The position numbers were made by a program, and so were the translations under genes. Positions 1 through 64,000 of a stretch of DNA of 64,000 nucleotides are shown here, one piece after another; position 1 is the stretch's first letter; each line of letters starts with the position of its first letter. A model generated the notes under the pieces. The model worked only from the letters and a program-made list of their open reading frames with translations. It was not told where the DNA came from and did no database searches. The DNA is from Defluviitalea saccharophila (GTDB taxonomy: Bacteria > Bacillota > Clostridia > Lachnospirales > Defluviitaleaceae): NCBI RefSeq assembly GCF_038396635.1, contig NZ_CP121687.1, positions 496,001 to 560,000 of the forward strand, read 5' to 3'.

Positions 1-467
1 ATAAAAGAAACATCTATCGAAGCAAAATCCCCTAATTCCGCCAAATCGTCTTTTGTTACATATCTTATATTGGTTTTTTCCATACAGACTACTCTTTCGT
101 CCTGCCGCAGTTTCCATGCAAATTGACCGTAACCTACATCAATGGCATATACCTTCTTAGCACCATTTTGAAGCATACAATCCGTAAAGCCTCCAGTAGA
201 TGCGCCAACATCCAGAGCAATCTTATTTTCTAAATCAATCGAAAATGCCTCCATTGCCTTTTCTAATTTATAACCGCCGCGGCTGACATATTTCATAACT
301 TCTTTCACTTCTATATTGGCATTTTCATCAACTTGTACTCCCGCCTTTACTTCTTTTATACCATTTACTATAATTTGACCTGCCATAATACTGGCTTTTG
401 CCTTTTCTCTCGATTCAAAAAAACCTCGTTTTACCAATAGGATATCCAGGCGTTCTTTATTTGTCAT
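1..467 (-). CDS. tlyA: TlyA/YqxC-family RNA methyltransferase (3' part cut by window edge)
   Basis: Translating the minus strand from an ATG at 467 gives MTNKERLDILLVKRGFFESR, the S4 RNA-binding domain start of the TlyA (hemolysin A-like) family. It is followed by the RrmJ/FtsJ-type SAM-binding segment ALDVGASTGGFTDCMLQNGA and a YAIDVGYGQFAW strand. The family 2'-O-methylates rRNA cytidines in characterised members. The start lies 7 bases after the dxs stop with an AAGGATGAT ribosome site, so it is translationally linked to dxs, as in Bacillus yqxC. About 155 codons are visible and the C-terminal part is outside the window. Family assignment is firm; the exact RNA target is inferred. Confidence 0.93.
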   Translation of the reverse strand, partial: MTNKERLDILLVKRGFFESREKAKASIMAGQIIVNGIKEVKAGVQVDENANIEVKEVMKYVSRGGYKLEKAMEAFSIDLENKIALDVGASTGGFTDCMLQNGAKKVYAIDVGYGQFAWKLRQDERVVCMEKTNIRYVTKDDLAELGDFASIDVSF

Positions 468-474
468 GTATTAA

Positions 475-2352
475 TCATCCTTCAATTATTGTTTTCTTTA
501 TTGTCTTTTGCATATTTTCAGCATCTAAATGATATTTTTTATATAATTCACTGCTGGTACCATGCTCTATAAATTGATCCGGAAAAGCAAATATTTTTAC
601 GGATACATCTTTAATATTATGCTCTGCTAGAATTTGCAGTACCTTGGAACCGAAGCCCCCAGTAATCACATTGTCTTCCATAGTAAATATGAACTTGTGT
701 TTATTGCAAACTTCAAGAATCATCTCTTCATCGATTGGCTTAATAAATCTTGGATTAATCAATGAAAGTTCAATACCTTCTTGTTTTAAATTTTCTACAA
801 TGGACTGAGCAAATTCCATCATTTTCCCTACAGCAAGGATGGCTCCGTCTTTTCCTTCACAAACAACCTCGCTTTTCTTGTATTCAATAGGAGTTCTATC
901 CGACTTCATTAAATTAAAGACTTTTCCTTTAGGGTAGCGAATTGCCACAGGTCCTTTCATCGTAAAGGCGAATTTCAACATTTCTTCTAATTCCAATTGA
1001 TCGCAGGGTGCCATAATCGTCATATTAGGCATATGGGATAAAAAGGACAAATCAAATATTCCTTGATGGGTTTCCCCATCTTGCCCTACAATCCCTGCTC
1101 TGTCAATTGCAAAGACCATAGGCAGATTTTGAATACATACATCATGAATAATCTGATCATAGGCTCTTTGAAGAAATGAAGAGTAAACAGCAAAAACAGG
1201 ATGAAATCCACTGGAAGCTAGTCCAGCAGCAAAAGTCACTGCATGCTGTTCTGCAATGCCTACATCAAAAAATCTTTCAGGAAATTTCTGCTGAAAATTA
1301 TTTAGACCGGTTCCATCAGGCATCGCCGCAGTAATCGCAACGATTTTATTATTTTCATTGGCTAAATTCACTATTGTATTTCCAAACACATCTGAATAGG
1401 TTGCTTCCCCTGATTCACTGAGTGCCTGTCCTGTTTTTACATCAAAAGGTCCAATCCCGTGATATTGGCATGGAAGCTTTTCTGCATGAGGATACCCCTT
1501 CCCTTTAACGGTTTTTACGTGAAGCAAAATTGGCCCTTTCATCCTTTTTACCTTCTTAAGTACGGATACAAGGGATTTAATATCATGACCATTAATTGGG
1601 CCTACGTAAGTAAAGCCTAATTCTTCGAATAAGGTTCCGGGAACCAGTAAATATCGTATACTTTCTTTGGTTTTTTTCACTGTTCTTGCAACACTTTTTC
1701 CTATGCCAGGAATTTTCTTTAAAATTTGATCGATATCTTCTTTAACTTCAAGATATACGGGCTCCGTGCGAATACTGTTTAAATATTTAGAAAGGCCTCC
1801 AACATTGGGAGAAATAGACATTTGATTGTCATTTAATACAACTATCAAATTGGTATTAGACCTTCCTGCATTATTTAAGGCTTCAAATGCCATGCCCCCC
1901 GTTAAGGAACCATCTCCGATAACGGCAATGACAGAATAATCTTCTTTAGTTAAATCTCTTCCAGCAGCCATACCTAATGCTGCAGAAATGGAAGTAGAGC
2001 TGTGTCCCGTCTCAAATATATCATGGACACTTTCTTTTCTTTTAGGGAAACCGCTAATTCCTCCCATTTGTTTTAATGTGCAAAATTTATCTTTTCTGCC
2101 TGTGATAATTTTATGCACATAGCTTTGATGGCCAACATCCCAAATGATCTTATCCTGGGGAGAGTTAAAACAATAATGAAGTGCTAAAGTTAATTCTACC
2201 ACTCCAAGATTAGAAGCCAAATGTCCCCCTGTTCTAGAAAGTGTATTAATTAAAAAATGTCTTATTTCTCTAGCGACTATATTAAGTTGATCTATGCTTA
2301 TTTTTTTTAATTTTTCAGGTGAATCAATACTATCGATGAATTGCTTCAACAT
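475..2352 (-). CDS. dxs: 1-deoxy-D-xylulose-5-phosphate synthase
   Basis: Condenses pyruvate and glyceraldehyde 3-phosphate to DXP with thiamine diphosphate, the first step of the MEP isoprenoid pathway. Visible are the N-terminal SRTGGHLASNLG with the catalytic-region histidine (about residue 44), the ThDP/Mg motif GDGSLTGGMAFEALNNAG (about 146), the pyrimidine-domain EQHAVTFAAG and DRAGIVGQDGETHQG, and a C-terminal transketolase domain. Length (625 aa) is typical. I start at ATG 2352, with GAAGGG just upstream, and not at an in-frame TTG 18 bases earlier. ispA upstream and tlyA downstream give the classical isoprenoid neighbourhood. Confidence 0.97.
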   Translation of the reverse strand: MLKQFIDSIDSPEKLKKISIDQLNIVAREIRHFLINTLSRTGGHLASNLGVVELTLALHYCFNSPQDKIIWDVGHQSYVHKIITGRKDKFCTLKQMGGISGFPKRKESVHDIFETGHSSTSISAALGMAAGRDLTKEDYSVIAVIGDGSLTGGMAFEALNNAGRSNTNLIVVLNDNQMSISPNVGGLSKYLNSIRTEPVYLEVKEDIDQILKKIPGIGKSVARTVKKTKESIRYLLVPGTLFEELGFTYVGPINGHDIKSLVSVLKKVKRMKGPILLHVKTVKGKGYPHAEKLPCQYHGIGPFDVKTGQALSESGEATYSDVFGNTIVNLANENNKIVAITAAMPDGTGLNNFQQKFPERFFDVGIAEQHAVTFAAGLASSGFHPVFAVYSSFLQRAYDQIIHDVCIQNLPMVFAIDRAGIVGQDGETHQGIFDLSFLSHMPNMTIMAPCDQLELEEMLKFAFTMKGPVAIRYPKGKVFNLMKSDRTPIEYKKSEVVCEGKDGAILAVGKMMEFAQSIVENLKQEGIELSLINPRFIKPIDEEMILEVCNKHKFIFTMEDNVITGGFGSKVLQILAEHNIKDVSVKIFAFPDQFIEHGTSSELYKKYHLDAENMQKTIKKTIIEG

Positions 2353-2394
2353 GTTCCCTTCTTTCTTCAAGAGAGATTATTTCTATCCCATATT

Positions 2395-2424
2395 ATTTTA
2401 ACCTCTTATCATAGGTTATTTCAA
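2395..2424 (-). promoter_or_regulatory. possible SigA promoter for dxs-tlyA
   Basis: Minus strand TTGAAA, 18-base spacer, TAAAAT, ending about 45 bases before the dxs ATG. The spacing is one over optimal and the -10 is imperfect, so this is a candidate only. It would let dxs be expressed after the palindrome that follows the DivPAP gene. Confidence 0.4.
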
Positions 2425-2453
2425 GCATAGGATGATCATTAAGTAAGAATAAT

Positions 2454-2476
2454 GGGCGAACAACGTTCGCCCCTAC
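2454..2476. repeat. GC-rich palindrome after the DivPAP gene (REP-like or terminator)
   Basis: GGGCGAAC, loop AAC, GTTCGCCC: a perfect 8-bp stem much richer in G+C than its surroundings, 7 bases after the stop of the DivPAP-like gene. On the minus strand it is followed by ATTATTCTTAC, a poor U-tract. It could act as a terminator or mRNA end-protector. The GGGCGAAC/GTTCGCCC form looks like dispersed REP-type palindromes, but only one copy is seen here. Confidence 0.5.
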
Positions 2477-2478
2477 TA

Positions 2479-2922
2479 CTATACACAAATCAATGCAATT
2501 ACTATGCCTAAAACTGCTCCCACCAGAACTTCAATAGGGGTATGACCTAAAAGTTCCTTGAGTCTTTCTTCGAAATGCAATTCATCATGTTCAATTTCTT
2601 CGATGATTTTATTTAAAACAGCCGCCTGTTTGCCAGCAGCTCTTCTAACTCCTGCTGCATCATACATAACGATGAGTCCAATCACAAGACATGCTCCAAA
2701 GAAAGGCGAATCATATCCCATTTGTTCTCCTACAGCTACACACATGGACATGACAAAAGCAGAATGAGAACTAGGCATTCCTCCTGAGCCTACCAATCTT
2801 GAAAAGTCCATTTTTCTACTTTGAATGAGTACTAAAATCATTTTAGACACCTGGGCAATAAACCATGCTAAAATAGATGTTCTTAATATTTCGTTGCTAA
2901 ATATAGATCCAACTGTATGCAA
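2479..2922 (-). CDS. divergent PAP2 (DivPAP/YuiD) family membrane protein
   Basis: A 147-residue protein of the DUF212/YuiD family, distant relatives of PAP2 lipid phosphatases. It has hydrophobic segments near both ends and in the middle, and the phosphatase-like motif GSGGMPSSHSAF (about residues 46-57) followed by AAGVRRAAGKQA. Start is TTG with GAGGAGG seven bases upstream; the ribosome site overlaps the ispA stop, so the two are co-translated. Lying between ispA and dxs, it may dephosphorylate an isoprenyl phosphate, which is inference. No substrate is established for the family. Confidence 0.82.
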   Translation of the reverse strand: MHTVGSIFSNEILRTSILAWFIAQVSKMILVLIQSRKMDFSRLVGSGGMPSSHSAFVMSMCVAVGEQMGYDSPFFGACLVIGLIVMYDAAGVRRAAGKQAAVLNKIIEEIEHDELHFEERLKELLGHTPIEVLVGAVLGIVIALICV

Positions 2923-2934
2923 TGCAAATCCTCC

Positions 2935-3822
2935 TCAATAAGTTCGAGACATTAAATATTCAGACAGCCAGGATAAAAACTGCCCTTTCTCTTTAAAAAT
3001 TTCTAATTGATGTGCAGCATCTCGAGAAAGTTGTTTGACATATTCTTTAGAATACTCTAATCCCTTTAAAGATACAAAGGTTGCCTTCCCGTTTTTTTCA
3101 TCACTTTTAATTGGCTTACCTAACTCCTCCTGTGTACTGATCACATCCAGTATATCATCCTGAACCTGAAATGCCATACCCAAACAATATCCAAACTCTT
3201 CTAATGCTTTAATTTCTGTGCTGCTTCCTTTTCCTAATATGGCCCCCACTTTTAAAGCAGCTTGAATAATTGCAGTGGTTTTATTTTTGTGTATATAATG
3301 AAGGATATCGATATCTACGGGTTTATGTTCAGAAATCAAATCAACAACTTGTCCGCCAATCATGCCTTTGATTCCTGCGGAAGATGCGATCACATCCATG
3401 GCCTCAACGGCTTCCCACGACTTTTGGCTTTTTATCGCATGAATCATTGTCTCAAAAGCTAAATTGAGCAGCGCATCTCCAGCCAATACAGCCAAGCCTT
3501 CTCCATATACTTTATGATTGGTTAGTTTCCCTCTTCTATAATCATCATTATCCATTGCTGGAAGATCATCATGAATTAAAGAATAGGTATGTATCATTTC
3601 TAAAGCACAGGCAAAGGGATAAATAATTTCTCCTACGCCTCCTACAGCCTCGAAAGCAGACAGCATTAATACAGGTCTAAGTCTTTTTCCCCCTGCAAAG
3701 GAACTGTATCGCATGGCATCATAAATCACTTCTGCATATCCGTGAGGCTGAGGTATAAATTCATCTAAATATTTATTAATAATCTCTACTTTATTGTCCA
3801 ATTCCTTTTTAAAGTTCATCAT
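2935..3822 (-). CDS. ispA: polyprenyl synthetase, farnesyl/geranyl diphosphate synthase type
   Basis: Trans-type isoprenyl diphosphate synthase that extends DMAPP/GPP with IPP. Both aspartate-rich Mg-binding motifs are present: LIHDDLPAMDND (first, about residues 87-98) and FQVQDDILD (second, about 219-227), plus the GGKRLRP substrate-binding loop. At 295 aa it has the short-chain IspA/FPPS length. It overlaps xseB by 14 bases. Two adjacent ATGs (3822 and 3819) share one GAGGAG site and the second has the better spacing. Product chain length cannot be settled from sequence alone. Confidence 0.95.
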   Translation of the reverse strand: MMNFKKELDNKVEIINKYLDEFIPQPHGYAEVIYDAMRYSSFAGGKRLRPVLMLSAFEAVGGVGEIIYPFACALEMIHTYSLIHDDLPAMDNDDYRRGKLTNHKVYGEGLAVLAGDALLNLAFETMIHAIKSQKSWEAVEAMDVIASSAGIKGMIGGQVVDLISEHKPVDIDILHYIHKNKTTAIIQAALKVGAILGKGSSTEIKALEEFGYCLGMAFQVQDDILDVISTQEELGKPIKSDEKNGKATFVSLKGLEYSKEYVKQLSRDAAHQLEIFKEKGQFLSWLSEYLMSRTY

Positions 3823-4060
3823 TATTCTCCTCTATAAAGAAGGGCTTTTCTATAAATTTACCTTCGGCATTTTTTTGCAGCATGATCACTTGTTTTTCGG
3901 CTTCTTCCAGTTCTTTAGAACAAAAAGAAGACAATTCGATTCCTTCTTTATAATAGTTCAAAGATTCTTCCAAAGAAATATCTCCATTTTCTAATATATC
4001 AACCAATTCTTCCAATCGCTCCAGACTTTCTTCAAAAGTTAAACGTTTTTTCCTTGGCAT
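3809..4060 (-). CDS. xseB: exodeoxyribonuclease VII small subunit
   Basis: A short acidic helical protein, 83 aa. The hallmark FEESLERLEELVDILENGD is at the N-terminus, followed by a helix that binds XseA (SLEESLNYYKEGIEL). It forms the multi-subunit exonuclease VII that degrades single-stranded DNA from both ends. I use the ATG at 4060, which gives MPRKKRLTFEES; upstream in-frame codons belong to the xseA overlap. It overlaps the 3' end of xseA by 29 bases and ispA by 14, the tight coupling seen in Firmicutes. Confidence 0.95.
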   Translation of the reverse strand: MPRKKRLTFEESLERLEELVDILENGDISLEESLNYYKEGIELSSFCSKELEEAEKQVIMLQKNAEGKFIEKPFFIEENNDEL

Positions 4061-5279
4061 TGTCTTTCTCCACTTCCTTCCGTGCCTCTTCAACCCATGC
4101 CGTAATGACTCCATCCTTCATACGAATATTGATATGATCGTTTGTCTTTACATCATCAATAGAAGAAATCGTTTGTCCATGATCATCCATTACAATCGAA
4201 TATCCCCGAGTTAACGTATTTAACGGAGACAAAGTTTCCAGAGTATTTATTTTATGTATAAGATGAGTTTTATAATTTCTTAATTGATCATTGATGTGTT
4301 TATGAAGATTTTTCTCTAAATAATCTAATTCTTGCTGCCTACGATAAACTAATTCTAAAGGCTTTTTAAATATTACACGATTTTGAATCCCAACAAGTCT
4401 GTTGTTATAAAAAGAAATTCGTTTATCTATTAATTGATTCAGAGTTCTTAAGATATTGGAAACTTTTGAGATATATTCATTTCTTGATGGAACAGCTAAT
4501 TCTGCAGCCGCTGACGGGGTTGGGGCTCTAAGATCGGATACAAAATCCGCAATTGTAAAATCAGTTTCATGCCCAACTGCAGAAATGACAGGTATCTTAG
4601 ACGCATAAATAGCCCTTGCTACCATTTCTTCATTAAAAGCCCAAAGGTCTTCAATAGATCCTCCACCTCTTCCGACTATTAATACGTCAGCTTGTCCCCA
4701 TTCATTCAACGCATGAATTGCTTCTGCTATGCTTTTTGGAGCGTCTTCCCCTTGTACCAGAGCAGGATAAAGAGCTAACTCAATATTTGGATTTCTTCTT
4801 TTAGAGACTTGAATAATATCTTTAATAGCTGCACCAGTCGGAGATGTAACAATGCCAATGCATTTTGGGAAAGGAGGAATCGGCTTTTTATTTTCTTGAC
4901 GAAACAAGCCTTCTGCTTCCAAATCTCTTTTAAGTCTCTCAAAGGCTTCATAAAGAACGCCTATGCCTGCTCTTTCCATTTTATTGACATAAATTTGATA
5001 TTGGCCGCTTTTCTCATATACGGAAACTGCTCCTTGAATCATTACATGCATACCATTTTTAGGCTCAAAGTTAAGAGCATAAACACTGCTTCTGAACATT
5101 ATACATGAAATCGCACTATTTTGATCCTTTAGTGTAAAATATAAATGTCCTGAAGTATGCTTTCTAAAATTTGAGATTTCTCCTTGTACCCAAATACTAT
5201 TTAGGATATAGTCCATATCTATTAATGCTTTAATATACTTGTTAATATCAGATACGGAAAAAATTTTATTATTCTTCAT
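4032..5279 (-). CDS. xseA: exodeoxyribonuclease VII large subunit
   Basis: Catalytic subunit of exonuclease VII. An N-terminal OB-fold (about residues 8-100, WVQGEISNFRKHTSGHLYF) is followed by the catalytic domain with GIVTSPTGAAIKDI, GRGGGSIEDLWAFNEE and SAVGHETDFTIADFVSDLRA, then a coiled-coil C-terminus. Length (415 aa) is normal. The ATG at 5279 is chosen over a TTG six bases upstream because GGAAG lies nine bases before it. The start sits inside the 3' end of nusB, so the two are translationally coupled. Confidence 0.96.
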   Translation of the reverse strand: MKNNKIFSVSDINKYIKALIDMDYILNSIWVQGEISNFRKHTSGHLYFTLKDQNSAISCIMFRSSVYALNFEPKNGMHVMIQGAVSVYEKSGQYQIYVNKMERAGIGVLYEAFERLKRDLEAEGLFRQENKKPIPPFPKCIGIVTSPTGAAIKDIIQVSKRRNPNIELALYPALVQGEDAPKSIAEAIHALNEWGQADVLIVGRGGGSIEDLWAFNEEMVARAIYASKIPVISAVGHETDFTIADFVSDLRAPTPSAAAELAVPSRNEYISKVSNILRTLNQLIDKRISFYNNRLVGIQNRVIFKKPLELVYRRQQELDYLEKNLHKHINDQLRNYKTHLIHKINTLETLSPLNTLTRGYSIVMDDHGQTISSIDDVKTNDHINIRMKDGVITAWVEEARKEVEKDNAKEKTFNF

Positions 5280-5694
5280 AGGCAACAGCTTCCACTGAAG
5301 AAGAAATCTTTCCTAATACCCCATTAATAAAAGCAGGGGCTTCATCACTGCTGTATTTTTTTGCTAATTCAATGGCCTCATTGATGGCTACACTTTTGGG
5401 AATATCGTCCCTATAATACATTTCATAAACAGCAACCCTAAGTATAGCTAAATCAACCTTAGACATTCTTTCAATTTTCCATCCCTTTGTGTAGTGGGAT
5501 AATAATTCATCAATCTTCTCCATATGAACTGAAATGCCCTTAAGCTCTTCTAAAATATAATTTCTATCTTCTTCTTTTATATGGGAATGCTGTTCAAAAT
5601 ATAGATCTATTCTTTCTTGCTCCTCGTCAGGCTGAGCAAACTCTTTTTGAAACAATAAAGTAAAAATATGTTCTCTCACTCTACGGCGGCTCAT
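5269..5694 (-). CDS. nusB: transcription antitermination factor NusB
   Basis: All-helical NusB of 141 aa, the partner of NusE/S10 on boxA RNA in rRNA operons. Seen: SRRRVREHIFTLLFQKEF at the N-terminus and the conserved C-terminal VAINEAIELAKKYSSDEAPAFINGVLGKI. Start ATG has GAGGAGG seven bases upstream. It is preceded by a 34-base inverted repeat that separates it from asp23 and overlaps xseA by 11 bases downstream. Confidence 0.96.
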   Translation of the reverse strand: MSRRRVREHIFTLLFQKEFAQPDEEQERIDLYFEQHSHIKEEDRNYILEELKGISVHMEKIDELLSHYTKGWKIERMSKVDLAILRVAVYEMYYRDDIPKSVAINEAIELAKKYSSDEAPAFINGVLGKISSSVEAVAYEE

Positions 5695-5738
5695 TTTGTT
5701 CCTCCTCGAAGTTATTTATATAATTCTCTACACTTAAA

Positions 5739-5772
5739 TTAACCCTTAAATATAACTATATTTAAGGGTTAA
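5739..5772. terminator. 16-bp perfect inverted repeat between asp23 and nusB
   Basis: TTAACCCTTAAATATA, AC, then its exact complement TATATTTAAGGGTTAA. It starts 12 bases past the asp23 stop. On the minus strand the 3' arm is followed by TTAAGTG-type sequence, not a clear U-run; on the plus strand it is followed by TTTTTCC. It may attenuate read-through from asp23 to nusB or bind a dimeric regulator. Confidence 0.55.
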
Positions 5773-5784
5773 TTTTTCCATTTC

Positions 5785-6198
5785 CTATTCAAAAAATTCG
5801 TTTTCTTTATCTGGATTGCCAGATTTATTTTTTTCAAAATGAACACCTGTAATATTAAGATTGATTTCTATGACGGAAAGTCCAGTCATTGTTTCAACAG
5901 CATTCTTAACTTTTTTCTGAACATTTGCAGCAACCTCAGGAATCTTAAACCCAAATTTAATTACAAGAGATAAGTCAATGGATACTTCACTTTCTCCAAC
6001 TTCTACCTTAACGCCTTTTGACAGGTTCTTTTTTCCTAAAACTTCTGCAATGCCTCCGGCAAAGTTACCTGACATTCCGGCAATTCCTTCCACTTCCGTT
6101 GCAGCTAATCCAGCAATAATTGCAATAACTTCATCTGCAATCTGAATTTGACCAACTTGATTTATATCATTCATCGAATAAGTACTTTTCTCGTCCAT
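5785..6198 (-). CDS. Asp23/Gls24 family envelope stress protein
   Basis: A 137-residue Asp23/Gls24 protein like Bacillus YqhY. The core GQIQIADEVIAIIAGLAATEVEGI is followed by a VEVGESEVSIDLSLVIKFG strand and the C-terminal INLNITGVHFE. In Staphylococcus the family lies under the membrane and affects envelope stress; YqhY has been linked to acetyl-CoA carboxylase. Start ATG has AGGAGG at good spacing and its own extended -10 promoter. Its place between spoIIIAH and nusB is conserved in Firmicutes. Precise role unknown. Confidence 0.92.
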   Translation of the reverse strand: MDEKSTYSMNDINQVGQIQIADEVIAIIAGLAATEVEGIAGMSGNFAGGIAEVLGKKNLSKGVKVEVGESEVSIDLSLVIKFGFKIPEVAANVQKKVKNAVETMTGLSVIEINLNITGVHFEKNKSGNPDKENEFFE

Positions 6199-6257
6199 TT
6201 CGATTCCTCCTACGCAAAAGTAGATTAAAATTCAAATGGTGAATTTTTCTTAAATCC

Positions 6258-6285
6258 ATTATAGCAGATTTATCTACATTTGCAA
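6258..6285 (-). promoter_or_regulatory. SigA promoter with extended -10 for asp23
   Basis: Minus strand TTGCAA, 16-base spacer ending in TGC, then TATAAT. The TGn extension and perfect -10 make this a strong vegetative promoter. It lies between spoIIIAH and asp23 and would make asp23 independent of the sporulation operon upstream. Confidence 0.75.
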
Positions 6286-6298
6286 ATTAGTTTTATTG

Positions 6299-6994
6299 TT
6301 ATTTTAGCGGAATAATTTGAATTTTATCCACTTCAAATCCTGTGGCACTACGAACGATTTTTTCAATTTGAGCAAGTTCCTGTTCTGTTAATTTTTCTTT
6401 ATTAACTACTACATCCACACCATTGTCATTAATTCTTACATATACTTCTTTAAATCCTTTTGCTTCTATCATAGCTTCTGTAGCTGATTCTTTTTCTATA
6501 CGTTTTTGAAGGTTTAACATTTCTTCTGCTGCTTTGGATTTTTTATCTTTTTCTAAATCTTTATTGTTTAATAATTGCGTTAAGATTTCTTTTTCTTGAG
6601 CTCTTGCTTGCTCTCTATCCAATTTAGCCTGTGCAAAATAAGGTGTGTCAGTACTGCTATTTACAAATACTGCAGCTCCCGGATCCTCGCTATCTGCCAC
6701 TTCTTCTCCATCAGCCACTTCAAGACTTGCTTCTTCGGGATCTTCTAATGCTAATAATTCAGGATCATTTGTTAGAGCTTCTCCAATAATACCTTCAGAA
6801 GAATCTTCTGTTGTTTCCATTGTTTCCAAAATCATAGCATCATCGGGAATGGTTGATGATACATCTATTTCCTCATCATAAACAATTTCTGCATCCTTCA
6901 TGCGGCTGCTGTCTGTGTAGTTGAGATACCCTGCAATTGCAATCATAGCCACTAAAGCTGTCACAATAATTTGATTTCTTTTAAATACAAACAT
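6299..6994 (-). CDS. spoIIIAH: stage III sporulation protein AH
   Basis: Mother-cell half of the SpoIIIAH-SpoIIQ channel crossing the space between mother cell and forespore. One N-terminal membrane helix (about residues 8-26) is followed by an acidic low-complexity linker (about 30-110) and a C-terminal YscJ/FliF-like ring-forming domain (about 120-231, with a KGFKEVYVRINDNGVDVVV strand). The acidic linker is long, about 80 residues. It is the last gene of the eight-gene operon, with GGGGG seven bases before the ATG. Confidence 0.94.
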   Translation of the reverse strand: MFVFKRNQIIVTALVAMIAIAGYLNYTDSSRMKDAEIVYDEEIDVSSTIPDDAMILETMETTEDSSEGIIGEALTNDPELLALEDPEEASLEVADGEEVADSEDPGAAVFVNSSTDTPYFAQAKLDREQARAQEKEILTQLLNNKDLEKDKKSKAAEEMLNLQKRIEKESATEAMIEAKGFKEVYVRINDNGVDVVVNKEKLTEQELAQIEKIVRSATGFEVDKIQIIPLK

Positions 6995-7006
6995 ATTTAG
7001 TCCCCC

Positions 7007-7624
7007 TTATTTATTATTCATTTTAAATACCTGTACTTTATGTGCAGGAACACCCAATAAGGTTTCAGAAGCAGCAGTTAATTGCTGCTTGATCCTCGGA
7101 TCGTCACCCCCCTCAGCTAAAATTAAAATCCCTTGTATTTCTGGTTCTTTTTCCTTTAATACAATAGGCTGGGCGCTTCCTGACCCTGTATTTTGCATCA
7201 CAATTTTGTTTTGTATATCTTCACTTTTTATTTCCCTTCGACCTCCTTGATGATCTTCTTCATTGGTTGTGGAATAAGAAGAATTAACATCTTCTGCAAT
7301 ATGTACTTCTTTCCCATATGCAATAGTGATCATTACTTGAACTTTACCTACTCCTTCCATCTTAGAAAAAATTTTTTCTACCCTTTCTTCCATGATTTCT
7401 TCATAGGATTTGCTGCTTTCAATGGATATACTCTCCTCATTAATGATCCTGCTCGTATTACTGGATTTGTTCTGCATAATTGATAAGGATTTTGGAATAT
7501 CCGTAAAGACCGTATTCCCTAAAACAATAAATAAGATTCCCATCCCTATTACAAATAGGATATTGGAGATCATTTTTTTATTCTCTTTATGTAAGGATTT
7601 TAGCCACTCTCTAAATTTTTCCAT
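7007..7624 (-). CDS. spoIIIAG: stage III sporulation protein AG
   Basis: Ring-forming component of the SpoIIIA transenvelope complex. One membrane helix (about residues 20-38, ISNILFVIGMGILFIVLG) is followed by a soluble domain with the conserved MEGVGKVQVMITIAYGKE and a C-terminal GILILAEGGDDPRIKQQL segment. Length 205 aa is normal. Start ATG has GAGGTG seven bases upstream. Acts in the mother-cell membrane during engulfment. Confidence 0.95.
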   Translation of the reverse strand: MEKFREWLKSLHKENKKMISNILFVIGMGILFIVLGNTVFTDIPKSLSIMQNKSSNTSRIINEESISIESSKSYEEIMEERVEKIFSKMEGVGKVQVMITIAYGKEVHIAEDVNSSYSTTNEEDHQGGRREIKSEDIQNKIVMQNTGSGSAQPIVLKEKEPEIQGILILAEGGDDPRIKQQLTAASETLLGVPAHKVQVFKMNNK

Positions 7625-7639
7625 ATGTTTTCACCTCTG

Positions 7640-8269
7640 CTATTTCTTTTGTACAGTAATATTTATATTATCACCGGACAAATTATAGAAGTTAATTAAT
7701 AATTTTTTTATATTTTTTTCCAGTTCATCTTCTTCATGACCTTCTACTTTATTTTGTTTTTTACTATGGGCAGTATTAATTTCTACCGGTTTTATGGGTA
7801 CAATTGCAGTAATTTTTGAATCAGGTTCTTTATTTTTAATAATCGTTAAATTTACCCCTTGAATAACTCCATAGTCTTTATTAGTCTTATCTTCATTCAC
7901 ATAGGTTTCAACATGGCTTACACTGACATTGGTATTGTTTTCAATCAATTTTTTTATTTGTTCCCCAAGATTTGATTTATATGTATCTAAAATAAGCTCC
8001 TCCTGCTTCAGTTCAAGAACGCTGCTTTGCCTTACAATACTTTGACGTTCCATTTCTAGTTGATTGATCTCTATAAAGTTTTTAAATGTATCCTTATTGT
8101 CAAAAAAAATAGAGGTAATTGGTCTAATGAGTATAAGCATTAAAACAAATCCCAGGATCATATGAATATATTTTCTAAAATGGCTTTCGGGCATTAACAT
8201 CTCTATAAGAGCTGAAAAGATAACAAAAAGTGCTATGTTCCTTATCCATTCTCCAAACAATGCTATCAT
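7640..8269 (-). CDS. spoIIIAF: stage III sporulation protein AF
   Basis: Two N-terminal membrane helices (about residues 7-25 and 35-54, with the conserved YIHMILGFVLMLILIRPI) and a soluble C-terminal domain that resembles a ring-building motif. 209 aa. The start follows spoIIIAE closely and its ribosome site AGGTGG overlaps that stop. Part of the mother-cell SpoIIIA complex; exact contribution is not settled in the literature. Confidence 0.94.
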   Translation of the reverse strand: MIALFGEWIRNIALFVIFSALIEMLMPESHFRKYIHMILGFVLMLILIRPITSIFFDNKDTFKNFIEINQLEMERQSIVRQSSVLELKQEELILDTYKSNLGEQIKKLIENNTNVSVSHVETYVNEDKTNKDYGVIQGVNLTIIKNKEPDSKITAIVPIKPVEINTAHSKKQNKVEGHEEDELEKNIKKLLINFYNLSGDNINITVQKK

Positions 8270-8277
8270 CCAACCAC

Positions 8278-9447
8278 CTACCTCATCATCGCAACCATAC
8301 TCCCTACGCCGACTAATATGGCTATTGTAATAATAAATAAAATATTAACGGTTATAACGCATGTAAATAATCTTTTACAGGTTTCTCCCATATCAGAAAT
8401 ACAATTAACAATTCTTTTATCCGATATGGGCTCTATCAGAGCAGCTACGATTTTATAAATGAATAGAAAAACAAGTATTTTGATCACTGGTATGATGCAG
8501 TAAATACATAACAGGATTATAGCGCCTACCCCGATAGCGTTTTTTATAAGAAGTGAACAATTCATTACGACATCTACAGCGCCGCTCAAAGCTTCTCCGA
8601 CAACGGGTACAAATGTACTTACCGCAGATTTGGCAACATTATTGATGACTCCATCTAAAGCTGGAGAAGTAAGACCGTGTAGGCCCATTATACCGACAAA
8701 CAATGCGGCTATCCCTTTAAGAATCCAATCTGTAATTTGTTCAAAAAGCTCCATCATCTTTTTTAAGACTTCTTTCCCTGAAAGTGAATTCACAACGCCT
8801 AATACAGCCATTAAGAAAATAATAGGAAGGATAATACTTTTTACGAACATTGCAATGGTTTGGATAGAAAATAGAATAATGGGCTCAAAAATGGTTCCTG
8901 AGGATACAGCTCCCGATGTCATCATTAAAGTAAGCAGTAAGGGCAATACGGACTGCATAATTAAAACCATATTCTCAATAGCAGATTGCGCAACTTGCAT
9001 TGCAATTTGAAACGACTGCAAAAGAAGAATAATTAAAACGATATAGCAAACGTAAAACCCTATTTGAGAAGTGGATTTGTTCTGAAAAGATTCTGTTATA
9101 TTACTTAATAAAGCACATAGTACAGAGATAATAAGGAGCTTTCCGATCAGACTCATATATCCCCTGATCTCACGAAAAAAAAGCTCAATCATCTCCTCTA
9201 TTATACTAAATATTGAAAAATTTGTCTCTCCTCTAATAATTTTTTCTACAATCTCTTTAAAATTAAATCCATCGAGATATGAATTGTCCGTTTGATTCTT
9301 GATTCGATTAACAACACGCTCAATGGATGAAAAATCAACAGTATCCAATTGCTTCGTCCAGATTTCTTCAACTGGTTTTGCGTAAATAGGTTGGGGTATC
9401 ATTAACCAAAATAATAAGATTATTATAATCCTTTGTAATATTTTCAT
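8278..9447 (-). CDS. spoIIIAE: stage III sporulation protein AE
   Basis: Polytopic membrane protein of the SpoIIIA complex, about seven membrane segments after a cleavable-looking signal peptide (MKILQRIIIILLFWLM, ending near YAKP). The middle and C-terminal part resemble transporter-like membrane domains (IFEPIILFSIQTIAMFVKSI; CIYCIIPVIKILVFLFIYK). I use ATG 9447 with AGGGG eight bases upstream over a GTG six bases earlier. Length 389 aa matches the family. Confidence 0.94.
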   Translation of the reverse strand: MKILQRIIIILLFWLMIPQPIYAKPVEEIWTKQLDTVDFSSIERVVNRIKNQTDNSYLDGFNFKEIVEKIIRGETNFSIFSIIEEMIELFFREIRGYMSLIGKLLIISVLCALLSNITESFQNKSTSQIGFYVCYIVLIILLLQSFQIAMQVAQSAIENMVLIMQSVLPLLLTLMMTSGAVSSGTIFEPIILFSIQTIAMFVKSIILPIIFLMAVLGVVNSLSGKEVLKKMMELFEQITDWILKGIAALFVGIMGLHGLTSPALDGVINNVAKSAVSTFVPVVGEALSGAVDVVMNCSLLIKNAIGVGAIILLCIYCIIPVIKILVFLFIYKIVAALIEPISDKRIVNCISDMGETCKRLFTCVITVNILFIITIAILVGVGSMVAMMR

Positions 9448-9458
9448 AGACACAACCC

Positions 9459-9845
9459 CTAAGGAATAATTCTTGTTATTATATCCATTAAAGCGAGCAT
9501 CACCGGTGCTGATACAGTTATAATAAGGACTTTTCCTGCAAATTCAATCTTAGACGCAATGGAGGATTCTCCTGCGTCTTTACAAAGCTGCGCACCAAAT
9601 TCGGATATATATGCAATTCCAAGGACTTTAAAAACAATTTCAATGTATATAATGTCAATATCAATCTTTTCACTCATTCTTTTTACAACATCTAATACGA
9701 CTCCTAATCTTTCAAGAATCACAACGAATATAATTATTCCTGCTGCAATTCTTATATACATACTCCATTCAGGATTTTGCTTGTTCAGAATGAGTCCTAA
9801 AATCACTGAAATGAGCCCAATGACCACAATTTGACCTATTTCCAT
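9459..9845 (-). CDS. spoIIIAD: stage III sporulation protein AD
   Basis: Small protein (128 aa) with four hydrophobic segments. Conserved features include VIGLISVILGLILNKQNPEW at the N-terminus and GIAYISEFGAQLCKDAGESS, typical of SpoIIIAD. Together with SpoIIIAC it forms the membrane part of the A-Q channel. Start ATG has GGAGATG upstream; spacing to neighbours is 11 bases each side. Confidence 0.95.
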   Translation of the reverse strand: MEIGQIVVIGLISVILGLILNKQNPEWSMYIRIAAGIIIFVVILERLGVVLDVVKRMSEKIDIDIIYIEIVFKVLGIAYISEFGAQLCKDAGESSIASKIEFAGKVLIITVSAPVMLALMDIITRIIP

Positions 9846-9856
9846 ATCTACATCTC

Positions 9857-10051
9857 CTAAAGCTGAAACAATGTTTGAACGGTTTGAAATAAATCGCTAA
9901 TATATTGTATGATCCAAAAAAGGACAACAATGAGGCCTGCCAAAGTTGTAAGCATTGCTTGTTCTTCTCTTCCGGATCTTACCAGGACTTGATTGAGCAC
10001 CGAAACTAAAATTCCGACTGCAGCAATTTTAAACACGATTGTAATATCCAT
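9857..10051 (-). CDS. spoIIIAC: stage III sporulation protein AC
   Basis: A 64-residue, two-helix membrane protein with the family signature VSVLNQVLVRSGREEQAMLT between the helices. Length is exactly typical. GGAGGG lies at good spacing before the ATG. Mother-cell membrane, channel complex. Confidence 0.96.
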   Translation of the reverse strand: MDITIVFKIAAVGILVSVLNQVLVRSGREEQAMLTTLAGLIVVLFWIIQYISDLFQTVQTLFQL

Positions 10052-10070
10052 AAATTCCCTCCTATTTTCT

Positions 10071-10598
10071 TTAATAAAGCAGTATCACAATTAATAATCC
10101 ACTTAATATTCCTAGGCTTCTATATAACCTTCCGTTTTTCTGATGATGCAAATCAAGTTTTTTCATCTCATCTTCCAAATATAAAATACACAAGTTAATA
10201 TTGTTCTTCTGCATTTCTTTATCCAAATAGCCTAAAGCATTGCCAAAGGATAATAATATGCTTTTATCTACTTTGGATAGGTATGTATCATCAATATAGC
10301 GTTCCACAGCATTTTCCCATAACTCCGATGCATTGTATCCAGTTTTCTTGCCCATTAACTCCCCTGCATATGTAAAAATATTTCCTATATTGGAACCAAT
10401 TCTGCTTCCCACCTGCTCCATTGCCAGGGGAAGAGGAGTAATCATATAATCTATTTCTCCCTTTAAAAAAACAAACGCTTTTTGCAGGGTTTTTAAATCA
10501 TTCATTCTATATACATCTAATTTGTCCAGCAGCAGCCCAATGAAAGTAGTTCCGATGACAGTACATATCGCCCCAATTAATTTTATAAACATAATCAT
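10071..10598 (-). CDS. spoIIIAB: stage III sporulation protein AB
   Basis: 175 aa with an N-terminal and a C-terminal membrane helix (about 4-22 and 158-175, RSLGILSGLLIVILLY) around a helical cytoplasmic domain containing LQKAFVFLKGEIDYMITPLP, characteristic of SpoIIIAB and similar in layout to GspF half-domains. The start is one base after the spoIIIAA stop, with AGGAG inside the spoIIIAA end, so the two are coupled. Confidence 0.95.
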   Translation of the reverse strand: MIMFIKLIGAICTVIGTTFIGLLLDKLDVYRMNDLKTLQKAFVFLKGEIDYMITPLPLAMEQVGSRIGSNIGNIFTYAGELMGKKTGYNASELWENAVERYIDDTYLSKVDKSILLSFGNALGYLDKEMQKNNINLCILYLEDEMKKLDLHHQKNGRLYRSLGILSGLLIVILLY

Positions 10599-10599
10599 G

Positions 10600-11559
10600 T
10601 CAACTCCTCATTAATGGCTTTAATGAAACTCCATCAATAATATTGTCTATCGTTCCCGGGCCATTTCTATAACTTAAAATCACCATACGTTCAAATATCT
10701 TTTTTTCTATTAATTCTTTCAAGACGGGTTTTCTTTGAATATCTAACAAAGAGCTTCCATGCACTGTACAAATTAGTTTTACTCCTGCATTCATCGCATC
10801 TTCTATGGCATGAATATCTTCTGCTTTTCCAATCTCGTCCACAGCAATTACATCTGGTGACATTGAACGAAGAAGCATTCGCATGCCTTCAACCTTTGGA
10901 CAACAATCCAGTACATCGGTTCGTATGCCTATATCATTTTGTGGAATCCCTTGATAGCAGCCTGCAATTTCAGAACGTTCGTCCACTACTCCCACAGTAA
11001 CTCCTTTAAACATAGGGGTTATCCCATTACTGATCTGCCTTATGAGATCTCGAAGAAGTGTTGTTTTTCCGCACCTGGGAGGTGAAATGATTAATGTGTG
11101 AAAGACACTTCTTTCATTAAGCAGGTAAGGAAGAATTTTACTTGCACATCCAATAACCTGATGGGAAATTCGAATATTCATTCCTCCAATATATCTCATC
11201 GTCTTTATATGACCGTTTTCCATGATAATTTTTCCAACTATCCCTACCCTATGTCCTCCCGGAAGAGTAATATAGCCATTTCGCATTTCTTCTTCAAATG
11301 CATAGATGGAATAATCGCTCATCATTTGAAGGGTATCGGACAAATCCCTTATATCTGTTCTAAAGGCTTGTTCAATATTTTTACTTAAATACCCGTTGGG
11401 TGTAATAAATAAAAATTCCCCATCTTTCACAATCATAATAGGCTTATTGACTCTAAGTCTTATTTCTTGAATCCTTTGAAATTCATGTTCAGGTATTTTA
11501 ATGAACAAATCTTTTAATCGGATGCCTAATGAAGATAAAATGATTTCCTTCGTGTTCAT
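10600..11559 (-). CDS. spoIIIAA: stage III sporulation protein AA, secretion-type ATPase
   Basis: Cytosolic ATPase related to type II/IV secretion ATPases, thought to power the SpoIIIA channel. Walker A SPPRCGKTTLL lies at about residues 159-169; a Walker B-like segment PDVIAVDEIGKAEDI and the KLICTVHGSS strand follow. 319 aa is normal. First gene of the operon, AAAGGAGG before the ATG, and a near-perfect SigE promoter 31 bases upstream of the start codon. Confidence 0.96.
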   Translation of the reverse strand: MNTKEIILSSLGIRLKDLFIKIPEHEFQRIQEIRLRVNKPIMIVKDGEFLFITPNGYLSKNIEQAFRTDIRDLSDTLQMMSDYSIYAFEEEMRNGYITLPGGHRVGIVGKIIMENGHIKTMRYIGGMNIRISHQVIGCASKILPYLLNERSVFHTLIISPPRCGKTTLLRDLIRQISNGITPMFKGVTVGVVDERSEIAGCYQGIPQNDIGIRTDVLDCCPKVEGMRMLLRSMSPDVIAVDEIGKAEDIHAIEDAMNAGVKLICTVHGSSLLDIQRKPVLKELIEKKIFERMVILSYRNGPGTIDNIIDGVSLKPLMRS

Positions 11560-11589
11560 CGGATTCCTCCTTTGTTTAATCTTTATTTA

Positions 11590-11618
11590 ATTTTATGAAG
11601 GGATGTCCACGAATATGA
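11590..11618 (-). promoter_or_regulatory. SigE promoter of the spoIIIA operon
   Basis: Minus strand TCATATT (matches the KMATATT -35 consensus completely), 14-base spacer, CATAAAAT (7 of 8 to CATACANT). The position just before spoIIIAA fits the known mother-cell SigE control of this operon in Bacillus. No SigA-like promoter is evident in the same interval. Confidence 0.82.
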
Positions 11619-11622
11619 CAAC

Positions 11623-11655
11623 AAAAAAAGTCCATGGTTTTCACCATAGACTTTT
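11623..11655 (-). terminator. rho-independent terminator after the zinc-ribbon gene
   Basis: Minus strand AAAGTCTATGGT, GAAA tetraloop, ACCATGGACTTT followed by a run of T. The 12-bp stem has one G-T pair. It isolates the spoIIIA operon from the efp-side genes upstream. Confidence 0.88.
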
Positions 11656-11663
11656 GGTCGTTC

Positions 11664-11999
11664 TTATTCTTCAGGATCTTCGTCAAAATCAATTGCAACT
11701 TTTATAGGTTCATTGCATTCCGGACAAATAAGCTGTTCTCCGTTTTCTATCATTTTTTCTTCAATATCTATTAACTCTCCGCAATTGGGGCATTGATACT
11801 GGCAGTCCTCAGAACAGTCTATCTGACAGTCTTCGTAAAGTTCGTCGGTAAGATCTTGAATATCTTCTATAGAATATGCCATATCCTCTAAAATATCAAT
11901 CATCACCATCAATAAACGATTTTGCTTTACAGAAGTGTCCAATTCCATTCCGTCCGCAAGACCCTTTAAGTATGCAACTTTTTCATTTAATGATTTCAT
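11664..11999 (-). CDS. CD1247-type N-terminal domain zinc-ribbon protein
   Basis: A 111-residue acidic protein found in Clostridia. An N-terminal helical part (KVAYLKGLADGMELD) is followed by an acidic cysteine-containing stretch (EDCQIDCSEDCQYQCPNC) and a zinc ribbon built from CPNC and CPEC about 23 residues apart. Good AAGGAGG before the ATG. No function is established; a nucleic-acid or protein adaptor role would be a guess. It sits between efp and the spoIIIA operon with its own terminator. Confidence 0.75.
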   Translation of the reverse strand: MKSLNEKVAYLKGLADGMELDTSVKQNRLLMVMIDILEDMAYSIEDIQDLTDELYEDCQIDCSEDCQYQCPNCGELIDIEEKMIENGEQLICPECNEPIKVAIDFDEDPEE

Positions 12000-12040
12000 G
12001 GCGAAGCCTCCTTACTATAATCTCTCCACTATAGCATTTA

Positions 12041-12598
12041 CTAAACTCTAGAGAGATATTCACCGGTACGAGTATCTATTTTAATTTTGTCTCCGATTTC
12101 TACGAATAAAGGAACATATACAGTAGCTCCTGTTTCTACTATAGCAGGTTTAGTTGCCCCTGTAGCAGTATCTCCTTTAAATCCAGGCTCAGTACTGGTT
12201 ATTTCTAATTCAACAAATAATGGTGGTTCTATACCGAATACTATTCCTTTATGGGATAGAATCTTAACCATATCATTTTCTTTTACAAACTTTAAGGAAT
12301 CGCCTAATTGATCTTCATTTAATGCAATTTGATCATAGGTTTCAACATCCATAAAATGATATAATTCTCCATCATTGTATAAATACTGCATATCTTTTCT
12401 TTCAATATGAGCCTTAGGTACTTTTTCTGTAGGACGGAAAGTTTTTTCCACTACTCCCCCGGATTTTAAATTCTTTAATTTAGTTCTTACAAATGCCGCG
12501 CCTTTTCCAGGTTTTACATGTTGGAATTCAACGATCACATAAATGTCACCTTCATATTCAATCGTTACACCGTTTCTGAAGTCTCCTGCTGAAATCAT
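12041..12598 (-). CDS. efp: translation elongation factor P
   Basis: Three beta-barrel protein that relieves ribosome stalling at polyproline. Seen: [20 protein letters not shown], the domain I tip loop [20 protein letters not shown] with the lysine normally modified, and the C-terminal signature GEYLSRV. 185 aa from ATG 12598, which has AAGGAGG seven bases upstream; the longer in-frame extension lacks a ribosome site. efp next to pepP and aroQ is the usual Firmicutes order. Confidence 0.97.
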
Positions 12599-12652
12599 AA
12601 TTTTCCTCCTTAATCTGTTACTAAAAAACAACTTGTAAAATATATCTTGTAT

Positions 12653-12681
12653 AGTTTAAACTAAAATTCGATTTTTTTCAA
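12653..12681 (-). promoter_or_regulatory. possible SigA promoter for efp
   Basis: Minus strand TTGAAA, 17-base spacer, TAAACT in the A/T-rich gap between pepP and efp. The -10 is 4 of 6 to consensus, so this is tentative. Confidence 0.35.
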
Positions 12682-12693
12682 TTATTTTTTTCT

Positions 12694-13761
12694 TTATACT
12701 TCAATCAGCTCTTTTGGAGAAGTTGTTAGATTTTCTATGCCCTGCTCTTTTACGACTACTAAATCCTCAATTCGTACTCCTCCAAAGTCAGGAATATAAA
12801 TTCCAGGCTCTACAGTAATCACTGTACCCGGTTCGATGATTTCTTCTTCAGTCATAGAAAATCTCGGATTCTCATGGACTTCCATGCCTACGGAATGGCC
12901 TAAACCGTGTCCGAAATACTCTCCGTATCCCTTATCTGTTATATAATCCCTTGCAATTTTATCAATTTCTTTTCCTTTTACCAAAGGTCTTATGGCTTCT
13001 AATGCCATTTTTTGAGCTGTTAGGACCGTCTGATAAATTTCTCGGTGCCTATTACTAGCTTTCCCAATCACTACAGTTCTAGTCATATCGGAGCAGTATC
13101 CTTTATAGATACATCCAAAATCCATAACTACAAAGTCGCCTTTTTCCAGCTTTTTTTCCGTTGGAACTGCATGGGGCAGGGCAGAAAAAGCACCCGATGC
13201 TACTATAGTACTAAAAGATAAATCAGAGGCACCGTTTTTTTTCATGAAATATTCCAATTCCAAGGCAATATCTCTTTCGATGGTTCCTTCTTTCAAAAAA
13301 GGCAGGGTATGATGAAAGGCTTGATCTGCAATCCTAGCAGCCTCTCGAATGAAAGCAATCTCATTTTCATCTTTGATCACTCTTAGCTTTTCAACGACCT
13401 TTTGAGTCGGAACCATTGAAACAGATAAATTTTTCTCATATTCTTTATACTCGTTATAAGTAACGGTTTCACTTTCAAAGCCCAGAGTTTTAATGCCTTC
13501 TTTTTGTATTAATTCATTAATTTCTTTATAAAGACCTCTGGTTGTGTGGTTTACAATTTGGAAATCCGGGGCCTGTTTTTTTGCTTGCTCTATATAACGA
13601 AAATCAGTGAATAAAATAGAAGAATGATTAGAAATAAATAAGATTCCTGCCGATCCACTAAATCCGCTTATATATTTCCTATTGATTGGATTTTGAATCA
13701 AGATTCCATCCAAATTAAGGGCATTGATTTTATCTCTTAGTTTTTTAAGCCTTTCACTCAT
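12694..13761 (-). CDS. pepP: Xaa-Pro aminopeptidase, M24B family
   Basis: Creatinase-fold metallopeptidase that removes an N-terminal residue before proline. An N-terminal creatinase-like domain (about 1-125) precedes the pita-bread domain with metal ligands in MDFGCIYKGYCSDMTRT (two Asp), GHGLGHSVGMEVHE (His), TVEPGIYIP (Glu) and GVRIEDLV (Glu). 355 aa, like Bacillus YqhT. Start ATG has AAGGAGA seven bases upstream. It lies between efp and aroQ, as in Bacillus. Confidence 0.95.
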   Translation of the reverse strand: MSERLKKLRDKINALNLDGILIQNPINRKYISGFSGSAGILFISNHSSILFTDFRYIEQAKKQAPDFQIVNHTTRGLYKEINELIQKEGIKTLGFESETVTYNEYKEYEKNLSVSMVPTQKVVEKLRVIKDENEIAFIREAARIADQAFHHTLPFLKEGTIERDIALELEYFMKKNGASDLSFSTIVASGAFSALPHAVPTEKKLEKGDFVVMDFGCIYKGYCSDMTRTVVIGKASNRHREIYQTVLTAQKMALEAIRPLVKGKEIDKIARDYITDKGYGEYFGHGLGHSVGMEVHENPRFSMTEEEIIEPGTVITVEPGIYIPDFGGVRIEDLVVVKEQGIENLTTSPKELIEV

Positions 13762-13779
13762 ATGGACTCTCCTTAGCTG

Positions 13780-14223
13780 TCATTTTTCATTTAATTTCAT
13801 ATTTAATGCATGCATCCCTAAAATATAACTATAAGCGCCAAATCCTGCAATTTGGCCTATGCATACAGGAGCGGTAACTGAGGAATGGCGAAATTCTTCT
13901 CGTTTATGGATATTGGATAGATGGACTTCTACAGTCGGGATATTGGTCGATGAAATGGCATCCCGAAGGGCATAACTATAGTGAGTATATGCACCTGGAT
14001 TGATAATAATGCCGTCTACTCCATCGAAGTAAGCTTGCTGCAATCTATCAATCAAAGCGCCTTCTGAATTCGATTGAAATATTTCTAAACTTAAACCCAT
14101 CTCTTCACCAGTCTTTAACAAGTACTCGTTCAAGTCGTTGAAGGACATTTCTCCATATACACCTTTTTCACGAATACCTAAGAAATTTAGATTAGGTCCA
14201 TGAATTACAAGTATTTTTTTCAT
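13780..14223 (-). CDS. aroQ: 3-dehydroquinate dehydratase, type II
   Basis: Dodecameric dehydroquinase of the shikimate pathway. Key features: [17 protein letters not shown] (catalytic Tyr in the flexible loop), [29 protein letters not shown] and [17 protein letters not shown] with the catalytic His region. I start at ATG 14223 ([13 protein letters not shown]), which overlaps the aroK stop by ATGA; the longer TTG version is unsupported. 147 aa is typical. Confidence 0.96.
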
Positions 14224-14750
14224 ATTACTTTTCCCCTCATGCAATCTAAAATAGAGACGACTATCTCTTCTATAGATTTATGATCGATATCAATGATCAT
14301 ATCCGAAGCACTTTCATAAAGAGGGCTTCTTTCTTTTAATAGACTTTTTATCGTCTCTAGTTTATTTCCGGTATTTAATAATGGTCTAGTGGTATCATAT
14401 TTTACATTCTCAAAAATATGCTCTGGTGAGCCTTTGAGATAAAAAATGGTACCATTATTTTTTAGATTAGAAATATTATTAGGATTTTTAACGACTCCTC
14501 CCCCTGTGGCAATGACCGCTTCTGAAGTTAAAGCGATTTGGGATATGATTTCCTCTTCTAAGATCCTAAACTTTTCTTCTCCATAATGTTTAAAATAGTC
14601 TGATATAGGCATTTTGATTCTGTCTTCTATTAACACATCAGAATCAATAAAAGAATAGTTAAGTCTTTGGGCAAGGGCTTTTCCTATGGTTGATTTACCG
14701 CTTCCCATAAATCCTATTAATACAATATTCGATTTATTCATCTTGTTCAT
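14220..14750 (-). CDS. aroK: shikimate kinase
   Basis: Phosphorylates shikimate at O3. P-loop GFMGSGKST near the N-terminus, shikimate-binding [12 protein letters not shown] and the GGGVVKNP loop, and a lid segment TTRPLLN are all seen. 176 aa. It overlaps comFB upstream by 17 bases and aroQ downstream by 4, so these three are translationally coupled. A second in-frame ATG nine bases inside is possible. Confidence 0.95.
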
Positions 14751-15009
14751 GCTGCGGATTCCTTTTTACAAGAATTGCTGCTTTTATGATCGCTGAAAGT
14801 ACATCCACATCAAATTGTTGTTGAAGGGTATTAAGTTTGGTATAAAGACGTCCTTTTGCTGTAACAATATAATGGGGCTGTAAAGAATTTAAGGCAATAG
14901 CAGCAACATCCATTTTACATTTTTCGCAGTCGCATACTTTTACATCTCTTACTACTCCATCTAATTGTGCAAAAACCAAATCCTCCATATAGTTTCTAAT
15001 TTCTAACAC
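14734..15009 (-). CDS. comFB: late competence protein ComFB family
   Basis: A 91-residue ComFB-like protein. The conserved cysteine cluster VCDCEKCKMDVAAIALN is followed by LQPHYIVTAKGRLYTKLN, the family core. In Bacillus comFB lies between the DNA-uptake helicase gene comFA and comFC, but its role is poorly defined; cyanobacterial relatives have been reported to bind cyclic nucleotides. GTG start with GGAGGG upstream. Here it is fused in transcription to aroK-aroQ and sits beside a prepilin gene. Confidence 0.88.
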   Translation of the reverse strand: MLEIRNYMEDLVFAQLDGVVRDVKVCDCEKCKMDVAAIALNSLQPHYIVTAKGRLYTKLNTLQQQFDVDVLSAIIKAAILVKRNPQHEQDE

Positions 15010-15050
15010 TATAATCCCTCCTCATATTTTTCCCAAAAATTTTTTCATTA

Positions 15051-15080
15051 TTTATATATGAATTTCTTAAAACTTTCCAA
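15051..15080 (-). promoter_or_regulatory. possible SigA promoter before comFB
   Basis: Minus strand TTGGAA, 18-base spacer, TATAAA in the gap between the prepilin gene at 15099 and comFB. Weak -35 and long spacing make it uncertain. Confidence 0.33.
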
Positions 15081-15098
15081 TACTAAAATTTCTCACAA

Positions 15099-15548
15099 CT
15101 ATCCTTTAAAAATATCATATATTCTAACTCTGCCTGTTCCAGGCCTCACAGTGATCTTAACTTTAAAATTCTTAGATTTAAGATAAATATGTCCCCCTGA
15201 GCCGGTTGTTCCTTTTGCTGTAAATTTAATTTCCTTAGGAGTAGCAAAAACGATTTCCTCCATTTTGATCTCAGGACTTAACTGTACTTTCTTTAAATGA
15301 GGACCAAAGGCATTAGAAGACATAATATAAACATTCTGAGCATCATAAAATCTCAGCCAATATTTTTTGTTGTCCTGAATGGCTCTTTTTTGTGTATATT
15401 GTATGTTCATCTTTAGTTCTAGGGCAGCTTGCTTAAGTGCCGCTCTTTCAAACATATGAAAAGAAGGTATGACAATACAAGTCAAACAAGAAATAATACT
15501 TACCACAATGACCAATTCGATTAATGAAAACCCGTCTTCCTTTTTCAT
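15099..15548 (-). CDS. GspH/FimT-type minor prepilin
   Basis: Class III prepilin: short leader MKKEDG, cleavage before FSLIELVIVVSIISCL with Glu at mature position 5, then a long hydrophobic helix. The rest, with ALKQAALELKMNIQYTQKRAI and beta-strand GGHIYLKSKNFKVKITVRPG, matches GspH/FimT minor pseudopilins (149 aa). It lies just after aroE, about 10 kb from the PilD gene that should process it, at the end of the same-strand run. Probably a priming or tip pilin; role inferred. Confidence 0.85.
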   Translation of the reverse strand: MKKEDGFSLIELVIVVSIISCLTCIVIPSFHMFERAALKQAALELKMNIQYTQKRAIQDNKKYWLRFYDAQNVYIMSSNAFGPHLKKVQLSPEIKMEEIVFATPKEIKFTAKGTTGSGGHIYLKSKNFKVKITVRPGTGRVRIYDIFKG

Positions 15549-15580
15549 ATACTCCTTCTTTCTTAAAGAAAGCAGGCAGT

Positions 15581-16453
15581 CTAAAGGTTTAATTCATTTT
15601 TTAGTACGCCAAATAATTGATCTATGTACATTTGGGGAACTGTTATCTCATTCCAGATTTCGAATGCTCTTATTGCCTGGTAAAAAAGCATGCCAAAACC
15701 ATTGACCGTTTTACAACCTGCATTCTTCGCCATTTTTAGAAACAATGTTTCAGAAGGGTTATAAATCAAATCCACCGCAGCTTGTACTCCACTAAAAAAT
15801 GCCTCATCTGTTATTGGAGACTGGTCTTCCCTGGGGTGAAGGCCAACAGAAGTCGTCTGAATACACAGATCAACAAGAAAATCCTGATCAAACGAATCAA
15901 GAGAACCAGATTGAACGGGAACATTATAATGGAAAGAAACAGCTTTTGCCAATTCTTCTGCCCTTTCTTTCGTTCGATTAACAATCAGAATTTGCCTTGG
16001 ATTTTGAGATGCCGTAACCATGGCTGTAGCTCTGGCAGCACCCCCAGCGCCTATAATCATAATATTTTGGCCGTTGATACTAATTTCATTTTGTATTAAA
16101 GATTGCAGAAGCCCTTCCGCATCGGTATTATAACCAATATATCCTTCCTCAGATCTCTTTAGTGTATTAACTGCCCCAATTTGGTTGGCGTATCCTTCCA
16201 GCTTTGAAAGAAAGGGAATTACTTCTTCTTTATAAGGGACTGTAACATTCAGTCCCTGAATATTTAACTGATATGCACCTATTAGAGCTTCTTTTAACCC
16301 TTGAGAAGGAACATCAAAAGGTACATAAATCATATTCTTCTTGACCATACTTGCTAAGGTATTGTGAATGATTGGAGACAAAGTGTGTTTTATAGGGTGA
16401 CCAATTAGACCATATACTTTCGTACTTCCATTTACAATGTCAACATGCTTCAT
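15581..16453 (-). CDS. aroE: shikimate dehydrogenase (NADP)
   Basis: Reduces 3-dehydroshikimate. Substrate motif GLIGHPIKHTLSPIIHN, catalytic region LNVTVPYKEEVIPF, cofactor loop IIGAGGAARATA and NRTKERAEELA, and C-terminal GFGMLFYQAIRAFEIW. 290 aa. It overlaps yqeG by ATGA, a coupling common in Firmicutes. With aroK and aroQ nearby it completes a partial shikimate cluster. Confidence 0.96.
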   Translation of the reverse strand: MKHVDIVNGSTKVYGLIGHPIKHTLSPIIHNTLASMVKKNMIYVPFDVPSQGLKEALIGAYQLNIQGLNVTVPYKEEVIPFLSKLEGYANQIGAVNTLKRSEEGYIGYNTDAEGLLQSLIQNEISINGQNIMIIGAGGAARATAMVTASQNPRQILIVNRTKERAEELAKAVSFHYNVPVQSGSLDSFDQDFLVDLCIQTTSVGLHPREDQSPITDEAFFSGVQAAVDLIYNPSETLFLKMAKNAGCKTVNGFGMLFYQAIRAFEIWNEITVPQMYIDQLFGVLKNELNL

Positions 16454-16959
16454 TTTAATTTCTTCCTTTGACGTTCGTAAATTCTAATGACTGTTCTTTC
16501 TAAGCCTCTTTTAATCTTGGTAATCCATTCATCTCTTTCGCTCACTGGAACAACCAAAATTGTTTTAATGCCCGCTTTATTTCCACCCCATACATCAGTA
16601 AAAATTTGATCTCCAATAACGATGGTATTATTTTGATCTGTCTGCATTAATGCCATAGCTTTTTTAAAGCTTCTGCTTCTAGGTTTTGAAGCCTTATGAA
16701 TGGCAAAAACCTTTAATCTTTCGTTGAATTTGATTACCCTTTCCTCTGTATTATTGGATACCAGACAAATTTTAAACCCATGACTTTTTAATTCTTCAAA
16801 AAAATTAATTATTTTTTCACTGGGATGGGTAACATCGAAAGGCACCAGGGTATTATCAATGTCAAAAATTAATCCTTTAATGTTATTTCTTTTTAATTCA
16901 CTTATATTTAAGTCAAAAATAGAAGGTATATAATCTGTAGGAAATAGTTGTCTTATCAT
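16450..16959 (-). CDS. yqeG: YqeG family HAD-type phosphatase
   Basis: HAD subfamily IIIA phosphatase. Motif I GLIFDIDNTLVPFD has the nucleophile and general-acid aspartates; motif II LVSNN; motif III region ASKPRSRSFKKA; motif IV IGDQIFTDVWGGNKAG. 169 aa. Relatives include Bacillus YqeG and mitochondrial PTPMT1-like phosphatidylglycerophosphatases, so a PGP phosphatase role is possible but not shown. Upstream of aroE by a 4-base overlap. Confidence 0.92.
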   Translation of the reverse strand: MIRQLFPTDYIPSIFDLNISELKRNNIKGLIFDIDNTLVPFDVTHPSEKIINFFEELKSHGFKICLVSNNTEERVIKFNERLKVFAIHKASKPRSRSFKKAMALMQTDQNNTIVIGDQIFTDVWGGNKAGIKTILVVPVSERDEWITKIKRGLERTVIRIYERQRKKLK

Positions 16960-16982
16960 TATGCACCTCTACTTAGTATGTT

Positions 16983-18317
16983 TTAGCTTTCTTTGGAAGA
17001 ATCATCGGTTATTTCTTCTTGATTTTCATTAACTTCAGTTTCTTCATTGGCTTCAGGTTCTTTTAAAGGTACATTGGGTTCCATAAAAAGATATTGGATA
17101 CTTTTAATCTTAGCCCCTTGTTCTACATCATCCTCTACAACTGCAAGATATCTATAAATTATATCGGAATCCGTATAATCAGACAATCGTACCTTTGTAG
17201 GAATCTCAACAATATATTTTCTGATTTTTTTAGATGTATCAATATGAACATTGATTTTTATGTCTTCTTTATTCACACTTACAGTGGTAATATCATCTTT
17301 GGCCGGTATAATGGTTTTAGGAAATTGATCTTTATACTTTTCCTTTTTCAACATGACATAATCTTTTATATCCAATTCTGATAACATCTGCTCAAATATC
17401 TCAAAACTTGTATCATACGCATATTGATAGTATTGATACGAATCTTTATCCTGATTCATAAATTGATTAAAAAAGAATTTAATCAATCCTTCATCTGAAA
17501 TCTCAGGTTTTTCTAGATAAGGTACTCTTTGAAGAAAATCATTATTCATGATCTTTCTTCTATTTTTTTCAAAAATGGATATTTCTCCGTTTTCTTTTAG
17601 ACTGTTTAAAGAAATTTTCAAGTCTTTATTCTCTAATTCTAAAATGTATGCACATTTAACTTTTATTTCATCCTTGTCAGAATCTTTAATTTCAGCATCT
17701 GCATTGATTTTGTAATAATAGTTTTTTTCATCACTAAAACTATAGAACTGGTCAAACTGATCCTTAGAGATTACTTCCGCTTTTACAAAAACATCTGTTA
17801 GAAGAGTATACTTTGGTTCTTCATCTTCAACGACTTCATAATGTACATCTTCAACATCCAGATAGTTAATTATGACATTTCCATTGATTTCTACGAAACG
17901 AGGGAAATGAATATTGGTCGTCAAAAACTGCTTGTTGAATTTTTCTTCTAACTCTGAAGTCATATACCCCCTTAAAAGTGTATGGGCATGGGATTTAAAT
18001 TCAGCATATTCATTCCAATAGCCCTCATTTAATTCTATAGGGTAGGCATTGAGTGCAAGTATTTCTTTCTCAGAGGCAGCAAAGAATTGCCTAAAAAATC
18101 TTATCAACTCATCTTTCAACACATCAAATTCTTCTTCGTTATTATTGAAATTATTTTGCTCTTTACTTTCTTCCAGGGTGCTTTCAGTGTCAATTAAATT
18201 GGATACTTCACTGGAGGAAGTGCCCAAAACACTACACCCTGTTAGAATTACTATCATAAGCATCATACTGATCCATAGCTTTAATTGCTTTTGTATCAAT
18301 GCCATCACTCCATTCAT
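16983..18317 (-). CDS. uncharacterised lipoprotein of the pilus cluster
   Basis: No family recognised. The N-terminus is a lipoprotein signal (KLWISMMLMIVILTGC, lipidated Cys in LTGC), followed by an acidic linker and about 380 residues of mixed alpha/beta protein ending in a very acidic tail (NEETEVNENQEEITDD). The ATG at 18317 shares its A with the stop of the PilX-like gene, but a TTG at 18302 has the better ribosome site (GGAGTGAT). As last gene of the pilus block it could be an extracytoplasmic scaffold or pilot protein; that is inference from position only. Confidence 0.7.
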   Translation of the reverse strand: MNGVMALIQKQLKLWISMMLMIVILTGCSVLGTSSSEVSNLIDTESTLEESKEQNNFNNNEEEFDVLKDELIRFFRQFFAASEKEILALNAYPIELNEGYWNEYAEFKSHAHTLLRGYMTSELEEKFNKQFLTTNIHFPRFVEINGNVIINYLDVEDVHYEVVEDEEPKYTLLTDVFVKAEVISKDQFDQFYSFSDEKNYYYKINADAEIKDSDKDEIKVKCAYILELENKDLKISLNSLKENGEISIFEKNRRKIMNNDFLQRVPYLEKPEISDEGLIKFFFNQFMNQDKDSYQYYQYAYDTSFEIFEQMLSELDIKDYVMLKKEKYKDQFPKTIIPAKDDITTVSVNKEDIKINVHIDTSKKIRKYIVEIPTKVRLSDYTDSDIIYRYLAVVEDDVEQGAKIKSIQYLFMEPNVPLKEPEANEETEVNENQEEITDDSSKES

Positions 18318-20974
18318 TAATCAATCTGTCTTAAGGTTCTCATTTCAAATCGAATGCCTTTATATGCTTCTGTATTCTTAATATCAAGTACCGAATTAGA
18401 ATTAAAATCTACCTTTTGAATATTCTCTATAGCAATACTGGGAGTTTCCAAGATTGGTCCAACCTCATTAGCTTTGTTGCCAGTATTATCTACATAATTT
18501 GTAAGACCAAGATAATCTAAAATTGCTCTTTTAATCGCACGGTTTTTGCATTTTACTTTAAAGAGAATATTTTCATCGTAAGTAATGGTTAAAGAACCCG
18601 TGTGTTTAAATAAAACCCCAGCATATTCTCCAGACACTATTTGCGCTGTGGTTATATTGGTATTTCCATTATTTTTTCCTTGAGCAATAATAATGCCTTC
18701 GAATTCTTGTACGGAATAAGGTGAACTATCAAATTTAACTCTGCCATTTGAAACAATAAGGCCGTGAAATTCTCTTTGACTTGAATCAGAAGCACTTAAG
18801 GAAATAGTTCCTTCTCCTTTGTCTATGATAATGGTTTCTACAGGGTTATCGCCATCATAAAAGGAGCTTATATTAATATCAATATTATTCTCTGATGAAC
18901 CACTATCAAATATATATACAGGAGTATCCTTAGTCCAAATGTTATCTTCTAACTCTACGTTTGAATTTATAATATCTCCTACAAAACTCATTTCTGTAGG
19001 CTTTTCTGTAGAAGTACTAATTTGTGAGTACATAGAAGTATTAATTTGCTTGTAAAATATATCTCTTATAAGAAACATGTAACCCTGTATACCACGATAA
19101 TAGTACATATTATTATAGTCAGTTCCGTCGTCTGAAAAATATTTTCTATTAAAAGGATTCCCTTCACTTTTTAAATAACTAAAGGCATCGGAAATAATGT
19201 CAACAATTTTAGGAGAATTATTTCCTTTATCAATTGGCTCGTTCCATTTTTTAGTAGATCCGTCTTTTGCTATAGGGCTTATGATTAAAAGATCGCCCGT
19301 ATTAATTCCGCCTTCATTAAATAAATCTTTAAGTTGTTCTTCTGATACGAATAAATTATGTGATATGGTAATATTGCCATTCTCATTCTGAATTAAACCA
19401 GAAGAATTTATTTTGAAAAAGCTGCCATTTGCACTAATCATCCTAGGGGCATAAAAATAATGTCCATCTAAAGATAATTTAATTTTGTCTTTAAGAATAT
19501 AATCTTTTTTCATCGTAATATAACTTTCGTCACCCAAAGCAACCCCTGAGATATAGTCATCCAAATAGCCCACATCTTCGTATGGTTCTCCAATACTTTC
19601 ATATAGATGGCTAAAATTTTTTCCTCCATCAAAACTAATAAATGCATTTCCATGTACAAATGCATGCTGCCCAATTTCAATTCTTGATTTTTTACCGATA
19701 GCATAAATCCCACTGGACTTATTAGGATCCTTTCCTGAAGGATCTTTGTTCATAATACCGTATACACTTCCATCTATTTTAATAAGTGTTTCAAACTCTT
19801 CTCCTAAACCAGGTGTTCCTTCGACATAACGGTCAATCGCTATATCATTATCAACATAGACATCTCCATTGATTGTAATATACTGATTTTTAACTTTCTC
19901 CCCAATGGGTCTTGAATCAGCCTCTGAATAACCATGATAAGGATAATCATCTTCAATAGCAACGGAATTGGCAATTACATCTCCTTTAACTGTTATTTCA
20001 GTTCTGGCGCTAGAAGTGCCATATTTATTCATTGTATGTACGTTAGCTAAAGTAGTAGCATTCCCATTTATCGTTAGCTTACCTCCATGGGATACATAGA
20101 TGCCTCCATATTCCTCCAACTCCGGATATGCTTCACCGTCATTTCTAGTGGGTATATACCCTTTTGCCCTTACATCTCCATCAATTTCAACTACAGCACC
20201 ATCAGTTACAATTAAATCCCCAAAGGTAAGTATAGGACTTCTAAATGTATTGGGCATGAGGTTCTCGTCTTTCCATCGATACTCCTCTAATAAAAGTTCT
20301 TTATGGCCTATTAAATCAGAAATTATTATATCCCCTTCTAATGTTATGTCGGAGAGCGCGTCCGATTCATTTTTTAGAGTTGCTTTAGATGTTACCGTAA
20401 AGCCCGTCACTTTTCCCGAGGTCATCTTCGGCCTCAGCTGTACTTCCACAAGGGATTTATTTCTTTCATTCTTTAATTCATATTTAAATTCCATCAAAAC
20501 AGTAGTTTCATCAATGGGAGAAGTGTCTCCTACTATTGTTTCTATTGCTTTTTCTTGTAAAAGCTTTTGGTATAGATTGTCTAATAAAAATTCTCCCTCA
20601 TAGGCGGAAGAATTTTCTTCATCAAGAAAATATTTTAGCTTATCATAATCCGGGTTTTGCACTGTTTCACCAGGATCTTCAGGTTTTGGTGGTGCAACTT
20701 TATTTTTGGCTTGATTGGCTGCTTTTTCTGTTAGCTTTGGCATTTCTTCTATGAGTATTTTATTTAATTGATCCACCATCTTTTCTGCCCCGGATTGAGC
20801 AGCATAATAGAGATTAGAAGTTCGTTTATAGGCTTGGCTAATTTCCACATGAGAAAAAGCTACCGCCATAACTCCCCCGGCGATCAGCATCATGCACATT
20901 ACAAGCAGCACAACAAGTATAAGCGCATTTCCATTTTCATTTATGTAAAATTCCTTAATTCTATTTTTCATCAA
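18317..20974 (-). CDS. giant PilX-like minor pilin with beta-repeat region
   Basis: 885 aa; ordinary PilX/GspK-type pilins have about 200-350. The N-terminus ENGNALILVVLLVMCMML is a PilX_N-type leader and transmembrane helix without Glu at position 5, as in GspK-like tip pilins, followed by SGAEKMVDQLN. Residues about 210-450 hold at least six copies of an [IL]xI[ND]GDV-like unit (VEIDGDVRAKG, LTINGNATTLA, ITVKGDVIANS, ITINGDVYVDN, IKIDGSVYGIM, IEIGQHAFVHG), suggesting a beta-helix or bactofilin-like solenoid. The C-terminal third is unassigned. Start is TTG or the next ATG, with GGGGG upstream. Confidence 0.8.
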   Translation of the reverse strand: MMKNRIKEFYINENGNALILVVLLVMCMMLIAGGVMAVAFSHVEISQAYKRTSNLYYAAQSGAEKMVDQLNKILIEEMPKLTEKAANQAKNKVAPPKPEDPGETVQNPDYDKLKYFLDEENSSAYEGEFLLDNLYQKLLQEKAIETIVGDTSPIDETTVLMEFKYELKNERNKSLVEVQLRPKMTSGKVTGFTVTSKATLKNESDALSDITLEGDIIISDLIGHKELLLEEYRWKDENLMPNTFRSPILTFGDLIVTDGAVVEIDGDVRAKGYIPTRNDGEAYPELEEYGGIYVSHGGKLTINGNATTLANVHTMNKYGTSSARTEITVKGDVIANSVAIEDDYPYHGYSEADSRPIGEKVKNQYITINGDVYVDNDIAIDRYVEGTPGLGEEFETLIKIDGSVYGIMNKDPSGKDPNKSSGIYAIGKKSRIEIGQHAFVHGNAFISFDGGKNFSHLYESIGEPYEDVGYLDDYISGVALGDESYITMKKDYILKDKIKLSLDGHYFYAPRMISANGSFFKINSSGLIQNENGNITISHNLFVSEEQLKDLFNEGGINTGDLLIISPIAKDGSTKKWNEPIDKGNNSPKIVDIISDAFSYLKSEGNPFNRKYFSDDGTDYNNMYYYRGIQGYMFLIRDIFYKQINTSMYSQISTSTEKPTEMSFVGDIINSNVELEDNIWTKDTPVYIFDSGSSENNIDINISSFYDGDNPVETIIIDKGEGTISLSASDSSQREFHGLIVSNGRVKFDSSPYSVQEFEGIIIAQGKNNGNTNITTAQIVSGEYAGVLFKHTGSLTITYDENILFKVKCKNRAIKRAILDYLGLTNYVDNTGNKANEVGPILETPSIAIENIQKVDFNSNSVLDIKNTEAYKGIRFEMRTLRQID

Positions 20975-20988
20975 GGTTAAATCCCCCT

Positions 20989-22029
20989 TTAATAGGCGGC
21001 AGTACGATAATCGTGGGAATAGATGTCTACCATATCTTTTAATATTTTAGAATTATTTTTTCTATCCCTGACAACAATTCGAATAATGTAATTTTCTCGT
21101 GGAATCATTTCTGTCTTTCTTTCTATAAAAATATTCCCTTTTGAGTCATTCTGGATAGGAAATACTTCAATGATTTTGTCTAAAACTTCTACATCTTCTT
21201 TATTACTTCGATAAATAGTAAAAAGAACATCAGCTTTTGTATTGTTTTCAAGAGTAATATTAAACTTAAAGGTATCCGGATCAATTTTCGAAACATCGAT
21301 TTCAGAAGCATCCAAATAGATCTCAACTCGATCTTCAGAACCTAATTCTGCAGGTGGAGAAGTTTCATAATCCACTACTATTTTATTACTTGGAGAATCA
21401 GTACTTTTATCCACCAAATCCACTTGGATTTTTTCATTTGGGTACTTCATTGAAATACTCCAATTTATTCCATCATGGCTAAAAGACTCTTTAGAAGTCA
21501 TTGGGGTCTCAGTACTAGGATTAAAAAGATCAGGATTGGAAGAAATCTTTAATTCCGTAATAGCAACAGGATCTGAAGATGGTTTCGCAGGGGGATTTTC
21601 TCCTCCATTAATATGTACAAAGATATAGTCATAATTCTCAATCAAGCTGTACTCATCGCTTCCATCAGTTTTCTTAATATAAATATCATAGTTATATTCT
21701 TCACCGTTAAAAGTCTCATTAAATTTGCTATAGTCCCCATCTGTGGAGTCTAAAAATTTAGCGAGGGATTGAGGATCTGTTCCTTCTCCCAAAGAATCAC
21801 CATTTACCAATCTTTCTTCAATCTCATTTTTTATCTGCTCCGATAAATTCTGCGCCATTATGGTGGCCTCATAAGTACGTCTGCCGGATATGGAATTTTT
21901 GGAGGCATTAAAAATCATAGAAAGAATCGGCGCAACAGAAATAGCAAAAATAGCCATCCCAATAAGCACTTCAATATATGAAAATCCAGATTCATTTTCG
22001 TCCCTTAAGAATTTACGGACTCTATCCAT
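20989..22029 (-). CDS. PilV-like minor prepilin with large C-terminal domain
   Basis: Class III prepilin: leader ending in ESG, cleavage before FSYIEVLIGMAIFAISVAPI with Glu5, then an alpha-spine (ATIMAQNLSEQIKNEIEERL). At 346 aa it is about twice the usual minor pilin length; the extra C-terminal part is beta-rich and acidic and may form an Ig-like or adhesin domain. AGGAG before the ATG. It sits between pilO and the PilX-like gene. Confidence 0.85.
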   Translation of the reverse strand: MDRVRKFLRDENESGFSYIEVLIGMAIFAISVAPILSMIFNASKNSISGRRTYEATIMAQNLSEQIKNEIEERLVNGDSLGEGTDPQSLAKFLDSTDGDYSKFNETFNGEEYNYDIYIKKTDGSDEYSLIENYDYIFVHINGGENPPAKPSSDPVAITELKISSNPDLFNPSTETPMTSKESFSHDGINWSISMKYPNEKIQVDLVDKSTDSPSNKIVVDYETSPPAELGSEDRVEIYLDASEIDVSKIDPDTFKFNITLENNTKADVLFTIYRSNKEDVEVLDKIIEVFPIQNDSKGNIFIERKTEMIPRENYIIRIVVRDRKNNSKILKDMVDIYSHDYRTAAY

Positions 22030-22057
22030 AAAGCTGACTCCTTAAAAATAATATCAA

Positions 22058-23293
22058 TTATTTGGTTGTTCTTACCTGAATGTTTTCTTTAGTCTCTCCC
22101 GGTTTTACTTCAACTCCGCTGCTGGTATAGATATGTACTTTGTCTAGATAATTGCCTTTTAGAACCACATCAACAAGATACCCTGTATTATTCTTGATAT
22201 AAATACCTGTGTTTAACTTTTGATTGTTTCGAATTGCCATAACCGTAGAATCTACAATAACTCTACATTTTTCTAAAGGTATTTCTTTTTGAAGGGATTG
22301 TATCGCTTGATCCTCGGCTTCAATAGAATATTCATAGCCTGTAGGGCTTAGGGTTAAATAAAAGTTTACAGGATCAATGGTTCTTGTTTGAATCGTTGTA
22401 TAATCCCCCTTATTTCCTGGCCCAACAATATAAAAATTATCTCCCGAAGCATAGACATCTTTAATTGCAATGGTAAAATCGCTGATCTTTGGCGGCAATA
22501 CATTACTCTCTTCCTTTAAAAAATCCGATATGTCTAACTTAGATAATTTTTCATCTATAACTTCCGAGAGTTTATTATCAACCTTATCTTCGATGTTTTC
22601 AATGGGTTTAAAAGGGTTCTTGTACTCATACTCATATTCCATAAAATTATAGTTACGGTTTTCGGTCTTGTCTAAAGGATTTAATAAAGTATAAGCAAAT
22701 AATTCTATTGTAGCTTGAACTTCGTCTTCCCGCTGCTGAGCGCCTTCCTTCTTTTCTCTGGGGGAAATTTCAATCGTATTGATCACAAAAGGTTTTACGG
22801 AGGCCTTTATCTGCTCTATAAAAGTCCTTAAATCTTCATAGCTGCCGAAAAGCTCCAAATGAATAGATATCTCCCCATACTTTTCAACATCTTTATCGGA
22901 AGCATTTTCTGAGTTGGCATCATCCTTCTCTTCTCCCAAGATTTTTTCAACCGGTTCTTTTAATTCAATCTTTTCTAAGGTTAAATTGCTTAATTCAATA
23001 AAATCCTCTAGTAAAATGAGTTTTTTTGCTGTTTCATGATAGGGAATTATTTTCATTTTAGACGCATTGATACTTGTATCAAGACGAGCGACTTCTTCTT
23101 TTAAAGAATCGACCTTGCTTAACTCTATTTCTTTAAGCTCAATTCTATATTTTGCATCTTCGATATCTGCATTAAGCTGCTTGATCTGCTCTAATTGTGG
23201 CCCCAAAATATATTTATAATATAGAATTCCACTGCCAATGATCAGTATTGCCACTAGAATGATTAATTCTGATTTACTCGCTTTGAGTTTCAT
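22058..23293 (-). CDS. pilO: PilO-like pilus assembly protein with C-terminal extension
   Basis: One N-terminal membrane helix (about residues 9-28), a coiled coil (about 32-85) and a ferredoxin-like PilO core (YGEISIHLELFGSYEDLRTF, about 145-205). It then continues with a second region of about 180 residues that begins EYKNPFKPIEN, reminiscent of the NPF/DPF segment of PilP, and ends in a beta-rich domain. 411 aa against about 200 for usual PilO. Overlaps pilN by 20 bases. PilO identity comes from position and topology; the C-terminal domain is unassigned. Confidence 0.78.
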   Translation of the reverse strand: MKLKASKSELIILVAILIIGSGILYYKYILGPQLEQIKQLNADIEDAKYRIELKEIELSKVDSLKEEVARLDTSINASKMKIIPYHETAKKLILLEDFIELSNLTLEKIELKEPVEKILGEEKDDANSENASDKDVEKYGEISIHLELFGSYEDLRTFIEQIKASVKPFVINTIEISPREKKEGAQQREDEVQATIELFAYTLLNPLDKTENRNYNFMEYEYEYKNPFKPIENIEDKVDNKLSEVIDEKLSKLDISDFLKEESNVLPPKISDFTIAIKDVYASGDNFYIVGPGNKGDYTTIQTRTIDPVNFYLTLSPTGYEYSIEAEDQAIQSLQKEIPLEKCRVIVDSTVMAIRNNQKLNTGIYIKNNTGYLVDVVLKGNYLDKVHIYTSSGVEVKPGETKENIQVRTTK

Positions 23294-23894
23294 CTTCTAT
23301 CGATTCTCCTTCCTCTTGCTTCATTTGCAGTGTTAATTCGTATTTAACAACTTTAAGGCCATCCAGATCTTTATAAAATGAGTTTTCATCCTTTATTTCT
23401 ATTTCTTCTCTAGTCGTTTTCATATCTACTTTTTCTACAAAAGGTAAATTAGAAAGTTGAACCACATACTCAGATACATTTTCAGCTTCTCCAGCATTTC
23501 CATCGATTTTTATAGTTTTTTCGTTATTGTCTGCATTCAGATTTTGAATGTACATCTCTGGAGGAAGAAGTCCGATTAATAAATCGAGGGTCTTTCTGCT
23601 TACGATAGAATCCTTCTCCATCTCTTTTACCAATTCCTGTATTAACTTTAGGTCTTCATTCTTCTTAGCCAGCTGCTCATTAACCTCACTGATCACTTGA
23701 TATTTTACATCAGAAATCTGTGTATTGAGCGCTGTTAGTTCCTGGGTTTTATCATTTATTATTTTATAAGGTAAACTAATTCCCAAAGCAATTAATCCCA
23801 AAAAGCTGCATCCTAAAGCCAAGAAAATAATATTAAGTTTTCTTCTTTGTTCCCTTAAGACATACTCTCTCGGCATCAAGTTAATATCTTTCAA
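23274..23894 (-). CDS. pilN: PilN-like pilus assembly protein
   Basis: Inner-scaffold protein that binds PilM through its cytoplasmic N-terminus: KDINLMPREY is the classic PilN INLLP-type motif. One membrane helix (about residues 19-40), a coiled coil, then a ferredoxin-like domain (IKIDGNAGEAENVSEYVVQL). I prefer TTG 23894 with GGGGGG six bases upstream over a TTG at 23912 that has no ribosome site. 206 aa. Confidence 0.9.
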   Translation of the reverse strand: MKDINLMPREYVLREQRRKLNIIFLALGCSFLGLIALGISLPYKIINDKTQELTALNTQISDVKYQVISEVNEQLAKKNEDLKLIQELVKEMEKDSIVSRKTLDLLIGLLPPEMYIQNLNADNNEKTIKIDGNAGEAENVSEYVVQLSNLPFVEKVDMKTTREEIEIKDENSFYKDLDGLKVVKYELTLQMKQEEGESIEDETQSE

Positions 23895-23908
23895 ATCGAT
23901 CCCCCCAT

Positions 23909-24973
23909 TCAAATACGGCTAATTAATCCAAGGGCATTTACTAAATAAAGGAAGTCATTATCAAATTCAGACATGCCTTTTACTTTTATGTCTTCAAAGA
24001 CATCTGCTTGCATAGTAGGAATATTAATCATTTTTTCTACGTATTGAGTAATATTTTTTAAGTATGCCCCTCCCCCAACGAGGTAAACGGTTTTTATCTT
24101 CTTTGCATTGCTTCTGGAATAGTAAAACTCCAAAAAACGTTGGATTTCCTGGATGATATTATTTTCAACAGCAGGTTTTACAAGATAACTTATGTAGCCT
24201 CCGTATAAATCTTCATCAAGACTTTTGTCTTGATCATACAGGGCAGCATATTTTCTTTTGAACATTTCAACCTGACTAAGATCCTTTTCTCCAAATTCAT
24301 CTCTGATTAATTCATTAAGGTGTTCAAATCCATATAGAATAGAACGGCTAAATAATATATTTCCTTCTGAGAGTATGGTAACCGTAGTGGTTTGTCCACC
24401 TATATCCAGTACCATAATCGATGAGTTTTCATCATGGAAACCATAGGATCTTGATGCAAAGATTTTTGAAATAGCATTGGAAGTAATATCAATAAATTTA
24501 GGTCTTAAATTTAGCCTTTTTATTAATTCCAGAGAGCTTTCAATAATATTATTGGGAGCTGCAACCAATAATACATTTAGTTTCTTTCCTTCTTCCGTTT
24601 CTACTTCATTTAATATTTTAAAATCTGTTTGATAATCAGACACATCTATCGGGAAATACTCGTCTTTTTGGTAATCTAAGATCGTTCGAAGTTCTTTTTC
24701 ACTCATTGGAGGCATTAATACGTCCCTTGTTATGATAGAAGTTCCTTGAACTATAATGGCAGCGTTTTTTTCTGTAAAACGTTTTCTTTTAATGAGATTT
24801 TGTAAGCTATCAAAAACGGCATCCATATCCATAATAAATCCGTCACGTACTGCACCCTTTGGCGTCGGTTCGATGCCGTAATTGGTTAAAACTAGCTCAT
24901 TGCGCTTTCGTATTCCTTGAACGACTTTAATATTGCTGTTCCCAATCTCAATGCCCAATAAAGCTTGTCCCAT
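23909..24973 (-). CDS. pilM: PilM, actin-like pilus assembly ATPase
   Basis: FtsA/actin-fold cytoplasmic protein: phosphate 1 motif LLGIEIGNSNIKVVQ, phosphate 2 motif IMVLDIGGQTTTVTIL and adenosine motif VYLVGGGAYLKNI. 354 aa, normal. It recruits PilN-PilO to the platform. AAGGAAGTGAT lies before the ATG. First gene of the pilM-N-O block. Confidence 0.95.
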   Translation of the reverse strand: MGQALLGIEIGNSNIKVVQGIRKRNELVLTNYGIEPTPKGAVRDGFIMDMDAVFDSLQNLIKRKRFTEKNAAIIVQGTSIITRDVLMPPMSEKELRTILDYQKDEYFPIDVSDYQTDFKILNEVETEEGKKLNVLLVAAPNNIIESSLELIKRLNLRPKFIDITSNAISKIFASRSYGFHDENSSIMVLDIGGQTTTVTILSEGNILFSRSILYGFEHLNELIRDEFGEKDLSQVEMFKRKYAALYDQDKSLDEDLYGGYISYLVKPAVENNIIQEIQRFLEFYYSRSNAKKIKTVYLVGGGAYLKNITQYVEKMINIPTMQADVFEDIKVKGMSEFDNDFLYLVNALGLISRI

Positions 24974-24999
24974 TTGATCACTTCCTTTATTTCATTTTT

Positions 25000-25569
25000 T
25001 TAATTTGTAACTAATTCTTTATATCTAATAGAAACTTCTCCTGTGATTTTATATGATGGCATATCCCCTTGAGGCATGGTTTCAATCGTAATCTTAAGAT
25101 TTTTATCTATTAAACCGTCTTTATTGACATCCAGTTCAGAATCTAACTTTCCATCATTATCCTGATCAAAAGAGGATGGCTCAAAAGTAACAGATTGAAT
25201 GTTGCTTACTAATTCAGTTCCGTTATATCTTATTTCATTTCCAACAAGACTAAATTCTACATCTCCACTCCCAGTTAAAATACCATCTGTTCCATTTATA
25301 TCTAATCCCAAAATAATATTGGATGTAGGTGAAAGATAATCAATTTTTATTTTTTGGGCTCTTCTAATCTCATCAATCATAAAATCCAATGCAACTCTTG
25401 CATTTTCAACAGCTTCTATCTTTGTATAAGTTCTGTTAGAACTATTAGAAGCGTGATTCATAATACTCCATACACTGAGGGAAAGTATGCTAAAAAGTGC
25501 CATCCCAATCAAAATTTCTACCAAAGTAAATCCTCTATTATTATTCAAAATCCATTTTAGTTTTGACAT
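25000..25569 (-). CDS. PilW/GspJ-like minor prepilin with calcium-loop motifs
   Basis: Class III prepilin: leader ending in NNNRG, cleavage before FTLVEILIGMALFSILS, Glu5 present. ARVALDFMIDEIRRAQ is the GspJ/PilW signature. Residues 135-143 (DQDNDGKLD) and 147-155 (DVNKDGLID) are two EF-hand-like DxDxDGxxD loops. 189 aa. GspJ-type pilins initiate or cap the pilus; calcium dependence is inferred. Lies between two other pilin genes and pilM. Confidence 0.87.
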   Translation of the reverse strand: MSKLKWILNNNRGFTLVEILIGMALFSILSLSVWSIMNHASNSSNRTYTKIEAVENARVALDFMIDEIRRAQKIKIDYLSPTSNIILGLDINGTDGILTGSGDVEFSLVGNEIRYNGTELVSNIQSVTFEPSSFDQDNDGKLDSELDVNKDGLIDKNLKITIETMPQGDMPSYKITGEVSIRYKELVTN

Positions 25570-25577
25570 CCGCTCAC

Positions 25578-26090
25578 CTACTTTATTACGGTATCCCCAA
25601 TGTATGTATGTGCTGCTAAGGGCCGTACAGTTACTTCTTTTTGGTATTTGTCAATTTTTAATGTAATCTTTATATCTTTAAGCATATTATAGGAAATGTC
25701 CTCACTACCGGATTTGACAATTATTCTCCCTCTATTATCAAATTGGATCTCATTAATGGGGTGTTCTGTGTCATCTGTTTTTATTGCAATTGGTGTAATT
25801 TGAACGATACCATCTGTTATTGGATCAATATCACTTAATTCAGTGCCATGAAGGATATATTTATTAGTATCGAATTCAATCTTATAAGTATTGTAAGCTT
25901 CATGGGTTTGCGCAAAAAAACGGACTTTTTTTATATCCATTGCAATTTGGGATGCCATACTCTTTAGTCTGTTTCTCTGGACTATTCCAGTTGAAGGCAC
26001 AATAATAGCTCCAGTAATTCCGATAATGGTTAGAACAATAAGTACCTCAACAAGAGAAATTCCTTTATTGTTAAAGACATATTTCTTCAT
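25578..26090 (-). CDS. GspH/FimT-type minor prepilin
   Basis: Class III prepilin: leader MKKYVFNNKG, cleavage before ISLVEVLIVLTIIGITGAII with Glu5. The GspH-type core has RLKSMASQIAMDIKKVRFFA and INEIQFDNRGRIIV. ATG 26090 follows GGGGG at six bases; an upstream GTG at 26102 would place the ribosome site inside the gene. 170 aa. Close homologue in plan of the pilin at 15099-15548. Confidence 0.87.
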   Translation of the reverse strand: MKKYVFNNKGISLVEVLIVLTIIGITGAIIVPSTGIVQRNRLKSMASQIAMDIKKVRFFAQTHEAYNTYKIEFDTNKYILHGTELSDIDPITDGIVQITPIAIKTDDTEHPINEIQFDNRGRIIVKSGSEDISYNMLKDIKITLKIDKYQKEVTVRPLAAHTYIGDTVIK

Positions 26091-26108
26091 AGAATCCCCC
26101 ACTGAAAA

Positions 26109-26864
26109 TTATAGTAAAGACAAATACCAATTAATGATTTGTTCTCCCCAATATAGGGAGACAAAAGTTCCTAAGGCTAAAAAGGGACCAAAGGGAATGG
26201 CTGATTTTCTGTCCTTAATCTTTGTCATCAAAAGAACAGCCCCTATAATGCCGCCCACTAGAATTCCCAAAAAAAGACTTAATACAACACCTTTCAATCC
26301 TAAGAACAAGCCAATAACTCCCATAAGTTTCATATCTCCGGCACCCATACCTCCCCGGGATATGAGTATAATAACCAATATAATCAAGGCTCCAGCTAAA
26401 AAGCCTAATATTCCATCTTTAATAATTAAAAAAGAACGATTTATAATCCAATTCATCATTAAATAAATACTTCCAAGTATTATTCCAAAAATAATAAGTT
26501 TATTCGGTATGATTCCTGTTTTAAAATCAATCATAGCAATTACTAATAATAAGGATGAAAATAAAGCATAAAAAATAAAAGAATAACCTAAACCAAACTT
26601 AAGAAATAAAAATAAATATATAATACCATTTGTTAATTCAATAATAGGATACTGTATACTAATTTTTTCACCACAATATCTGCACTTGCCTTTTAAAAAT
26701 ATAAAACTCAATAAGGGAATTAAGTCTAAAACTCCAAGTGTATGATGACAATGAAAACAATGAGATGCTGGAAAAGCTATGGATTGTTTATGAGGTATTC
26801 GGAAAACACATACATTAAGAAAACTGCCGATTATTGTTCCAAAAATAATAATCAAAAAAGTCAT
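26109..26864 (-). CDS. pilD: prepilin peptidase / N-methyltransferase
   Basis: Bifunctional TadA/PilD-family aspartyl protease that cleaves prepilin leaders and methylates the new N-terminus. The cytoplasmic methylase loop has two CxxC-type pairs (HCFHCHH and CRYCG). Catalytic aspartates lie in AMIDFKTGIIPN and GGMGAGDMKLM. About eight membrane helices, 251 aa. AAAGGG before the ATG. A perfect hairpin lies between pilA and this gene. Confidence 0.96.
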   Translation of the reverse strand: MTFLIIIFGTIIGSFLNVCVFRIPHKQSIAFPASHCFHCHHTLGVLDLIPLLSFIFLKGKCRYCGEKISIQYPIIELTNGIIYLFLFLKFGLGYSFIFYALFSSLLLVIAMIDFKTGIIPNKLIIFGIILGSIYLMMNWIINRSFLIIKDGILGFLAGALIILVIILISRGGMGAGDMKLMGVIGLFLGLKGVVLSLFLGILVGGIIGAVLLMTKIKDRKSAIPFGPFLALGTFVSLYWGEQIINWYLSLL

Positions 26865-26892
26865 TTTTTCTGCCCTTTCATTGTTTATAGAT

Positions 26893-26924
26893 CTTTATCA
26901 GATACCAAATGGTATCTGATAAAG
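26893..26924 (-). other. perfect 14-bp hairpin after pilA
   Basis: CTTTATCAGATACC, loop of four, GGTATCTGATAAAG. It starts 26 bases past the pilA stop. On the minus strand the 3' arm is followed by ATCTATAAAC, without a U-run, so it is a poor terminator. Better explained as a 3' mRNA protector or weak attenuator that raises pilA over the downstream genes. Confidence 0.75.
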
Positions 26925-26949
26925 AAAAAATAAAATTAAATTATTAATT

Positions 26950-27357
26950 CTATTTAAAACCATCTAAAGTAACAAACTTCTTTTCGTCATCTGATAAACC
27001 GTTAACGGCATCTTTAACATCTTTATTTGGACTATCGGCTTCTATTACAACCTTACCATCAGTATTACTATAGACAAATTTAATTCCAGCTGTTTGTGGA
27101 CTTGGTTCTTCTTCTAAATATCCCGCTGTTTTCAATGCAGCAAGATCAGCTGGATATTCTCCTTTTTCTGCCATATATAAAGCGATTTGTCTGTTAACTT
27201 CTCTTATTGATGCAACGTCTGCTTTAATTTTTGATTTGGTTGTGGCCTTAGTAAAGCTTGGTGCAATAATTGCCCCAATGATTGCAATAATTGCAATAAC
27301 GATGATTAATTCAATCATTGTAAAACCTTTTTCTTCCTTAAATAATTTTCTTAACAT
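26950..27357 (-). CDS. pilA: major Type IV pilin
   Basis: 135-residue prepilin: leader MLRKLFKEEKG, cleavage before FTMIELIIVIAIIAIIGAII, Glu5 present, then a short globular domain ending VTLDGFK. No cysteine pair for a disulphide D-loop; the AEKGEYPADLAALKTAGYLE segment resembles GspG-type major pseudopilins and Clostridium PilA1. Its own 5' leader (119 bases) and 3' hairpin suggest strong separate expression. GGGGAGG lies seven bases before the ATG. Confidence 0.93.
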   Translation of the reverse strand: MLRKLFKEEKGFTMIELIIVIAIIAIIGAIIAPSFTKATTKSKIKADVASIREVNRQIALYMAEKGEYPADLAALKTAGYLEEEPSPQTAGIKFVYSNTDGKVVIEADSPNKDVKDAVNGLSDDEKKFVTLDGFK

Positions 27358-27423
27358 TTTACATCCTCCCCTACGTTTCTAATTTATTTTAATATATATT
27401 GAAAATGAGATTCTGCTTTAATT

Positions 27424-27434
27424 TCACCTCCTTT
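27424..27434 (-). promoter_or_regulatory. orphan consensus Shine-Dalgarno in the pilA leader
   Basis: Minus strand AAAGGAGGTGA, a full anti-16S match about 67 bases upstream of the pilA ATG, with no ATG/GTG/TTG at suitable distance (AAATTAAAGC follows). pilA has its own GGGGAGG. It resembles the STAB-SD elements that protect 5' mRNA ends by binding 30S subunits, as described for Bacillus cry genes. A preceding ATATATATTT/AAATATATAT palindrome could be the processing site. Confidence 0.6.
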
Positions 27435-27476
27435 AAGTGATATTTATATATATTTAAAAAATATATATCCTGTGAT

Positions 27477-28685
27477 TTAGATTTGAGTCGCCAGACTGAA
27501 CATAGGCATTATGATAGCCAACATGATAAAGCCAACTACTCCACCCATAATTAGAGTGATAAAAGGTGAAATCATAGTAGTCATCTGGTCGATGGCTACT
27601 TCCACTTCGTCTTCATAAAAGGCTGCAGTTTTATCCATAATGGCATCTAAGGAACCGGACTCTTCACCTATACGAACCATGCTGATAAGCATCACTGGAA
27701 ACAAATTTGATTGCTGCATGGCACTAGCAAGGCTTCCTCCCTGTTTTATTTCATCTATGCAATGATCAATCACTTCCATGGCAATAGTATTTTGAACGAC
27801 TTTTTTTACGACTTCCATGGTTTGTATAATAGGAATCCCTGCTTTCATTAAACTGCAAAGGGTTCTGGAAAAATTAGCATGAATAATTTTTTTATTGAGA
27901 TTGCCGAATATAGGTATTTTTAAAGCATAACTATCTAATAAATGTTTTACCTCATCATACCTTTTAATGTACTTAAATCCAGCGATAAGCAAAATAATAA
28001 CTCCCAGAATTATATACCATTTAGCCTGCATAAAATCACTTACAGCCATAAGTGCTAAAGTAACTCCAGGGAGTTCTGCATCAGCATCTTGAAACATTCC
28101 TACAAATCTCGGAACCACAAAAACAATCATGCCTGTAACAACCACAACCATTAAAACCATTACGATGATAGGATAAGTCATTGCTTTTTTGATCTGCCTT
28201 TGCATTTTCATTTCTTTTTCAAAATGAATTGCCATCTGATTCATAGAAGAATCCAGATTACCGCTGACTTCCCCTGCTTCAACCATATTAATAAGGATGA
28301 GGGGGAATTCTTTATGCTCCCTCAGTGCTTCTGAAAGGCTTCTTCCTTTTTGTACTTCTTCATGAACATTTTGAATGATTTCCCTAAAAGACGGATTGCT
28401 GGTTTGCTTTCTTAAGATATCCAGGGTGCCTCCTATGGAAATCCCCGATTCAAGCATCACGGCAAATTGTCTGCAAAAAATAGCAATGTCCTGAGTTTTG
28501 ACTTTCGGCTTAAAAAGAGGCAGTTGATTTAAATCTGTATTCCAAGTATTTTTCGCTTTGACATCCAGCGGAAATAAATTTCTGGATAATAGATGATTGA
28601 TCATCTCCTCTTTGGATTCAAATTCTACTTCTCCCTTAACCACTGCACCATTTATATCCTTAGCTTTATATGCATAAACAGGCAC
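27477..28685 (-). CDS. pilC: Type IV pilus platform protein PilC
   Basis: Inner-membrane platform of the GspF/PilC family, 402 aa: two repeated T2SSF domains (about 70-190 and 272-394; FCRQFAVMLESGISIGGTLD and FSRTLCSLMKAGIPIIQTME) and three membrane helices near 165-190, 220-242 and 372-395. GTG start with GGGGGG upstream. Couples PilB/PilT rotation to pilin insertion. Followed by the pilA leader. Confidence 0.96.
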   Translation of the reverse strand: MPVYAYKAKDINGAVVKGEVEFESKEEMINHLLSRNLFPLDVKAKNTWNTDLNQLPLFKPKVKTQDIAIFCRQFAVMLESGISIGGTLDILRKQTSNPSFREIIQNVHEEVQKGRSLSEALREHKEFPLILINMVEAGEVSGNLDSSMNQMAIHFEKEMKMQRQIKKAMTYPIIVMVLMVVVVTGMIVFVVPRFVGMFQDADAELPGVTLALMAVSDFMQAKWYIILGVIILLIAGFKYIKRYDEVKHLLDSYALKIPIFGNLNKKIIHANFSRTLCSLMKAGIPIIQTMEVVKKVVQNTIAMEVIDHCIDEIKQGGSLASAMQQSNLFPVMLISMVRIGEESGSLDAIMDKTAAFYEDEVEVAIDQMTTMISPFITLIMGGVVGFIMLAIIMPMFSLATQI

Positions 28686-28698
28686 ATCAACCCCCCCT

Positions 28699-29760
28699 TT
28701 ACGGCATTCCTAAAAGCCTTTTGATGCTTTCTTGATCCTGAGCATAACTTATGGCATCTTGAAGTTCAATCATTCCTCGTTTATAAAGACTGGCAAGACT
28801 CATATCCATAGTATGCATTCCATGTTTACTTCCTGTCTGAATCATGGAATGAATTTGGTGACTTTTGCCCTCACGAATAAGATTGGATATGGCAGAAGTC
28901 GTTACCATAATTTCCGTAGCCGCCGTTCTTCCATTTCCATCCTTTAACTTTAATAGCTGCTGAGAAATAACGCCTTTTAACACATTGGAGAGCTGAATTC
29001 TAATTTGCTCCTGTTGGTGAGGCGGAAACACGTCGATGATTCTATCCACGGTTTGCGCTGCACCTATGGTATGAAGGGTGGACAAAACAAAATGTCCCGT
29101 TTCAGCAGCAGTAATGGCAATGGATATGGTTTCTAAGTCTCGCATTTCTCCAACCAGTATAACGTCAGGATCTTCACGAAGTGCCGACCTAAGGGCAGCT
29201 CCGTAGGATTTAGTATCCGGTCCGATTTCTCTTTGATTTACAATACTTTTATTATGTTTGTGAAGATATTCTATGGGGTCTTCTAAGGTAAGGATATGGC
29301 AAGCCCTTTCACGATTAATCTGATCGATCATTGCCGCAAGAGTAGTGGATTTCCCGCTTCCTGTAGGACCAGTTACAAGTACCAGTCCCCTTGTGTTTCT
29401 TGCCAATTCGCTAATAACTGTAGGCATTCTCAACTCTTCCAGAGTGGGAATATTAATCGCCACAGCTCTTAAGGCAGCAGCACAAGTACCCCTTTGTCTG
29501 TAAACATTAACCCTAAAGCGTCCAATGGATGGCACTCCATAGGAAAAGTCCGCTTCTCCGTCTCTTAAGAAAGCTTCTTTTTTGTTTTCATCCTTTAATA
29601 ACTGCATTACTATATCCTCAGTATCTTTTGGGGTTAATTTGGGCATGTCCACTGATTTTAATTTGCCATTAATTCTAAAAACCGGCGGTATTCCTACGGT
29701 GATATGTATATCTGACGCCTTGGCTTGTGATCCGAAAGCTAATAATTTATCAATATCCAT
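28699..29760 (-). CDS. pilT: pilus retraction ATPase PilT
   Basis: Hexameric retraction motor, 353 aa. Walker A GPTGSGKSTTLAAMIDQ (about residues 129-145), Asp box DPIEYLHKHNKSIVNQREIG, Walker B region ALREDPDVILVGEMRD and His box TAAETGHFVLSTLHT. It lacks the C-terminal tetracysteine zinc motif of PilB, which separates it from the extension ATPase. Its presence implies retractile pili (twitching or DNA uptake). Confidence 0.96.
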   Translation of the reverse strand: MDIDKLLAFGSQAKASDIHITVGIPPVFRINGKLKSVDMPKLTPKDTEDIVMQLLKDENKKEAFLRDGEADFSYGVPSIGRFRVNVYRQRGTCAAALRAVAINIPTLEELRMPTVISELARNTRGLVLVTGPTGSGKSTTLAAMIDQINRERACHILTLEDPIEYLHKHNKSIVNQREIGPDTKSYGAALRSALREDPDVILVGEMRDLETISIAITAAETGHFVLSTLHTIGAAQTVDRIIDVFPPHQQEQIRIQLSNVLKGVISQQLLKLKDGNGRTAATEIMVTTSAISNLIREGKSHQIHSMIQTGSKHGMHTMDMSLASLYKRGMIELQDAISYAQDQESIKRLLGMP

Positions 29761-29769
29761 GTTAACCTC

Positions 29770-31464
29770 CTAATCTTGACCATAAGCCACTCTAAGTAAT
29801 TCTTCAACAGTTGTTTTTCCATCCAATACATTTCTTCTAGTGTTTGTCCAAAGTGTGTTCATGCCATTTTGGATTGCAGCTTCTTTGATTTCATCTGCAT
29901 TGGCACCTTTAGCAATCAGTTCTCTAAGTCCTGCATTTAATGTCATAACTTCATGAACTGCCATTCTTCCTTTATATCCGGTATTGTTGCATACTTGACA
30001 GCCTTTACCTTTATAAACTACAGTTTCTATTGGAACTTTTAAAATTTCGGCTTCTTCTTCTGTCAACGAAACGGGCGTACTGCAATTGCTGCAGATTTTT
30101 CTAACAAGTCTTTGGGCGATAATGCCTTGAACAGCAGTTGCCACCATAAAAGGTTCTATTCCCATATCAATCATACGTGTCACAGAACTAGGTGCATCGT
30201 TTGTATGAAGCGTACTTAATACAAGGTGCCCCGTGATCGCTGCTCTAACTGCAATGCTGCAGGTTTCACTGTCGCGCATTTCTCCAATCATAACAATATC
30301 CGGGTCTTGACGCAGTATAGCTCTAAGCGCATTTGCAAAGGTAAGTCCGGCTTTTACGTTTACATGAACTTGATTGATACCATCTATCATATTTTCTACA
30401 GGGTCTTCTACTGTAATTATATTCACATTTGGTCGATTTAATTCTCTCAAGGCTGCTGCTAATGTAGTTGATTTACCGCTCCCTGTAGGACCTGTAACCA
30501 ATATTATTCCATGGGGATTTTTTAAAAGACTAGTGAACTTATCCAAATCCTCAGGATAAAATCCTAACTGTTCTTTTCTAAGCTGCATTCCGGTTCTATA
30601 AATTAAACGAATAACTACTTTCTCTCCATAAATCGTCGGAAGAACATTCACCCTGAGGTCCAATTGATTATTATCTAGCGTTACTCCGATTCTTCCATCT
30701 TGAGGAATTCTTTTTTCTGCAATATTCATTTTTCCTAAAATTTTTATTCTGGTAACCATGGCATTTAAGGTCGTTAAATCGGTCTTTAGAAGTTCTTGCA
30801 GCTGTCCGTCTATTCTTAGCCGTACTCGAACGTAGGTTTCAAAAGGTTCTATATGTATGTCACTGGCATTTCTCCTGATGGCCTGTTCAATAATATTATT
30901 AACCAGTTGAACTGCCGGAGAATTTAAAACCTCTTCTTCACTTTGAGAGTCATTGTCATAAGTAGCCTGTTTTTTCATTTTTTCTTGCATTTGTTTTTGG
31001 AACTCTGCTGCTATGCTGGCTACTTTGCTCGCTCCATACATTCTGTCGATGGCGCTTTTAACATCCGAGTGACTTGCTATAACGGGTATAACTTCCATTT
31101 TTGTTGTAATTTGGACATCATCGAGCGCAAAAACATTTAAAGGGTCCGACATAGCTACTACCAAATGGTTATTTTCAATTTTAATCGGAATCAGCAAATG
31201 TCTTTTGGCTAAATTTTCGTTGATCATCCCAGCAGCTTTCGCATCGATTACATATTTGGACAAATCAACCTGTGGGATTCCTAACTGAAATTCTAGTACT
31301 TCGATGATATTTTGTTCGGTTACCCAACCTTTTTCAACAAGGATTTCTCCTAGTTTTTTACCTGTTTTTACTTGTTCTTGCAGGGCTTCTTTAAGCTGAT
31401 CCTTGGTAATCATATCTGCCTGAACAAGTAAATCTCCCAATTTTTTCTTTTCGGCCTTTTTCAT
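29770..31464 (-). CDS. pilB: pilus extension ATPase PilB with MshEN N-terminus
   Basis: GspE/PilB ATPase, 564 aa. N-terminal MshEN domain with two LGxxLv...Q units (KLGDLLVQADMITKDQLKEA and KLGEILVEKGWVTEQNIIEV), a fold that binds c-di-GMP in MshE-type ATPases. Then Walker A GPTGSGKSTTLAAAL, Walker B ILRQDPDIVMIGEMRD, and zinc tetracysteine CSNC...CQVC. ATG 31464 (GGGGAT upstream) is chosen over GTG 31476. First gene of the pilus operon, with its own SigA promoter. Confidence 0.96.
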   Translation of the reverse strand: MKKAEKKKLGDLLVQADMITKDQLKEALQEQVKTGKKLGEILVEKGWVTEQNIIEVLEFQLGIPQVDLSKYVIDAKAAGMINENLAKRHLLIPIKIENNHLVVAMSDPLNVFALDDVQITTKMEVIPVIASHSDVKSAIDRMYGASKVASIAAEFQKQMQEKMKKQATYDNDSQSEEEVLNSPAVQLVNNIIEQAIRRNASDIHIEPFETYVRVRLRIDGQLQELLKTDLTTLNAMVTRIKILGKMNIAEKRIPQDGRIGVTLDNNQLDLRVNVLPTIYGEKVVIRLIYRTGMQLRKEQLGFYPEDLDKFTSLLKNPHGIILVTGPTGSGKSTTLAAALRELNRPNVNIITVEDPVENMIDGINQVHVNVKAGLTFANALRAILRQDPDIVMIGEMRDSETCSIAVRAAITGHLVLSTLHTNDAPSSVTRMIDMGIEPFMVATAVQGIIAQRLVRKICSNCSTPVSLTEEEAEILKVPIETVVYKGKGCQVCNNTGYKGRMAVHEVMTLNAGLRELIAKGANADEIKEAAIQNGMNTLWTNTRRNVLDGKTTVEELLRVAYGQD

Positions 31465-31509
31465 TTTTATCCCCACTTTGAAGTCTCAGTATATTCATTC
31501 AACATTCTC

Positions 31510-31538
31510 ATTATAGCAATATAACAAATTTATGTAAA
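31510..31538 (-). promoter_or_regulatory. SigA promoter of the pilus operon
   Basis: Minus strand TTTACA, 17-base spacer ending TTGC, TATAAT, with an extended -10 TG. It lies about 46 bases before the pilB ATG, after the sigK terminator, so the pilus genes have an independent strong vegetative promoter. Confidence 0.8.
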
Positions 31539-31607
31539 TATCTTTTAGCAATTTTATACAAGTTTTATGGAATTTTCTACAATATTACATTTGGTTGTTT
31601 TCAATAT

Positions 31608-31636
31608 AAAAATGCTGATGAATCATCAGCATTTTT
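31608..31636 (-). terminator. terminator after sigK
   Basis: Minus strand AAAAATGCTGAT, loop, ATCAGCATTTTT with the T-run. It overlaps the sigK TAA and closes the sporulation sigma gene before the pilus promoter. Confidence 0.92.
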
Positions 31637-32309
31637 ATTCAAGAAGTTCTTCACTTAATTTTTTAATGGCTTTCTTTTCTATTCTTGAAACATAGGATCT
31701 TGAAATACCTAACATATCTGCAATTTCTCTTTGAGTTTTTTCGTTTCCGCTTTCTAATCCATATCGCATTTCTAAGACATCTTTTTCTCTTCTTTTGAGG
31801 GCTGTTTTCATTTTTTGATATAGCTTCTTTAGACGAATTTTGAAATCCACTTGATCTAAAATGGACTCTGTATCATTGCATAAAATATCTATTAATGCTA
31901 TTTCATTACCTTCTTTATCAGTTCCTATGGGCGCCTGTAGGGAAATCTCATTTCTCTGTTTCTTAGACGAGCGAATACTCATTAAGATTTCATTTTCAAT
32001 GCATCTTGCAGCATAAGTTGCCAGTCTCGTGCCTTTGTCTAAATCGTAGGATGAAATCGCTTTAATTAATCCAATTGTGCCAATGGAAATAAGATCGTCA
32101 ACCTCTTTATTGATGCTGGTGTATTTTTTTACGATATGGGCAACTAATCTCAGGTTCCTTTCTATTAAAATGTTCTTTGCACTGATATCTCCTTGCTTGT
32201 ATTGATCTAGATAGTATTTTTCTTCTTCCTGCGTAAGAGGCTGTGGAAAAGATGAGTTCCCTGTAAAATATGAGAATGCACATATGAACTGTAAGATTCC
32301 CAAAAACAA
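31635..32309 (-). CDS. sigK: RNA polymerase sporulation sigma factor SigK (pro-form)
   Basis: Late mother-cell sigma factor. A hydrophobic N-terminal pro-sequence (FLGILQFICAFSYFTGN) precedes FPQPLTQEEE, then region 2 (ERNLRLVAHIVKKY; DLISIGTIGLIKAISSYD; RLATYAARCIENEILM) and region 4 (KTQREIADMLGISRSYVSRIEKKA). The gene is uninterrupted, with no skin element. The start is probably a TTG (32309 or 32303) after GGAGGTG; no ATG fits. A perfect SigE -10 lies upstream. About 224 aa. Confidence 0.94.
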   Translation of the reverse strand: MFLGILQFICAFSYFTGNSSFPQPLTQEEEKYYLDQYKQGDISAKNILIERNLRLVAHIVKKYTSINKEVDDLISIGTIGLIKAISSYDLDKGTRLATYAARCIENEILMSIRSSKKQRNEISLQAPIGTDKEGNEIALIDILCNDTESILDQVDFKIRLKKLYQKMKTALKRREKDVLEMRYGLESGNEKTQREIADMLGISRSYVSRIEKKAIKKLSEELLE

Positions 32310-32340
32310 AAAAACACACCTCCGCAAAAGGTTCTTTTCT

Positions 32341-32369
32341 ATTGTATGAATCCTTTTGCAAAGATGTGC
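32341..32369 (-). promoter_or_regulatory. SigE promoter of sigK
   Basis: Minus strand GCACATC (5 of 7 to the SigE -35), 14-base spacer, CATACAAT (perfect -10). SigE, with SpoIIID, is the known activator of sigK in Bacillus. An 8-bp inverted repeat, GCAAAAGG (32324-32331) and CCTTTTGC (32352-32359), brackets the -10 and could be a regulator site. Confidence 0.78.
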
Positions 32370-32387
32370 GTGTCTTAACTACTATTT

Positions 32388-33641
32388 TTAATTATTTTCC
32401 TCTAAATCGTTTTTCCTTACCAGTATATTCTTTTCAACCGGGCGAGATACTTTTAAACGAACAATTTGTTTAGGATGAGGGGCAGACTCAATCGGATTGC
32501 CTTCCACGTCCCATAGAGCTTCTATTTTTTGCTTGAATGAGGATTCTTTATATGGAATAAATTCAATCTCATCCCCTACAGAGAACTTTGTTCTTTGCTC
32601 GATTAAAGCCATTTGAGTCTCCGGATCATAATCAATAACGGTTCCTACAAAGCTGTAGCCTCTTAGATAGGTATTATGGGTATAAATTTGTTCTGTCCCC
32701 GAGGGCTTATTAAAATAAAAACCTTTCGTATAATCTCTATGACTGAATTTAGTTACTTCTTCTAAATAGTATTCTTTTTTGGATTCATATAAATCCGGTT
32801 CGGCAAAATAGTCATCTATTGCTTCTCTATAAACCTTAACAACAGAACCCACATAAAAAGAAGTCTTCATTCTGCCTTCAATTTTAAAGCTGTCTATTCC
32901 CGCTTTTATTAATTCCGGGATATGATCAATCATACATAAATCCTTAGAATTATAAATATAAGTACCTCTTTCAGTTTCTTCTACGGGCATGTATTGACCC
33001 GGTCTTGTTTCCTCTACTAAATGATATTTCCATCTGCAGGATTGAGCGCAGTCTCCCTTATTAGCATCTCTTCCTGTCATATAGTTACTTAGTAGGCAGC
33101 GACCAGAGTATGAAATACACATTGCACCATGAACAAATGCTTCCAGAGTTAGAGTTAAAGGGGTTTTTCTTCTAATCTCAGCAATCTCTTCTAAGGACAG
33201 TTCCCTCGCTACAACGATTCTTTCTACCCCTTGTTTATGCCAAAACAGCGCACTGAGATAGTTTGTATTATTGGCTTGAGTACTGAGATGGATGGGCATA
33301 TTAGGAACCGCTTGTTTTGCCAGAGATAAAATTCCCGGATCCGCTACAATCAGTGCATCGGCACCAATGGCTTCCAATTCCTTAAAATAATTCTCTGCAC
33401 CCATTAAATCCTGATTATGAGCTATTATATTAGAAGTTACATATACATTGACATTATGGGCATGAGCATATTCTATACCTTCTTTCATTTCTTCCATGGT
33501 AAAGTTTATTGCTTTTGCTCTAAGACCATAGTGATCTCCCCCAATATAAACTGCATCGGCTCCATAGGATATTGCGGTTTTTAATACATCTAAACTGCCG
33601 GCAGGAGCGAGTAATTCGGGCTTTTTTTGTATATCAATCAT
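32388..33641 (-). CDS. trhP: U32 peptidase-family tRNA hydroxylation protein TrhP
   Basis: U32 family enzyme needed to make 5-hydroxyuridine at tRNA position 34 (Bacillus YrrN/YrrO, E. coli YegQ). Motifs: PELLAPAGSLDVLKTAISYG at the N-terminus, the U32 cysteine signature HGAMCISYSGRCLLSNYMTG plus GDCAQSCRW, and GIDSFKIEGRMKTSFYV. 417 aa from ATG 33641 with AAAGGAC upstream. It overlaps trmR by 8 bases, the enzyme that methylates its product. Originally annotated as protease; that activity is unlikely here. Confidence 0.9.
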   Translation of the reverse strand: MIDIQKKPELLAPAGSLDVLKTAISYGADAVYIGGDHYGLRAKAINFTMEEMKEGIEYAHAHNVNVYVTSNIIAHNQDLMGAENYFKELEAIGADALIVADPGILSLAKQAVPNMPIHLSTQANNTNYLSALFWHKQGVERIVVARELSLEEIAEIRRKTPLTLTLEAFVHGAMCISYSGRCLLSNYMTGRDANKGDCAQSCRWKYHLVEETRPGQYMPVEETERGTYIYNSKDLCMIDHIPELIKAGIDSFKIEGRMKTSFYVGSVVKVYREAIDDYFAEPDLYESKKEYYLEEVTKFSHRDYTKGFYFNKPSGTEQIYTHNTYLRGYSFVGTVIDYDPETQMALIEQRTKFSVGDEIEFIPYKESSFKQKIEALWDVEGNPIESAPHPKQIVRLKVSRPVEKNILVRKNDLEENN

Positions 33642-34305
33642 TGTTTTCGTCCTTTCTGATTTTTTTGTGACAAAGTGCCACTCCATCTCCCATCGGAAGT
33701 ATACAGGAGTCTAACTGAGGATGATGCATGATTTCCCATAAAAAATTACGCATTCTTTTATGAATTGTACGCTGTCGCCTGGGAACATCATATCTTGACT
33801 TGGCAATCATGCCTTTGTGAAGCACATTGTCTGCAATTAGAAGACCGTCGTCTTTTAATAATCTGATACAATGAGGAAGAAATGTATTGTATTGTCCTTT
33901 GGCGGCATCCATAAAAATTACGTCAAAAGAACCTTCTAAAGCAGGCAGTACTTCTTCCGCATCTTTTTCGATCATCGTTATTACTTTTTCTAGTCCTGAT
34001 TTTTTAAAATTGTCTTTTGCAGCCCTTTGCATAATATCATATCTTTCTATAGTAATAATTTCCCCTTGAGGCTGCAGGTAATTACTCATTAAAATGGATG
34101 AATATCCAACTGCCGTACCGATTTCCAATATTCTTTCCGGCTTTTTAATGGATAAAAGCACAGATATAAGACTTGCCACTTCCTTTTGGATAATTGGTAA
34201 ATCCGATATCGAAGCTTCAGTTTCTATTTCTCCTAAAATGCCTTCCTTCTTAGGAATCATTTCCCTAATAAAAGTATTAATATAGTCGTAATTAATTTCG
34301 CTCAT
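33634..34305 (-). CDS. trmR: tRNA 5-hydroxyuridine methyltransferase TrmR (YrrM)
   Basis: Class I SAM O-methyltransferase of the COMT type: ILEIGTAVGYSSILM (motif I), EIITIERYDIMQRAAKDNF, DVIFMDAAKGQY (metal-site Asp) and LLIADNVLHKGMI. 223 aa. In Bacillus yrrM makes 5-methoxyuridine at wobble position 34; the overlap with trhP supports the same role. Generic small-molecule O-methyltransferase activity is the alternative. Confidence 0.88.
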   Translation of the reverse strand: MSEINYDYINTFIREMIPKKEGILGEIETEASISDLPIIQKEVASLISVLLSIKKPERILEIGTAVGYSSILMSNYLQPQGEIITIERYDIMQRAAKDNFKKSGLEKVITMIEKDAEEVLPALEGSFDVIFMDAAKGQYNTFLPHCIRLLKDDGLLIADNVLHKGMIAKSRYDVPRRQRTIHKRMRNFLWEIMHHPQLDSCILPMGDGVALCHKKIRKDENND

Positions 34306-34333
34306 TTTCTTCCACCTTTTATTATAATCATTA

Positions 34334-34359
34334 AAGACGAAAGAGTTTTCTTTCGTCTT
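34334..34359 (-). terminator. stem-loop between mltG and trmR
   Basis: AAGACGAAAGA, loop GTTT, TCTTTCGTCTT: a perfect 11-bp stem 12 bases after the mltG stop. On the minus strand it is followed by TAATGATTA, a weak U-tract. Likely a partial terminator or processing stem. Confidence 0.6.
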
Positions 34360-34370
34360 AGCAGTTTTCT

Positions 34371-35435
34371 CTAAAATTTTTGATTATATTTTTGTTTTGC
34401 GAGATTATGCTCTTCTCCAGTTTTAGTAAATTCATGTTCACCGGTTTCTTCATCCTTTAAAACAAAATAATAGTAATCATGTTCTTCTGGATAAAGCGCC
34501 GCTTTAATCGATGCTTCCCCTGGATTGCATATTGGTCCTATAGGAAGCCCATTATATAGATAGGTATTATATGGTGAATCTACTTCTAAATCTGTATAAA
34601 GAAGACGATCTTTTCTTTTTCCGAGAGCATACATGACCGTAGAACACATCTGCAAATTCATATTGCTGTCAAGCCGATTATAAATAACGCCTGCGATTTT
34701 TGGGCGTTCTTCGTCTAATTTTGCTTCCTGCTCAATGATAGATGCAATAGTTATGATTTGATCCATACTATAGCCTAATTCTTCGGCTCTATCATAATAC
34801 TCCGGTTTTACAATTTCGTCAAATCTTCTAAGCATTTTGCTAATAATTTCCGATGCTTCTCCATCTTTCCGAATCTCATAAGTATCCGGGAAAAGATAAC
34901 CTTCTAAACGATTGTTTCTTTCGGGAATCATGGAGAAAAAGGCATAATCGTAATGGGTTTCTTTAAGTGCCTCAATAAACTCATCCTTCTTGACAATGTT
35001 TTCATCTTCTAATCTTTGTGCAATTTTTTCAATCGTATAACCTTCAGGTATGGTAAATCTTATGCCTTCAACCTTACTTCCTTCAGATGTCAGTATCTTC
35101 ATGATTTCTTCTTCATCCATACTGGTTGATAAGAGGAAATTTCCTTCTTTGAACTTTCCATCATACTTAAAATATCTGCTTTTTAACTCAAACCATAAGG
35201 CGTTTTTAACCAGCCCTTCTTCCTCCAGTTGCTTGGCAATTTCCTTAGTGGTTGCACCTTTTTGGATGGTTACTTCTACTTCTTTAATACTTTTCGATTG
35301 CGCAGATGGTTGATGGGCAATATCATAAGCATATTTAAAAGCTAGATTACCTATAAAGACACAAGAAAAGATGATTAATACTAAAATACATAGATTGATA
35401 ATACTTTTTGTCAAATGTAAAAGTACTTTTTTCAT
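34371..35435 (-). CDS. mltG: endolytic murein transglycosylase MltG
   Basis: Membrane-anchored lytic transglycosylase that cuts nascent glycan chains. N-terminal membrane helix (about residues 13-34), a LysM-like region (VEVTIQKGATTKEIAKQLEE), then the YceG domain with RLEGYLFPDTYEI, catalytic Glu235 in ITIASIIEQEAK and YNTYLYNGLPIGPICNPGEASI. 354 aa. It has its own promoter upstream and lies before trmR as in Bacillus yrrL-yrrM. Confidence 0.95.
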   Translation of the reverse strand: MKKVLLHLTKSIINLCILVLIIFSCVFIGNLAFKYAYDIAHQPSAQSKSIKEVEVTIQKGATTKEIAKQLEEEGLVKNALWFELKSRYFKYDGKFKEGNFLLSTSMDEEEIMKILTSEGSKVEGIRFTIPEGYTIEKIAQRLEDENIVKKDEFIEALKETHYDYAFFSMIPERNNRLEGYLFPDTYEIRKDGEASEIISKMLRRFDEIVKPEYYDRAEELGYSMDQIITIASIIEQEAKLDEERPKIAGVIYNRLDSNMNLQMCSTVMYALGKRKDRLLYTDLEVDSPYNTYLYNGLPIGPICNPGEASIKAALYPEEHDYYYFVLKDEETGEHEFTKTGEEHNLAKQKYNQKF

Positions 35436-35467
35436 TTTTCCACCCTATTCTGATTAAATCTATAATA

Positions 35468-35495
35468 ATTATACAACATTTATTACATTAATCAA
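35468..35495 (-). promoter_or_regulatory. SigA promoter for mltG
   Basis: Minus strand TTGATT, 16-base spacer, TATAAT, about 33 bases before the mltG ATG and just after the ylbF terminator. Perfect -10, reasonable -35. Confidence 0.68.
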
Positions 35496-35516
35496 CTTAA
35501 AGCTATAAGAATATTT

Positions 35517-35545
35517 AAAAAGGACACATGTAATCATGTATCCTT
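35517..35545 (-). terminator. terminator after ylbF
   Basis: Minus strand AAGGATACATG, loop ATTA, CATGTGTCCTTTTT: an 11-bp stem with one G-T pair and a T-run, 18 bases past the ylbF stop. Confidence 0.88.
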
Positions 35546-35562
35546 ATAATAAAAATATATTT

Positions 35563-35916
35563 TTAATATGGATCTATAAAGTCCAAATTAAAATCTATAG
35601 ACTCACTAATATTCTTATAAATCTCAAGGATCATTTGACTTAAATCAATTTCTGCTTGAATAAAAGAAGAAATATCTGAATCCATCACCAAGGATGAATA
35701 CATATCTTGTAAAACTTTAAAATATTCATGTGAAGGAGTGGAGTGATTTAAATTTTGTGCTTCTAACTTAAATCTTTGACGTCTAAACTCATTTAATTTC
35801 TTCATTGCTTCTTCATCTTGTTCTAATTTTGATTGTAAGTCTTTATAGGCCTTATATTGATCACTTTCATGTATTGCATTTATAAGTATATGAACTGCTT
35901 CATTAACATTCGCCAT
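35563..35916 (-). CDS. ylbF: YlbF/YmcA family protein
   Basis: 117-residue helical protein of the YlbF/YmcA (DUF964) family. In Bacillus YlbF, YmcA and YaaT form the Y-complex that modulates RNase Y-dependent mRNA maturation, competence and biofilm. Seen: AVHILINAIHESDQYKAYKDL and a C-terminal VMDSDISSFIQAEIDLSQMI. It lies 21 bases after the RNase J gene, which supports a link to RNA decay; the specific paralogue (YlbF or YmcA) is not certain. Confidence 0.82.
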   Translation of the reverse strand: MANVNEAVHILINAIHESDQYKAYKDLQSKLEQDEEAMKKLNEFRRQRFKLEAQNLNHSTPSHEYFKVLQDMYSSLVMDSDISSFIQAEIDLSQMILEIYKNISESIDFNLDFIDPY

Positions 35917-35937
35917 TATCGTAGCCCCCTACTTTTA

Positions 35938-37599
35938 TTAAACCTCCATAATAATAGGTAATATCATAGGACTTCTCTTTGTCTGCTGCCACAAATAATC
36001 TCTAAGTGTATCTTTAATTAAACTTTTTATTTGTGACCATTCTGTAATTTGCCTTTGTTCGCACTGATTTAAAGACTGTTTTACTACATTTCTCGCTTCA
36101 TCCATGAGATTTTCAGATTCTCTGACATAAACAAAGCCTCTGGAAATGATATCCGGTCCAGAAATCACCGTATTGGATGCCTTATCTATAGTAACCACTA
36201 CAACCAATAATCCGTCTTGGGATAAATGTCTTCGATCACGTAGAACAATGTTGCCTACGTCCCCTACTCCCAATCCGTCTACCAAAATTTGTCCGGACGG
36301 AACGGTTCCTGTTACCTTGGATGAATCCTTGGTTAATTCCAGAACATCTCCATTGGAAAGGATATGGATATTTTCCTTTGGCATACCTAACATCATAGCC
36401 AATTCGGCATGATGCTTCAAATGTCTATATTCTCCATGGACAGGAATGAAGAATTTAGGTTTTACTAAGCTGTGAAGCAATTTTAATTCTTCTTGACATG
36501 CATGTCCTGAAACATGGGCGTCTTCATAAACTACATCGGCACCTTTACGGAACAGCTCATTAATTACCTTGGAAACAGTTTTTTCATTTCCAGGAATCGG
36601 AGAAGAACTTAATATAATCTTATCCCCCGGTTTAACTTCCAATTGTCTATGATCGGAGGTCGCAATTCTAGATAATGCAGCCATAGGTTCTCCCTGGCTT
36701 CCAGTCATAATAATAACAATTTGATCGTCATTGTATTTCTTGATCTCAGAGAGTTCAATAAGAGTATTCGCTGGTATATCTAAATAGCCCAACTCACTGG
36801 CTGTTTTTACTACATTCACCATACTTCTTCCAATCACTGCAACTTTTCTGTCGTGTTTGTATGCAGCATTAATGATTTGCTGAACTCTATCCACATTGGA
36901 TGCAAAGGTAGCTACCATTATGCGGTGATTGTCTACTTCAGCAAAAATTTCTTCTAAAGCGTTCCCAACCGTTCTTTCAGACATTGTATACCCTTTTCTT
37001 TCAGCATTGGTACTGTCTGCAAGTAATGCTAGTACCCCTTTACTTCCTAAGACTGCAAAACGCTGCAAGTCAATGGCATTTCCGTTGATAGGCGTATAAT
37101 CCACTTTAAAGTCACCTGAATGAATGACAACTCCTATCGGGGTGTGTATTGCCAGTGCCACTGCATCAGAAATACTATGATTGGTTCTGATAAACTCAAT
37201 CTTAAAGGGATCTAAATCGATTGTCTCTCCGGTAGATACGCAATGTCTTTTTACAGTACGAAGTAAATTATGTTCTTTTAATTTATTCTCAACCAAACCG
37301 ATTGTCAGCTTTGTTCCATAAATAGGAACGTTTAATTCTTTCAGAAAATAGGGCAGTGCTCCTATGTGGTCTTCATGTCCATGGGTTAGAATCATACCTT
37401 TTATTTTTTCAGCATTCTTTTTTAAATAGGTTATGTCCGGTATTACCAAATCAATCCCCAACATTTCGTCTTCAGGGAATGCCAAACCGCAATCTATAAC
37501 AATAATATTTTCGTTATATTCAAAAACGGTAATATTTTTACCGATTTCCCCTAGCCCCCCTAATGGAATAATTTTTAATTTTGATTTCTTAGTTGCCAA
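35938..37599 (-). CDS. rnj: ribonuclease J
   Basis: Metallo-beta-lactamase/beta-CASP RNase with 5'-3' exo- and endonuclease activity in mRNA decay. Metal motif ILTHGHEDHIGALPY, HSGDFKVDY, beta-CASP motifs including MVATFASNVDRVQQI and GSQGEPMAALSRIA, and PVHGEYRHLKHHAELA. 553 aa. TTG start with GGAGGTG upstream. Only one RNase J gene is visible here. Confidence 0.96.
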   Translation of the reverse strand: MATKKSKLKIIPLGGLGEIGKNITVFEYNENIIVIDCGLAFPEDEMLGIDLVIPDITYLKKNAEKIKGMILTHGHEDHIGALPYFLKELNVPIYGTKLTIGLVENKLKEHNLLRTVKRHCVSTGETIDLDPFKIEFIRTNHSISDAVALAIHTPIGVVIHSGDFKVDYTPINGNAIDLQRFAVLGSKGVLALLADSTNAERKGYTMSERTVGNALEEIFAEVDNHRIMVATFASNVDRVQQIINAAYKHDRKVAVIGRSMVNVVKTASELGYLDIPANTLIELSEIKKYNDDQIVIIMTGSQGEPMAALSRIATSDHRQLEVKPGDKIILSSSPIPGNEKTVSKVINELFRKGADVVYEDAHVSGHACQEELKLLHSLVKPKFFIPVHGEYRHLKHHAELAMMLGMPKENIHILSNGDVLELTKDSSKVTGTVPSGQILVDGLGVGDVGNIVLRDRRHLSQDGLLVVVVTIDKASNTVISGPDIISRGFVYVRESENLMDEARNVVKQSLNQCEQRQITEWSQIKSLIKDTLRDYLWQQTKRSPMILPIIMEV

Positions 37600-37727
37600 A
37601 ACTACACCTCCATTGAATTTATGTAAAAATTTAGCATTTTATAGGCAATATACTCTATTTATAATTCATATCATCGTTTATTATATATTTTTGCCAAAAA
37701 AAATTATCTTATTTATGAGATTCGTAA

Positions 37728-38174
37728 TTATTCTGAAGGCTTCATACATTTTGAACAAATTCCATAAAATTTTACTTTATGGTTTCTGATCTTAAAGATA
37801 TAATTTTTTTCTATCTGTTCTTCCAAACCTTCTAAAAGGTCTTCTTCGACCTCAATGACTTTTCCGCAAGACTCGCATATTAAATGATGGTGATGATGGT
37901 CCTCTTCACTGGAACTTAACTCATATCTGCTGCATCCATCATCAAAATTTAATTTATCTACAATTTTTATTTCTTCAAATAATTGCACAGTTCTATATAC
38001 CGTTGCTAACCCAATTTCCGGACAAGTCTTCCTTACATATTCATATATTTCTTCAGTACTTAAATGTTCTCCGCTGTGTTCATTTAAAATATCCAATACA
38101 GCGCGCCTTTGTGTTGTTAATTTACATCCCTTTTCTTTTAACAACTCTTTAAAATCTATTCCCTTCATATTCAT
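37728..38174 (-). CDS. fur: Fur-family metal-dependent repressor
   Basis: 148 aa: winged helix (about residues 8-85; KLTTQRRAVLDILNEHSGEH, IGLATVYRTVQLFEE) and a dimer/metal domain with a five-histidine run (EDHHHHHLICESCGKVIE) and two zinc CxxC pairs (CESC, CSKC). A glutamate, not aspartate, after the CGKVI motif argues for Fur or Zur over the peroxide sensor PerR. Strong SigA promoter upstream. Two ATGs six bases apart share GGAGGGG. Which metal it senses is not decided. Confidence 0.9.
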   Translation of the reverse strand: MNMKGIDFKELLKEKGCKLTTQRRAVLDILNEHSGEHLSTEEIYEYVRKTCPEIGLATVYRTVQLFEEIKIVDKLNFDDGCSRYELSSSEEDHHHHHLICESCGKVIEVEEDLLEGLEEQIEKNYIFKIRNHKVKFYGICSKCMKPSE

Positions 38175-38243
38175 CCAGGCCCCTCCAATGAAAAGAATTA
38201 TTTACTTCTTCATAATATTGCCAATCCTGCAACCAATATTAAT

Positions 38244-38272
38244 AGTATATTATTAAAAGTAGATTTTGTCAA
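38244..38272 (-). promoter_or_regulatory. SigA promoter for fur
   Basis: Minus strand TTGACA (perfect), 17-base spacer, TATACT. It lies in the 114-base gap between the DUF1292 gene and fur. No clear Fur box is seen over it. Confidence 0.82.
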
Positions 38273-38288
38273 TTGATATCCAATATCA

Positions 38289-38564
38289 TTAAAAATCAAT
38301 GTCGTAATCATTGTCGGCGTCTATGAAATATTGAGCTGCTCTAACCAATTCCTCTTCATCGTCAATCAGTTGATACACCGCTTCGTCATCATTTTCACTG
38401 ATATCTTTTAATATAAGGGCTTCATCTTCGTCCCCTTCTTCCTCAACCGGCACCACTAATATATAACGTTCTCCATCTTCTTCTACGGCATCGATAATTT
38501 CGAACTCTACTTCTTCTCCTGTTTCATCGTCTGTTAAAAAAATTGTGTTATTCATTTCTTTCAT
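38289..38564 (-). CDS. DUF1292 (YrzB-like) acidic protein
   Basis: 91 aa and very acidic, with FLTDDETGEEVEFEIIDAVE at the start, typical of DUF1292/YrzB. The family has no known function but is almost always beside ruvX and ireB in Firmicutes, as here. GGAGG six bases before ATG. Confidence 0.9.
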   Translation of the reverse strand: MKEMNNTIFLTDDETGEEVEFEIIDAVEEDGERYILVVPVEEEGDEDEALILKDISENDDEAVYQLIDDEEELVRAAQYFIDADNDYDIDF

Positions 38565-38579
38565 AATAATCCTCCATTC

Positions 38580-38999
38580 TTAATTTTTACTATCCAAATA
38601 TCCTTGCAATATATAAACAGCAGCCATCTTATCAATTACTTTTTTTCTTTTATTTCTGCTTATATCTGCTTCCAATAGGATGTTTTCTGCTGCTTTGGTA
38701 CTTAATCGTTCATCCCATAAAATGACTTCAAGAGAAAACTGCTTTTCAAGCTTTTCCTTGAATGCCAGAGTTTTTTCTGCTCGAGGACCTAATGTATTAT
38801 TCATATTTTTAGGAAGTCCGAGGACGATTTTTTCGACATTATACTGATCAATTAAGACCTTGATCCTCTCCATACTTTCTTTAAGGTTATTTTCATCTTT
38901 TCTACGGATAATTTCTACCCCTTGGGCTGTCCAGCCAAAAGGATCACTCACTGCAATGCCAATGGTCTTTTCACCGTAGTCCATACCCATAATTCGCAA
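38580..38999 (-). CDS. ruvX: RuvX/YqgF family Holliday junction resolvase-like nuclease
   Basis: RNase H-fold protein: [16 protein letters not shown] (first catalytic Asp), [13 protein letters not shown], and [11 protein letters not shown] with the Asp/Glu pair. In bacteria this family processes pre-16S rRNA or resolves junctions. I start at TTG 38999 ([11 protein letters not shown]) with AGGAG eight bases upstream; longer in-frame versions overlap the upstream gene. 139 aa. Confidence 0.93.
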
Positions 39000-39026
39000 A
39001 CTTTTGTCTCCTCTCAACATACACAA

Positions 39027-40829
39027 CTATTCATTCTGATTATATACGTACAAATACGGAAATACAAGATATATCATGCAGGTTGCACTCATTACTATGC
39101 CTGAATCGTTAAAAAGAACAGCTCCACTCATAGCACCGATAAAAGAAGGGCCTACTTTTTTTATTATTGGATGATCGGTATCGAAATAGAGCCCCAAGAT
39201 AATCAAAGCCGTTAATAAGAACTTTGACCACATGGAATACTTAATCAACTGCAGATTCATAATAAGCTTTCTTTTTAAAACTTCAACAATATAATAAAAA
39301 TTGCCGTTTATAAATTGTGATATTGTCTGCCCTAAATGGGATTGTTCTTCAATAAAATAATAGTCTATTGTAATCCAGAGGACTCCAGATAAAAATAGAG
39401 CAAATAAAATTGAATAGTTGATGTATTTTTTCTTTTTATTCATGTAGTGATGGGTACAAAATAAAAGCATTCCAAATAAAGCGGCAAGCATTCCTCCAAA
39501 ATTTGCTCCCCATAAAGACATACCTAATAATAATATGAAAAAAAGTTGTAAACTCATGGAAACAGTTTTAAAATTGCGGAAATCACCAACAGAATATAAA
39601 AATAAATATAGATTTCCTATTATAATTCCGGCATATTCATTTCCGATGCCATAAAATCTGGCACCAATAACAGGATCATACCCTAGCATCGAATTTCTCA
39701 TCAATGGAGAACCAAATAGGGTATCCAATGCTAGTATAATTAAAATTGTACCAGAAGTCACTTGTAAAACTTTTTTATAGGAGGATATTTGAAAACCTAT
39801 ATAAAAAATACTCGATACAACAATGAAATAACTGAGTATCATAAAGAGGACATTGTTAAAATGGATCATCAATAAAATAGGGCTCCACAAAACTGATAAT
39901 AGGATGGAATGATATAGTTTTTTAACTCGAAGCCTGTCAATACGATCAATGAAACTAAAGAGTATTATAAGCAGGATTAACAATAAAGTATAATTTTTAA
40001 TGACCGGTGAACGTAATGAATTCATATTCCTGATTTTTTCTAAATCTCTCATCATTACAGAAAACGCATTGTTATTAGGATGAATTTTTATCCCGTTACT
40101 AAACATACCATTATGATCAATTCCCAATTGATTAAGTATTGTCGGAGCAATATCCAAACTTGTGATGATTCCTAGTCTTCTTGTGGTATCTGCACTAACT
40201 AGTCCCGGCTGCGGATTTCTGCTATCATAAAATAAAAATGGTGTTAAATCCGAGCTGTTTTCCCTATTATATGGGCAGAATAAGTAAAGCTGCACTGAAT
40301 TCTGATTGATAAAATTCAGTAAAAAACTCTGATTTTCAACTGTATGATACAAATCCATATCAATTAATATAATATCAGCCTTTTGTAAAATGTCTACATT
40401 GTCTTCTGAATATAATTCAATAAAATCCTTAGCTTCATATGTAATTTCTCCAGAAGCATTTTCAATTATTTTTTTTGTATCTGGATCATCAGAAAAAATG
40501 GCTGTAGAAAAATTCGATTGGCTCAGCAAATCCCCCAATCCATTTTCTACAGCCCCCATATCATTTATCTCGTAATAACTCCATCGTCTTCCTGCATTGA
40601 TTGTACCGTAGTACTCAATTTCTCTATTTCTATGGTTCGTTCTGATGTTCATAGAACCTACTACACTTTTTGAAACCAATGACGATACTAATGGAGAGTT
40701 AATCAAATCATTCCACGAACTCTGAGATGAAATTAACAGTATAATCTTATTTTCCGCTCCATATAAATTCATTGGCATAATCAAGCATGCCAGAAAAGTC
40801 AGAAAACAAATTCCTATTCTCTTGTACAT
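39027..40829 (-). CDS. uncharacterised membrane protein with alkaline-phosphatase-like ectodomain
   Basis: 600 aa, not assigned to a characterised family. A signal peptide (about 1-24) is followed by an extracytoplasmic domain of about 250 residues containing IITSLDIAPTILNQLGI, the C-terminal hallmark of alkaline phosphatase/sulfatase-fold proteins, though I cannot find a full set of metal ligands. From about residue 275 there are roughly ten membrane helices with a conserved-looking GYDPVIGARFYGIGNEYAGI. Inserted between ireB and ruvX. Possibly a glycolipid or cell-wall phosphotransferase relative; speculative. Confidence 0.65.
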   Translation of the reverse strand: MYKRIGICFLTFLACLIMPMNLYGAENKIILLISSQSSWNDLINSPLVSSLVSKSVVGSMNIRTNHRNREIEYYGTINAGRRWSYYEINDMGAVENGLGDLLSQSNFSTAIFSDDPDTKKIIENASGEITYEAKDFIELYSEDNVDILQKADIILIDMDLYHTVENQSFLLNFINQNSVQLYLFCPYNRENSSDLTPFLFYDSRNPQPGLVSADTTRRLGIITSLDIAPTILNQLGIDHNGMFSNGIKIHPNNNAFSVMMRDLEKIRNMNSLRSPVIKNYTLLLILLIILFSFIDRIDRLRVKKLYHSILLSVLWSPILLMIHFNNVLFMILSYFIVVSSIFYIGFQISSYKKVLQVTSGTILIILALDTLFGSPLMRNSMLGYDPVIGARFYGIGNEYAGIIIGNLYLFLYSVGDFRNFKTVSMSLQLFFILLLGMSLWGANFGGMLAALFGMLLFCTHHYMNKKKKYINYSILFALFLSGVLWITIDYYFIEEQSHLGQTISQFINGNFYYIVEVLKRKLIMNLQLIKYSMWSKFLLTALIILGLYFDTDHPIIKKVGPSFIGAMSGAVLFNDSGIVMSATCMIYLVFPYLYVYNQNE

Positions 40830-40843
40830 TTAACAAGTACTCC

Positions 40844-41098
40844 TTATTTTTGCTCAAGATAATTTTTCACCAATTCTTCAAGCAATTCGTCCCTTTCTAA
40901 CTTTCGAATCATGCTTCTTGCATTATTATAACTTGTGATATAAGTTGGATCTCCTGATAAGATATAGCCCACAATTTGATTAACAGGATTATAGCCCTTT
41001 TCTTTTAAAGCTGCATAAACACTCAATAAAATATTTTGTATTTCATTCACATCTTCTTTATCTACATTGAATTGAACAGTTTCATTAAATTGATTCAT
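40844..41098 (-). CDS. ireB: IreB family regulatory phosphoprotein
   Basis: 84 aa, UPF0297/Ire[21 protein letters not shown], then [32 protein letters not shown], the family signature. In Enterococcus IreB is a substrate of the Ser/Thr kinase IreK on N-terminal threonines and influences cephalosporin tolerance; a Thr is at position 7 here. Normally alaS-ireB-ruvX; here mtaB precedes it. Preceded by a 209-base leader region with a dyad. Confidence 0.93.
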
Positions 41099-41197
41099 AA
41101 TTTCACTCTCCCATAATATCTACATTACAAAATATAGAGAAAGATTAAATAAAATAATTTACATTGATACATAAAGCCCTTTCTCTTAAATAGACTG

Positions 41198-41234
41198 GTG
41201 ACAAACGTCAAACGATGACGATCTACAAAGTCAC
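41198..41234 (-). other. nested inverted repeats in the ireB leader region
   Basis: Outer arms GTGAC (41198-41202) and GTCAC (41230-41234), inner arms CGTCA (41206-41210) and TGACG (41216-41220). Together a compound stem of moderate stability upstream of ireB. Could be an RNA leader element or a divided operator; no known riboswitch class recognised. Confidence 0.4.
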
Positions 41235-41307
41235 TTTCTATAATATATCTATATGATAATACAAAATATTTCTTTATGCAAATCAAAATTGATTTTTATT
41301 TCTGGAT

Positions 41308-42618
41308 TTAAATAGAACTATTAATATCCCCTATCAATGTGTCATTTTTAACTTCTTTAATTTTTACCTTAAGAATTTCATTTTCTATGTTTTCTTTTGA
41401 AAATGCGGTCACTTTCAAATAATTGGGGGTATATCCTTCATATGAATCTTTTTGATTGTCTACCGGATTCTCGAATAAAACCTCTAAAGTCTTTCCAACT
41501 TGTTTGGATAAAAAGCTTTTCTGCATTTCTTCTCCCAAAAGAATCATTTGATGACTTCTTTCATCTTTAATTTCAGGGCTGATTTGATTGGGCATTTTGG
41601 CAGCGGGCGTTCCTTTTCTTGGAGAATATTTAAAAACATGAATTTGAGCAAATCCTATTTCCTTTACAAAGTCATAGGATTGTTTAAATTCTTCTTCAGT
41701 TTCTCCGGGAAAACCAACTATGACATCTGTGGTAAAGGCAATATCTTCAATGTTTTCTCTTAATAACTCAACTGCCTTTTTGTATTTTTGGGTATCGTAT
41801 TTTCTGTTCATTCTTTTTAGAGTGGTATCACATCCGCTTTGTAAGGATAAATGAAAATGAGGACATATTTTAGGAAGACCTTTTATTCGCTTTACAAATT
41901 CTTCAGTAATAATAGAAGGTTCAATGGAGCTTAGCCGAATCCTTTCTAATCCATCTATAGTATGCACCATTTCAATTATTTTTAGTAAATCCATATCTTC
42001 TAAGTCTTTTCCATATGAAGCGACATGTATTCCAGTCAGCACAATTTCTTTGAAGCCGTTATTTACCAAACCTTGTACTTCTTTCATTATATTCTCCGGT
42101 TGCCGGCTTCTAATAGGCCCTCTGGCATAAGGAATAATACAATAAGTACAGTATTGATTGCAGCCCTCTTGAATCTTTAAATAGGCACGGGTTCTTCCTT
42201 CCAATTGATGCACCGATAATTCTTCAAACGTTTTTACGTTCATAATATTATCCACTGCACTAATCATATTTTGTTCTTCTTCATATTTACGAATTAACTC
42301 AATAATTTTAGATCTCTGATCCGTTCCAACGATAATATTAACCCCTTCAATCGCCTGAACTTCCTCAGGAGCTGTCTGAACATAACATCCCACAACAGCT
42401 ACAATTGAATTGGGATTAATCTTCTTGGCTCTTCTGATCATTTGCCTGGATTTTCTATCACCCAGATTGGTTACAGTACATGTATTAATGACATAAACGT
42501 CTGCATATTCATCAAAAGAAACAATATCGTAATGATCGTTCTTAAACAGTTCAATCATTGCTTCTGTTTCATATTGATTGACTTTACATCCTAATGTATA
42601 AAAAGCTGCCTTTGCCAT
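41308..42618 (-). CDS. mtaB: tRNA t6A37 methylthiotransferase MtaB
   Basis: Radical SAM methylthiotransferase making ms2t6A37 in ANN-decoding tRNAs. N-terminal UPF0004 domain with cluster cysteines (LGCKVNQYE, NTCTVT, VGCYV), radical SAM CNQYCTYC (Cys153/157/160) with IIPYARG, and C-terminal TRAM region (about 370-436). 436 aa. The GCKVNQ form matches MtaB, not MiaB (GCQMN). GAGGTGA before the ATG. Divergent from the HPr-like gene. Confidence 0.95.
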   Translation of the reverse strand: MAKAAFYTLGCKVNQYETEAMIELFKNDHYDIVSFDEYADVYVINTCTVTNLGDRKSRQMIRRAKKINPNSIVAVVGCYVQTAPEEVQAIEGVNIIVGTDQRSKIIELIRKYEEEQNMISAVDNIMNVKTFEELSVHQLEGRTRAYLKIQEGCNQYCTYCIIPYARGPIRSRQPENIMKEVQGLVNNGFKEIVLTGIHVASYGKDLEDMDLLKIIEMVHTIDGLERIRLSSIEPSIITEEFVKRIKGLPKICPHFHLSLQSGCDTTLKRMNRKYDTQKYKKAVELLRENIEDIAFTTDVIVGFPGETEEEFKQSYDFVKEIGFAQIHVFKYSPRKGTPAAKMPNQISPEIKDERSHQMILLGEEMQKSFLSKQVGKTLEVLFENPVDNQKDSYEGYTPNYLKVTAFSKENIENEILKVKIKEVKNDTLIGDINSSI

Positions 42619-42735
42619 TGCTTCACCTCATGTTATAAATATTATGATTCTTTGATATCTATGATATACCAAAACATTCCATTAAATAAACAACTTAAAT
42701 CTTATTTATCTGTGATTTATTGTTACTCTCGATAA

Positions 42736-42764
42736 TTGACAAAAATATGTTATAGAATTACTAT
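42736..42764 (+). promoter_or_regulatory. SigA promoter for the HPr-like gene
   Basis: Plus strand TTGACA (perfect), 17-base spacer, TACTAT. Transcript would start about 45 bases before the ATG at 42818. The opposite strand of this gap must also carry the mtaB promoter, which I could not place with confidence. Confidence 0.65.
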
Positions 42765-42817
42765 GATAATAGGATAATAATTAATAAACATATATTCTTA
42801 ATTTGGAGGTATACAAT

Positions 42818-43054
42818 ATGAAATCAATTACACTTTCTTTAAATTCGATTGAAAAGGTTAAAAAATTCGTAAATATTATTGGAAGATATGATGGTGACTT
42901 TGACTTGTCTTCAGGGAGATATAAAGTTGATGCAAAATCCATCATGGGGATCTTTAGCTTAGATTTAAGTTCTCCTCTTAAATTAGACATCCATAACGAT
43001 GAGCTAGCGGAAGAAGTCATTGCAGAAATTCAAAACTATATAGAACAGCAATAA
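42818..43054 (+). CDS. HPr-like protein lacking the active-site histidine
   Basis: 78 aa, HPr fold: beta-alpha-beta N-terminus ITLSLNSIEKVKKFVNII, then VDAKSIMGIFSLDLSSPLKL, which matches the HPr Ser46 region (KSIMG), and a C-terminal helix. The GLHARPA loop with the phosphorylated His15 is absent, so PEP-dependent phosphotransfer is not expected. ATG 42818 follows GGAGGT at good distance. Own promoter and terminator, opposite in strand to all neighbours. Possibly a regulatory paralogue phosphorylated only on serine. Confidence 0.82.
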   Translation: MKSITLSLNSIEKVKKFVNIIGRYDGDFDLSSGRYKVDAKSIMGIFSLDLSSPLKLDIHNDELAEEVIAEIQNYIEQQ

Positions 43055-43057
43055 GCA

Positions 43058-43081
43058 ATCCACTCTTAAGAGTGGATTTTT
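43058..43081 (+). terminator. terminator of the HPr-like gene
   Basis: ATCCACTC, loop TTAA, GAGTGGAT followed by TTTT on the plus strand. It overlaps the thiI stop on the other strand and may stop both converging transcripts. Confidence 0.92.
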
Positions 43082-44258
43082 AATGCAAAATTATAGTTTC
43101 TGTGTTCTTAATTGCTTCTTCGATCATATCTTCCATAGTCTCTAGAGCTTCTTCTGATTTTTGAATATATTCCAGTTTAGGTTTTGTTTCTGGATGTTTA
43201 GGTACAAAAATTGTACAGCAATCTTCATAAGGAAGAATCGACGTCTCATAGGTATCGATTTTCTTCGCAATGGAAACAATATCTTCTTTATCAAATCCAA
43301 TAAGTGGCCTAAAAACAGGCAATGATACCACTGCATTGGTTACGGCTAAGCTTTGAATGGTCTGGCTTGCCACTTGTCCTATACTTTCCCCGGTAATAAG
43401 GGCTTGTGCATTTTCTTCATTCGCAATTTTTTCTGCAATTCGCATCATAATTCTTCTCATAATGATTGTTAATTGCTGATGAGGGCATTTCTGATAAATT
43501 TCCATTTGTATATCTGTAAAAGGAACAATATACAACTTGAATCTGCCTGTATAAGCTGCAATTTTCTTTGCCAAATCAACGACTTTTTGTTTTGCTCTCT
43601 CACTGGTATAAGGAGGGCTTTCAAAATACACTCCCCCAATTTCTACGCCTCTTTTTGCAACCATCCATCCAGCTACAGGACTATCAATTCCCCCAGATAA
43701 AAGAAGCATTGCCTTTCCGTTGGTTCCTAAGGGCATTCCTCCGGGTCCCGGAATTACCTTAGAGTATACATATAGAGAATTTCTAAGTTCAATATTCAGT
43801 CTGATCTCAGGATTGTGAACGTCAACTTTAAGCTGATCTCCCATATGGGTTAAAATATATGCTCCCACTTCTTTAGAAATTTCCATGGAGTTAAGAGGAT
43901 AATTTTTATTTGAACGTCTTGTTTCTACCTTAAAAGTGTAATTATTGTGTTCACATACGGATTTCATATGATAAAGAGCAGTTTCTCTTATAGCATCCAT
44001 ATCCGTTTTTTCATTTTTGATGCCTATACAGATCCCTACAACACCAAATACTTTTGTTAACTTGTCAACGATTTCTTCTGTGTCAATATGATCATCTTCT
44101 GGCTCTATTAAGATCCTGCCTTGTTCTTTTTGAATCTGAAAATTTCCTAACGCTTTAATGCTAAGCCTGATATTTTTGAGCAGTGCGTTTTCAAACAAAT
44201 ATCTGTTATTGCCTTTGATTGCAATTTCTCCATATTTTATAAGAAAAATATTTTTCAT
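43080..44258 (-). CDS. thiI: tRNA 4-thiouridine synthase ThiI
   Basis: Sulfur transferase for s4U8 in tRNA and possibly thiazole synthesis. Ferredoxin-like domain and THUMP (about residues 1-165, YGEIAIKGNNR at start), then PP-loop ATP pyrophosphatase LLLSGGIDSPVAGWM, YEDCCTIFVPKHP near the C-terminus. 392 aa, without the rhodanese extension of E. coli ThiI, as in Bacillus. ATG 44258 with GAGGAGG upstream; overlaps the desulfurase stop by 4 bases. Confidence 0.96.
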   Translation of the reverse strand: MKNIFLIKYGEIAIKGNNRYLFENALLKNIRLSIKALGNFQIQKEQGRILIEPEDDHIDTEEIVDKLTKVFGVVGICIGIKNEKTDMDAIRETALYHMKSVCEHNNYTFKVETRRSNKNYPLNSMEISKEVGAYILTHMGDQLKVDVHNPEIRLNIELRNSLYVYSKVIPGPGGMPLGTNGKAMLLLSGGIDSPVAGWMVAKRGVEIGGVYFESPPYTSERAKQKVVDLAKKIAAYTGRFKLYIVPFTDIQMEIYQKCPHQQLTIIMRRIMMRIAEKIANEENAQALITGESIGQVASQTIQSLAVTNAVVSLPVFRPLIGFDKEDIVSIAKKIDTYETSILPYEDCCTIFVPKHPETKPKLEYIQKSEEALETMEDMIEEAIKNTETIILH

Positions 44259-45427
44259 TTCTTGCTTCCTCCTCGTTTGAATCTGCGAAGTGTAGGTACT
44301 ATTTCTTTTAAGGCTTGTACACATGCTTCTACTTCATCTTCTGTATTGTATTTTGAAAAACTAAATCTCAGTGCTCCTTGTATTTCATCGTCTTTGAGGC
44401 CGATTGATCTTAAAGTGTCGCTAGGCTGAGGATGATTGGAAGAACAGGCTGATCCTGTTGAAACATAAATCTTTTTGGCTTCTAATGCATGAAGCAGAAC
44501 TTCTGCCCTAATGTCTTTAAACATAATATTGATGATATGGGGTGATCCTTCTTCTATGGAGGGTCCATTTAGATAAACATCTTCAATATTTTCGCTTATA
44601 CCTTTCCAAAGAGCATTTTTTAAATCATATAAATGTTTTGTGACGCCATCTAATTCTTTATAGGCATTCTTTGCAGCTATTCCTAACCCTGCAATCCCCG
44701 GAACATTCTCAGTTCCGGATCGAAGTCCTCTTTGTTGGTCTCCTCCAAACACTAAAGGCTTAAGTCTTACATCCTTTTTCTTATAAAGGACACCAATGCC
44801 TTTTGGACCGTAAAATTTATGAGCACTTATACTCAGTAAATCGATATTCCACCTTTTTACGGGAATAATGAATTTCCCAAAGGATTGAATGCCATCTACA
44901 TGGAATAAAGTACTGGGATTGATAGTTTTTATAATTTTCCCGATTTTTTCAATAGGCTGCACTGTTCCAATTTCATTATTGACGTGCATAATGCTTACTA
45001 AGATCGTGTCTTTGCGAATGGCTTCCTTGAGTTGATCTTCATCCACATAACCCGCTGGATCAACAGACAGATAAGTCACCTCAAATCCGTCTTCCTCCAA
45101 AGCTTGAAAAACACGATAAACAGAAGGATGTTCTATGTTAGTTGTAATAATATGTTTACCCATTCGATGATATGCGAATGCCGTACCACGAATGGCTAAA
45201 TTATTGGATTCTGTTCCACCGGAAGTATAAATAATTTCATCTTTTTCAACTTTTAATAATGAAGAAAGGATTTCCGTGGTATTTCTAATATATTTTTCAG
45301 CTTCAAATCCTTTTCCGTGAAGAGAAGAAGGATTTCCATAATCGTCCTTTAATACCGTGATCATTTCTTCTATAACTTCTTGCGAAGGTTTAGTTGTTGC
45401 AGCATTGTCAAAATATATTTCTCTCAT
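44255..45427 (-). CDS. cysteine desulfurase, NifS/IscS family (ThiI partner)
   Basis: PLP enzyme that passes cysteine sulfur to ThiI. N-terminal MREIYFDNAATTKPS, PLP lysine in SAHKFYGPKGIG, catalytic cysteine in STGSACSSNHPQPSDTL. 390 aa. Overlap with thiI by ATGA implies the dedicated NifZ-ThiI pair known from Bacillus. ATG 45427 preferred over GTG 45436. No terminator separates them. Confidence 0.94.
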   Translation of the reverse strand: MREIYFDNAATTKPSQEVIEEMITVLKDDYGNPSSLHGKGFEAEKYIRNTTEILSSLLKVEKDEIIYTSGGTESNNLAIRGTAFAYHRMGKHIITTNIEHPSVYRVFQALEEDGFEVTYLSVDPAGYVDEDQLKEAIRKDTILVSIMHVNNEIGTVQPIEKIGKIIKTINPSTLFHVDGIQSFGKFIIPVKRWNIDLLSISAHKFYGPKGIGVLYKKKDVRLKPLVFGGDQQRGLRSGTENVPGIAGLGIAAKNAYKELDGVTKHLYDLKNALWKGISENIEDVYLNGPSIEEGSPHIINIMFKDIRAEVLLHALEAKKIYVSTGSACSSNHPQPSDTLRSIGLKDDEIQGALRFSFSKYNTEDEVEACVQALKEIVPTLRRFKRGGSKK

Positions 45428-45474
45428 TCGTATCACCTGTTTAATTCAATCATTCGTCTATAAGTTTATTTTCA

Positions 45475-45508
45475 GAAAAAAACTGGCAGGATATCCTACC
45501 AGTTTTTT
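45475..45508 (-). terminator. terminator after cheY
   Basis: Minus strand AAAAAACTGGTAGGAT paired with ATCCTGCCAGTTTTTT, one G-T pair, ending in a T-run. It starts at the cheY stop and separates it from the desulfurase-thiI pair. Confidence 0.92.
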
Positions 45509-45875
45509 ACCTTTTCACCACATTGTTAATCGCTTGGAGCACTCTTGACTTCTCAAAAGGCTTTACAATAAAATCCTTTGCCCCTTTTTTGATAGCATCT
45601 ACAACCATTGCCTGCTGTCCTAAAGCAGAACACATAATAATCTTCGAATTGGGACTTACTTTTAAAATCTCAGGAACAGCTCTAATACCGTCCATTTCAG
45701 GCATTGTGATATCTAAAGTAACAATATCGGGTTTAAGTTTTTCTGCCATTTGAATGGCATCTAATCCATTTCCTGCTTCTCCTACTACCTCGAAGCCTTC
45801 TTCAGAAAGCATTTTTTTCAACACCGTACGCATAAATATTGCATCGTCTACCACCAAAAATCTTAAACTTGACAT
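45507..45875 (-). CDS. cheY: CheY-type single-domain response regulator
   Basis: 122 aa receiver domain only: acidic pair Asp10-Asp11 (LVVDDAIFM), phospho-acceptor Asp55 (VTLDITMPEMDG), switch Ser83 (MCSALG) and Lys105 (IVKPFEK). Matches CheY of Firmicutes. Two bases after rsmE, at the end of the heat-shock/ribosome operon, an unusual place. It could regulate flagella or the Type IV pili; the kinase is not in this window. Confidence 0.92.
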   Translation of the reverse strand: MSSLRFLVVDDAIFMRTVLKKMLSEEGFEVVGEAGNGLDAIQMAEKLKPDIVTLDITMPEMDGIRAVPEILKVSPNSKIIMCSALGQQAMVVDAIKKGAKDFIVKPFEKSRVLQAINNVVKR

Positions 45876-45877
45876 TC

Positions 45878-46615
45878 TTACACCTCTCCCATTTCGTACA
45901 TCATAATTGATACAAGGAATAGTCCAGCTGTTTCAGTGCGAAGAATTCTTTTACCTAATGTTATGGGGATTAATCCGCTTTGCTTTGCTAAATTTATTTC
46001 ACTTTCTTCAAATCCACCTTCTGGACCTATAAATATACCAACAGTTTTGCCTTCAAAACCTGTTAATATATTTCGCAATTGATTCTGGTTTTCCTTTTCG
46101 TAAGCAATTACTTTCAAGTCCATTTTTTCAGATGCATTAAAAGCCTCTTGCAGAGTAATAATTGAACCAACTTCAGGTATAATTCCTCTTTGACTTTGCT
46201 TAGCAGCTGACTCTGAAATTTTCTGCCATCTTGTTAATTTAGTGGACTGCTTTTTCTCATCCTCTATTTTTATAACTGTTCTCTCAGTAATCATAGGTAC
46301 AATTTTATGAATACCTACTTCAACAGCTTTTTGAATGATAAAATCCATCTTATCTGATTTAGTTAGGGCTTGAAAGAGTGTAATGTTTACACGGGGCTCT
46401 GTCTCAGATAGATAATGTGAAAGAATTTCTGCATAAATATTTTCTTTATTTATAGTTTTTATTATACACTCATAGTCCGTCCCTTGTCTATTACAAATTG
46501 TTATTTTATCTCCACTTTTTAGTCTCAATACTTTTGAAATATGTTTTACGTCATCCCCATAAATAACTATATGATCTTCTTGTACTTGTTCGGGATTTAC
46601 AAAAAATCTAGGCAT
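45878..46615 (-). CDS. rsmE: 16S rRNA m3U1498 methyltransferase RsmE
   Basis: SPOUT methyltransferase. N-terminal PUA-like domain (DDVKHISKVLRLKSGDKI), then QALTKSDKMDFIIQKAVEVG, IPEVGS, and the knotted SAM site GIFIGPEGGFEESEI and LGKRILRTETAGL. 245 aa. Next to prmA as in most bacteria. Confidence 0.96.
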   Translation of the reverse strand: MPRFFVNPEQVQEDHIVIYGDDVKHISKVLRLKSGDKITICNRQGTDYECIIKTINKENIYAEILSHYLSETEPRVNITLFQALTKSDKMDFIIQKAVEVGIHKIVPMITERTVIKIEDEKKQSTKLTRWQKISESAAKQSQRGIIPEVGSIITLQEAFNASEKMDLKVIAYEKENQNQLRNILTGFEGKTVGIFIGPEGGFEESEINLAKQSGLIPITLGKRILRTETAGLFLVSIMMYEMGEV

Positions 46616-46621
46616 AAGACA

Positions 46622-47572
46622 TCACTCTTTCATTCTAGCTGCCAATGCGCACCATGAGCCTTTCTCATATAGGTCAATGATATCCAGTCCATTTTTGTCC
46701 ATTGCTTCTTTAACATCCTGGAGCCGTTCTCTAATAATTCCTGAGGCAATAAATAACCCATTAGTCTTTAAAAATTCTAAAACGGACTGAGAAAGTTCGA
46801 TGATTACATCAGCAATAATATTTGCAACAACAATATCCGCTTTTTGATCAATAACATCGAGAAGATTTCCTTCGTATAGTTTCATTATATGCTGAACATT
46901 ATTTGAATTCACATTATTTTTTGCAACTTTAACAGCATTTGCATCTAAATCTACTCCTATTACCGAAGAAGCTCCCAGTTTAGCAGAAGCGATTCCTAAT
47001 ATTCCGCTTCCACACCCAATATCAAATACAACATCGCCTTTAGCAATATATTTTTCAATTAACTCAAGACACATGGAAGTTGTTTCATGGGTTCCAGTAC
47101 CAAAGGCCATACCCGGATCCATCTCAATGATAACTTCATCATCATCCCTTGGCGTATATTCTTCCCATGATGGTTTTATAAGAATGTTCTTTCCAATTTT
47201 AAGAGGTTTATAGTACTTCTTCCATGAATTTGCCCATTCTTCTTCATGTAAAATATCCGTTTTGACTGTGCCTTTACCTATGTCTAAAAACTGTTTAATA
47301 TGATTTAAACTATTTTGAATTTGAATGATTTTTTCTTCGTAAGGCGTATCTTCCGGTAAATATGCTTTGATGTGTACCTCATCTGTATCTTTATTTTTAA
47401 GCAATTCTTCGTCAATATAGTCCCAATCGGTTTTATTCTTTTTTTCCATGGTAAGGGCAATATCGTTGGGATCATCAATTTCTATGGTTGGTATACCGAT
47501 ATTGGTTAATGCATAAGATATTGCTTCTACTGCTTCACTTTTTGTACTAATCGTTAGTCGAACCCATTTCAA
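46622..47572 (-). CDS. prmA: ribosomal protein L11 methyltransferase
   Basis: Trimethylates L11. N-terminal substrate-recognition domain, then IEMDPGMAFGTGTHETT, VFDIGCGSGILGIASAKLGA and DIVVANIIADVII. The start is probably TTG 47572 (MKWVRLTIST, matching family N-termini) with AAGGAG nine bases before; the ATG at 47581 abuts that ribosome site. 316 aa. Third gene after dnaK in the operon. Confidence 0.95.
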   Translation of the reverse strand: MKWVRLTISTKSEAVEAISYALTNIGIPTIEIDDPNDIALTMEKKNKTDWDYIDEELLKNKDTDEVHIKAYLPEDTPYEEKIIQIQNSLNHIKQFLDIGKGTVKTDILHEEEWANSWKKYYKPLKIGKNILIKPSWEEYTPRDDDEVIIEMDPGMAFGTGTHETTSMCLELIEKYIAKGDVVFDIGCGSGILGIASAKLGASSVIGVDLDANAVKVAKNNVNSNNVQHIMKLYEGNLLDVIDQKADIVVANIIADVIIELSQSVLEFLKTNGLFIASGIIRERLQDVKEAMDKNGLDIIDLYEKGSWCALAARMKE

Positions 47573-47590
47573 ATCGTTCATCTCCTTATT

Positions 47591-48739
47591 TTAATTGCCA
47601 AAGGCTTCTCCAAAAGCATCTTTCACTTTTTCAAAGAACCCTTTCCTTCCTTGGTGAACTTCATCTCCACTAATACTTGCAAATTGTCTTAATAATTCTT
47701 TTTGTTTTTCATTGAGTTTTGTCGGAACATCTATTTTAACTTGAATATATTGATCTCCTCTAATTTTTGGATTTCTGAGGTTTGGAATACCTTTTCCTTT
47801 TAAACGAAATACTGTTCCTGTCTGGGTACCTTCTTTAATGGTATATTGTACATTTCCGTCCAATGTGGGTACAACCAGATCTGCCCCTAAAGTAGCTTGA
47901 ACGAAGGTAATGGGAATCTCACAATATACATCGTATCCTCGTCTTTCGAATATTGGATGTTCTTGTATATATACAGTAATTAGAAGGTCTCCATTTGGGC
48001 CTCCTCTTTCTCCTGGTTCTCCCTTTCCTTGAATTCGAATACTTTGTCCATGATCAATACCGGCAGGTATATCCACTTGAATGGTTTTTGTTTTTCTTAC
48101 TTTTCCTTTTCCATTACATGTATTGCAAGGATCCTTTATAATTTTCCCCTCTCCGTGGCATACATCACAAGTCCTTACGCTGGTCATAGAACCAAATAAA
48201 GTATTCTGTGTAAATTTAACCTGACCGGTTCCACCGCAGCGGGTACAGGTTTCAGGATGAGTACCTGGCTTTGCACCGGTTCCATGGCAAGTTTCACAAG
48301 AATCCCATAAAGCTACATTTATTTCTTTTGCCACCCCAAAAGCAGCGTCTTTAAAAGAGAGTTGAACGCTTACTCTGACATCGGCGCCTTTTACAGGACC
48401 GTTTCGTCTTCTTGAGCCCATTCCTCCACCAAACATATCGCCAAAAACGCTGTCAAAGATATCTCCCATATCAAAACCGCCAAATCCGTCAAAGCCACTG
48501 CCTCCGGCTCCATTTCCAAATGCAGCATGACCAAATTGGTCATATTTTGCCCTTTTTTGAGGATCACTTAATACCTCATAAGCTTCACTTGCTTCTTTAA
48601 ATTTTTGTTCAGCTTCTTTATTATTAGGATTCATGTCCGGATGGTATTTTTTTGCTAATTTTCGATATGCTTTTTTGATATCGGCATCTGATGCATTTTT
48701 ATCTACGCCTAATATCTCATAATAATCCCTTTCTGCCAA
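47591..48739 (-). CDS. dnaJ: chaperone DnaJ
   Basis: Hsp40 co-chaperone: J domain with HPD ([24 protein letters not shown]), Gly/Phe region (about 75-105), four CxxCxGxG zinc repeats (about 145-210) and the C-terminal substrate domain. 382 aa from TTG 48739, which fits GGAAGGTGAT; a GTG nine bases upstream abuts the site. Separated from dnaK by a terminator and has its own SigA promoter. Confidence 0.96.
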
Positions 48740-48799
48740 TTCAATCACCTTCCAATCTAACTACACGCTTTACATCGACTGCATTTAGTTAATTACTTT

Positions 48800-48828
48800 A
48801 TTATATAGTTATACTTAACTAAAATCAA
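48800..48828 (-). promoter_or_regulatory. SigA promoter for dnaJ
   Basis: Minus strand TTGATT, 17-base spacer, TATAAT, about 60 bases before the dnaJ start. It allows dnaJ-prmA-rsmE-cheY expression without the CIRCE-controlled promoter. Confidence 0.76.
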
Positions 48829-48860
48829 ATCAATTTCAATCTAATATTTAATGTACTTAG

Positions 48861-48892
48861 AAAAAGCCAAAGATGTTCTCTTTGGCTTTTTA
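48861..48892 (-). terminator. terminator after dnaK
   Basis: AAAAAGCCAAAGA, loop, TCTTTGGCTTTTT: a 13-bp stem with T-run, six bases past the dnaK stop. It would reduce read-through from the heat-shock promoter. Confidence 0.93.
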
Positions 48893-48898
48893 AAATTA

Positions 48899-50755
<1,857 letters not shown>

Positions 50756-50781
50756 TTATTTATCCTCCTTATGATTCTTTA

Positions 50782-51381
50782 TTAGTTTGCTACTTTGACC
50801 ATACTGTATCTAATGACTTTATCTTTAAAGATATATCCTTTTTGAAACTCTTCTACAATTTCATTTTCTCCAAACGCTTCATCTTCAACATGAGTTACTG
50901 CATTATGGAGATTAGGATCAAAGGTTTCGCCAACAGCTTTTATTTCTTCTACTCCCATTGAATTTAAGATATCTTTAAATTGTCTATAAATCATTTCCAT
51001 TCCTTGCAAGAAAGAATTGGATTGTTCATCTTTTTGGGCAGTACCTAAGGCACGTTCAAAATTATCAATTACAGGAAGTATTTGCTCAATCGTATTGCGT
51101 ATGCCATCTTCATAAAGCACTGCTTTTTCTTTTGTTGTTCGTTTGCGGAAGTTATCAAACTCCGCCATTGTTCTTTGAAGACGGTCTTTTAATTCATCAC
51201 ATTCTTTTTCTTTTTCCTTCAATTTATTTTGTATTTCTTCTACATTTTGAGAGGTAAGCTCTGCGTCTGCATTTTCTTCTTTTGTACTTTTCTCTTCTTG
51301 ATTTGCTTCGATTTCTGCACCATTCAGGATTTCGTTGTCAACTTCGTTATTAAGAGTTTTATCTTGCTCCACTTGCCCCAC
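50782..51381 (-). CDS. grpE: nucleotide exchange factor GrpE
   Basis: 199 aa: disordered acidic N-terminus, long coiled coil (about 45-100), and the beta domain with FQKGYIFKDKVIRYSMVKVAN. Core DNFRKRTTKEK and LPVIDNFERAL are typical. Start is GTG: the first (51381) directly follows AAAAGG, while a second GTG (51372) has the better spaced GGGTGGGG, so the true N-terminus may be three residues shorter. Confidence 0.95.
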   Translation of the reverse strand: MGQVEQDKTLNNEVDNEILNGAEIEANQEEKSTKEENADAELTSQNVEEIQNKLKEKEKECDELKDRLQRTMAEFDNFRKRTTKEKAVLYEDGIRNTIEQILPVIDNFERALGTAQKDEQSNSFLQGMEMIYRQFKDILNSMGVEEIKAVGETFDPNLHNAVTHVEDEAFGENEIVEEFQKGYIFKDKVIRYSMVKVAN

Positions 51382-51396
51382 CCTTTTCTTTATATT

Positions 51397-52431
51397 TTAT
51401 CCATCAGAATTTTTCTCCAGCAATTTATCCATATTGCTTGATATATATGATAATAAAGAAACAACTTTGTCATATTCCATTCTCGTAGGTCCAATAATAC
51501 CAATGGTTCCTACTTTTCTGCCGCCTATTTCATAGGAAGCAGTAATCAAACTGCAATTTTTGATTTCTTCTATTTCATTTTCTTCTCCAATAGTTATATT
51601 GATACCATTGGATGCATTTTTTGATAAAATGGACATCAATATTTCTTTTTCTTCTAATGTATGAAAAAGCTGCTTTGCTTTAACAACATCACTAAATTCA
51701 GGAAAGTCCAGCATATTCATAGTGCCGCTTAAATAAACTTCAGGGGTAATCTTTGTTTGAATTGTCTTAGCAACCGCATCAAGTATTGGGTTTACAATTT
51801 CTCCATAGATGCCCATCTTTATCTTTAATTCCTGGATTAAAGGAAGATTAATTTGCTCCATCGTCAATCCTTTTAAGGATTCATTAAGCATTGCAGATAA
51901 CTTGTTCAGCGTATTTTGATCTGCCGGGATATCCATCTTAATGATGTTATTGGTTACAAGATTGGCGTCTGTCACAAGAATAAGGATAATTGAATGCGTA
52001 TCTAAAGGAATAAGCTGCATATGCTTTATCTTAGTTTTATGAATTACCGGGGAAGAGACTATAGAAGTATAATTTGTATATAAAGATAGTAATTTTGCTA
52101 CTTCTTTCATTAGTGTATCGATTTGATCCACTTTTTGCTGAAGTAATTTCTCAATCATTTGTATATTATTTTGATTAATGGCTTTATGTTCCATTAATTG
52201 ATCCACATACAAACGATATCCTTTATCCGAAGGAATACGCCCTGCCGATGTATGGGGCTGAATAATAAATCCCCATTCTTCCAGATCAGACATTTCATTT
52301 CTAATCGTGGCTGAACTTACTCCCAATTCATATTTTTTAGAAATGGTTCTAGAGCCTACAGGTTCGCCTGTAAGAATATAATCTTTAATAATCGCATAAA
52401 GTATTTTTATTTTTCTGTCGTCTAAGATCAT
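51397..52431 (-). CDS. hrcA: heat-inducible transcription repressor HrcA
   Basis: CIRCE-binding repressor, 344 aa: winged helix (YILTGEPVGSRTISKKYELG, SSATIRNEMSDLEEWGFI, QPHTSAGRIPSDKGYRLYVD), then a GAF-like domain and C-terminal GTIGIIGPTRMEYDKVVSLL. Stabilised by GroEL in Bacillus. First gene of the operon; a CIRCE element lies directly in its leader. Confidence 0.97.
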   Translation of the reverse strand: MILDDRKIKILYAIIKDYILTGEPVGSRTISKKYELGVSSATIRNEMSDLEEWGFIIQPHTSAGRIPSDKGYRLYVDQLMEHKAINQNNIQMIEKLLQQKVDQIDTLMKEVAKLLSLYTNYTSIVSSPVIHKTKIKHMQLIPLDTHSIILILVTDANLVTNNIIKMDIPADQNTLNKLSAMLNESLKGLTMEQINLPLIQELKIKMGIYGEIVNPILDAVAKTIQTKITPEVYLSGTMNMLDFPEFSDVVKAKQLFHTLEEKEILMSILSKNASNGINITIGEENEIEEIKNCSLITASYEIGGRKVGTIGIIGPTRMEYDKVVSLLSYISSNMDKLLEKNSDG

Positions 52432-52452
52432 ATTATCATTCCCCCTGATTTG

Positions 52453-52479
52453 TTAGCACTCAATTATCGTGAGTGCTAA
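52453..52479. promoter_or_regulatory. CIRCE operator
   Basis: TTAGCACTC (52453-52461), nine-base spacer, GAGTGCTAA (52471-52479): exact consensus. It overlaps the expected transcription start region just after the promoter, so HrcA binding blocks hrcA-grpE-dnaK and its own synthesis. Confidence 0.98.
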
Positions 52480-52489
52480 CTTCAAATTT

Positions 52490-52518
52490 AAAATACCATC
52501 TTAGAAATGATTTGTCAA
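52490..52518 (-). promoter_or_regulatory. SigA promoter of the hrcA operon
   Basis: Minus strand TTGACA (perfect), 17-base spacer, TATTTT, ending 11 bases before CIRCE. Typical vegetative promoter with HrcA control. Confidence 0.82.
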
Positions 52519-52530
52519 GATATTTATTCA

Positions 52531-53673
52531 TTATTCAGGTAGAAATTCTGCAAAAACAGTATTGGATACATCTAAGCCTTTAGGCGTGAGCTTGATAATA
52601 TTCTTATTATTTTCGACAAGCCCTAACTTTACTAATTTTTCAATCTTTTTGCCAAAGAGTTTCTCAAAAGATACTTGAAATGTATGATTAAATTGTTCGA
52701 CCGATATGCCTTCTAACAACCTTAGCCCTAAAAATATATACTCTGCATACTGCATGGGAAGAGAAATTTTTTCTGCGTCCTCTTTTAAAACTGCAATGCT
52801 TCCGCTTAACTTAATATATTGATCTAGATTATAAGTGTTGTGATAGCGCTCTCCATTATAAAATGAATGTGCCCCTAATCCCATTCCAATATAGGGTTTG
52901 TATGTCCAATAAACTAAATTATGCTTACTCAAAAATCCGGCCTTAGAAAAATTAGAGATTTCATATTGTTTATAGCCCATTTTATTTAAATACCATCCGG
53001 CATAATGGTACATTGCTCGATCTGCTTCAGCATCATTGAGTTTAATTCTTCCTTCTGCTTCCCATTGTCCAAAGGGTGTATCTTCTTCGATGGTTAAACT
53101 GTAGCATGAAATATGTTCCGGATTTAAGAGCGCAACATTTTTTAAAGTATCCATCCAGTCCCTCAAAGTTTGATTAGGCAGGGAAAACATTAAATCAATA
53201 TTGATATTATCAAAACCAAGGCTTCTAGCTAAATAATAGTTTTGGACAAACTCTTCTACGGTATGGATTCTTCCTAAATCTTTCAGGAAACTATTTTGAT
53301 AGGCCTGAAGACCTATGCTCAATCTATTAACATGGCATTCTTTCAAGAGCTGAAGTTTCTCTAAATCCAATGTTCCCGGATTGCTTTCTATTGTAATTTC
53401 TGCTTCGCTTTTTATATTAAAATTATGAAATAAACTCTGTAAAATTGTACGCAACAAATGAGGGGAAAGAACAGTAGGAGTTCCTCCCCCAATAAATATG
53501 GTGTTTATCTGGTGATTCTGCAACAATATTCCGTATTGATTGATTTCTTCTTTTAATGCTGATACATATGAAGCCATTTGCTCATTTTTATTGGCATAAG
53601 ATGCAAAATCACAATAATAACATTTCGATTGGCAAAATGGTATGTGAATGTATAAACCGATTTGATTGTCCAT
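52531..53673 (-). CDS. hemW: heme chaperone HemW (radical SAM, HemN-like)
   Basis: 380 aa: radical SAM CQSKCYYC (Cys14/18/21), IFIGGGTPTVLS, ITIESNPGTLD, RLSIGLQAYQNSFL and GLGAHSFYNGERYHN. Resembles HemW, not coproporphyrinogen dehydrogenase HemN, since the N-terminal HemN extension is missing. Conserved between lepA and hrcA in Firmicutes. Confidence 0.93.
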   Translation of the reverse strand: MDNQIGLYIHIPFCQSKCYYCDFASYANKNEQMASYVSALKEEINQYGILLQNHQINTIFIGGGTPTVLSPHLLRTILQSLFHNFNIKSEAEITIESNPGTLDLEKLQLLKECHVNRLSIGLQAYQNSFLKDLGRIHTVEEFVQNYYLARSLGFDNINIDLMFSLPNQTLRDWMDTLKNVALLNPEHISCYSLTIEEDTPFGQWEAEGRIKLNDAEADRAMYHYAGWYLNKMGYKQYEISNFSKAGFLSKHNLVYWTYKPYIGMGLGAHSFYNGERYHNTYNLDQYIKLSGSIAVLKEDAEKISLPMQYAEYIFLGLRLLEGISVEQFNHTFQVSFEKLFGKKIEKLVKLGLVENNKNIIKLTPKGLDVSNTVFAEFLPE

Positions 53674-53677
53674 CTTT

Positions 53678-55486
53678 TTACTCCAATTTTAATACGCTCA
53701 TAAATGCAGATTGAGGAACTTCTACATTTCCAACTTGACGCATTCTTTTCTTTCCTTCTTTTTGTTTTTCTAAAAGCTTTCTTTTACGGGTAATATCTCC
53801 GCCATAACATTTAGCAAGTACGTCTTTTCTCATAGCACTAATGGTCTCACGGGCAATGATTTTATTTCCTATGGCAGCTTGTATAGGAATTTCAAATAAA
53901 TGTCTTGGGATTTCTTCTTTTAATTTTTCAGCAATTTTTCTTCCTCTCTCATATGCTTTATCACTATGTACAATAAAGCTAAGAGCATCTACCAATTCCC
54001 TGTTAACCAGAATATCAAGCTTAACCAGATCGGATTCCTGGTATCCTATTAATTCATAATCAAAAGAAGCATATCCTCTTGTTCTGGATTTTAAAGCATC
54101 AAAAAAGTCGTATATGATTTCATTAAGTGGAAGATGATACGTTAGTACTGCCCGGGTTTCTTCAAGATAATCCATTCCTAAATACTCTCCCCGGCGTTCC
54201 TGGCATAGCTCCATGATCGCTCCTATGTAGTCTGTAGGTACAATGATTTCTGCCTTTACAATAGGTTCTTCCATATGGTCTATCTCTGATGGATCAGGAA
54301 GATCTGCAGGATTAGACAACTCGATGACCTCTCCATTGGTTTTATAGACTTTATAAATAACACTGGGGGCGGTAGTAACTAAATCTAAGTTGTATTCTCT
54401 TTCCAAACGTTCTTGAATGATTTCCAGATGGAGTAACCCCAAGAATCCACATCTGAAGCCAAAACCTAATGCTATTGAGTTTTCAGGTTCATATACCAAT
54501 GCGGCATCGTTTAGTTGAAGCTTTTCAAGAGCATCTCTTAAATCCTCATATTTGGAGCCATCTGCAGGATACATTCCGCAATATACCATTGGATTGACTT
54601 TCTTATACCCAGGAAGAGGTGCATCCGCAGGGTTATTGGCATCCGTAATGGTATCCCCTACTTTAGTATCTTTAACATTCTTTATACTGGCTGCTATATA
54701 GCCTACATCCCCTGCACTTAATTCATCCGTCATTATAAAACGGCCTGGACCAAAGAAGCCTATTTCAGTGACATCAAATTCTTTTCCAGTTGCCATCATT
54801 TTAATTCTCATGCCTTTTTTGATGGTACCTTCTTTTATTCTGCAAAAAGCTATTGCTCCTTTATAAGGATCATAGATAGAATCAAATATAAGCGCTTTTA
54901 GAGGTGCATCAGCTTCTCCTGTAGGACTTGGTATGTCACGAACAACCTTTTCTAATACTTCTTCGATATTGATTCCGGCTTTTGCTGAAATTAGGGGGGC
55001 ATCTTCTGCAGGAATTCCTATAATATCTTCAATTTCTTTTATAACATGGGAAGGATTTGCACTAGGCAAATCAATTTTATTGATTACTGGTATAATCTCT
55101 AAATTATGTTCTATCGCCAAATATACATTGGCTAGAGTCTGAGCTTCTATTCCTTGGGCTGCATCGACAACTAAAATTGCCCCTTCACAGGCAGCGAGGC
55201 TTCTAGAAACCTCATAATTGAAGTCAACATGACCTGGAGTATCAATCAAATTAAAAATATATTCTTCTCCATCATCTGCTTTGTATACCAGTCGAACAGC
55301 TTGAGCTTTAATGGTTATGCCTCGTTCTCTTTCCAGGTCCATATTATCTAAAACCTGTTCCTGCATTTCTCTTTCTGTCAATAAACCGGTTTTTTGAATC
55401 ATACGGTCGGCTAAAGTTGATTTCCCATGATCTATGTGCGCTATAATACAAAAATTTCGAGTTTTCTCTTGCTTTGAAAGGGACAT
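53678..55486 (-). CDS. lepA: elongation factor 4 (LepA)
   Basis: Translational GTPase, 602 aa: G1 [15 protein letters not shown]2/G3 [10 protein letters not shown] and [12 protein letters not shown]4 NKIDLPSA, G5 SAKAG, followed by EF-G-like domains and the LepA-specific C-terminus ([17 protein letters not shown]). Acts in ribosome biogenesis or translation quality control. GAGG before the ATG; four bases before hemW. Confidence 0.98.
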
Positions 55487-55537
55487 GTCTAGTGCTTCCT
55501 CCTTAAATCGTTAAAATCTTTTGTGCATATATCTAAT

Positions 55538-55566
55538 AAAACCAACCGTTATTTACAGTTGGTTTC
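55538..55566 (-). terminator. terminator after spoIIP
   Basis: Minus strand AAACCAACTG, loop of seven, CGGTTGGTTT followed by TATTA. Ten pairs including one G-T. The weak tail may allow partial read-through to lepA. Confidence 0.72.
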
Positions 55567-55629
55567 ATGGTATTGCGCATCTATACGTCGATATATTATA
55601 ACACATGGAATCTCAACCCTCAATACCTG

Positions 55630-56928
55630 TTATTTTACCTTTAAAACTTCACAAAGAATTTTGGCTAGAGGAGCCATAGCGTTTCTAGCTTCTTCTACAG
55701 TGTTCGTATTCGCTCCTACTTCGACCAGCAATGACTTTGGAAGCATATGAAGGCTGTATCTATAGGGTTTAATATATATTTTCCTCATAAGACCCGGATA
55801 GAGCTCATTCGCCTTAAGCTGCATCTGCAGACTGAATGCTAAATTATCTTTCAGATACGGATTCGGTAAACTGGTTAGATCGGTTAATTTACCATTTTTC
55901 ATCGTTTTACAGATTCCGTTTACAAGCATAATTTTTGCTGTAGGTTTCCCATTGACTTTGGTAACTAATTTTCCTTTCTCAATGCCATCCCTATGTAAAT
56001 CAATAATTACTTCTATAGATGGATTCTGCTGTAAAATTTTTCGGATTGCCGGTTCCATTCTTTCATAGCTTCCATCACGCATGAGTTTTCCTTGGACAAC
56101 ATCATATTGTCCTTTATTGTGTAAAACCCCTATGCCGTATTCTTCATGGAGGATTTTCGCAAGGGTTTCCCCCAGTCCAATAACACCGTCATCTAATTGA
56201 TTCGGATCGCTGTCAGCAAAATGTTCTTGAGAATGAGTGTGAAAGATAAGAATTTGTGGTTTATTGGATTGTTTCTTTAAAGAGATATCTCTATTAATAA
56301 GATCTACAGCCGGAATATCAGCATAAGTTAATTTTAAATCACCTTCGAAATTATATAAATTCCTCTGTAAGAAATCTATACTCCTAAGCTGTGTCTTAGT
56401 GTATCTTATTTGACTGGATGCAAAAGGATCTTCAAAAGTATCCTCGTCTTCTGCCTCTATTTGATAATAATCTTCATCATTCTGTTGTATCACTTCTTTA
56501 TTTCCCGTATATTCATTGAACACACCATCGACTTCGATTACATTCTGAGTATATTGAACGACATTATTGTTCATATATCTTGCAAGAGGAATAACTTCTT
56601 CTAATACTGTAGTAAGATTATTCCAGTGAATATCTGTAATGAAGGCAAATATGTCTATAAAAAAGTTATCGACGGTATGTCCATCTTTTGAATGCCCGTC
56701 TACATAAGGAATCGTCTCTACTAATACCTTTTTATACAACTCAGAATCAAGCTGATGTTCTTCTAACTGCTGAGTAAATATAGGTACATCATTTTCTAAA
56801 TTATTTTTTGCAGATCTGCTGCTGGGTACTATGAATTTAGACAAAATTAAAACGGTAAATATAATAATCAAGATTGCATAAATTTTTGACTTCACTCTTC
56901 CTAGACTAATTGTATGAATTCTAACCAA
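55630..56928 (-). CDS. spoIIP: stage II sporulation protein P
   Basis: Peptidoglycan amidase/endopeptidase that with SpoIID drives septal thinning and engulfment. N-terminal membrane anchor (about residues 15-33), variable linker, and catalytic domain with ILIFHTHSQEHF, VIIDLHRDGIEKGK and LVEVGANTNTVEEARN. 432 aa. TTG start with GGGGG seven bases upstream; that ribosome site lies inside the 3' arm of a long stem. Confidence 0.95.
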   Translation of the reverse strand: MVRIHTISLGRVKSKIYAILIIIFTVLILSKFIVPSSRSAKNNLENDVPIFTQQLEEHQLDSELYKKVLVETIPYVDGHSKDGHTVDNFFIDIFAFITDIHWNNLTTVLEEVIPLARYMNNNVVQYTQNVIEVDGVFNEYTGNKEVIQQNDEDYYQIEAEDEDTFEDPFASSQIRYTKTQLRSIDFLQRNLYNFEGDLKLTYADIPAVDLINRDISLKKQSNKPQILIFHTHSQEHFADSDPNQLDDGVIGLGETLAKILHEEYGIGVLHNKGQYDVVQGKLMRDGSYERMEPAIRKILQQNPSIEVIIDLHRDGIEKGKLVTKVNGKPTAKIMLVNGICKTMKNGKLTDLTSLPNPYLKDNLAFSLQMQLKANELYPGLMRKIYIKPYRYSLHMLPKSLLVEVGANTNTVEEARNAMAPLAKILCEVLKVK

Positions 56929-56931
56929 TGT

Positions 56932-56999
56932 AATGCCCCCTACATGATTATCTTAAGGTATATCTGCTTTATATATCTTATTATCATGTAAGGTGCATT
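56932..56999 (-). promoter_or_regulatory. long stem-loop enclosing the spoIIP ribosome binding site
   Basis: Arms 56983-56999 and 56932-56948 pair over 17 positions with one mismatch and one G-T; the loop is 34 bases. The 3' arm includes the GGGGG ribosome site of spoIIP. Transcripts reading through from gpr would fold the site shut, whereas transcripts starting inside the loop would not. The promoter in the loop is not identified. Confidence 0.6.
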
Positions 57000-57013
57000 A
57001 TGATTATTAATCA

Positions 57014-58012
57014 TTATTTATATCTGTTGATATCTTGCAAATCTATGCCCGGATGGAAAGCAATATTGATTGCATTAGATATGATATAGGCGAGGCGATC
57101 GATTACTGCATCAATTTCTTTAGGCGTAACAAATAAATCTCCTACATAAGGATTTAATATTTCTCGAATTAATTGATATTTTTCTTGTTCGTTTAAACGT
57201 TGAAGCATTTTATAAAACTCCGATTCCTTATTGGTAGATTCATTAATCATCGCATCAACTATGTGATCTATTGTATCATTGACTAAAGTTGCAGCGTCTA
57301 CAACAGTGGGAACTCCAATAGCAATCACAGGTACTCCCAGAGTTTCCTCAGTTAATCCCCTTCGTTTATTTCCAACACCGGAACCGGGATGAACACCAGT
57401 ATCCGCAATTTGAATCGTTGCATTCACACGATTGGTTTTTCTTGAAGCAAGAGCATCAATCGCTATTACCAAATCCGGTTTTACTTTTTCAACAATACCT
57501 TCTATAATTTCACTGGTTTCAATTCCCGTGAGTCCCATAACTCCGGGAGCAATTGCACTAACGGGACGTACGGATTCATCAATTTGATCCGGTATATGCT
57601 CTAATAAGTGTCTCGTTACAATAACTTTTGAAACTACTTTAGGTCCCAGGGCATCGGGGGTTACATTCCAATTGCCCAAACCTACGACTAATATGACAGC
57701 ATCTTCTTTCAAATCTTTGATTTTGACCAATTGTTTTGCGAGAACTCGTATAATTTCTTCGTGGGCATCTACATCATTTTCTTTCATAAGGGGACTTTCT
57801 ACGGTAACATAATTTCCAATGGGTTTTCCCATTTGTCTTGCCCCTTCTTCATTCATAATTTCTACCCAGGTAACAGTAATTTGCTTGTCTTTTTGCTCTT
57901 CAACCGTTACTTTGACTCCAGGAACCTCCACATCTTGATCTTTTCTTACCATTTCTCTTGTTTCTATAGCTAAATCGGTACGTACGCTAAAATGGAAATC
58001 TTCTTTGGGCAT
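57014..58012 (-). CDS. gpr: germination protease GPR
   Basis: Aspartic endopeptidase that degrades small acid-soluble spore proteins at germination. The N-terminal pro-peptide precedes the self-processing region FSVRTDLAIETREM; core GLGNWNVTPDALGPKVV, SAIAPGVMGLTGIETSEI, VIAIDALASRKTNRVNATIQ, and DTGVHPGSGVGNKRRG. ATG 58012 with GAGGAG nine bases upstream is better than TTG 58021. 332 aa. A SigG-type promoter lies upstream. Confidence 0.97.
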   Translation of the reverse strand: MPKEDFHFSVRTDLAIETREMVRKDQDVEVPGVKVTVEEQKDKQITVTWVEIMNEEGARQMGKPIGNYVTVESPLMKENDVDAHEEIIRVLAKQLVKIKDLKEDAVILVVGLGNWNVTPDALGPKVVSKVIVTRHLLEHIPDQIDESVRPVSAIAPGVMGLTGIETSEIIEGIVEKVKPDLVIAIDALASRKTNRVNATIQIADTGVHPGSGVGNKRRGLTEETLGVPVIAIGVPTVVDAATLVNDTIDHIVDAMINESTNKESEFYKMLQRLNEQEKYQLIREILNPYVGDLFVTPKEIDAVIDRLAYIISNAINIAFHPGIDLQDINRYK

Positions 58013-58071
58013 AATATCCAACTCCTCGTAAATTTTTTAGTAAAAAGATTTATATTTTTTTAAATCTTGGC

Positions 58072-58101
58072 TATTATATATATGTAATTCTTAGATATGC
58101 A
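58072..58101 (-). promoter_or_regulatory. SigG-type promoter for gpr
   Basis: Minus strand TGCATA, 17-base spacer, TATAATA (close to the forespore -10 CATAMTA). Forespore expression of gpr fits. The same -10 could also be read by SigA, but no good -35 for SigA is present. Confidence 0.6.
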
Positions 58102-58140
58102 GGTTAAATATATTTTTTCCAGTATTTTTTGAGATATTCA

Positions 58141-58169
58141 TTGACTTATTGAGTATTTTCTATTAAAAT
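58141..58169 (+). promoter_or_regulatory. SigA promoter for rpsT
   Basis: Plus strand TTGACT, 17-base spacer, TAAAAT, about 90 bases before the ATG. The leader contains a small stem GAATAAT/ATTATTC that might take part in S20 autoregulation. Confidence 0.7.
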
Positions 58170-58260
58170 AGACTATGTTTGATTATAGAATAATCCATCT
58201 ATTATTCCCCAAATAAAAGATGTGTCTCGTCCAATCATACAGTCATGAGGAGGTGACAAG

Positions 58261-58527
58261 ATGGCAAATATTAAATCTGCAAAAAAGAGAATTAAAGTTA
58301 TCGAAACAAAAACTTTAAGAAATCGCATTATTAAATCCAAAGTTAAAACAGCTATGAAAAAAGTTATATTAGCTGTTGAAAATGGAAACTTAGAAGATGC
58401 AAAAATCGCTTTATCAAGAGCTGCCGCTGAAATCGATAAGGCTGCTTCTAAAGGTGTTTTTCATAAAAATACTGCTGCTAGAAAGAAAGCTAGCTTAGCT
58501 AAGCTTGTAAATAAAATAGGAGCATAA
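58261..58527 (+). CDS. rpsT: 30S ribosomal protein S20
   Basis: 88 aa, all-helical basic protein binding 16S r[23 protein letters not shown], then [39 protein letters not shown], split here by position only. GAGGAGGTGA before the ATG. Divergent from gpr and convergent with holA, the usual Firmicutes arrangement. Confidence 0.98.
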
Positions 58528-58530
58528 TTA

Positions 58531-58559
58531 AAATGACCACTTACATAGTGGTCATTTTT
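58531..58559. terminator. bidirectional terminator between rpsT and holA
   Basis: AAATGACCACT, loop, AGTGGTCATTT with T-rich flanks on both strands (TTTTTG on plus, TTTTAATT on minus). Stops rpsT and holA transcripts. Confidence 0.94.
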
Positions 58560-58563
58560 GTAT

Positions 58564-59556
58564 CTATTTGCTATTTTTCATTAAAAACATTTCAACCGCC
58601 AACTCTCCGTCCATTTTGCCTGTTTTCACATCTATATCTGTTTGTAAACACTCTTCAATAGCTTCTTTTAATTTTTCCATCGTAAAAAGCTGCGATTGTT
58701 TTAAACAATCATTGATCACAAAAAACGGCTGCTTTAATATTTCAGAAATTTCTTTCGAAGCTAATCCCTGTTCATAAAGGTGTTTCACTTGCAAAATTAA
58801 TCTTATTTGTCTTGTCAGCATGGACAAAATTCTAATAGGCGGCTCTTTAATCAAAATAAGGTTTGAATAAATTTCTAATGCCTGATCTACTTTCTTATAT
58901 CCCATCGCTTTAACAAGATCAAATATATGGGCGTCTAAAGATTTAATACATATATCATCTATGTCTTTAGGGGTTATATCTCTTCTTTCTTCCACATAAT
59001 CAATGAGTTTTTGAATTTCATTGGAAAGATTGACCATTGATGTGCCAACGATACGAAGCATATAAATTCCAGTCTTGCTATCGATGCTTTTATCTTTTCT
59101 ATTAAATTCTCTCTTAATCCATGTTAGCAAGTCATTCTCTTTAAGAGGCTCACATTCCACCGTGAGTTTTCTTGAATGCATCAATTTAAATAATTTATTT
59201 CTTTTATCCACCGTATCTTCTACAAATATGATGCAGCTGGTAGGGGGAATATTAGGTATATACTCACACATAAGCTCTGTATCATTTTTTCTTCCTGAAG
59301 TAAAGAGCTCTGAATTCTTGACGATTATTAATCTTTTGTCTCCCATAAAAGGAAGAATCTCCATACTTTCGATGATCTGACTGCTGGGAATCGTTTTTCC
59401 TTCAAAAACTGTCAGATTCATCATCTGAAGTTCGGAAGGGATTAATTTTTTCTGTATTTCTTCTGAATAATGCTTTTTTAAAAACTGCTCCTCCCCATAA
59501 AATAAGTAGGCAGACTGAAAAATATTTCTTTTGAGTTGCTCTTTTAACTGTATCAT
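58564..59556 (-). CDS. holA: DNA polymerase III subunit delta
   Basis: Clamp-loader subunit that opens the beta clamp. NIFQSAYLFYGEEQFLKKHY, ILPFMGDKRLIIVKN, IIFVEDTVDKRNKLFK and the C-terminal collar helices match HolA/YqeN. 330 aa from ATG 59556 (GGGG eight bases upstream); the ATG six bases earlier is too close. It overlaps the end of comEC by 155 bases in another frame. Confidence 0.94.
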   Translation of the reverse strand: MIQLKEQLKRNIFQSAYLFYGEEQFLKKHYSEEIQKKLIPSELQMMNLTVFEGKTIPSSQIIESMEILPFMGDKRLIIVKNSELFTSGRKNDTELMCEYIPNIPPTSCIIFVEDTVDKRNKLFKLMHSRKLTVECEPLKENDLLTWIKREFNRKDKSIDSKTGIYMLRIVGTSMVNLSNEIQKLIDYVEERRDITPKDIDDICIKSLDAHIFDLVKAMGYKKVDQALEIYSNLILIKEPPIRILSMLTRQIRLILQVKHLYEQGLASKEISEILKQPFFVINDCLKQSQLFTMEKLKEAIEECLQTDIDVKTGKMDGELAVEMFLMKNSK

Positions 59557-61888
59557 ATACATTTCCCCTATTTTCTTCTATCATAGTATTTATTTTGTAA
59601 TCGATTCCATTTGATTTTATAATAATTGCTCCACTTTCTGCGGTAGTCGATACAGAAATTCCATGTGAAATATATCTGTCTAATACTTCTTCGTGAGGAT
59701 GGCCATATCTATTATTCTTTCCGCAGCTAATGAGAACATTCTTAGGTCTGCACCAATTTAAGAATTCTTCCGTTGAAGAAGTTTTAGACCCATGATGAGG
59801 TGCCTTTAAAAAATCGATTTGTATCGGCTTATAGAAGTTAACTATATTATTTTCCTGTTCTTCTTCTATATCTCCTGTTAATAGAAAAGAAACATCTTTG
59901 TTCATGACTCTAAGAACCATTGACCTCTTGTTCCAGTCTTCCTCACCAATTTCTGTTTCATTGGACTTTGGATAAAGACAGTTTATAATGGTATCTTCAA
60001 ATGCAATTGTATCTCCTTGTTTCAACAGATAGCAGGGAATTTCTAAATACTTTGCCTTTGTTATAAATTGATGGTAGATTTCATCACGACCATCATCTTC
60101 TACAGAAACAAATATCTTTTTTACTTTAATATGCTCAAGGAGCCCTAATAAACCAAAGAGATGGTCTTTGTCAGGATGGGTTAAGAAAATGGCATCTAAA
60201 GAGGTAACTCCTTTGTAATGAAGATAAGGAATGAGAACCCTCTGTGCATCTTTTTCTCCCCCGTCAATTAAGAAATGCTTATTATTTTTTGTATGAATCG
60301 CTATAGCATCCCCCTGCCCCACATCCAAAACGGTCAATTCAAAAGATTTGGGGGCAGCTAAAACTGTAATCCATAATAATATACATAGGATTGGGATACA
60401 ATACAATAATCTATAATCAAAATTATATATTCTTTTATAGGAGCAATAAAAAACAAGAATTGAAAGAACAATATAATAACCTGCTATTTCCCAAATGCTA
60501 GGAACCCCTGTAATTAAGTTAGCAAACGGCAGCTGAATAAATAACTTAGATATCCATTCATAAAAACACAAAATATAGTATACAATACCGACTGCGAATT
60601 TTGCACCGCTGATCCAAAAAAAGCCTAAGATGCCACCTAAAAATCCGAACCAAACAACAAAAGCAGCCAGTGGAACGATGAGCAAATTCAATATAAATCC
60701 AATTACTGAAACATAATAAAAATGATACGATACTATGGGCAAAGTTGCAAGTCCTGCAGCCATAGTTGGAGACAGTGCCTCTCGAATGAATTTAGGCAGC
60801 CAAAATATTTTGTTAAATACTGGTCCTAGAAAAATCAATCCTAAGACAGCTCCAAAGGATAGTTGAAAGCCCGCATCCCAAAGAAAAAGGGGTTGTTGAA
60901 TCAATATAATAAAAGCTGCTAAAGTAATAGACGTATATATATCATGAGTTCTTCTAAAAATTTTTCCTAATAATACCACTGTAATCATTAATACTGCTCT
61001 AACTGTAGATACACTTAATCCTGTCAAAATACAATAGATCCATAGTATTGATAATATAGAAAATGTACTAATAGAATTGGAAATCTTCAGGCTATTAAAT
61101 ATCCACCATAATAATACTGCAATAATGGATATATGCAGTCCAGAAATAGCTAAAATATGAGAAATACCTGCTTGCTGATACATTAATTTCTGCTCTTGAT
61201 CCAGTCCGTTTTTGTCTCCAAGAATCATGGTTTTTAATATGGCCGACTGCTTAGGAGGCAGCAGTGTATCATATATTTTTATCCATTGATCCTTTACATT
61301 AAATAGAATTGAAAGGACATTTCTTTTGTATGGTTGCGTACCGAGTATATTTCCAAAGAATTTATACTCTATTCCTCTTGTCTTCATATATAAAGCTTCA
61401 TTCCATCCCCCGGGATTTCTACGGGGCTCAAAAACTAAAATTTCCCCTTCTGCATAAATCAAATCTCCATATTCGATTTTTTCACTGGATTTAATATATG
61501 CCTTCATTTTAATTGGCTTAATAAATCTTTGATCCATATAGTTCATTTCTTTAGTTTTAATAATGCAAGTCACTTGTTCTTCTTTAAAAGAGTCAATACG
61601 CTCAATAGTTCCGACGATCTGAATTCTATGATCTGATCCATCGTTTCGAATTAAAGATTCCAGTACGGAATCAGTGGGACAAAGGCTTTGCTCAATACGA
61701 ATACATCCGAGCATCAAAAATAATGGAAAAAGAAGGATTCCATTCCACTGAAATTTGTTATATAAATATATAATGATACTGAAAGAAAAAAACAAAAAGA
61801 GAACAGTACTGCTTGCAGTCAAGCAATACTGTCCCCCTAAAATACCTAACAAATAGATAAAAAACATCCAAATGAGCGGACGCCTCAT
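59402..61888 (-). CDS. comEC: DNA internalisation channel ComEC/Rec2
   Basis: Polytopic channel for transforming DNA. N-terminal helices and OB-like region (about 1-200), Competence domain (ILAISGLHISIIAVLLWWI; LSVSTVRAVLMITVVLL) with about ten helices, and a C-terminal metallo-beta-lactamase domain (LDVGQGDAIAIHT, LTHPDKDHLFGL, LLTGDIEEEQE, LKAPHHGSKTSS). 828 aa. The last 52 residues are encoded over the start of holA and look non-homologous to ComEC. GGAGGAT before the ATG. Confidence 0.95.
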   Translation of the reverse strand: MRRPLIWMFFIYLLGILGGQYCLTASSTVLFLFFSFSIIIYLYNKFQWNGILLFPLFLMLGCIRIEQSLCPTDSVLESLIRNDGSDHRIQIVGTIERIDSFKEEQVTCIIKTKEMNYMDQRFIKPIKMKAYIKSSEKIEYGDLIYAEGEILVFEPRRNPGGWNEALYMKTRGIEYKFFGNILGTQPYKRNVLSILFNVKDQWIKIYDTLLPPKQSAILKTMILGDKNGLDQEQKLMYQQAGISHILAISGLHISIIAVLLWWIFNSLKISNSISTFSILSILWIYCILTGLSVSTVRAVLMITVVLLGKIFRRTHDIYTSITLAAFIILIQQPLFLWDAGFQLSFGAVLGLIFLGPVFNKIFWLPKFIREALSPTMAAGLATLPIVSYHFYYVSVIGFILNLLIVPLAAFVVWFGFLGGILGFFWISGAKFAVGIVYYILCFYEWISKLFIQLPFANLITGVPSIWEIAGYYIVLSILVFYCSYKRIYNFDYRLLYCIPILCILLWITVLAAPKSFELTVLDVGQGDAIAIHTKNNKHFLIDGGEKDAQRVLIPYLHYKGVTSLDAIFLTHPDKDHLFGLLGLLEHIKVKKIFVSVEDDGRDEIYHQFITKAKYLEIPCYLLKQGDTIAFEDTIINCLYPKSNETEIGEEDWNKRSMVLRVMNKDVSFLLTGDIEEEQENNIVNFYKPIQIDFLKAPHHGSKTSSTEEFLNWCRPKNVLISCGKNNRYGHPHEEVLDRYISHGISVSTTAESGAIIIKSNGIDYKINTMIEENRGNVYDTVKRATQKKYFSVCLLILWGGAVFKKALFRRNTEKINPFRTSDDESDSF

Positions 61889-61908
61889 TTTTATCCTCCA
61901 TCATATCA

Positions 61909-62856
61909 TTAGTTAATTAAACTTTCATCTCTCTCGAAAGGACCGCTAAAATCATAATGACCCTTATATTCTTGCTGTTTTTCTCCTTCAATTAAAAACT
62001 GTACTTTTTTGATATTTGGAAGCTCAGTAAGAGAATTTACAATAGAATAAATTGTAAAGGTTTCTCCGGTAGAGCCTCCGCTATGTTTTGTTCTAAATTC
62101 ATTGCTTAAATCCACATAGCAAATACCGTCTTTGGTTTCAATATCTTTAATAGTTGTTTCTGCAGGAACTGTTGGCAATAAGTTAGTGCTTTCGGGCCCC
62201 TTAATCAATTGCTCAACAATATATTTTTCTAAAGGAACGTTGGGATTAACTTCTATGGTTCTTTCTTCTGCAACTAATTTTTCAGCATTTTTGTCAGAAA
62301 AATATAATTCAACCGTCTGCAGATTGGATGTACTTAGAACAGTGGATGGCTCCAATACAATATCCTCTTGAGACATTGGTCCAATCGGTTTTCCATCGGT
62401 ACCAACCAGCGGCTCTCCCTCAATGGCAATCTCTACTTGATTAATAAAATCAAATTCTGTCAATGTTTTGACCAAAGCAGCTCGAAGTAAAACTTGGTCT
62501 TGAGCAGATAAATTATTATATTGAGAAGAAATATCAATCTCAAGAATATCTTTCTCCAATACCATACTCTTAATCTGTATATCTTGCGGAATAGGAGGCT
62601 GAAGACCTACTGTTTTAGGAATCTTTTTTAATTCTTCAATAGAATACTTAATTAAGTCTTCTTTACTTTCCAGTTGTACCACTCGTCTTTCTTCGACCAG
62701 CTGAGATTTATTGCTATTAATAAAGTATAATGTCAACTCTGTACCTTCAGCATTATTCACGTTATTGCTTGCCATTCTACAGCTTACCAAGGAAATCAGC
62801 AGTATAAAAAAAGCTAGAACAGTAAATCCTAATATTATCTTCTTCTTCAATTTCAT
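61909..62856 (-). CDS. GerMN-domain lipoprotein
   Basis: Lipoprotein (lipobox LISLVSC after a hydrophobic signal) with two GerMN (sporulation/spore germination) domains, about residues 38-160 and 180-300; each has an ELTLYFINSN/TVELYFSDKN strand and a LPTVPAETTIKDIE-like loop. 315 aa from ATG 62856 with GAGGTGATAGA upstream. Downstream of a histidine kinase, similar in arrangement to the actinobacterial mtrAB-lpqB set. Function unproven; envelope or spore coat signalling is likely. Confidence 0.88.
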   Translation of the reverse strand: MKLKKKIILGFTVLAFFILLISLVSCRMASNNVNNAEGTELTLYFINSNKSQLVEERRVVQLESKEDLIKYSIEELKKIPKTVGLQPPIPQDIQIKSMVLEKDILEIDISSQYNNLSAQDQVLLRAALVKTLTEFDFINQVEIAIEGEPLVGTDGKPIGPMSQEDIVLEPSTVLSTSNLQTVELYFSDKNAEKLVAEERTIEVNPNVPLEKYIVEQLIKGPESTNLLPTVPAETTIKDIETKDGICYVDLSNEFRTKHSGGSTGETFTIYSIVNSLTELPNIKKVQFLIEGEKQQEYKGHYDFSGPFERDESLIN

Positions 62857-62926
62857 TCTATCACCTCTAATGAGTATCAATTTTCATGCATGCATAGTTA
62901 TAAAAGTACCTTGTACAGTTTCATTC

Positions 62927-62955
62927 ATTATAAACCAATATCTTTACAATCATAA
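62927..62955 (-). promoter_or_regulatory. possible SigA promoter before the GerMN gene
   Basis: Minus strand TTATGA, 17-base spacer, TATAAT. Good -10, weak -35. An ATGCATGCAT palindrome lies just downstream, between the promoter and the start. Confidence 0.42.
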
Positions 62956-62973
62956 CAAATAGATATTACAAAA

Positions 62974-64000
62974 CTATGAACTTTGTTTTAGAGGTATTCT
63001 TACAATAAATTCAGAACCTTCTCCTTCTTTACTGTTAACTTTGATACTTCCTTGATGCAGTAGAACGGTTCGATAAGTAATCGATAATCCCAGTCCAGTT
63101 CCCCCCGTTTCTCTATCTCTGGTTTTATCTACCCGATAAAAACGTTGAAAAATTTTATCCTGTTCTTCCTCAGGAATTCCTATTCCGGTATCCATAACCT
63201 TAATAAATGCATTTTGATGATCGGCATCCACTGTCACTCTTACAATTCCGTCCTCAGGAGTATACTTGATTCCATTTTCAACCAAATTGGATATCGCTAA
63301 AGTAAGTTTCATTTCATCTACTTCTGCGTATACATCTCTAAAGCTTTCATATATTAATTCAATATTTTTCTTATTGGCAAGAGGATGAAGACGTTTTAAT
63401 ATTTCTTGAATAAGCGTATTTAAATTTGCATTTTTGATTGTTAACGGTACTTCTTTCTGATCCAATTTTACTAAGAACAGAAGGTCATTTATAATAGCAG
63501 TCAACCTGTCTACTTCTGAATTAATATCCTTAAAAAATTCTTTATACATTTCTACTGGCACATCTTCTTGAAATAATAAAGATTCACTTAAAACTTTAAT
63601 AGAACTTAAAGGTGTTTTTAATTCATGAGAAACATTCGAAACAAATTCTTGCCTGGATTGATCCATTTTTAAAATTTGCTGTGTCATGTGATTAAAAGCA
63701 TTCCCTAATTCAGCTAATTCATCTCTTCCCTTAATTTCAATCTTTTGATCTAAATGTCCATCCGTTATTTTTTGAATAACTTTAAGCATTCTTTTTAAAG
63801 GATTGGTTATAATTCCTGAAGCAAAAAAAGCTAAAATACCAGTAATCAAACTCACTAAGATCGTTAATAGGTACAGTTGCCTTCTGATAGTATTCAAGGT
63901 TTTATTAACCATATCATCTATTGGAGCAGAAATCATTACAGCCCCTACTATTTTATTTTCATCTACAATAGAAGCCGCCGCATTAATGATATTATTGCTT
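62974..64000 (-). CDS. WalK/PhoR-type sensor histidine kinase (5' end cut by window)
   Basis: The frame continues past the only internal ATG to the window edge, giving upstream residues NAAASIVDENKIVGAVMISAP, the end of a periplasmic Cache-like sensor domain. Then one membrane helix, HAMP (NPLKRMLKVIQKITDGHLDQ), HisKA with phospho-His SNVSHELKTPLSSIK, and HATPase_c with N box SNLVENGIKYTP, G1 MDTGIGIPEEEQ and G2 TGGTGLGLSI. The partner regulator is expected upstream, outside the window. About 342 codons visible. Confidence 0.93.
   Translation of the reverse strand, partial: SNNIINAAASIVDENKIVGAVMISAPIDDMVNKTLNTIRRQLYLLTILVSLITGILAFFASGIITNPLKRMLKVIQKITDGHLDQKIEIKGRDELAELGNAFNHMTQQILKMDQSRQEFVSNVSHELKTPLSSIKVLSESLLFQEDVPVEMYKEFFKDINSEVDRLTAIINDLLFLVKLDQKEVPLTIKNANLNTLIQEILKRLHPLANKKNIELIYESFRDVYAEVDEMKLTLAISNLVENGIKYTPEDGIVRVTVDADHQNAFIKVMDTGIGIPEEEQDKIFQRFYRVDKTRDRETGGTGLGLSITYRTVLLHQGSIKVNSKEGEGSEFIVRIPLKQSS

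Follow-up and report, generated by a model that had tools for sequence, protein, structure and literature searches.

A conserved hairpin and an orphan Shine-Dalgarno sequence in the pilA leader of Defluviitalea saccharophila as a possible mRNA-protecting element

How could a single transcript yield far more pilin than motor protein? This question is raised by a type IV pilus locus of Defluviitalea saccharophila, which lies in a stretch of 64,000 nucleotides of contig NZ_CP121687.1 that was analysed at its full length and is called the window here. On the minus strand of the window, Pfam matches and open reading frames (ORFs) gave the gene order pilB, pilT, pilC, pilA, pilD, minor pilins and pilM (Table 1). 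The product of pilA carries the prepilin N-methylation motif and is similar to geopilin and to PilA chains from solved pili. The gaps between pilB, pilT, pilC and pilA measure 9, 13 and 119 nt, and a sequence search of the minus strand revealed no terminator-like site between these genes. From pilC to pilA this strand reads TAA-ATCACAGG-ATATATATTTTTTAAATATATAT-AAATATCACTTAAAGGAGGTGAAATT...GGGGAGGATGTAAAATG. An Rfam search of the window gave no family match, which implies that no known riboswitch, such as a c-di-GMP riboswitch, is present there.

Table 1. Position of the features of the pilus locus in the window
Feature	Position	Strand	Basis
Promoter-like site before pilB, putative main promoter, TTTACA-17-TATAAT, extended -10	31510..31538	minus	11/12 consensus
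pilB	29770..31476	minus	Pfam T2SSE, MshEN
pilT	28699..29760	minus	Pfam T2SSE
pilC	27477..28685	minus	Pfam T2SSF
pilC-pilA leader, 119 nt	27358..27476	minus	ORF boundaries
GG at 5' base of AU hairpin, candidate RNase Y cut region	27469..27470	minus	G near stem in 5 family leaders; RNase Y preference
AU hairpin, 10 bp, loop UUU	27446..27468	minus	Folding; same place in five leaders
Orphan full-length Shine-Dalgarno, AAAGGAGGTGA	27424..27434	minus	16S complementarity
Own Shine-Dalgarno of pilA, GGGGAGG	27365..27371	minus	-11.4 kcal/mol with 16S tail
pilA, putative major type IV pilin, 135 aa	26950..27357	minus	N_methyl PF07963; ATG at 27357
Hairpin 3' of pilA without T-run, candidate protector of the 3' end	26893..26924	minus	Folding and covariation
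pilD, prepilin peptidase	26109..26864	minus	Pfam A24

An initial annotation of the window had pointed to AAAGGAGGTGA 67 bases upstream of pilA without a start codon, to a separate ribosome site of pilA and to an AT palindrome directly upstream; all three were found in place (Table 1). The leader site matches the 16S 3' end, GGATCACCTCCTTTCT in this genome, with perfect complementarity over 11 contiguous pairs. ATG, GTG and TTG are all absent at a usable distance from this Shine-Dalgarno (SD) sequence in the window. The nearest start candidate is an ATT 4 bases past GGAGG, which begins a 12-codon frame out of phase with pilA, and no in-frame start codon at SD distance opens a frame into pilA, as a dual start would need. 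In the genome of 3.01 Mb, AAAGGAGGTGA is present in 14 copies. Eight of these are the complement of 16S 3' ends, their coordinates coinciding with 16S genes, one is antisense within an apparent gene and four are real starts with an ATG a few bases downstream. The copy in the pilA leader is the only orphan, being the sole sense-strand leader copy in the genome that lacks a start codon. SD sequences with one mismatch numbered 5 in the window versus 4.5 expected, which is not above chance; the exact 11-mer and its position are informative and the one-mismatch count is not. The orphan SD of the window pairs with the 16S tail at -17.9 kcal/mol, the strong complementarity to the 16S 3' end that characterizes a STAB-SD. 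Over five family leaders the orphan SDs reached -16.1 to -18.4 kcal/mol and the SDs of pilA itself -8.6 to -12.1 kcal/mol. By prediction, an upstream UCACUU pairs with half of the orphan SD, and this counts against the explanation that is preferred below.

The palindrome folds into an AU hairpin of 10 A-U pairs (predicted -4.8 kcal/mol, z -2.5). Hairpins of 10-12 bp with loops of 3-6 nt, sited 11-14 nt before the SD, were found in all five family leaders tested. Dinucleotide shuffling gave p = 0.007-0.054 per leader and a Fisher combined p of 2.5e-4 over four genera, values that have to be read with the caution that AU hairpins are weak and that AT repeats pair readily. A G was seen within 0-3 nt 5' of the stem in each of the five leaders; as this was judged by eye, the position of an RNase Y cut is only a guess.

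The genome belongs within the Defluviitalea group, where Candidatus Epulonipiscium MAGs and Defluviitalea phaphyphila are the nearest named records. For the family, eight genomes were sampled, two of which (the window genome, G000, and G002) are of the same species. A search for ATATATAT-N2-12-ATATAT-N7-20-GGNGGTG covered seven of them (all except G002) and G013, which is of another family. The pattern occurs at a single place per genome in G000, G003, G004, G005, G006 and G007, representing four Defluviitaleaceae genera, and every match is located at the pilC-pilA junction. The reversed control pattern gave zero matches in the genomes searched. Two matches were counted in G006 because two contig ends overlap at one locus. 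The leader of G002, which was read directly, is identical to that of the window. When G005 and G006 are compared (PilC 82% identical), hairpin and SD align and the sequence upstream aligns poorly. In the neighbouring family, G013 has retained an SD-like GGGGGTGA and is without the hairpin pattern. The leader of G001, which is of the same genus as the window genome, contains neither the 5' hairpin nor the SD, and the 3' hairpin after pilA is absent as well. The alignment of related leaders, which had been put forward in the initial annotation as a check, is thus favourable in that hairpin and SD are conserved as a pair in six genomes of four genera, and unfavourable as regards G001. Few independent lineages stand behind this conservation.

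The window (27930-26950) and G003 (L006) are near identical over the last third of pilC, the leader and the beginning of pilA. None of the 39 fourfold sites in the final 300 nt of pilC is different, and further on pilA diverges by 24%. The near identity of the two leaders was rejected as a sign of constraint, since the 3' end of pilC is equally invariant. A recombinational exchange around pilA between the two lineages has probably taken place, judging from this pattern.

A stable 3' stem-loop of the non-terminator type, as in SRPS operons, is predicted after pilA (-22 kcal/mol, z -7.1). Downstream of pilA, the window, G003, G004, G006 and G007 all have a strong hairpin. In these five sequences 10 of 10 aligned pairs are kept, three of them by double changes, and the covariation score was matched in 1 of 500 shuffles. 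The view that this hairpin is a terminator was rejected, as no T-run follows it on the minus strand.

What is observed are the elements in the sequence, how they are conserved, the energies of pairing and the RNase genes; from these we infer a cut, 30S binding and stabilization. The long pilB-pilT-pilC-pilA transcript would be cut at the AU hairpin or immediately upstream of it, with RNase Y as the most likely enzyme, and the hairpin would then be the start of the new 5' end. A 30S subunit would settle on the orphan SD about 14 nt further along, and hairpin and 30S subunit would jointly stop RNase J from trimming in the 5'-to-3' direction; 3' exonucleases would be stopped by the strong 3' hairpin. 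With both ends protected, it is proposed, the pilA segment would outlive the assembly genes, and the major pilin would be in excess. RNase Y and RNase J genes are both encoded in the genome. That the pilA leader is such an mRNA-protecting element, in which RNase Y processing and a STAB-SD-like 30S block raise the amount of pilin, is on balance the account we favour, and hairpin and orphan SD probably keep the pilin mRNA longer than the rest of the operon.

The closest precedent is pilA2 of Clostridium perfringens (Obana et al.; PMC7395162). There RNase Y cuts the pilD-pilB2-pilC2-pilA2 mRNA in the 5' UTR of pilA2, and the monocistronic pilA2 mRNA is longer-lived. As in the window, the pilin gene comes directly after pilC, RNase Y is encoded, and the 5' UTR has a weak 5'-proximal stem-loop, predicted at -4.60 kcal/mol there and at -4.8 kcal/mol here, where it recurs in five leaders. 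Unlike the present leader, that of pilA2 is not described as having an orphan SD in the part of that report that was available, and cleavage, inferred for pilA, was shown for pilA2 (PMC7395162). RNase Y of Staphylococcus aureus cuts preferentially after G (PMC4608709), at a position set by downstream structure (PMC11321564). In Bacillus thuringiensis, the STAB-SD of the cry3A transcript (Agaisse and Lereclus, 1996; reviewed in PMC4113751) stops RNase J1 via 30S binding and resembles the pilA site in being a strong untranslated SD in an organism with RNase J. It lies about 129 nt upstream of its gene versus 67 nt for the pilA site, which differs in following a hairpin and in being located within an operon. 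Two 5' protectors are known in Bacilli, namely structured 5' ends and strong SDs that lack a start codon (PMC3997798), and by its sequence the pilA leader carries candidates for both in series. In the SRPS operons of Clostridium cellulolyticum (PMC4423207) an intergenic stem-loop without a U-run likewise follows the abundant gene of an operon for a multi-protein complex. Protection there is attributed mainly to 3' stem-loops (PMC4423207); the pilA leader adds a 5' SD element.

The initial annotation had read the site as a possible stabilizer at a point where pilA mRNA would be processed. The one-place conservation, the maintained strength of the SD, a leader without promoter and the C. perfringens precedent speak for this reading; G001, G004 and G007 speak against it. 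The leader element can be regarded as a variant of known mechanisms that is real and conserved, and processing with protection appears the most likely reading of its sequence. If this is true, a pilus-operon STAB-SD at the very spot where RNase Y acts in C. perfringens would unite two mechanisms that were described separately, and would explain the excess of pilin over motor protein asked about above. The relatives amount to a natural experiment, in that some possess the element, some lack it and some have a start codon in addition.

The AT-rich palindrome could instead be, or overlap, a pilA promoter or a regulator site, with the SD at the transcription start. TATAAT-like words are indeed present in its right arm, the leader of G013 has an extended -10 word (8.9 bits, which is below the 95% shuffle level), and for C. 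perfringens pilA2 another group than that of the RNase Y study has claimed a promoter from RNA-seq gaps and gusA fusions (PMC6958937). But a -35/-10 pair above the shuffle level was found neither in the window leader nor in any of the five family leaders, and a fixed operator would not have a loop that varies between 3 and 6 in length. A promoter within the leader was for lack of a site above shuffles rejected, and this alternative as a whole is considered rather unlikely. A strong promoter-like site, the putative main promoter, precedes pilB (13.5 bits, the 95% level of shuffles being 10.5). Alternatively, translation of a long PilA isoform or of a short leader peptide might begin upstream of pilA at the SD, a start still live in G004 and G007 and a relic in the window. 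In G004 (D. phaphyphila) and G007 an ATG (L017/L018) stands at normal distance after the SD in frame with pilA, and the open frame adds 24 and 19 codons to PilA; the pilA start of these loci is a possible dual-start prepilin. PilA of Geobacter sulfurreducens, a precedent, reportedly has two isoforms. The initial annotation had named an ORF that truly uses the SD as evidence against its stabilizer reading, and from their sequences such an ORF probably exists in G004 and G007; in the window, G003, G005 and G006 the site is an orphan, ATG, GTG and TTG being out of range in these three relatives also. In these four genomes the SD strength nevertheless stays at -16 to -18, and this argues against a relic, since a relic would decay. 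The N-terminal extensions of G004 and G007 are, moreover, dissimilar in sequence. The SD has been preserved in all five leaders, the start codon is present in only some; for this reason a translated extension is treated as an alternative and not as the main function, and we consider it unlikely.

If the orphan SD served as a standby site for ribosomes, it would increase translation of pilA and leave mRNA decay unaffected; the very strong 16S pairing some 53 nt upstream of pilA's own SD would agree with this. That own SD, though weaker than the orphan one, is already good and is predicted not to be deeply folded, and a standby site leaves the 5' and 3' hairpins unexplained, which makes this reading very unlikely. 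The flagellin leader of B. subtilis contains a two-site CsrA operator. The GGA motifs at both SDs of the window could form another, as CsrA is encoded in the genome. In G006 and G013, which both encode CsrA, the orphan site is devoid of GGA and SD pairing is kept via G-U pairs; the GGA is thus not conserved, and a CsrA operator is highly improbable.

To our knowledge, most known STAB-SDs are from toxin genes of a single group of species. Among 90 clostridial pilC-pilA leaders, 13 contained an upstream SD-like site at a shuffle p of 0.01 or less, where about 1 was expected. Five of the 13 belong to the Defluviitaleaceae and the others include G657, G705, G664, G748 and G575. Matches such as those in L146, L150 and L181 were rejected as SDs, being GGTGRT words inside hairpins. 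Since some of the weaker sites in the class are hairpin arms, a claim for the class is tentative. It is conceivable, though doubtful, that orphan SDs in pilin leaders are a recurrent device of Clostridia, in which a parked 30S subunit, with or without a hairpin, would fix the 5' end left by RNase Y and set the dosage of pilin, and which would have been converted in G004 and G007 into another start that yields a longer prepilin.

A second pilC-pilA locus of the window genome (L015, G000:C1:2934783) is without an orphan SD and has its own hairpin 3' of the pilin gene. In other clostridial families, orphan SD-like sites without an AU hairpin were observed about 3-18 nt past the pilC stop in L199, L162, L184 and L173. 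Six leaders of one family (f76; L148, L149, L166, L167, L176 and L180) share a common element, with arms like CTTATTCC...GGAATAAG around AGGGGGGGAT, which is perhaps a structured RNA.
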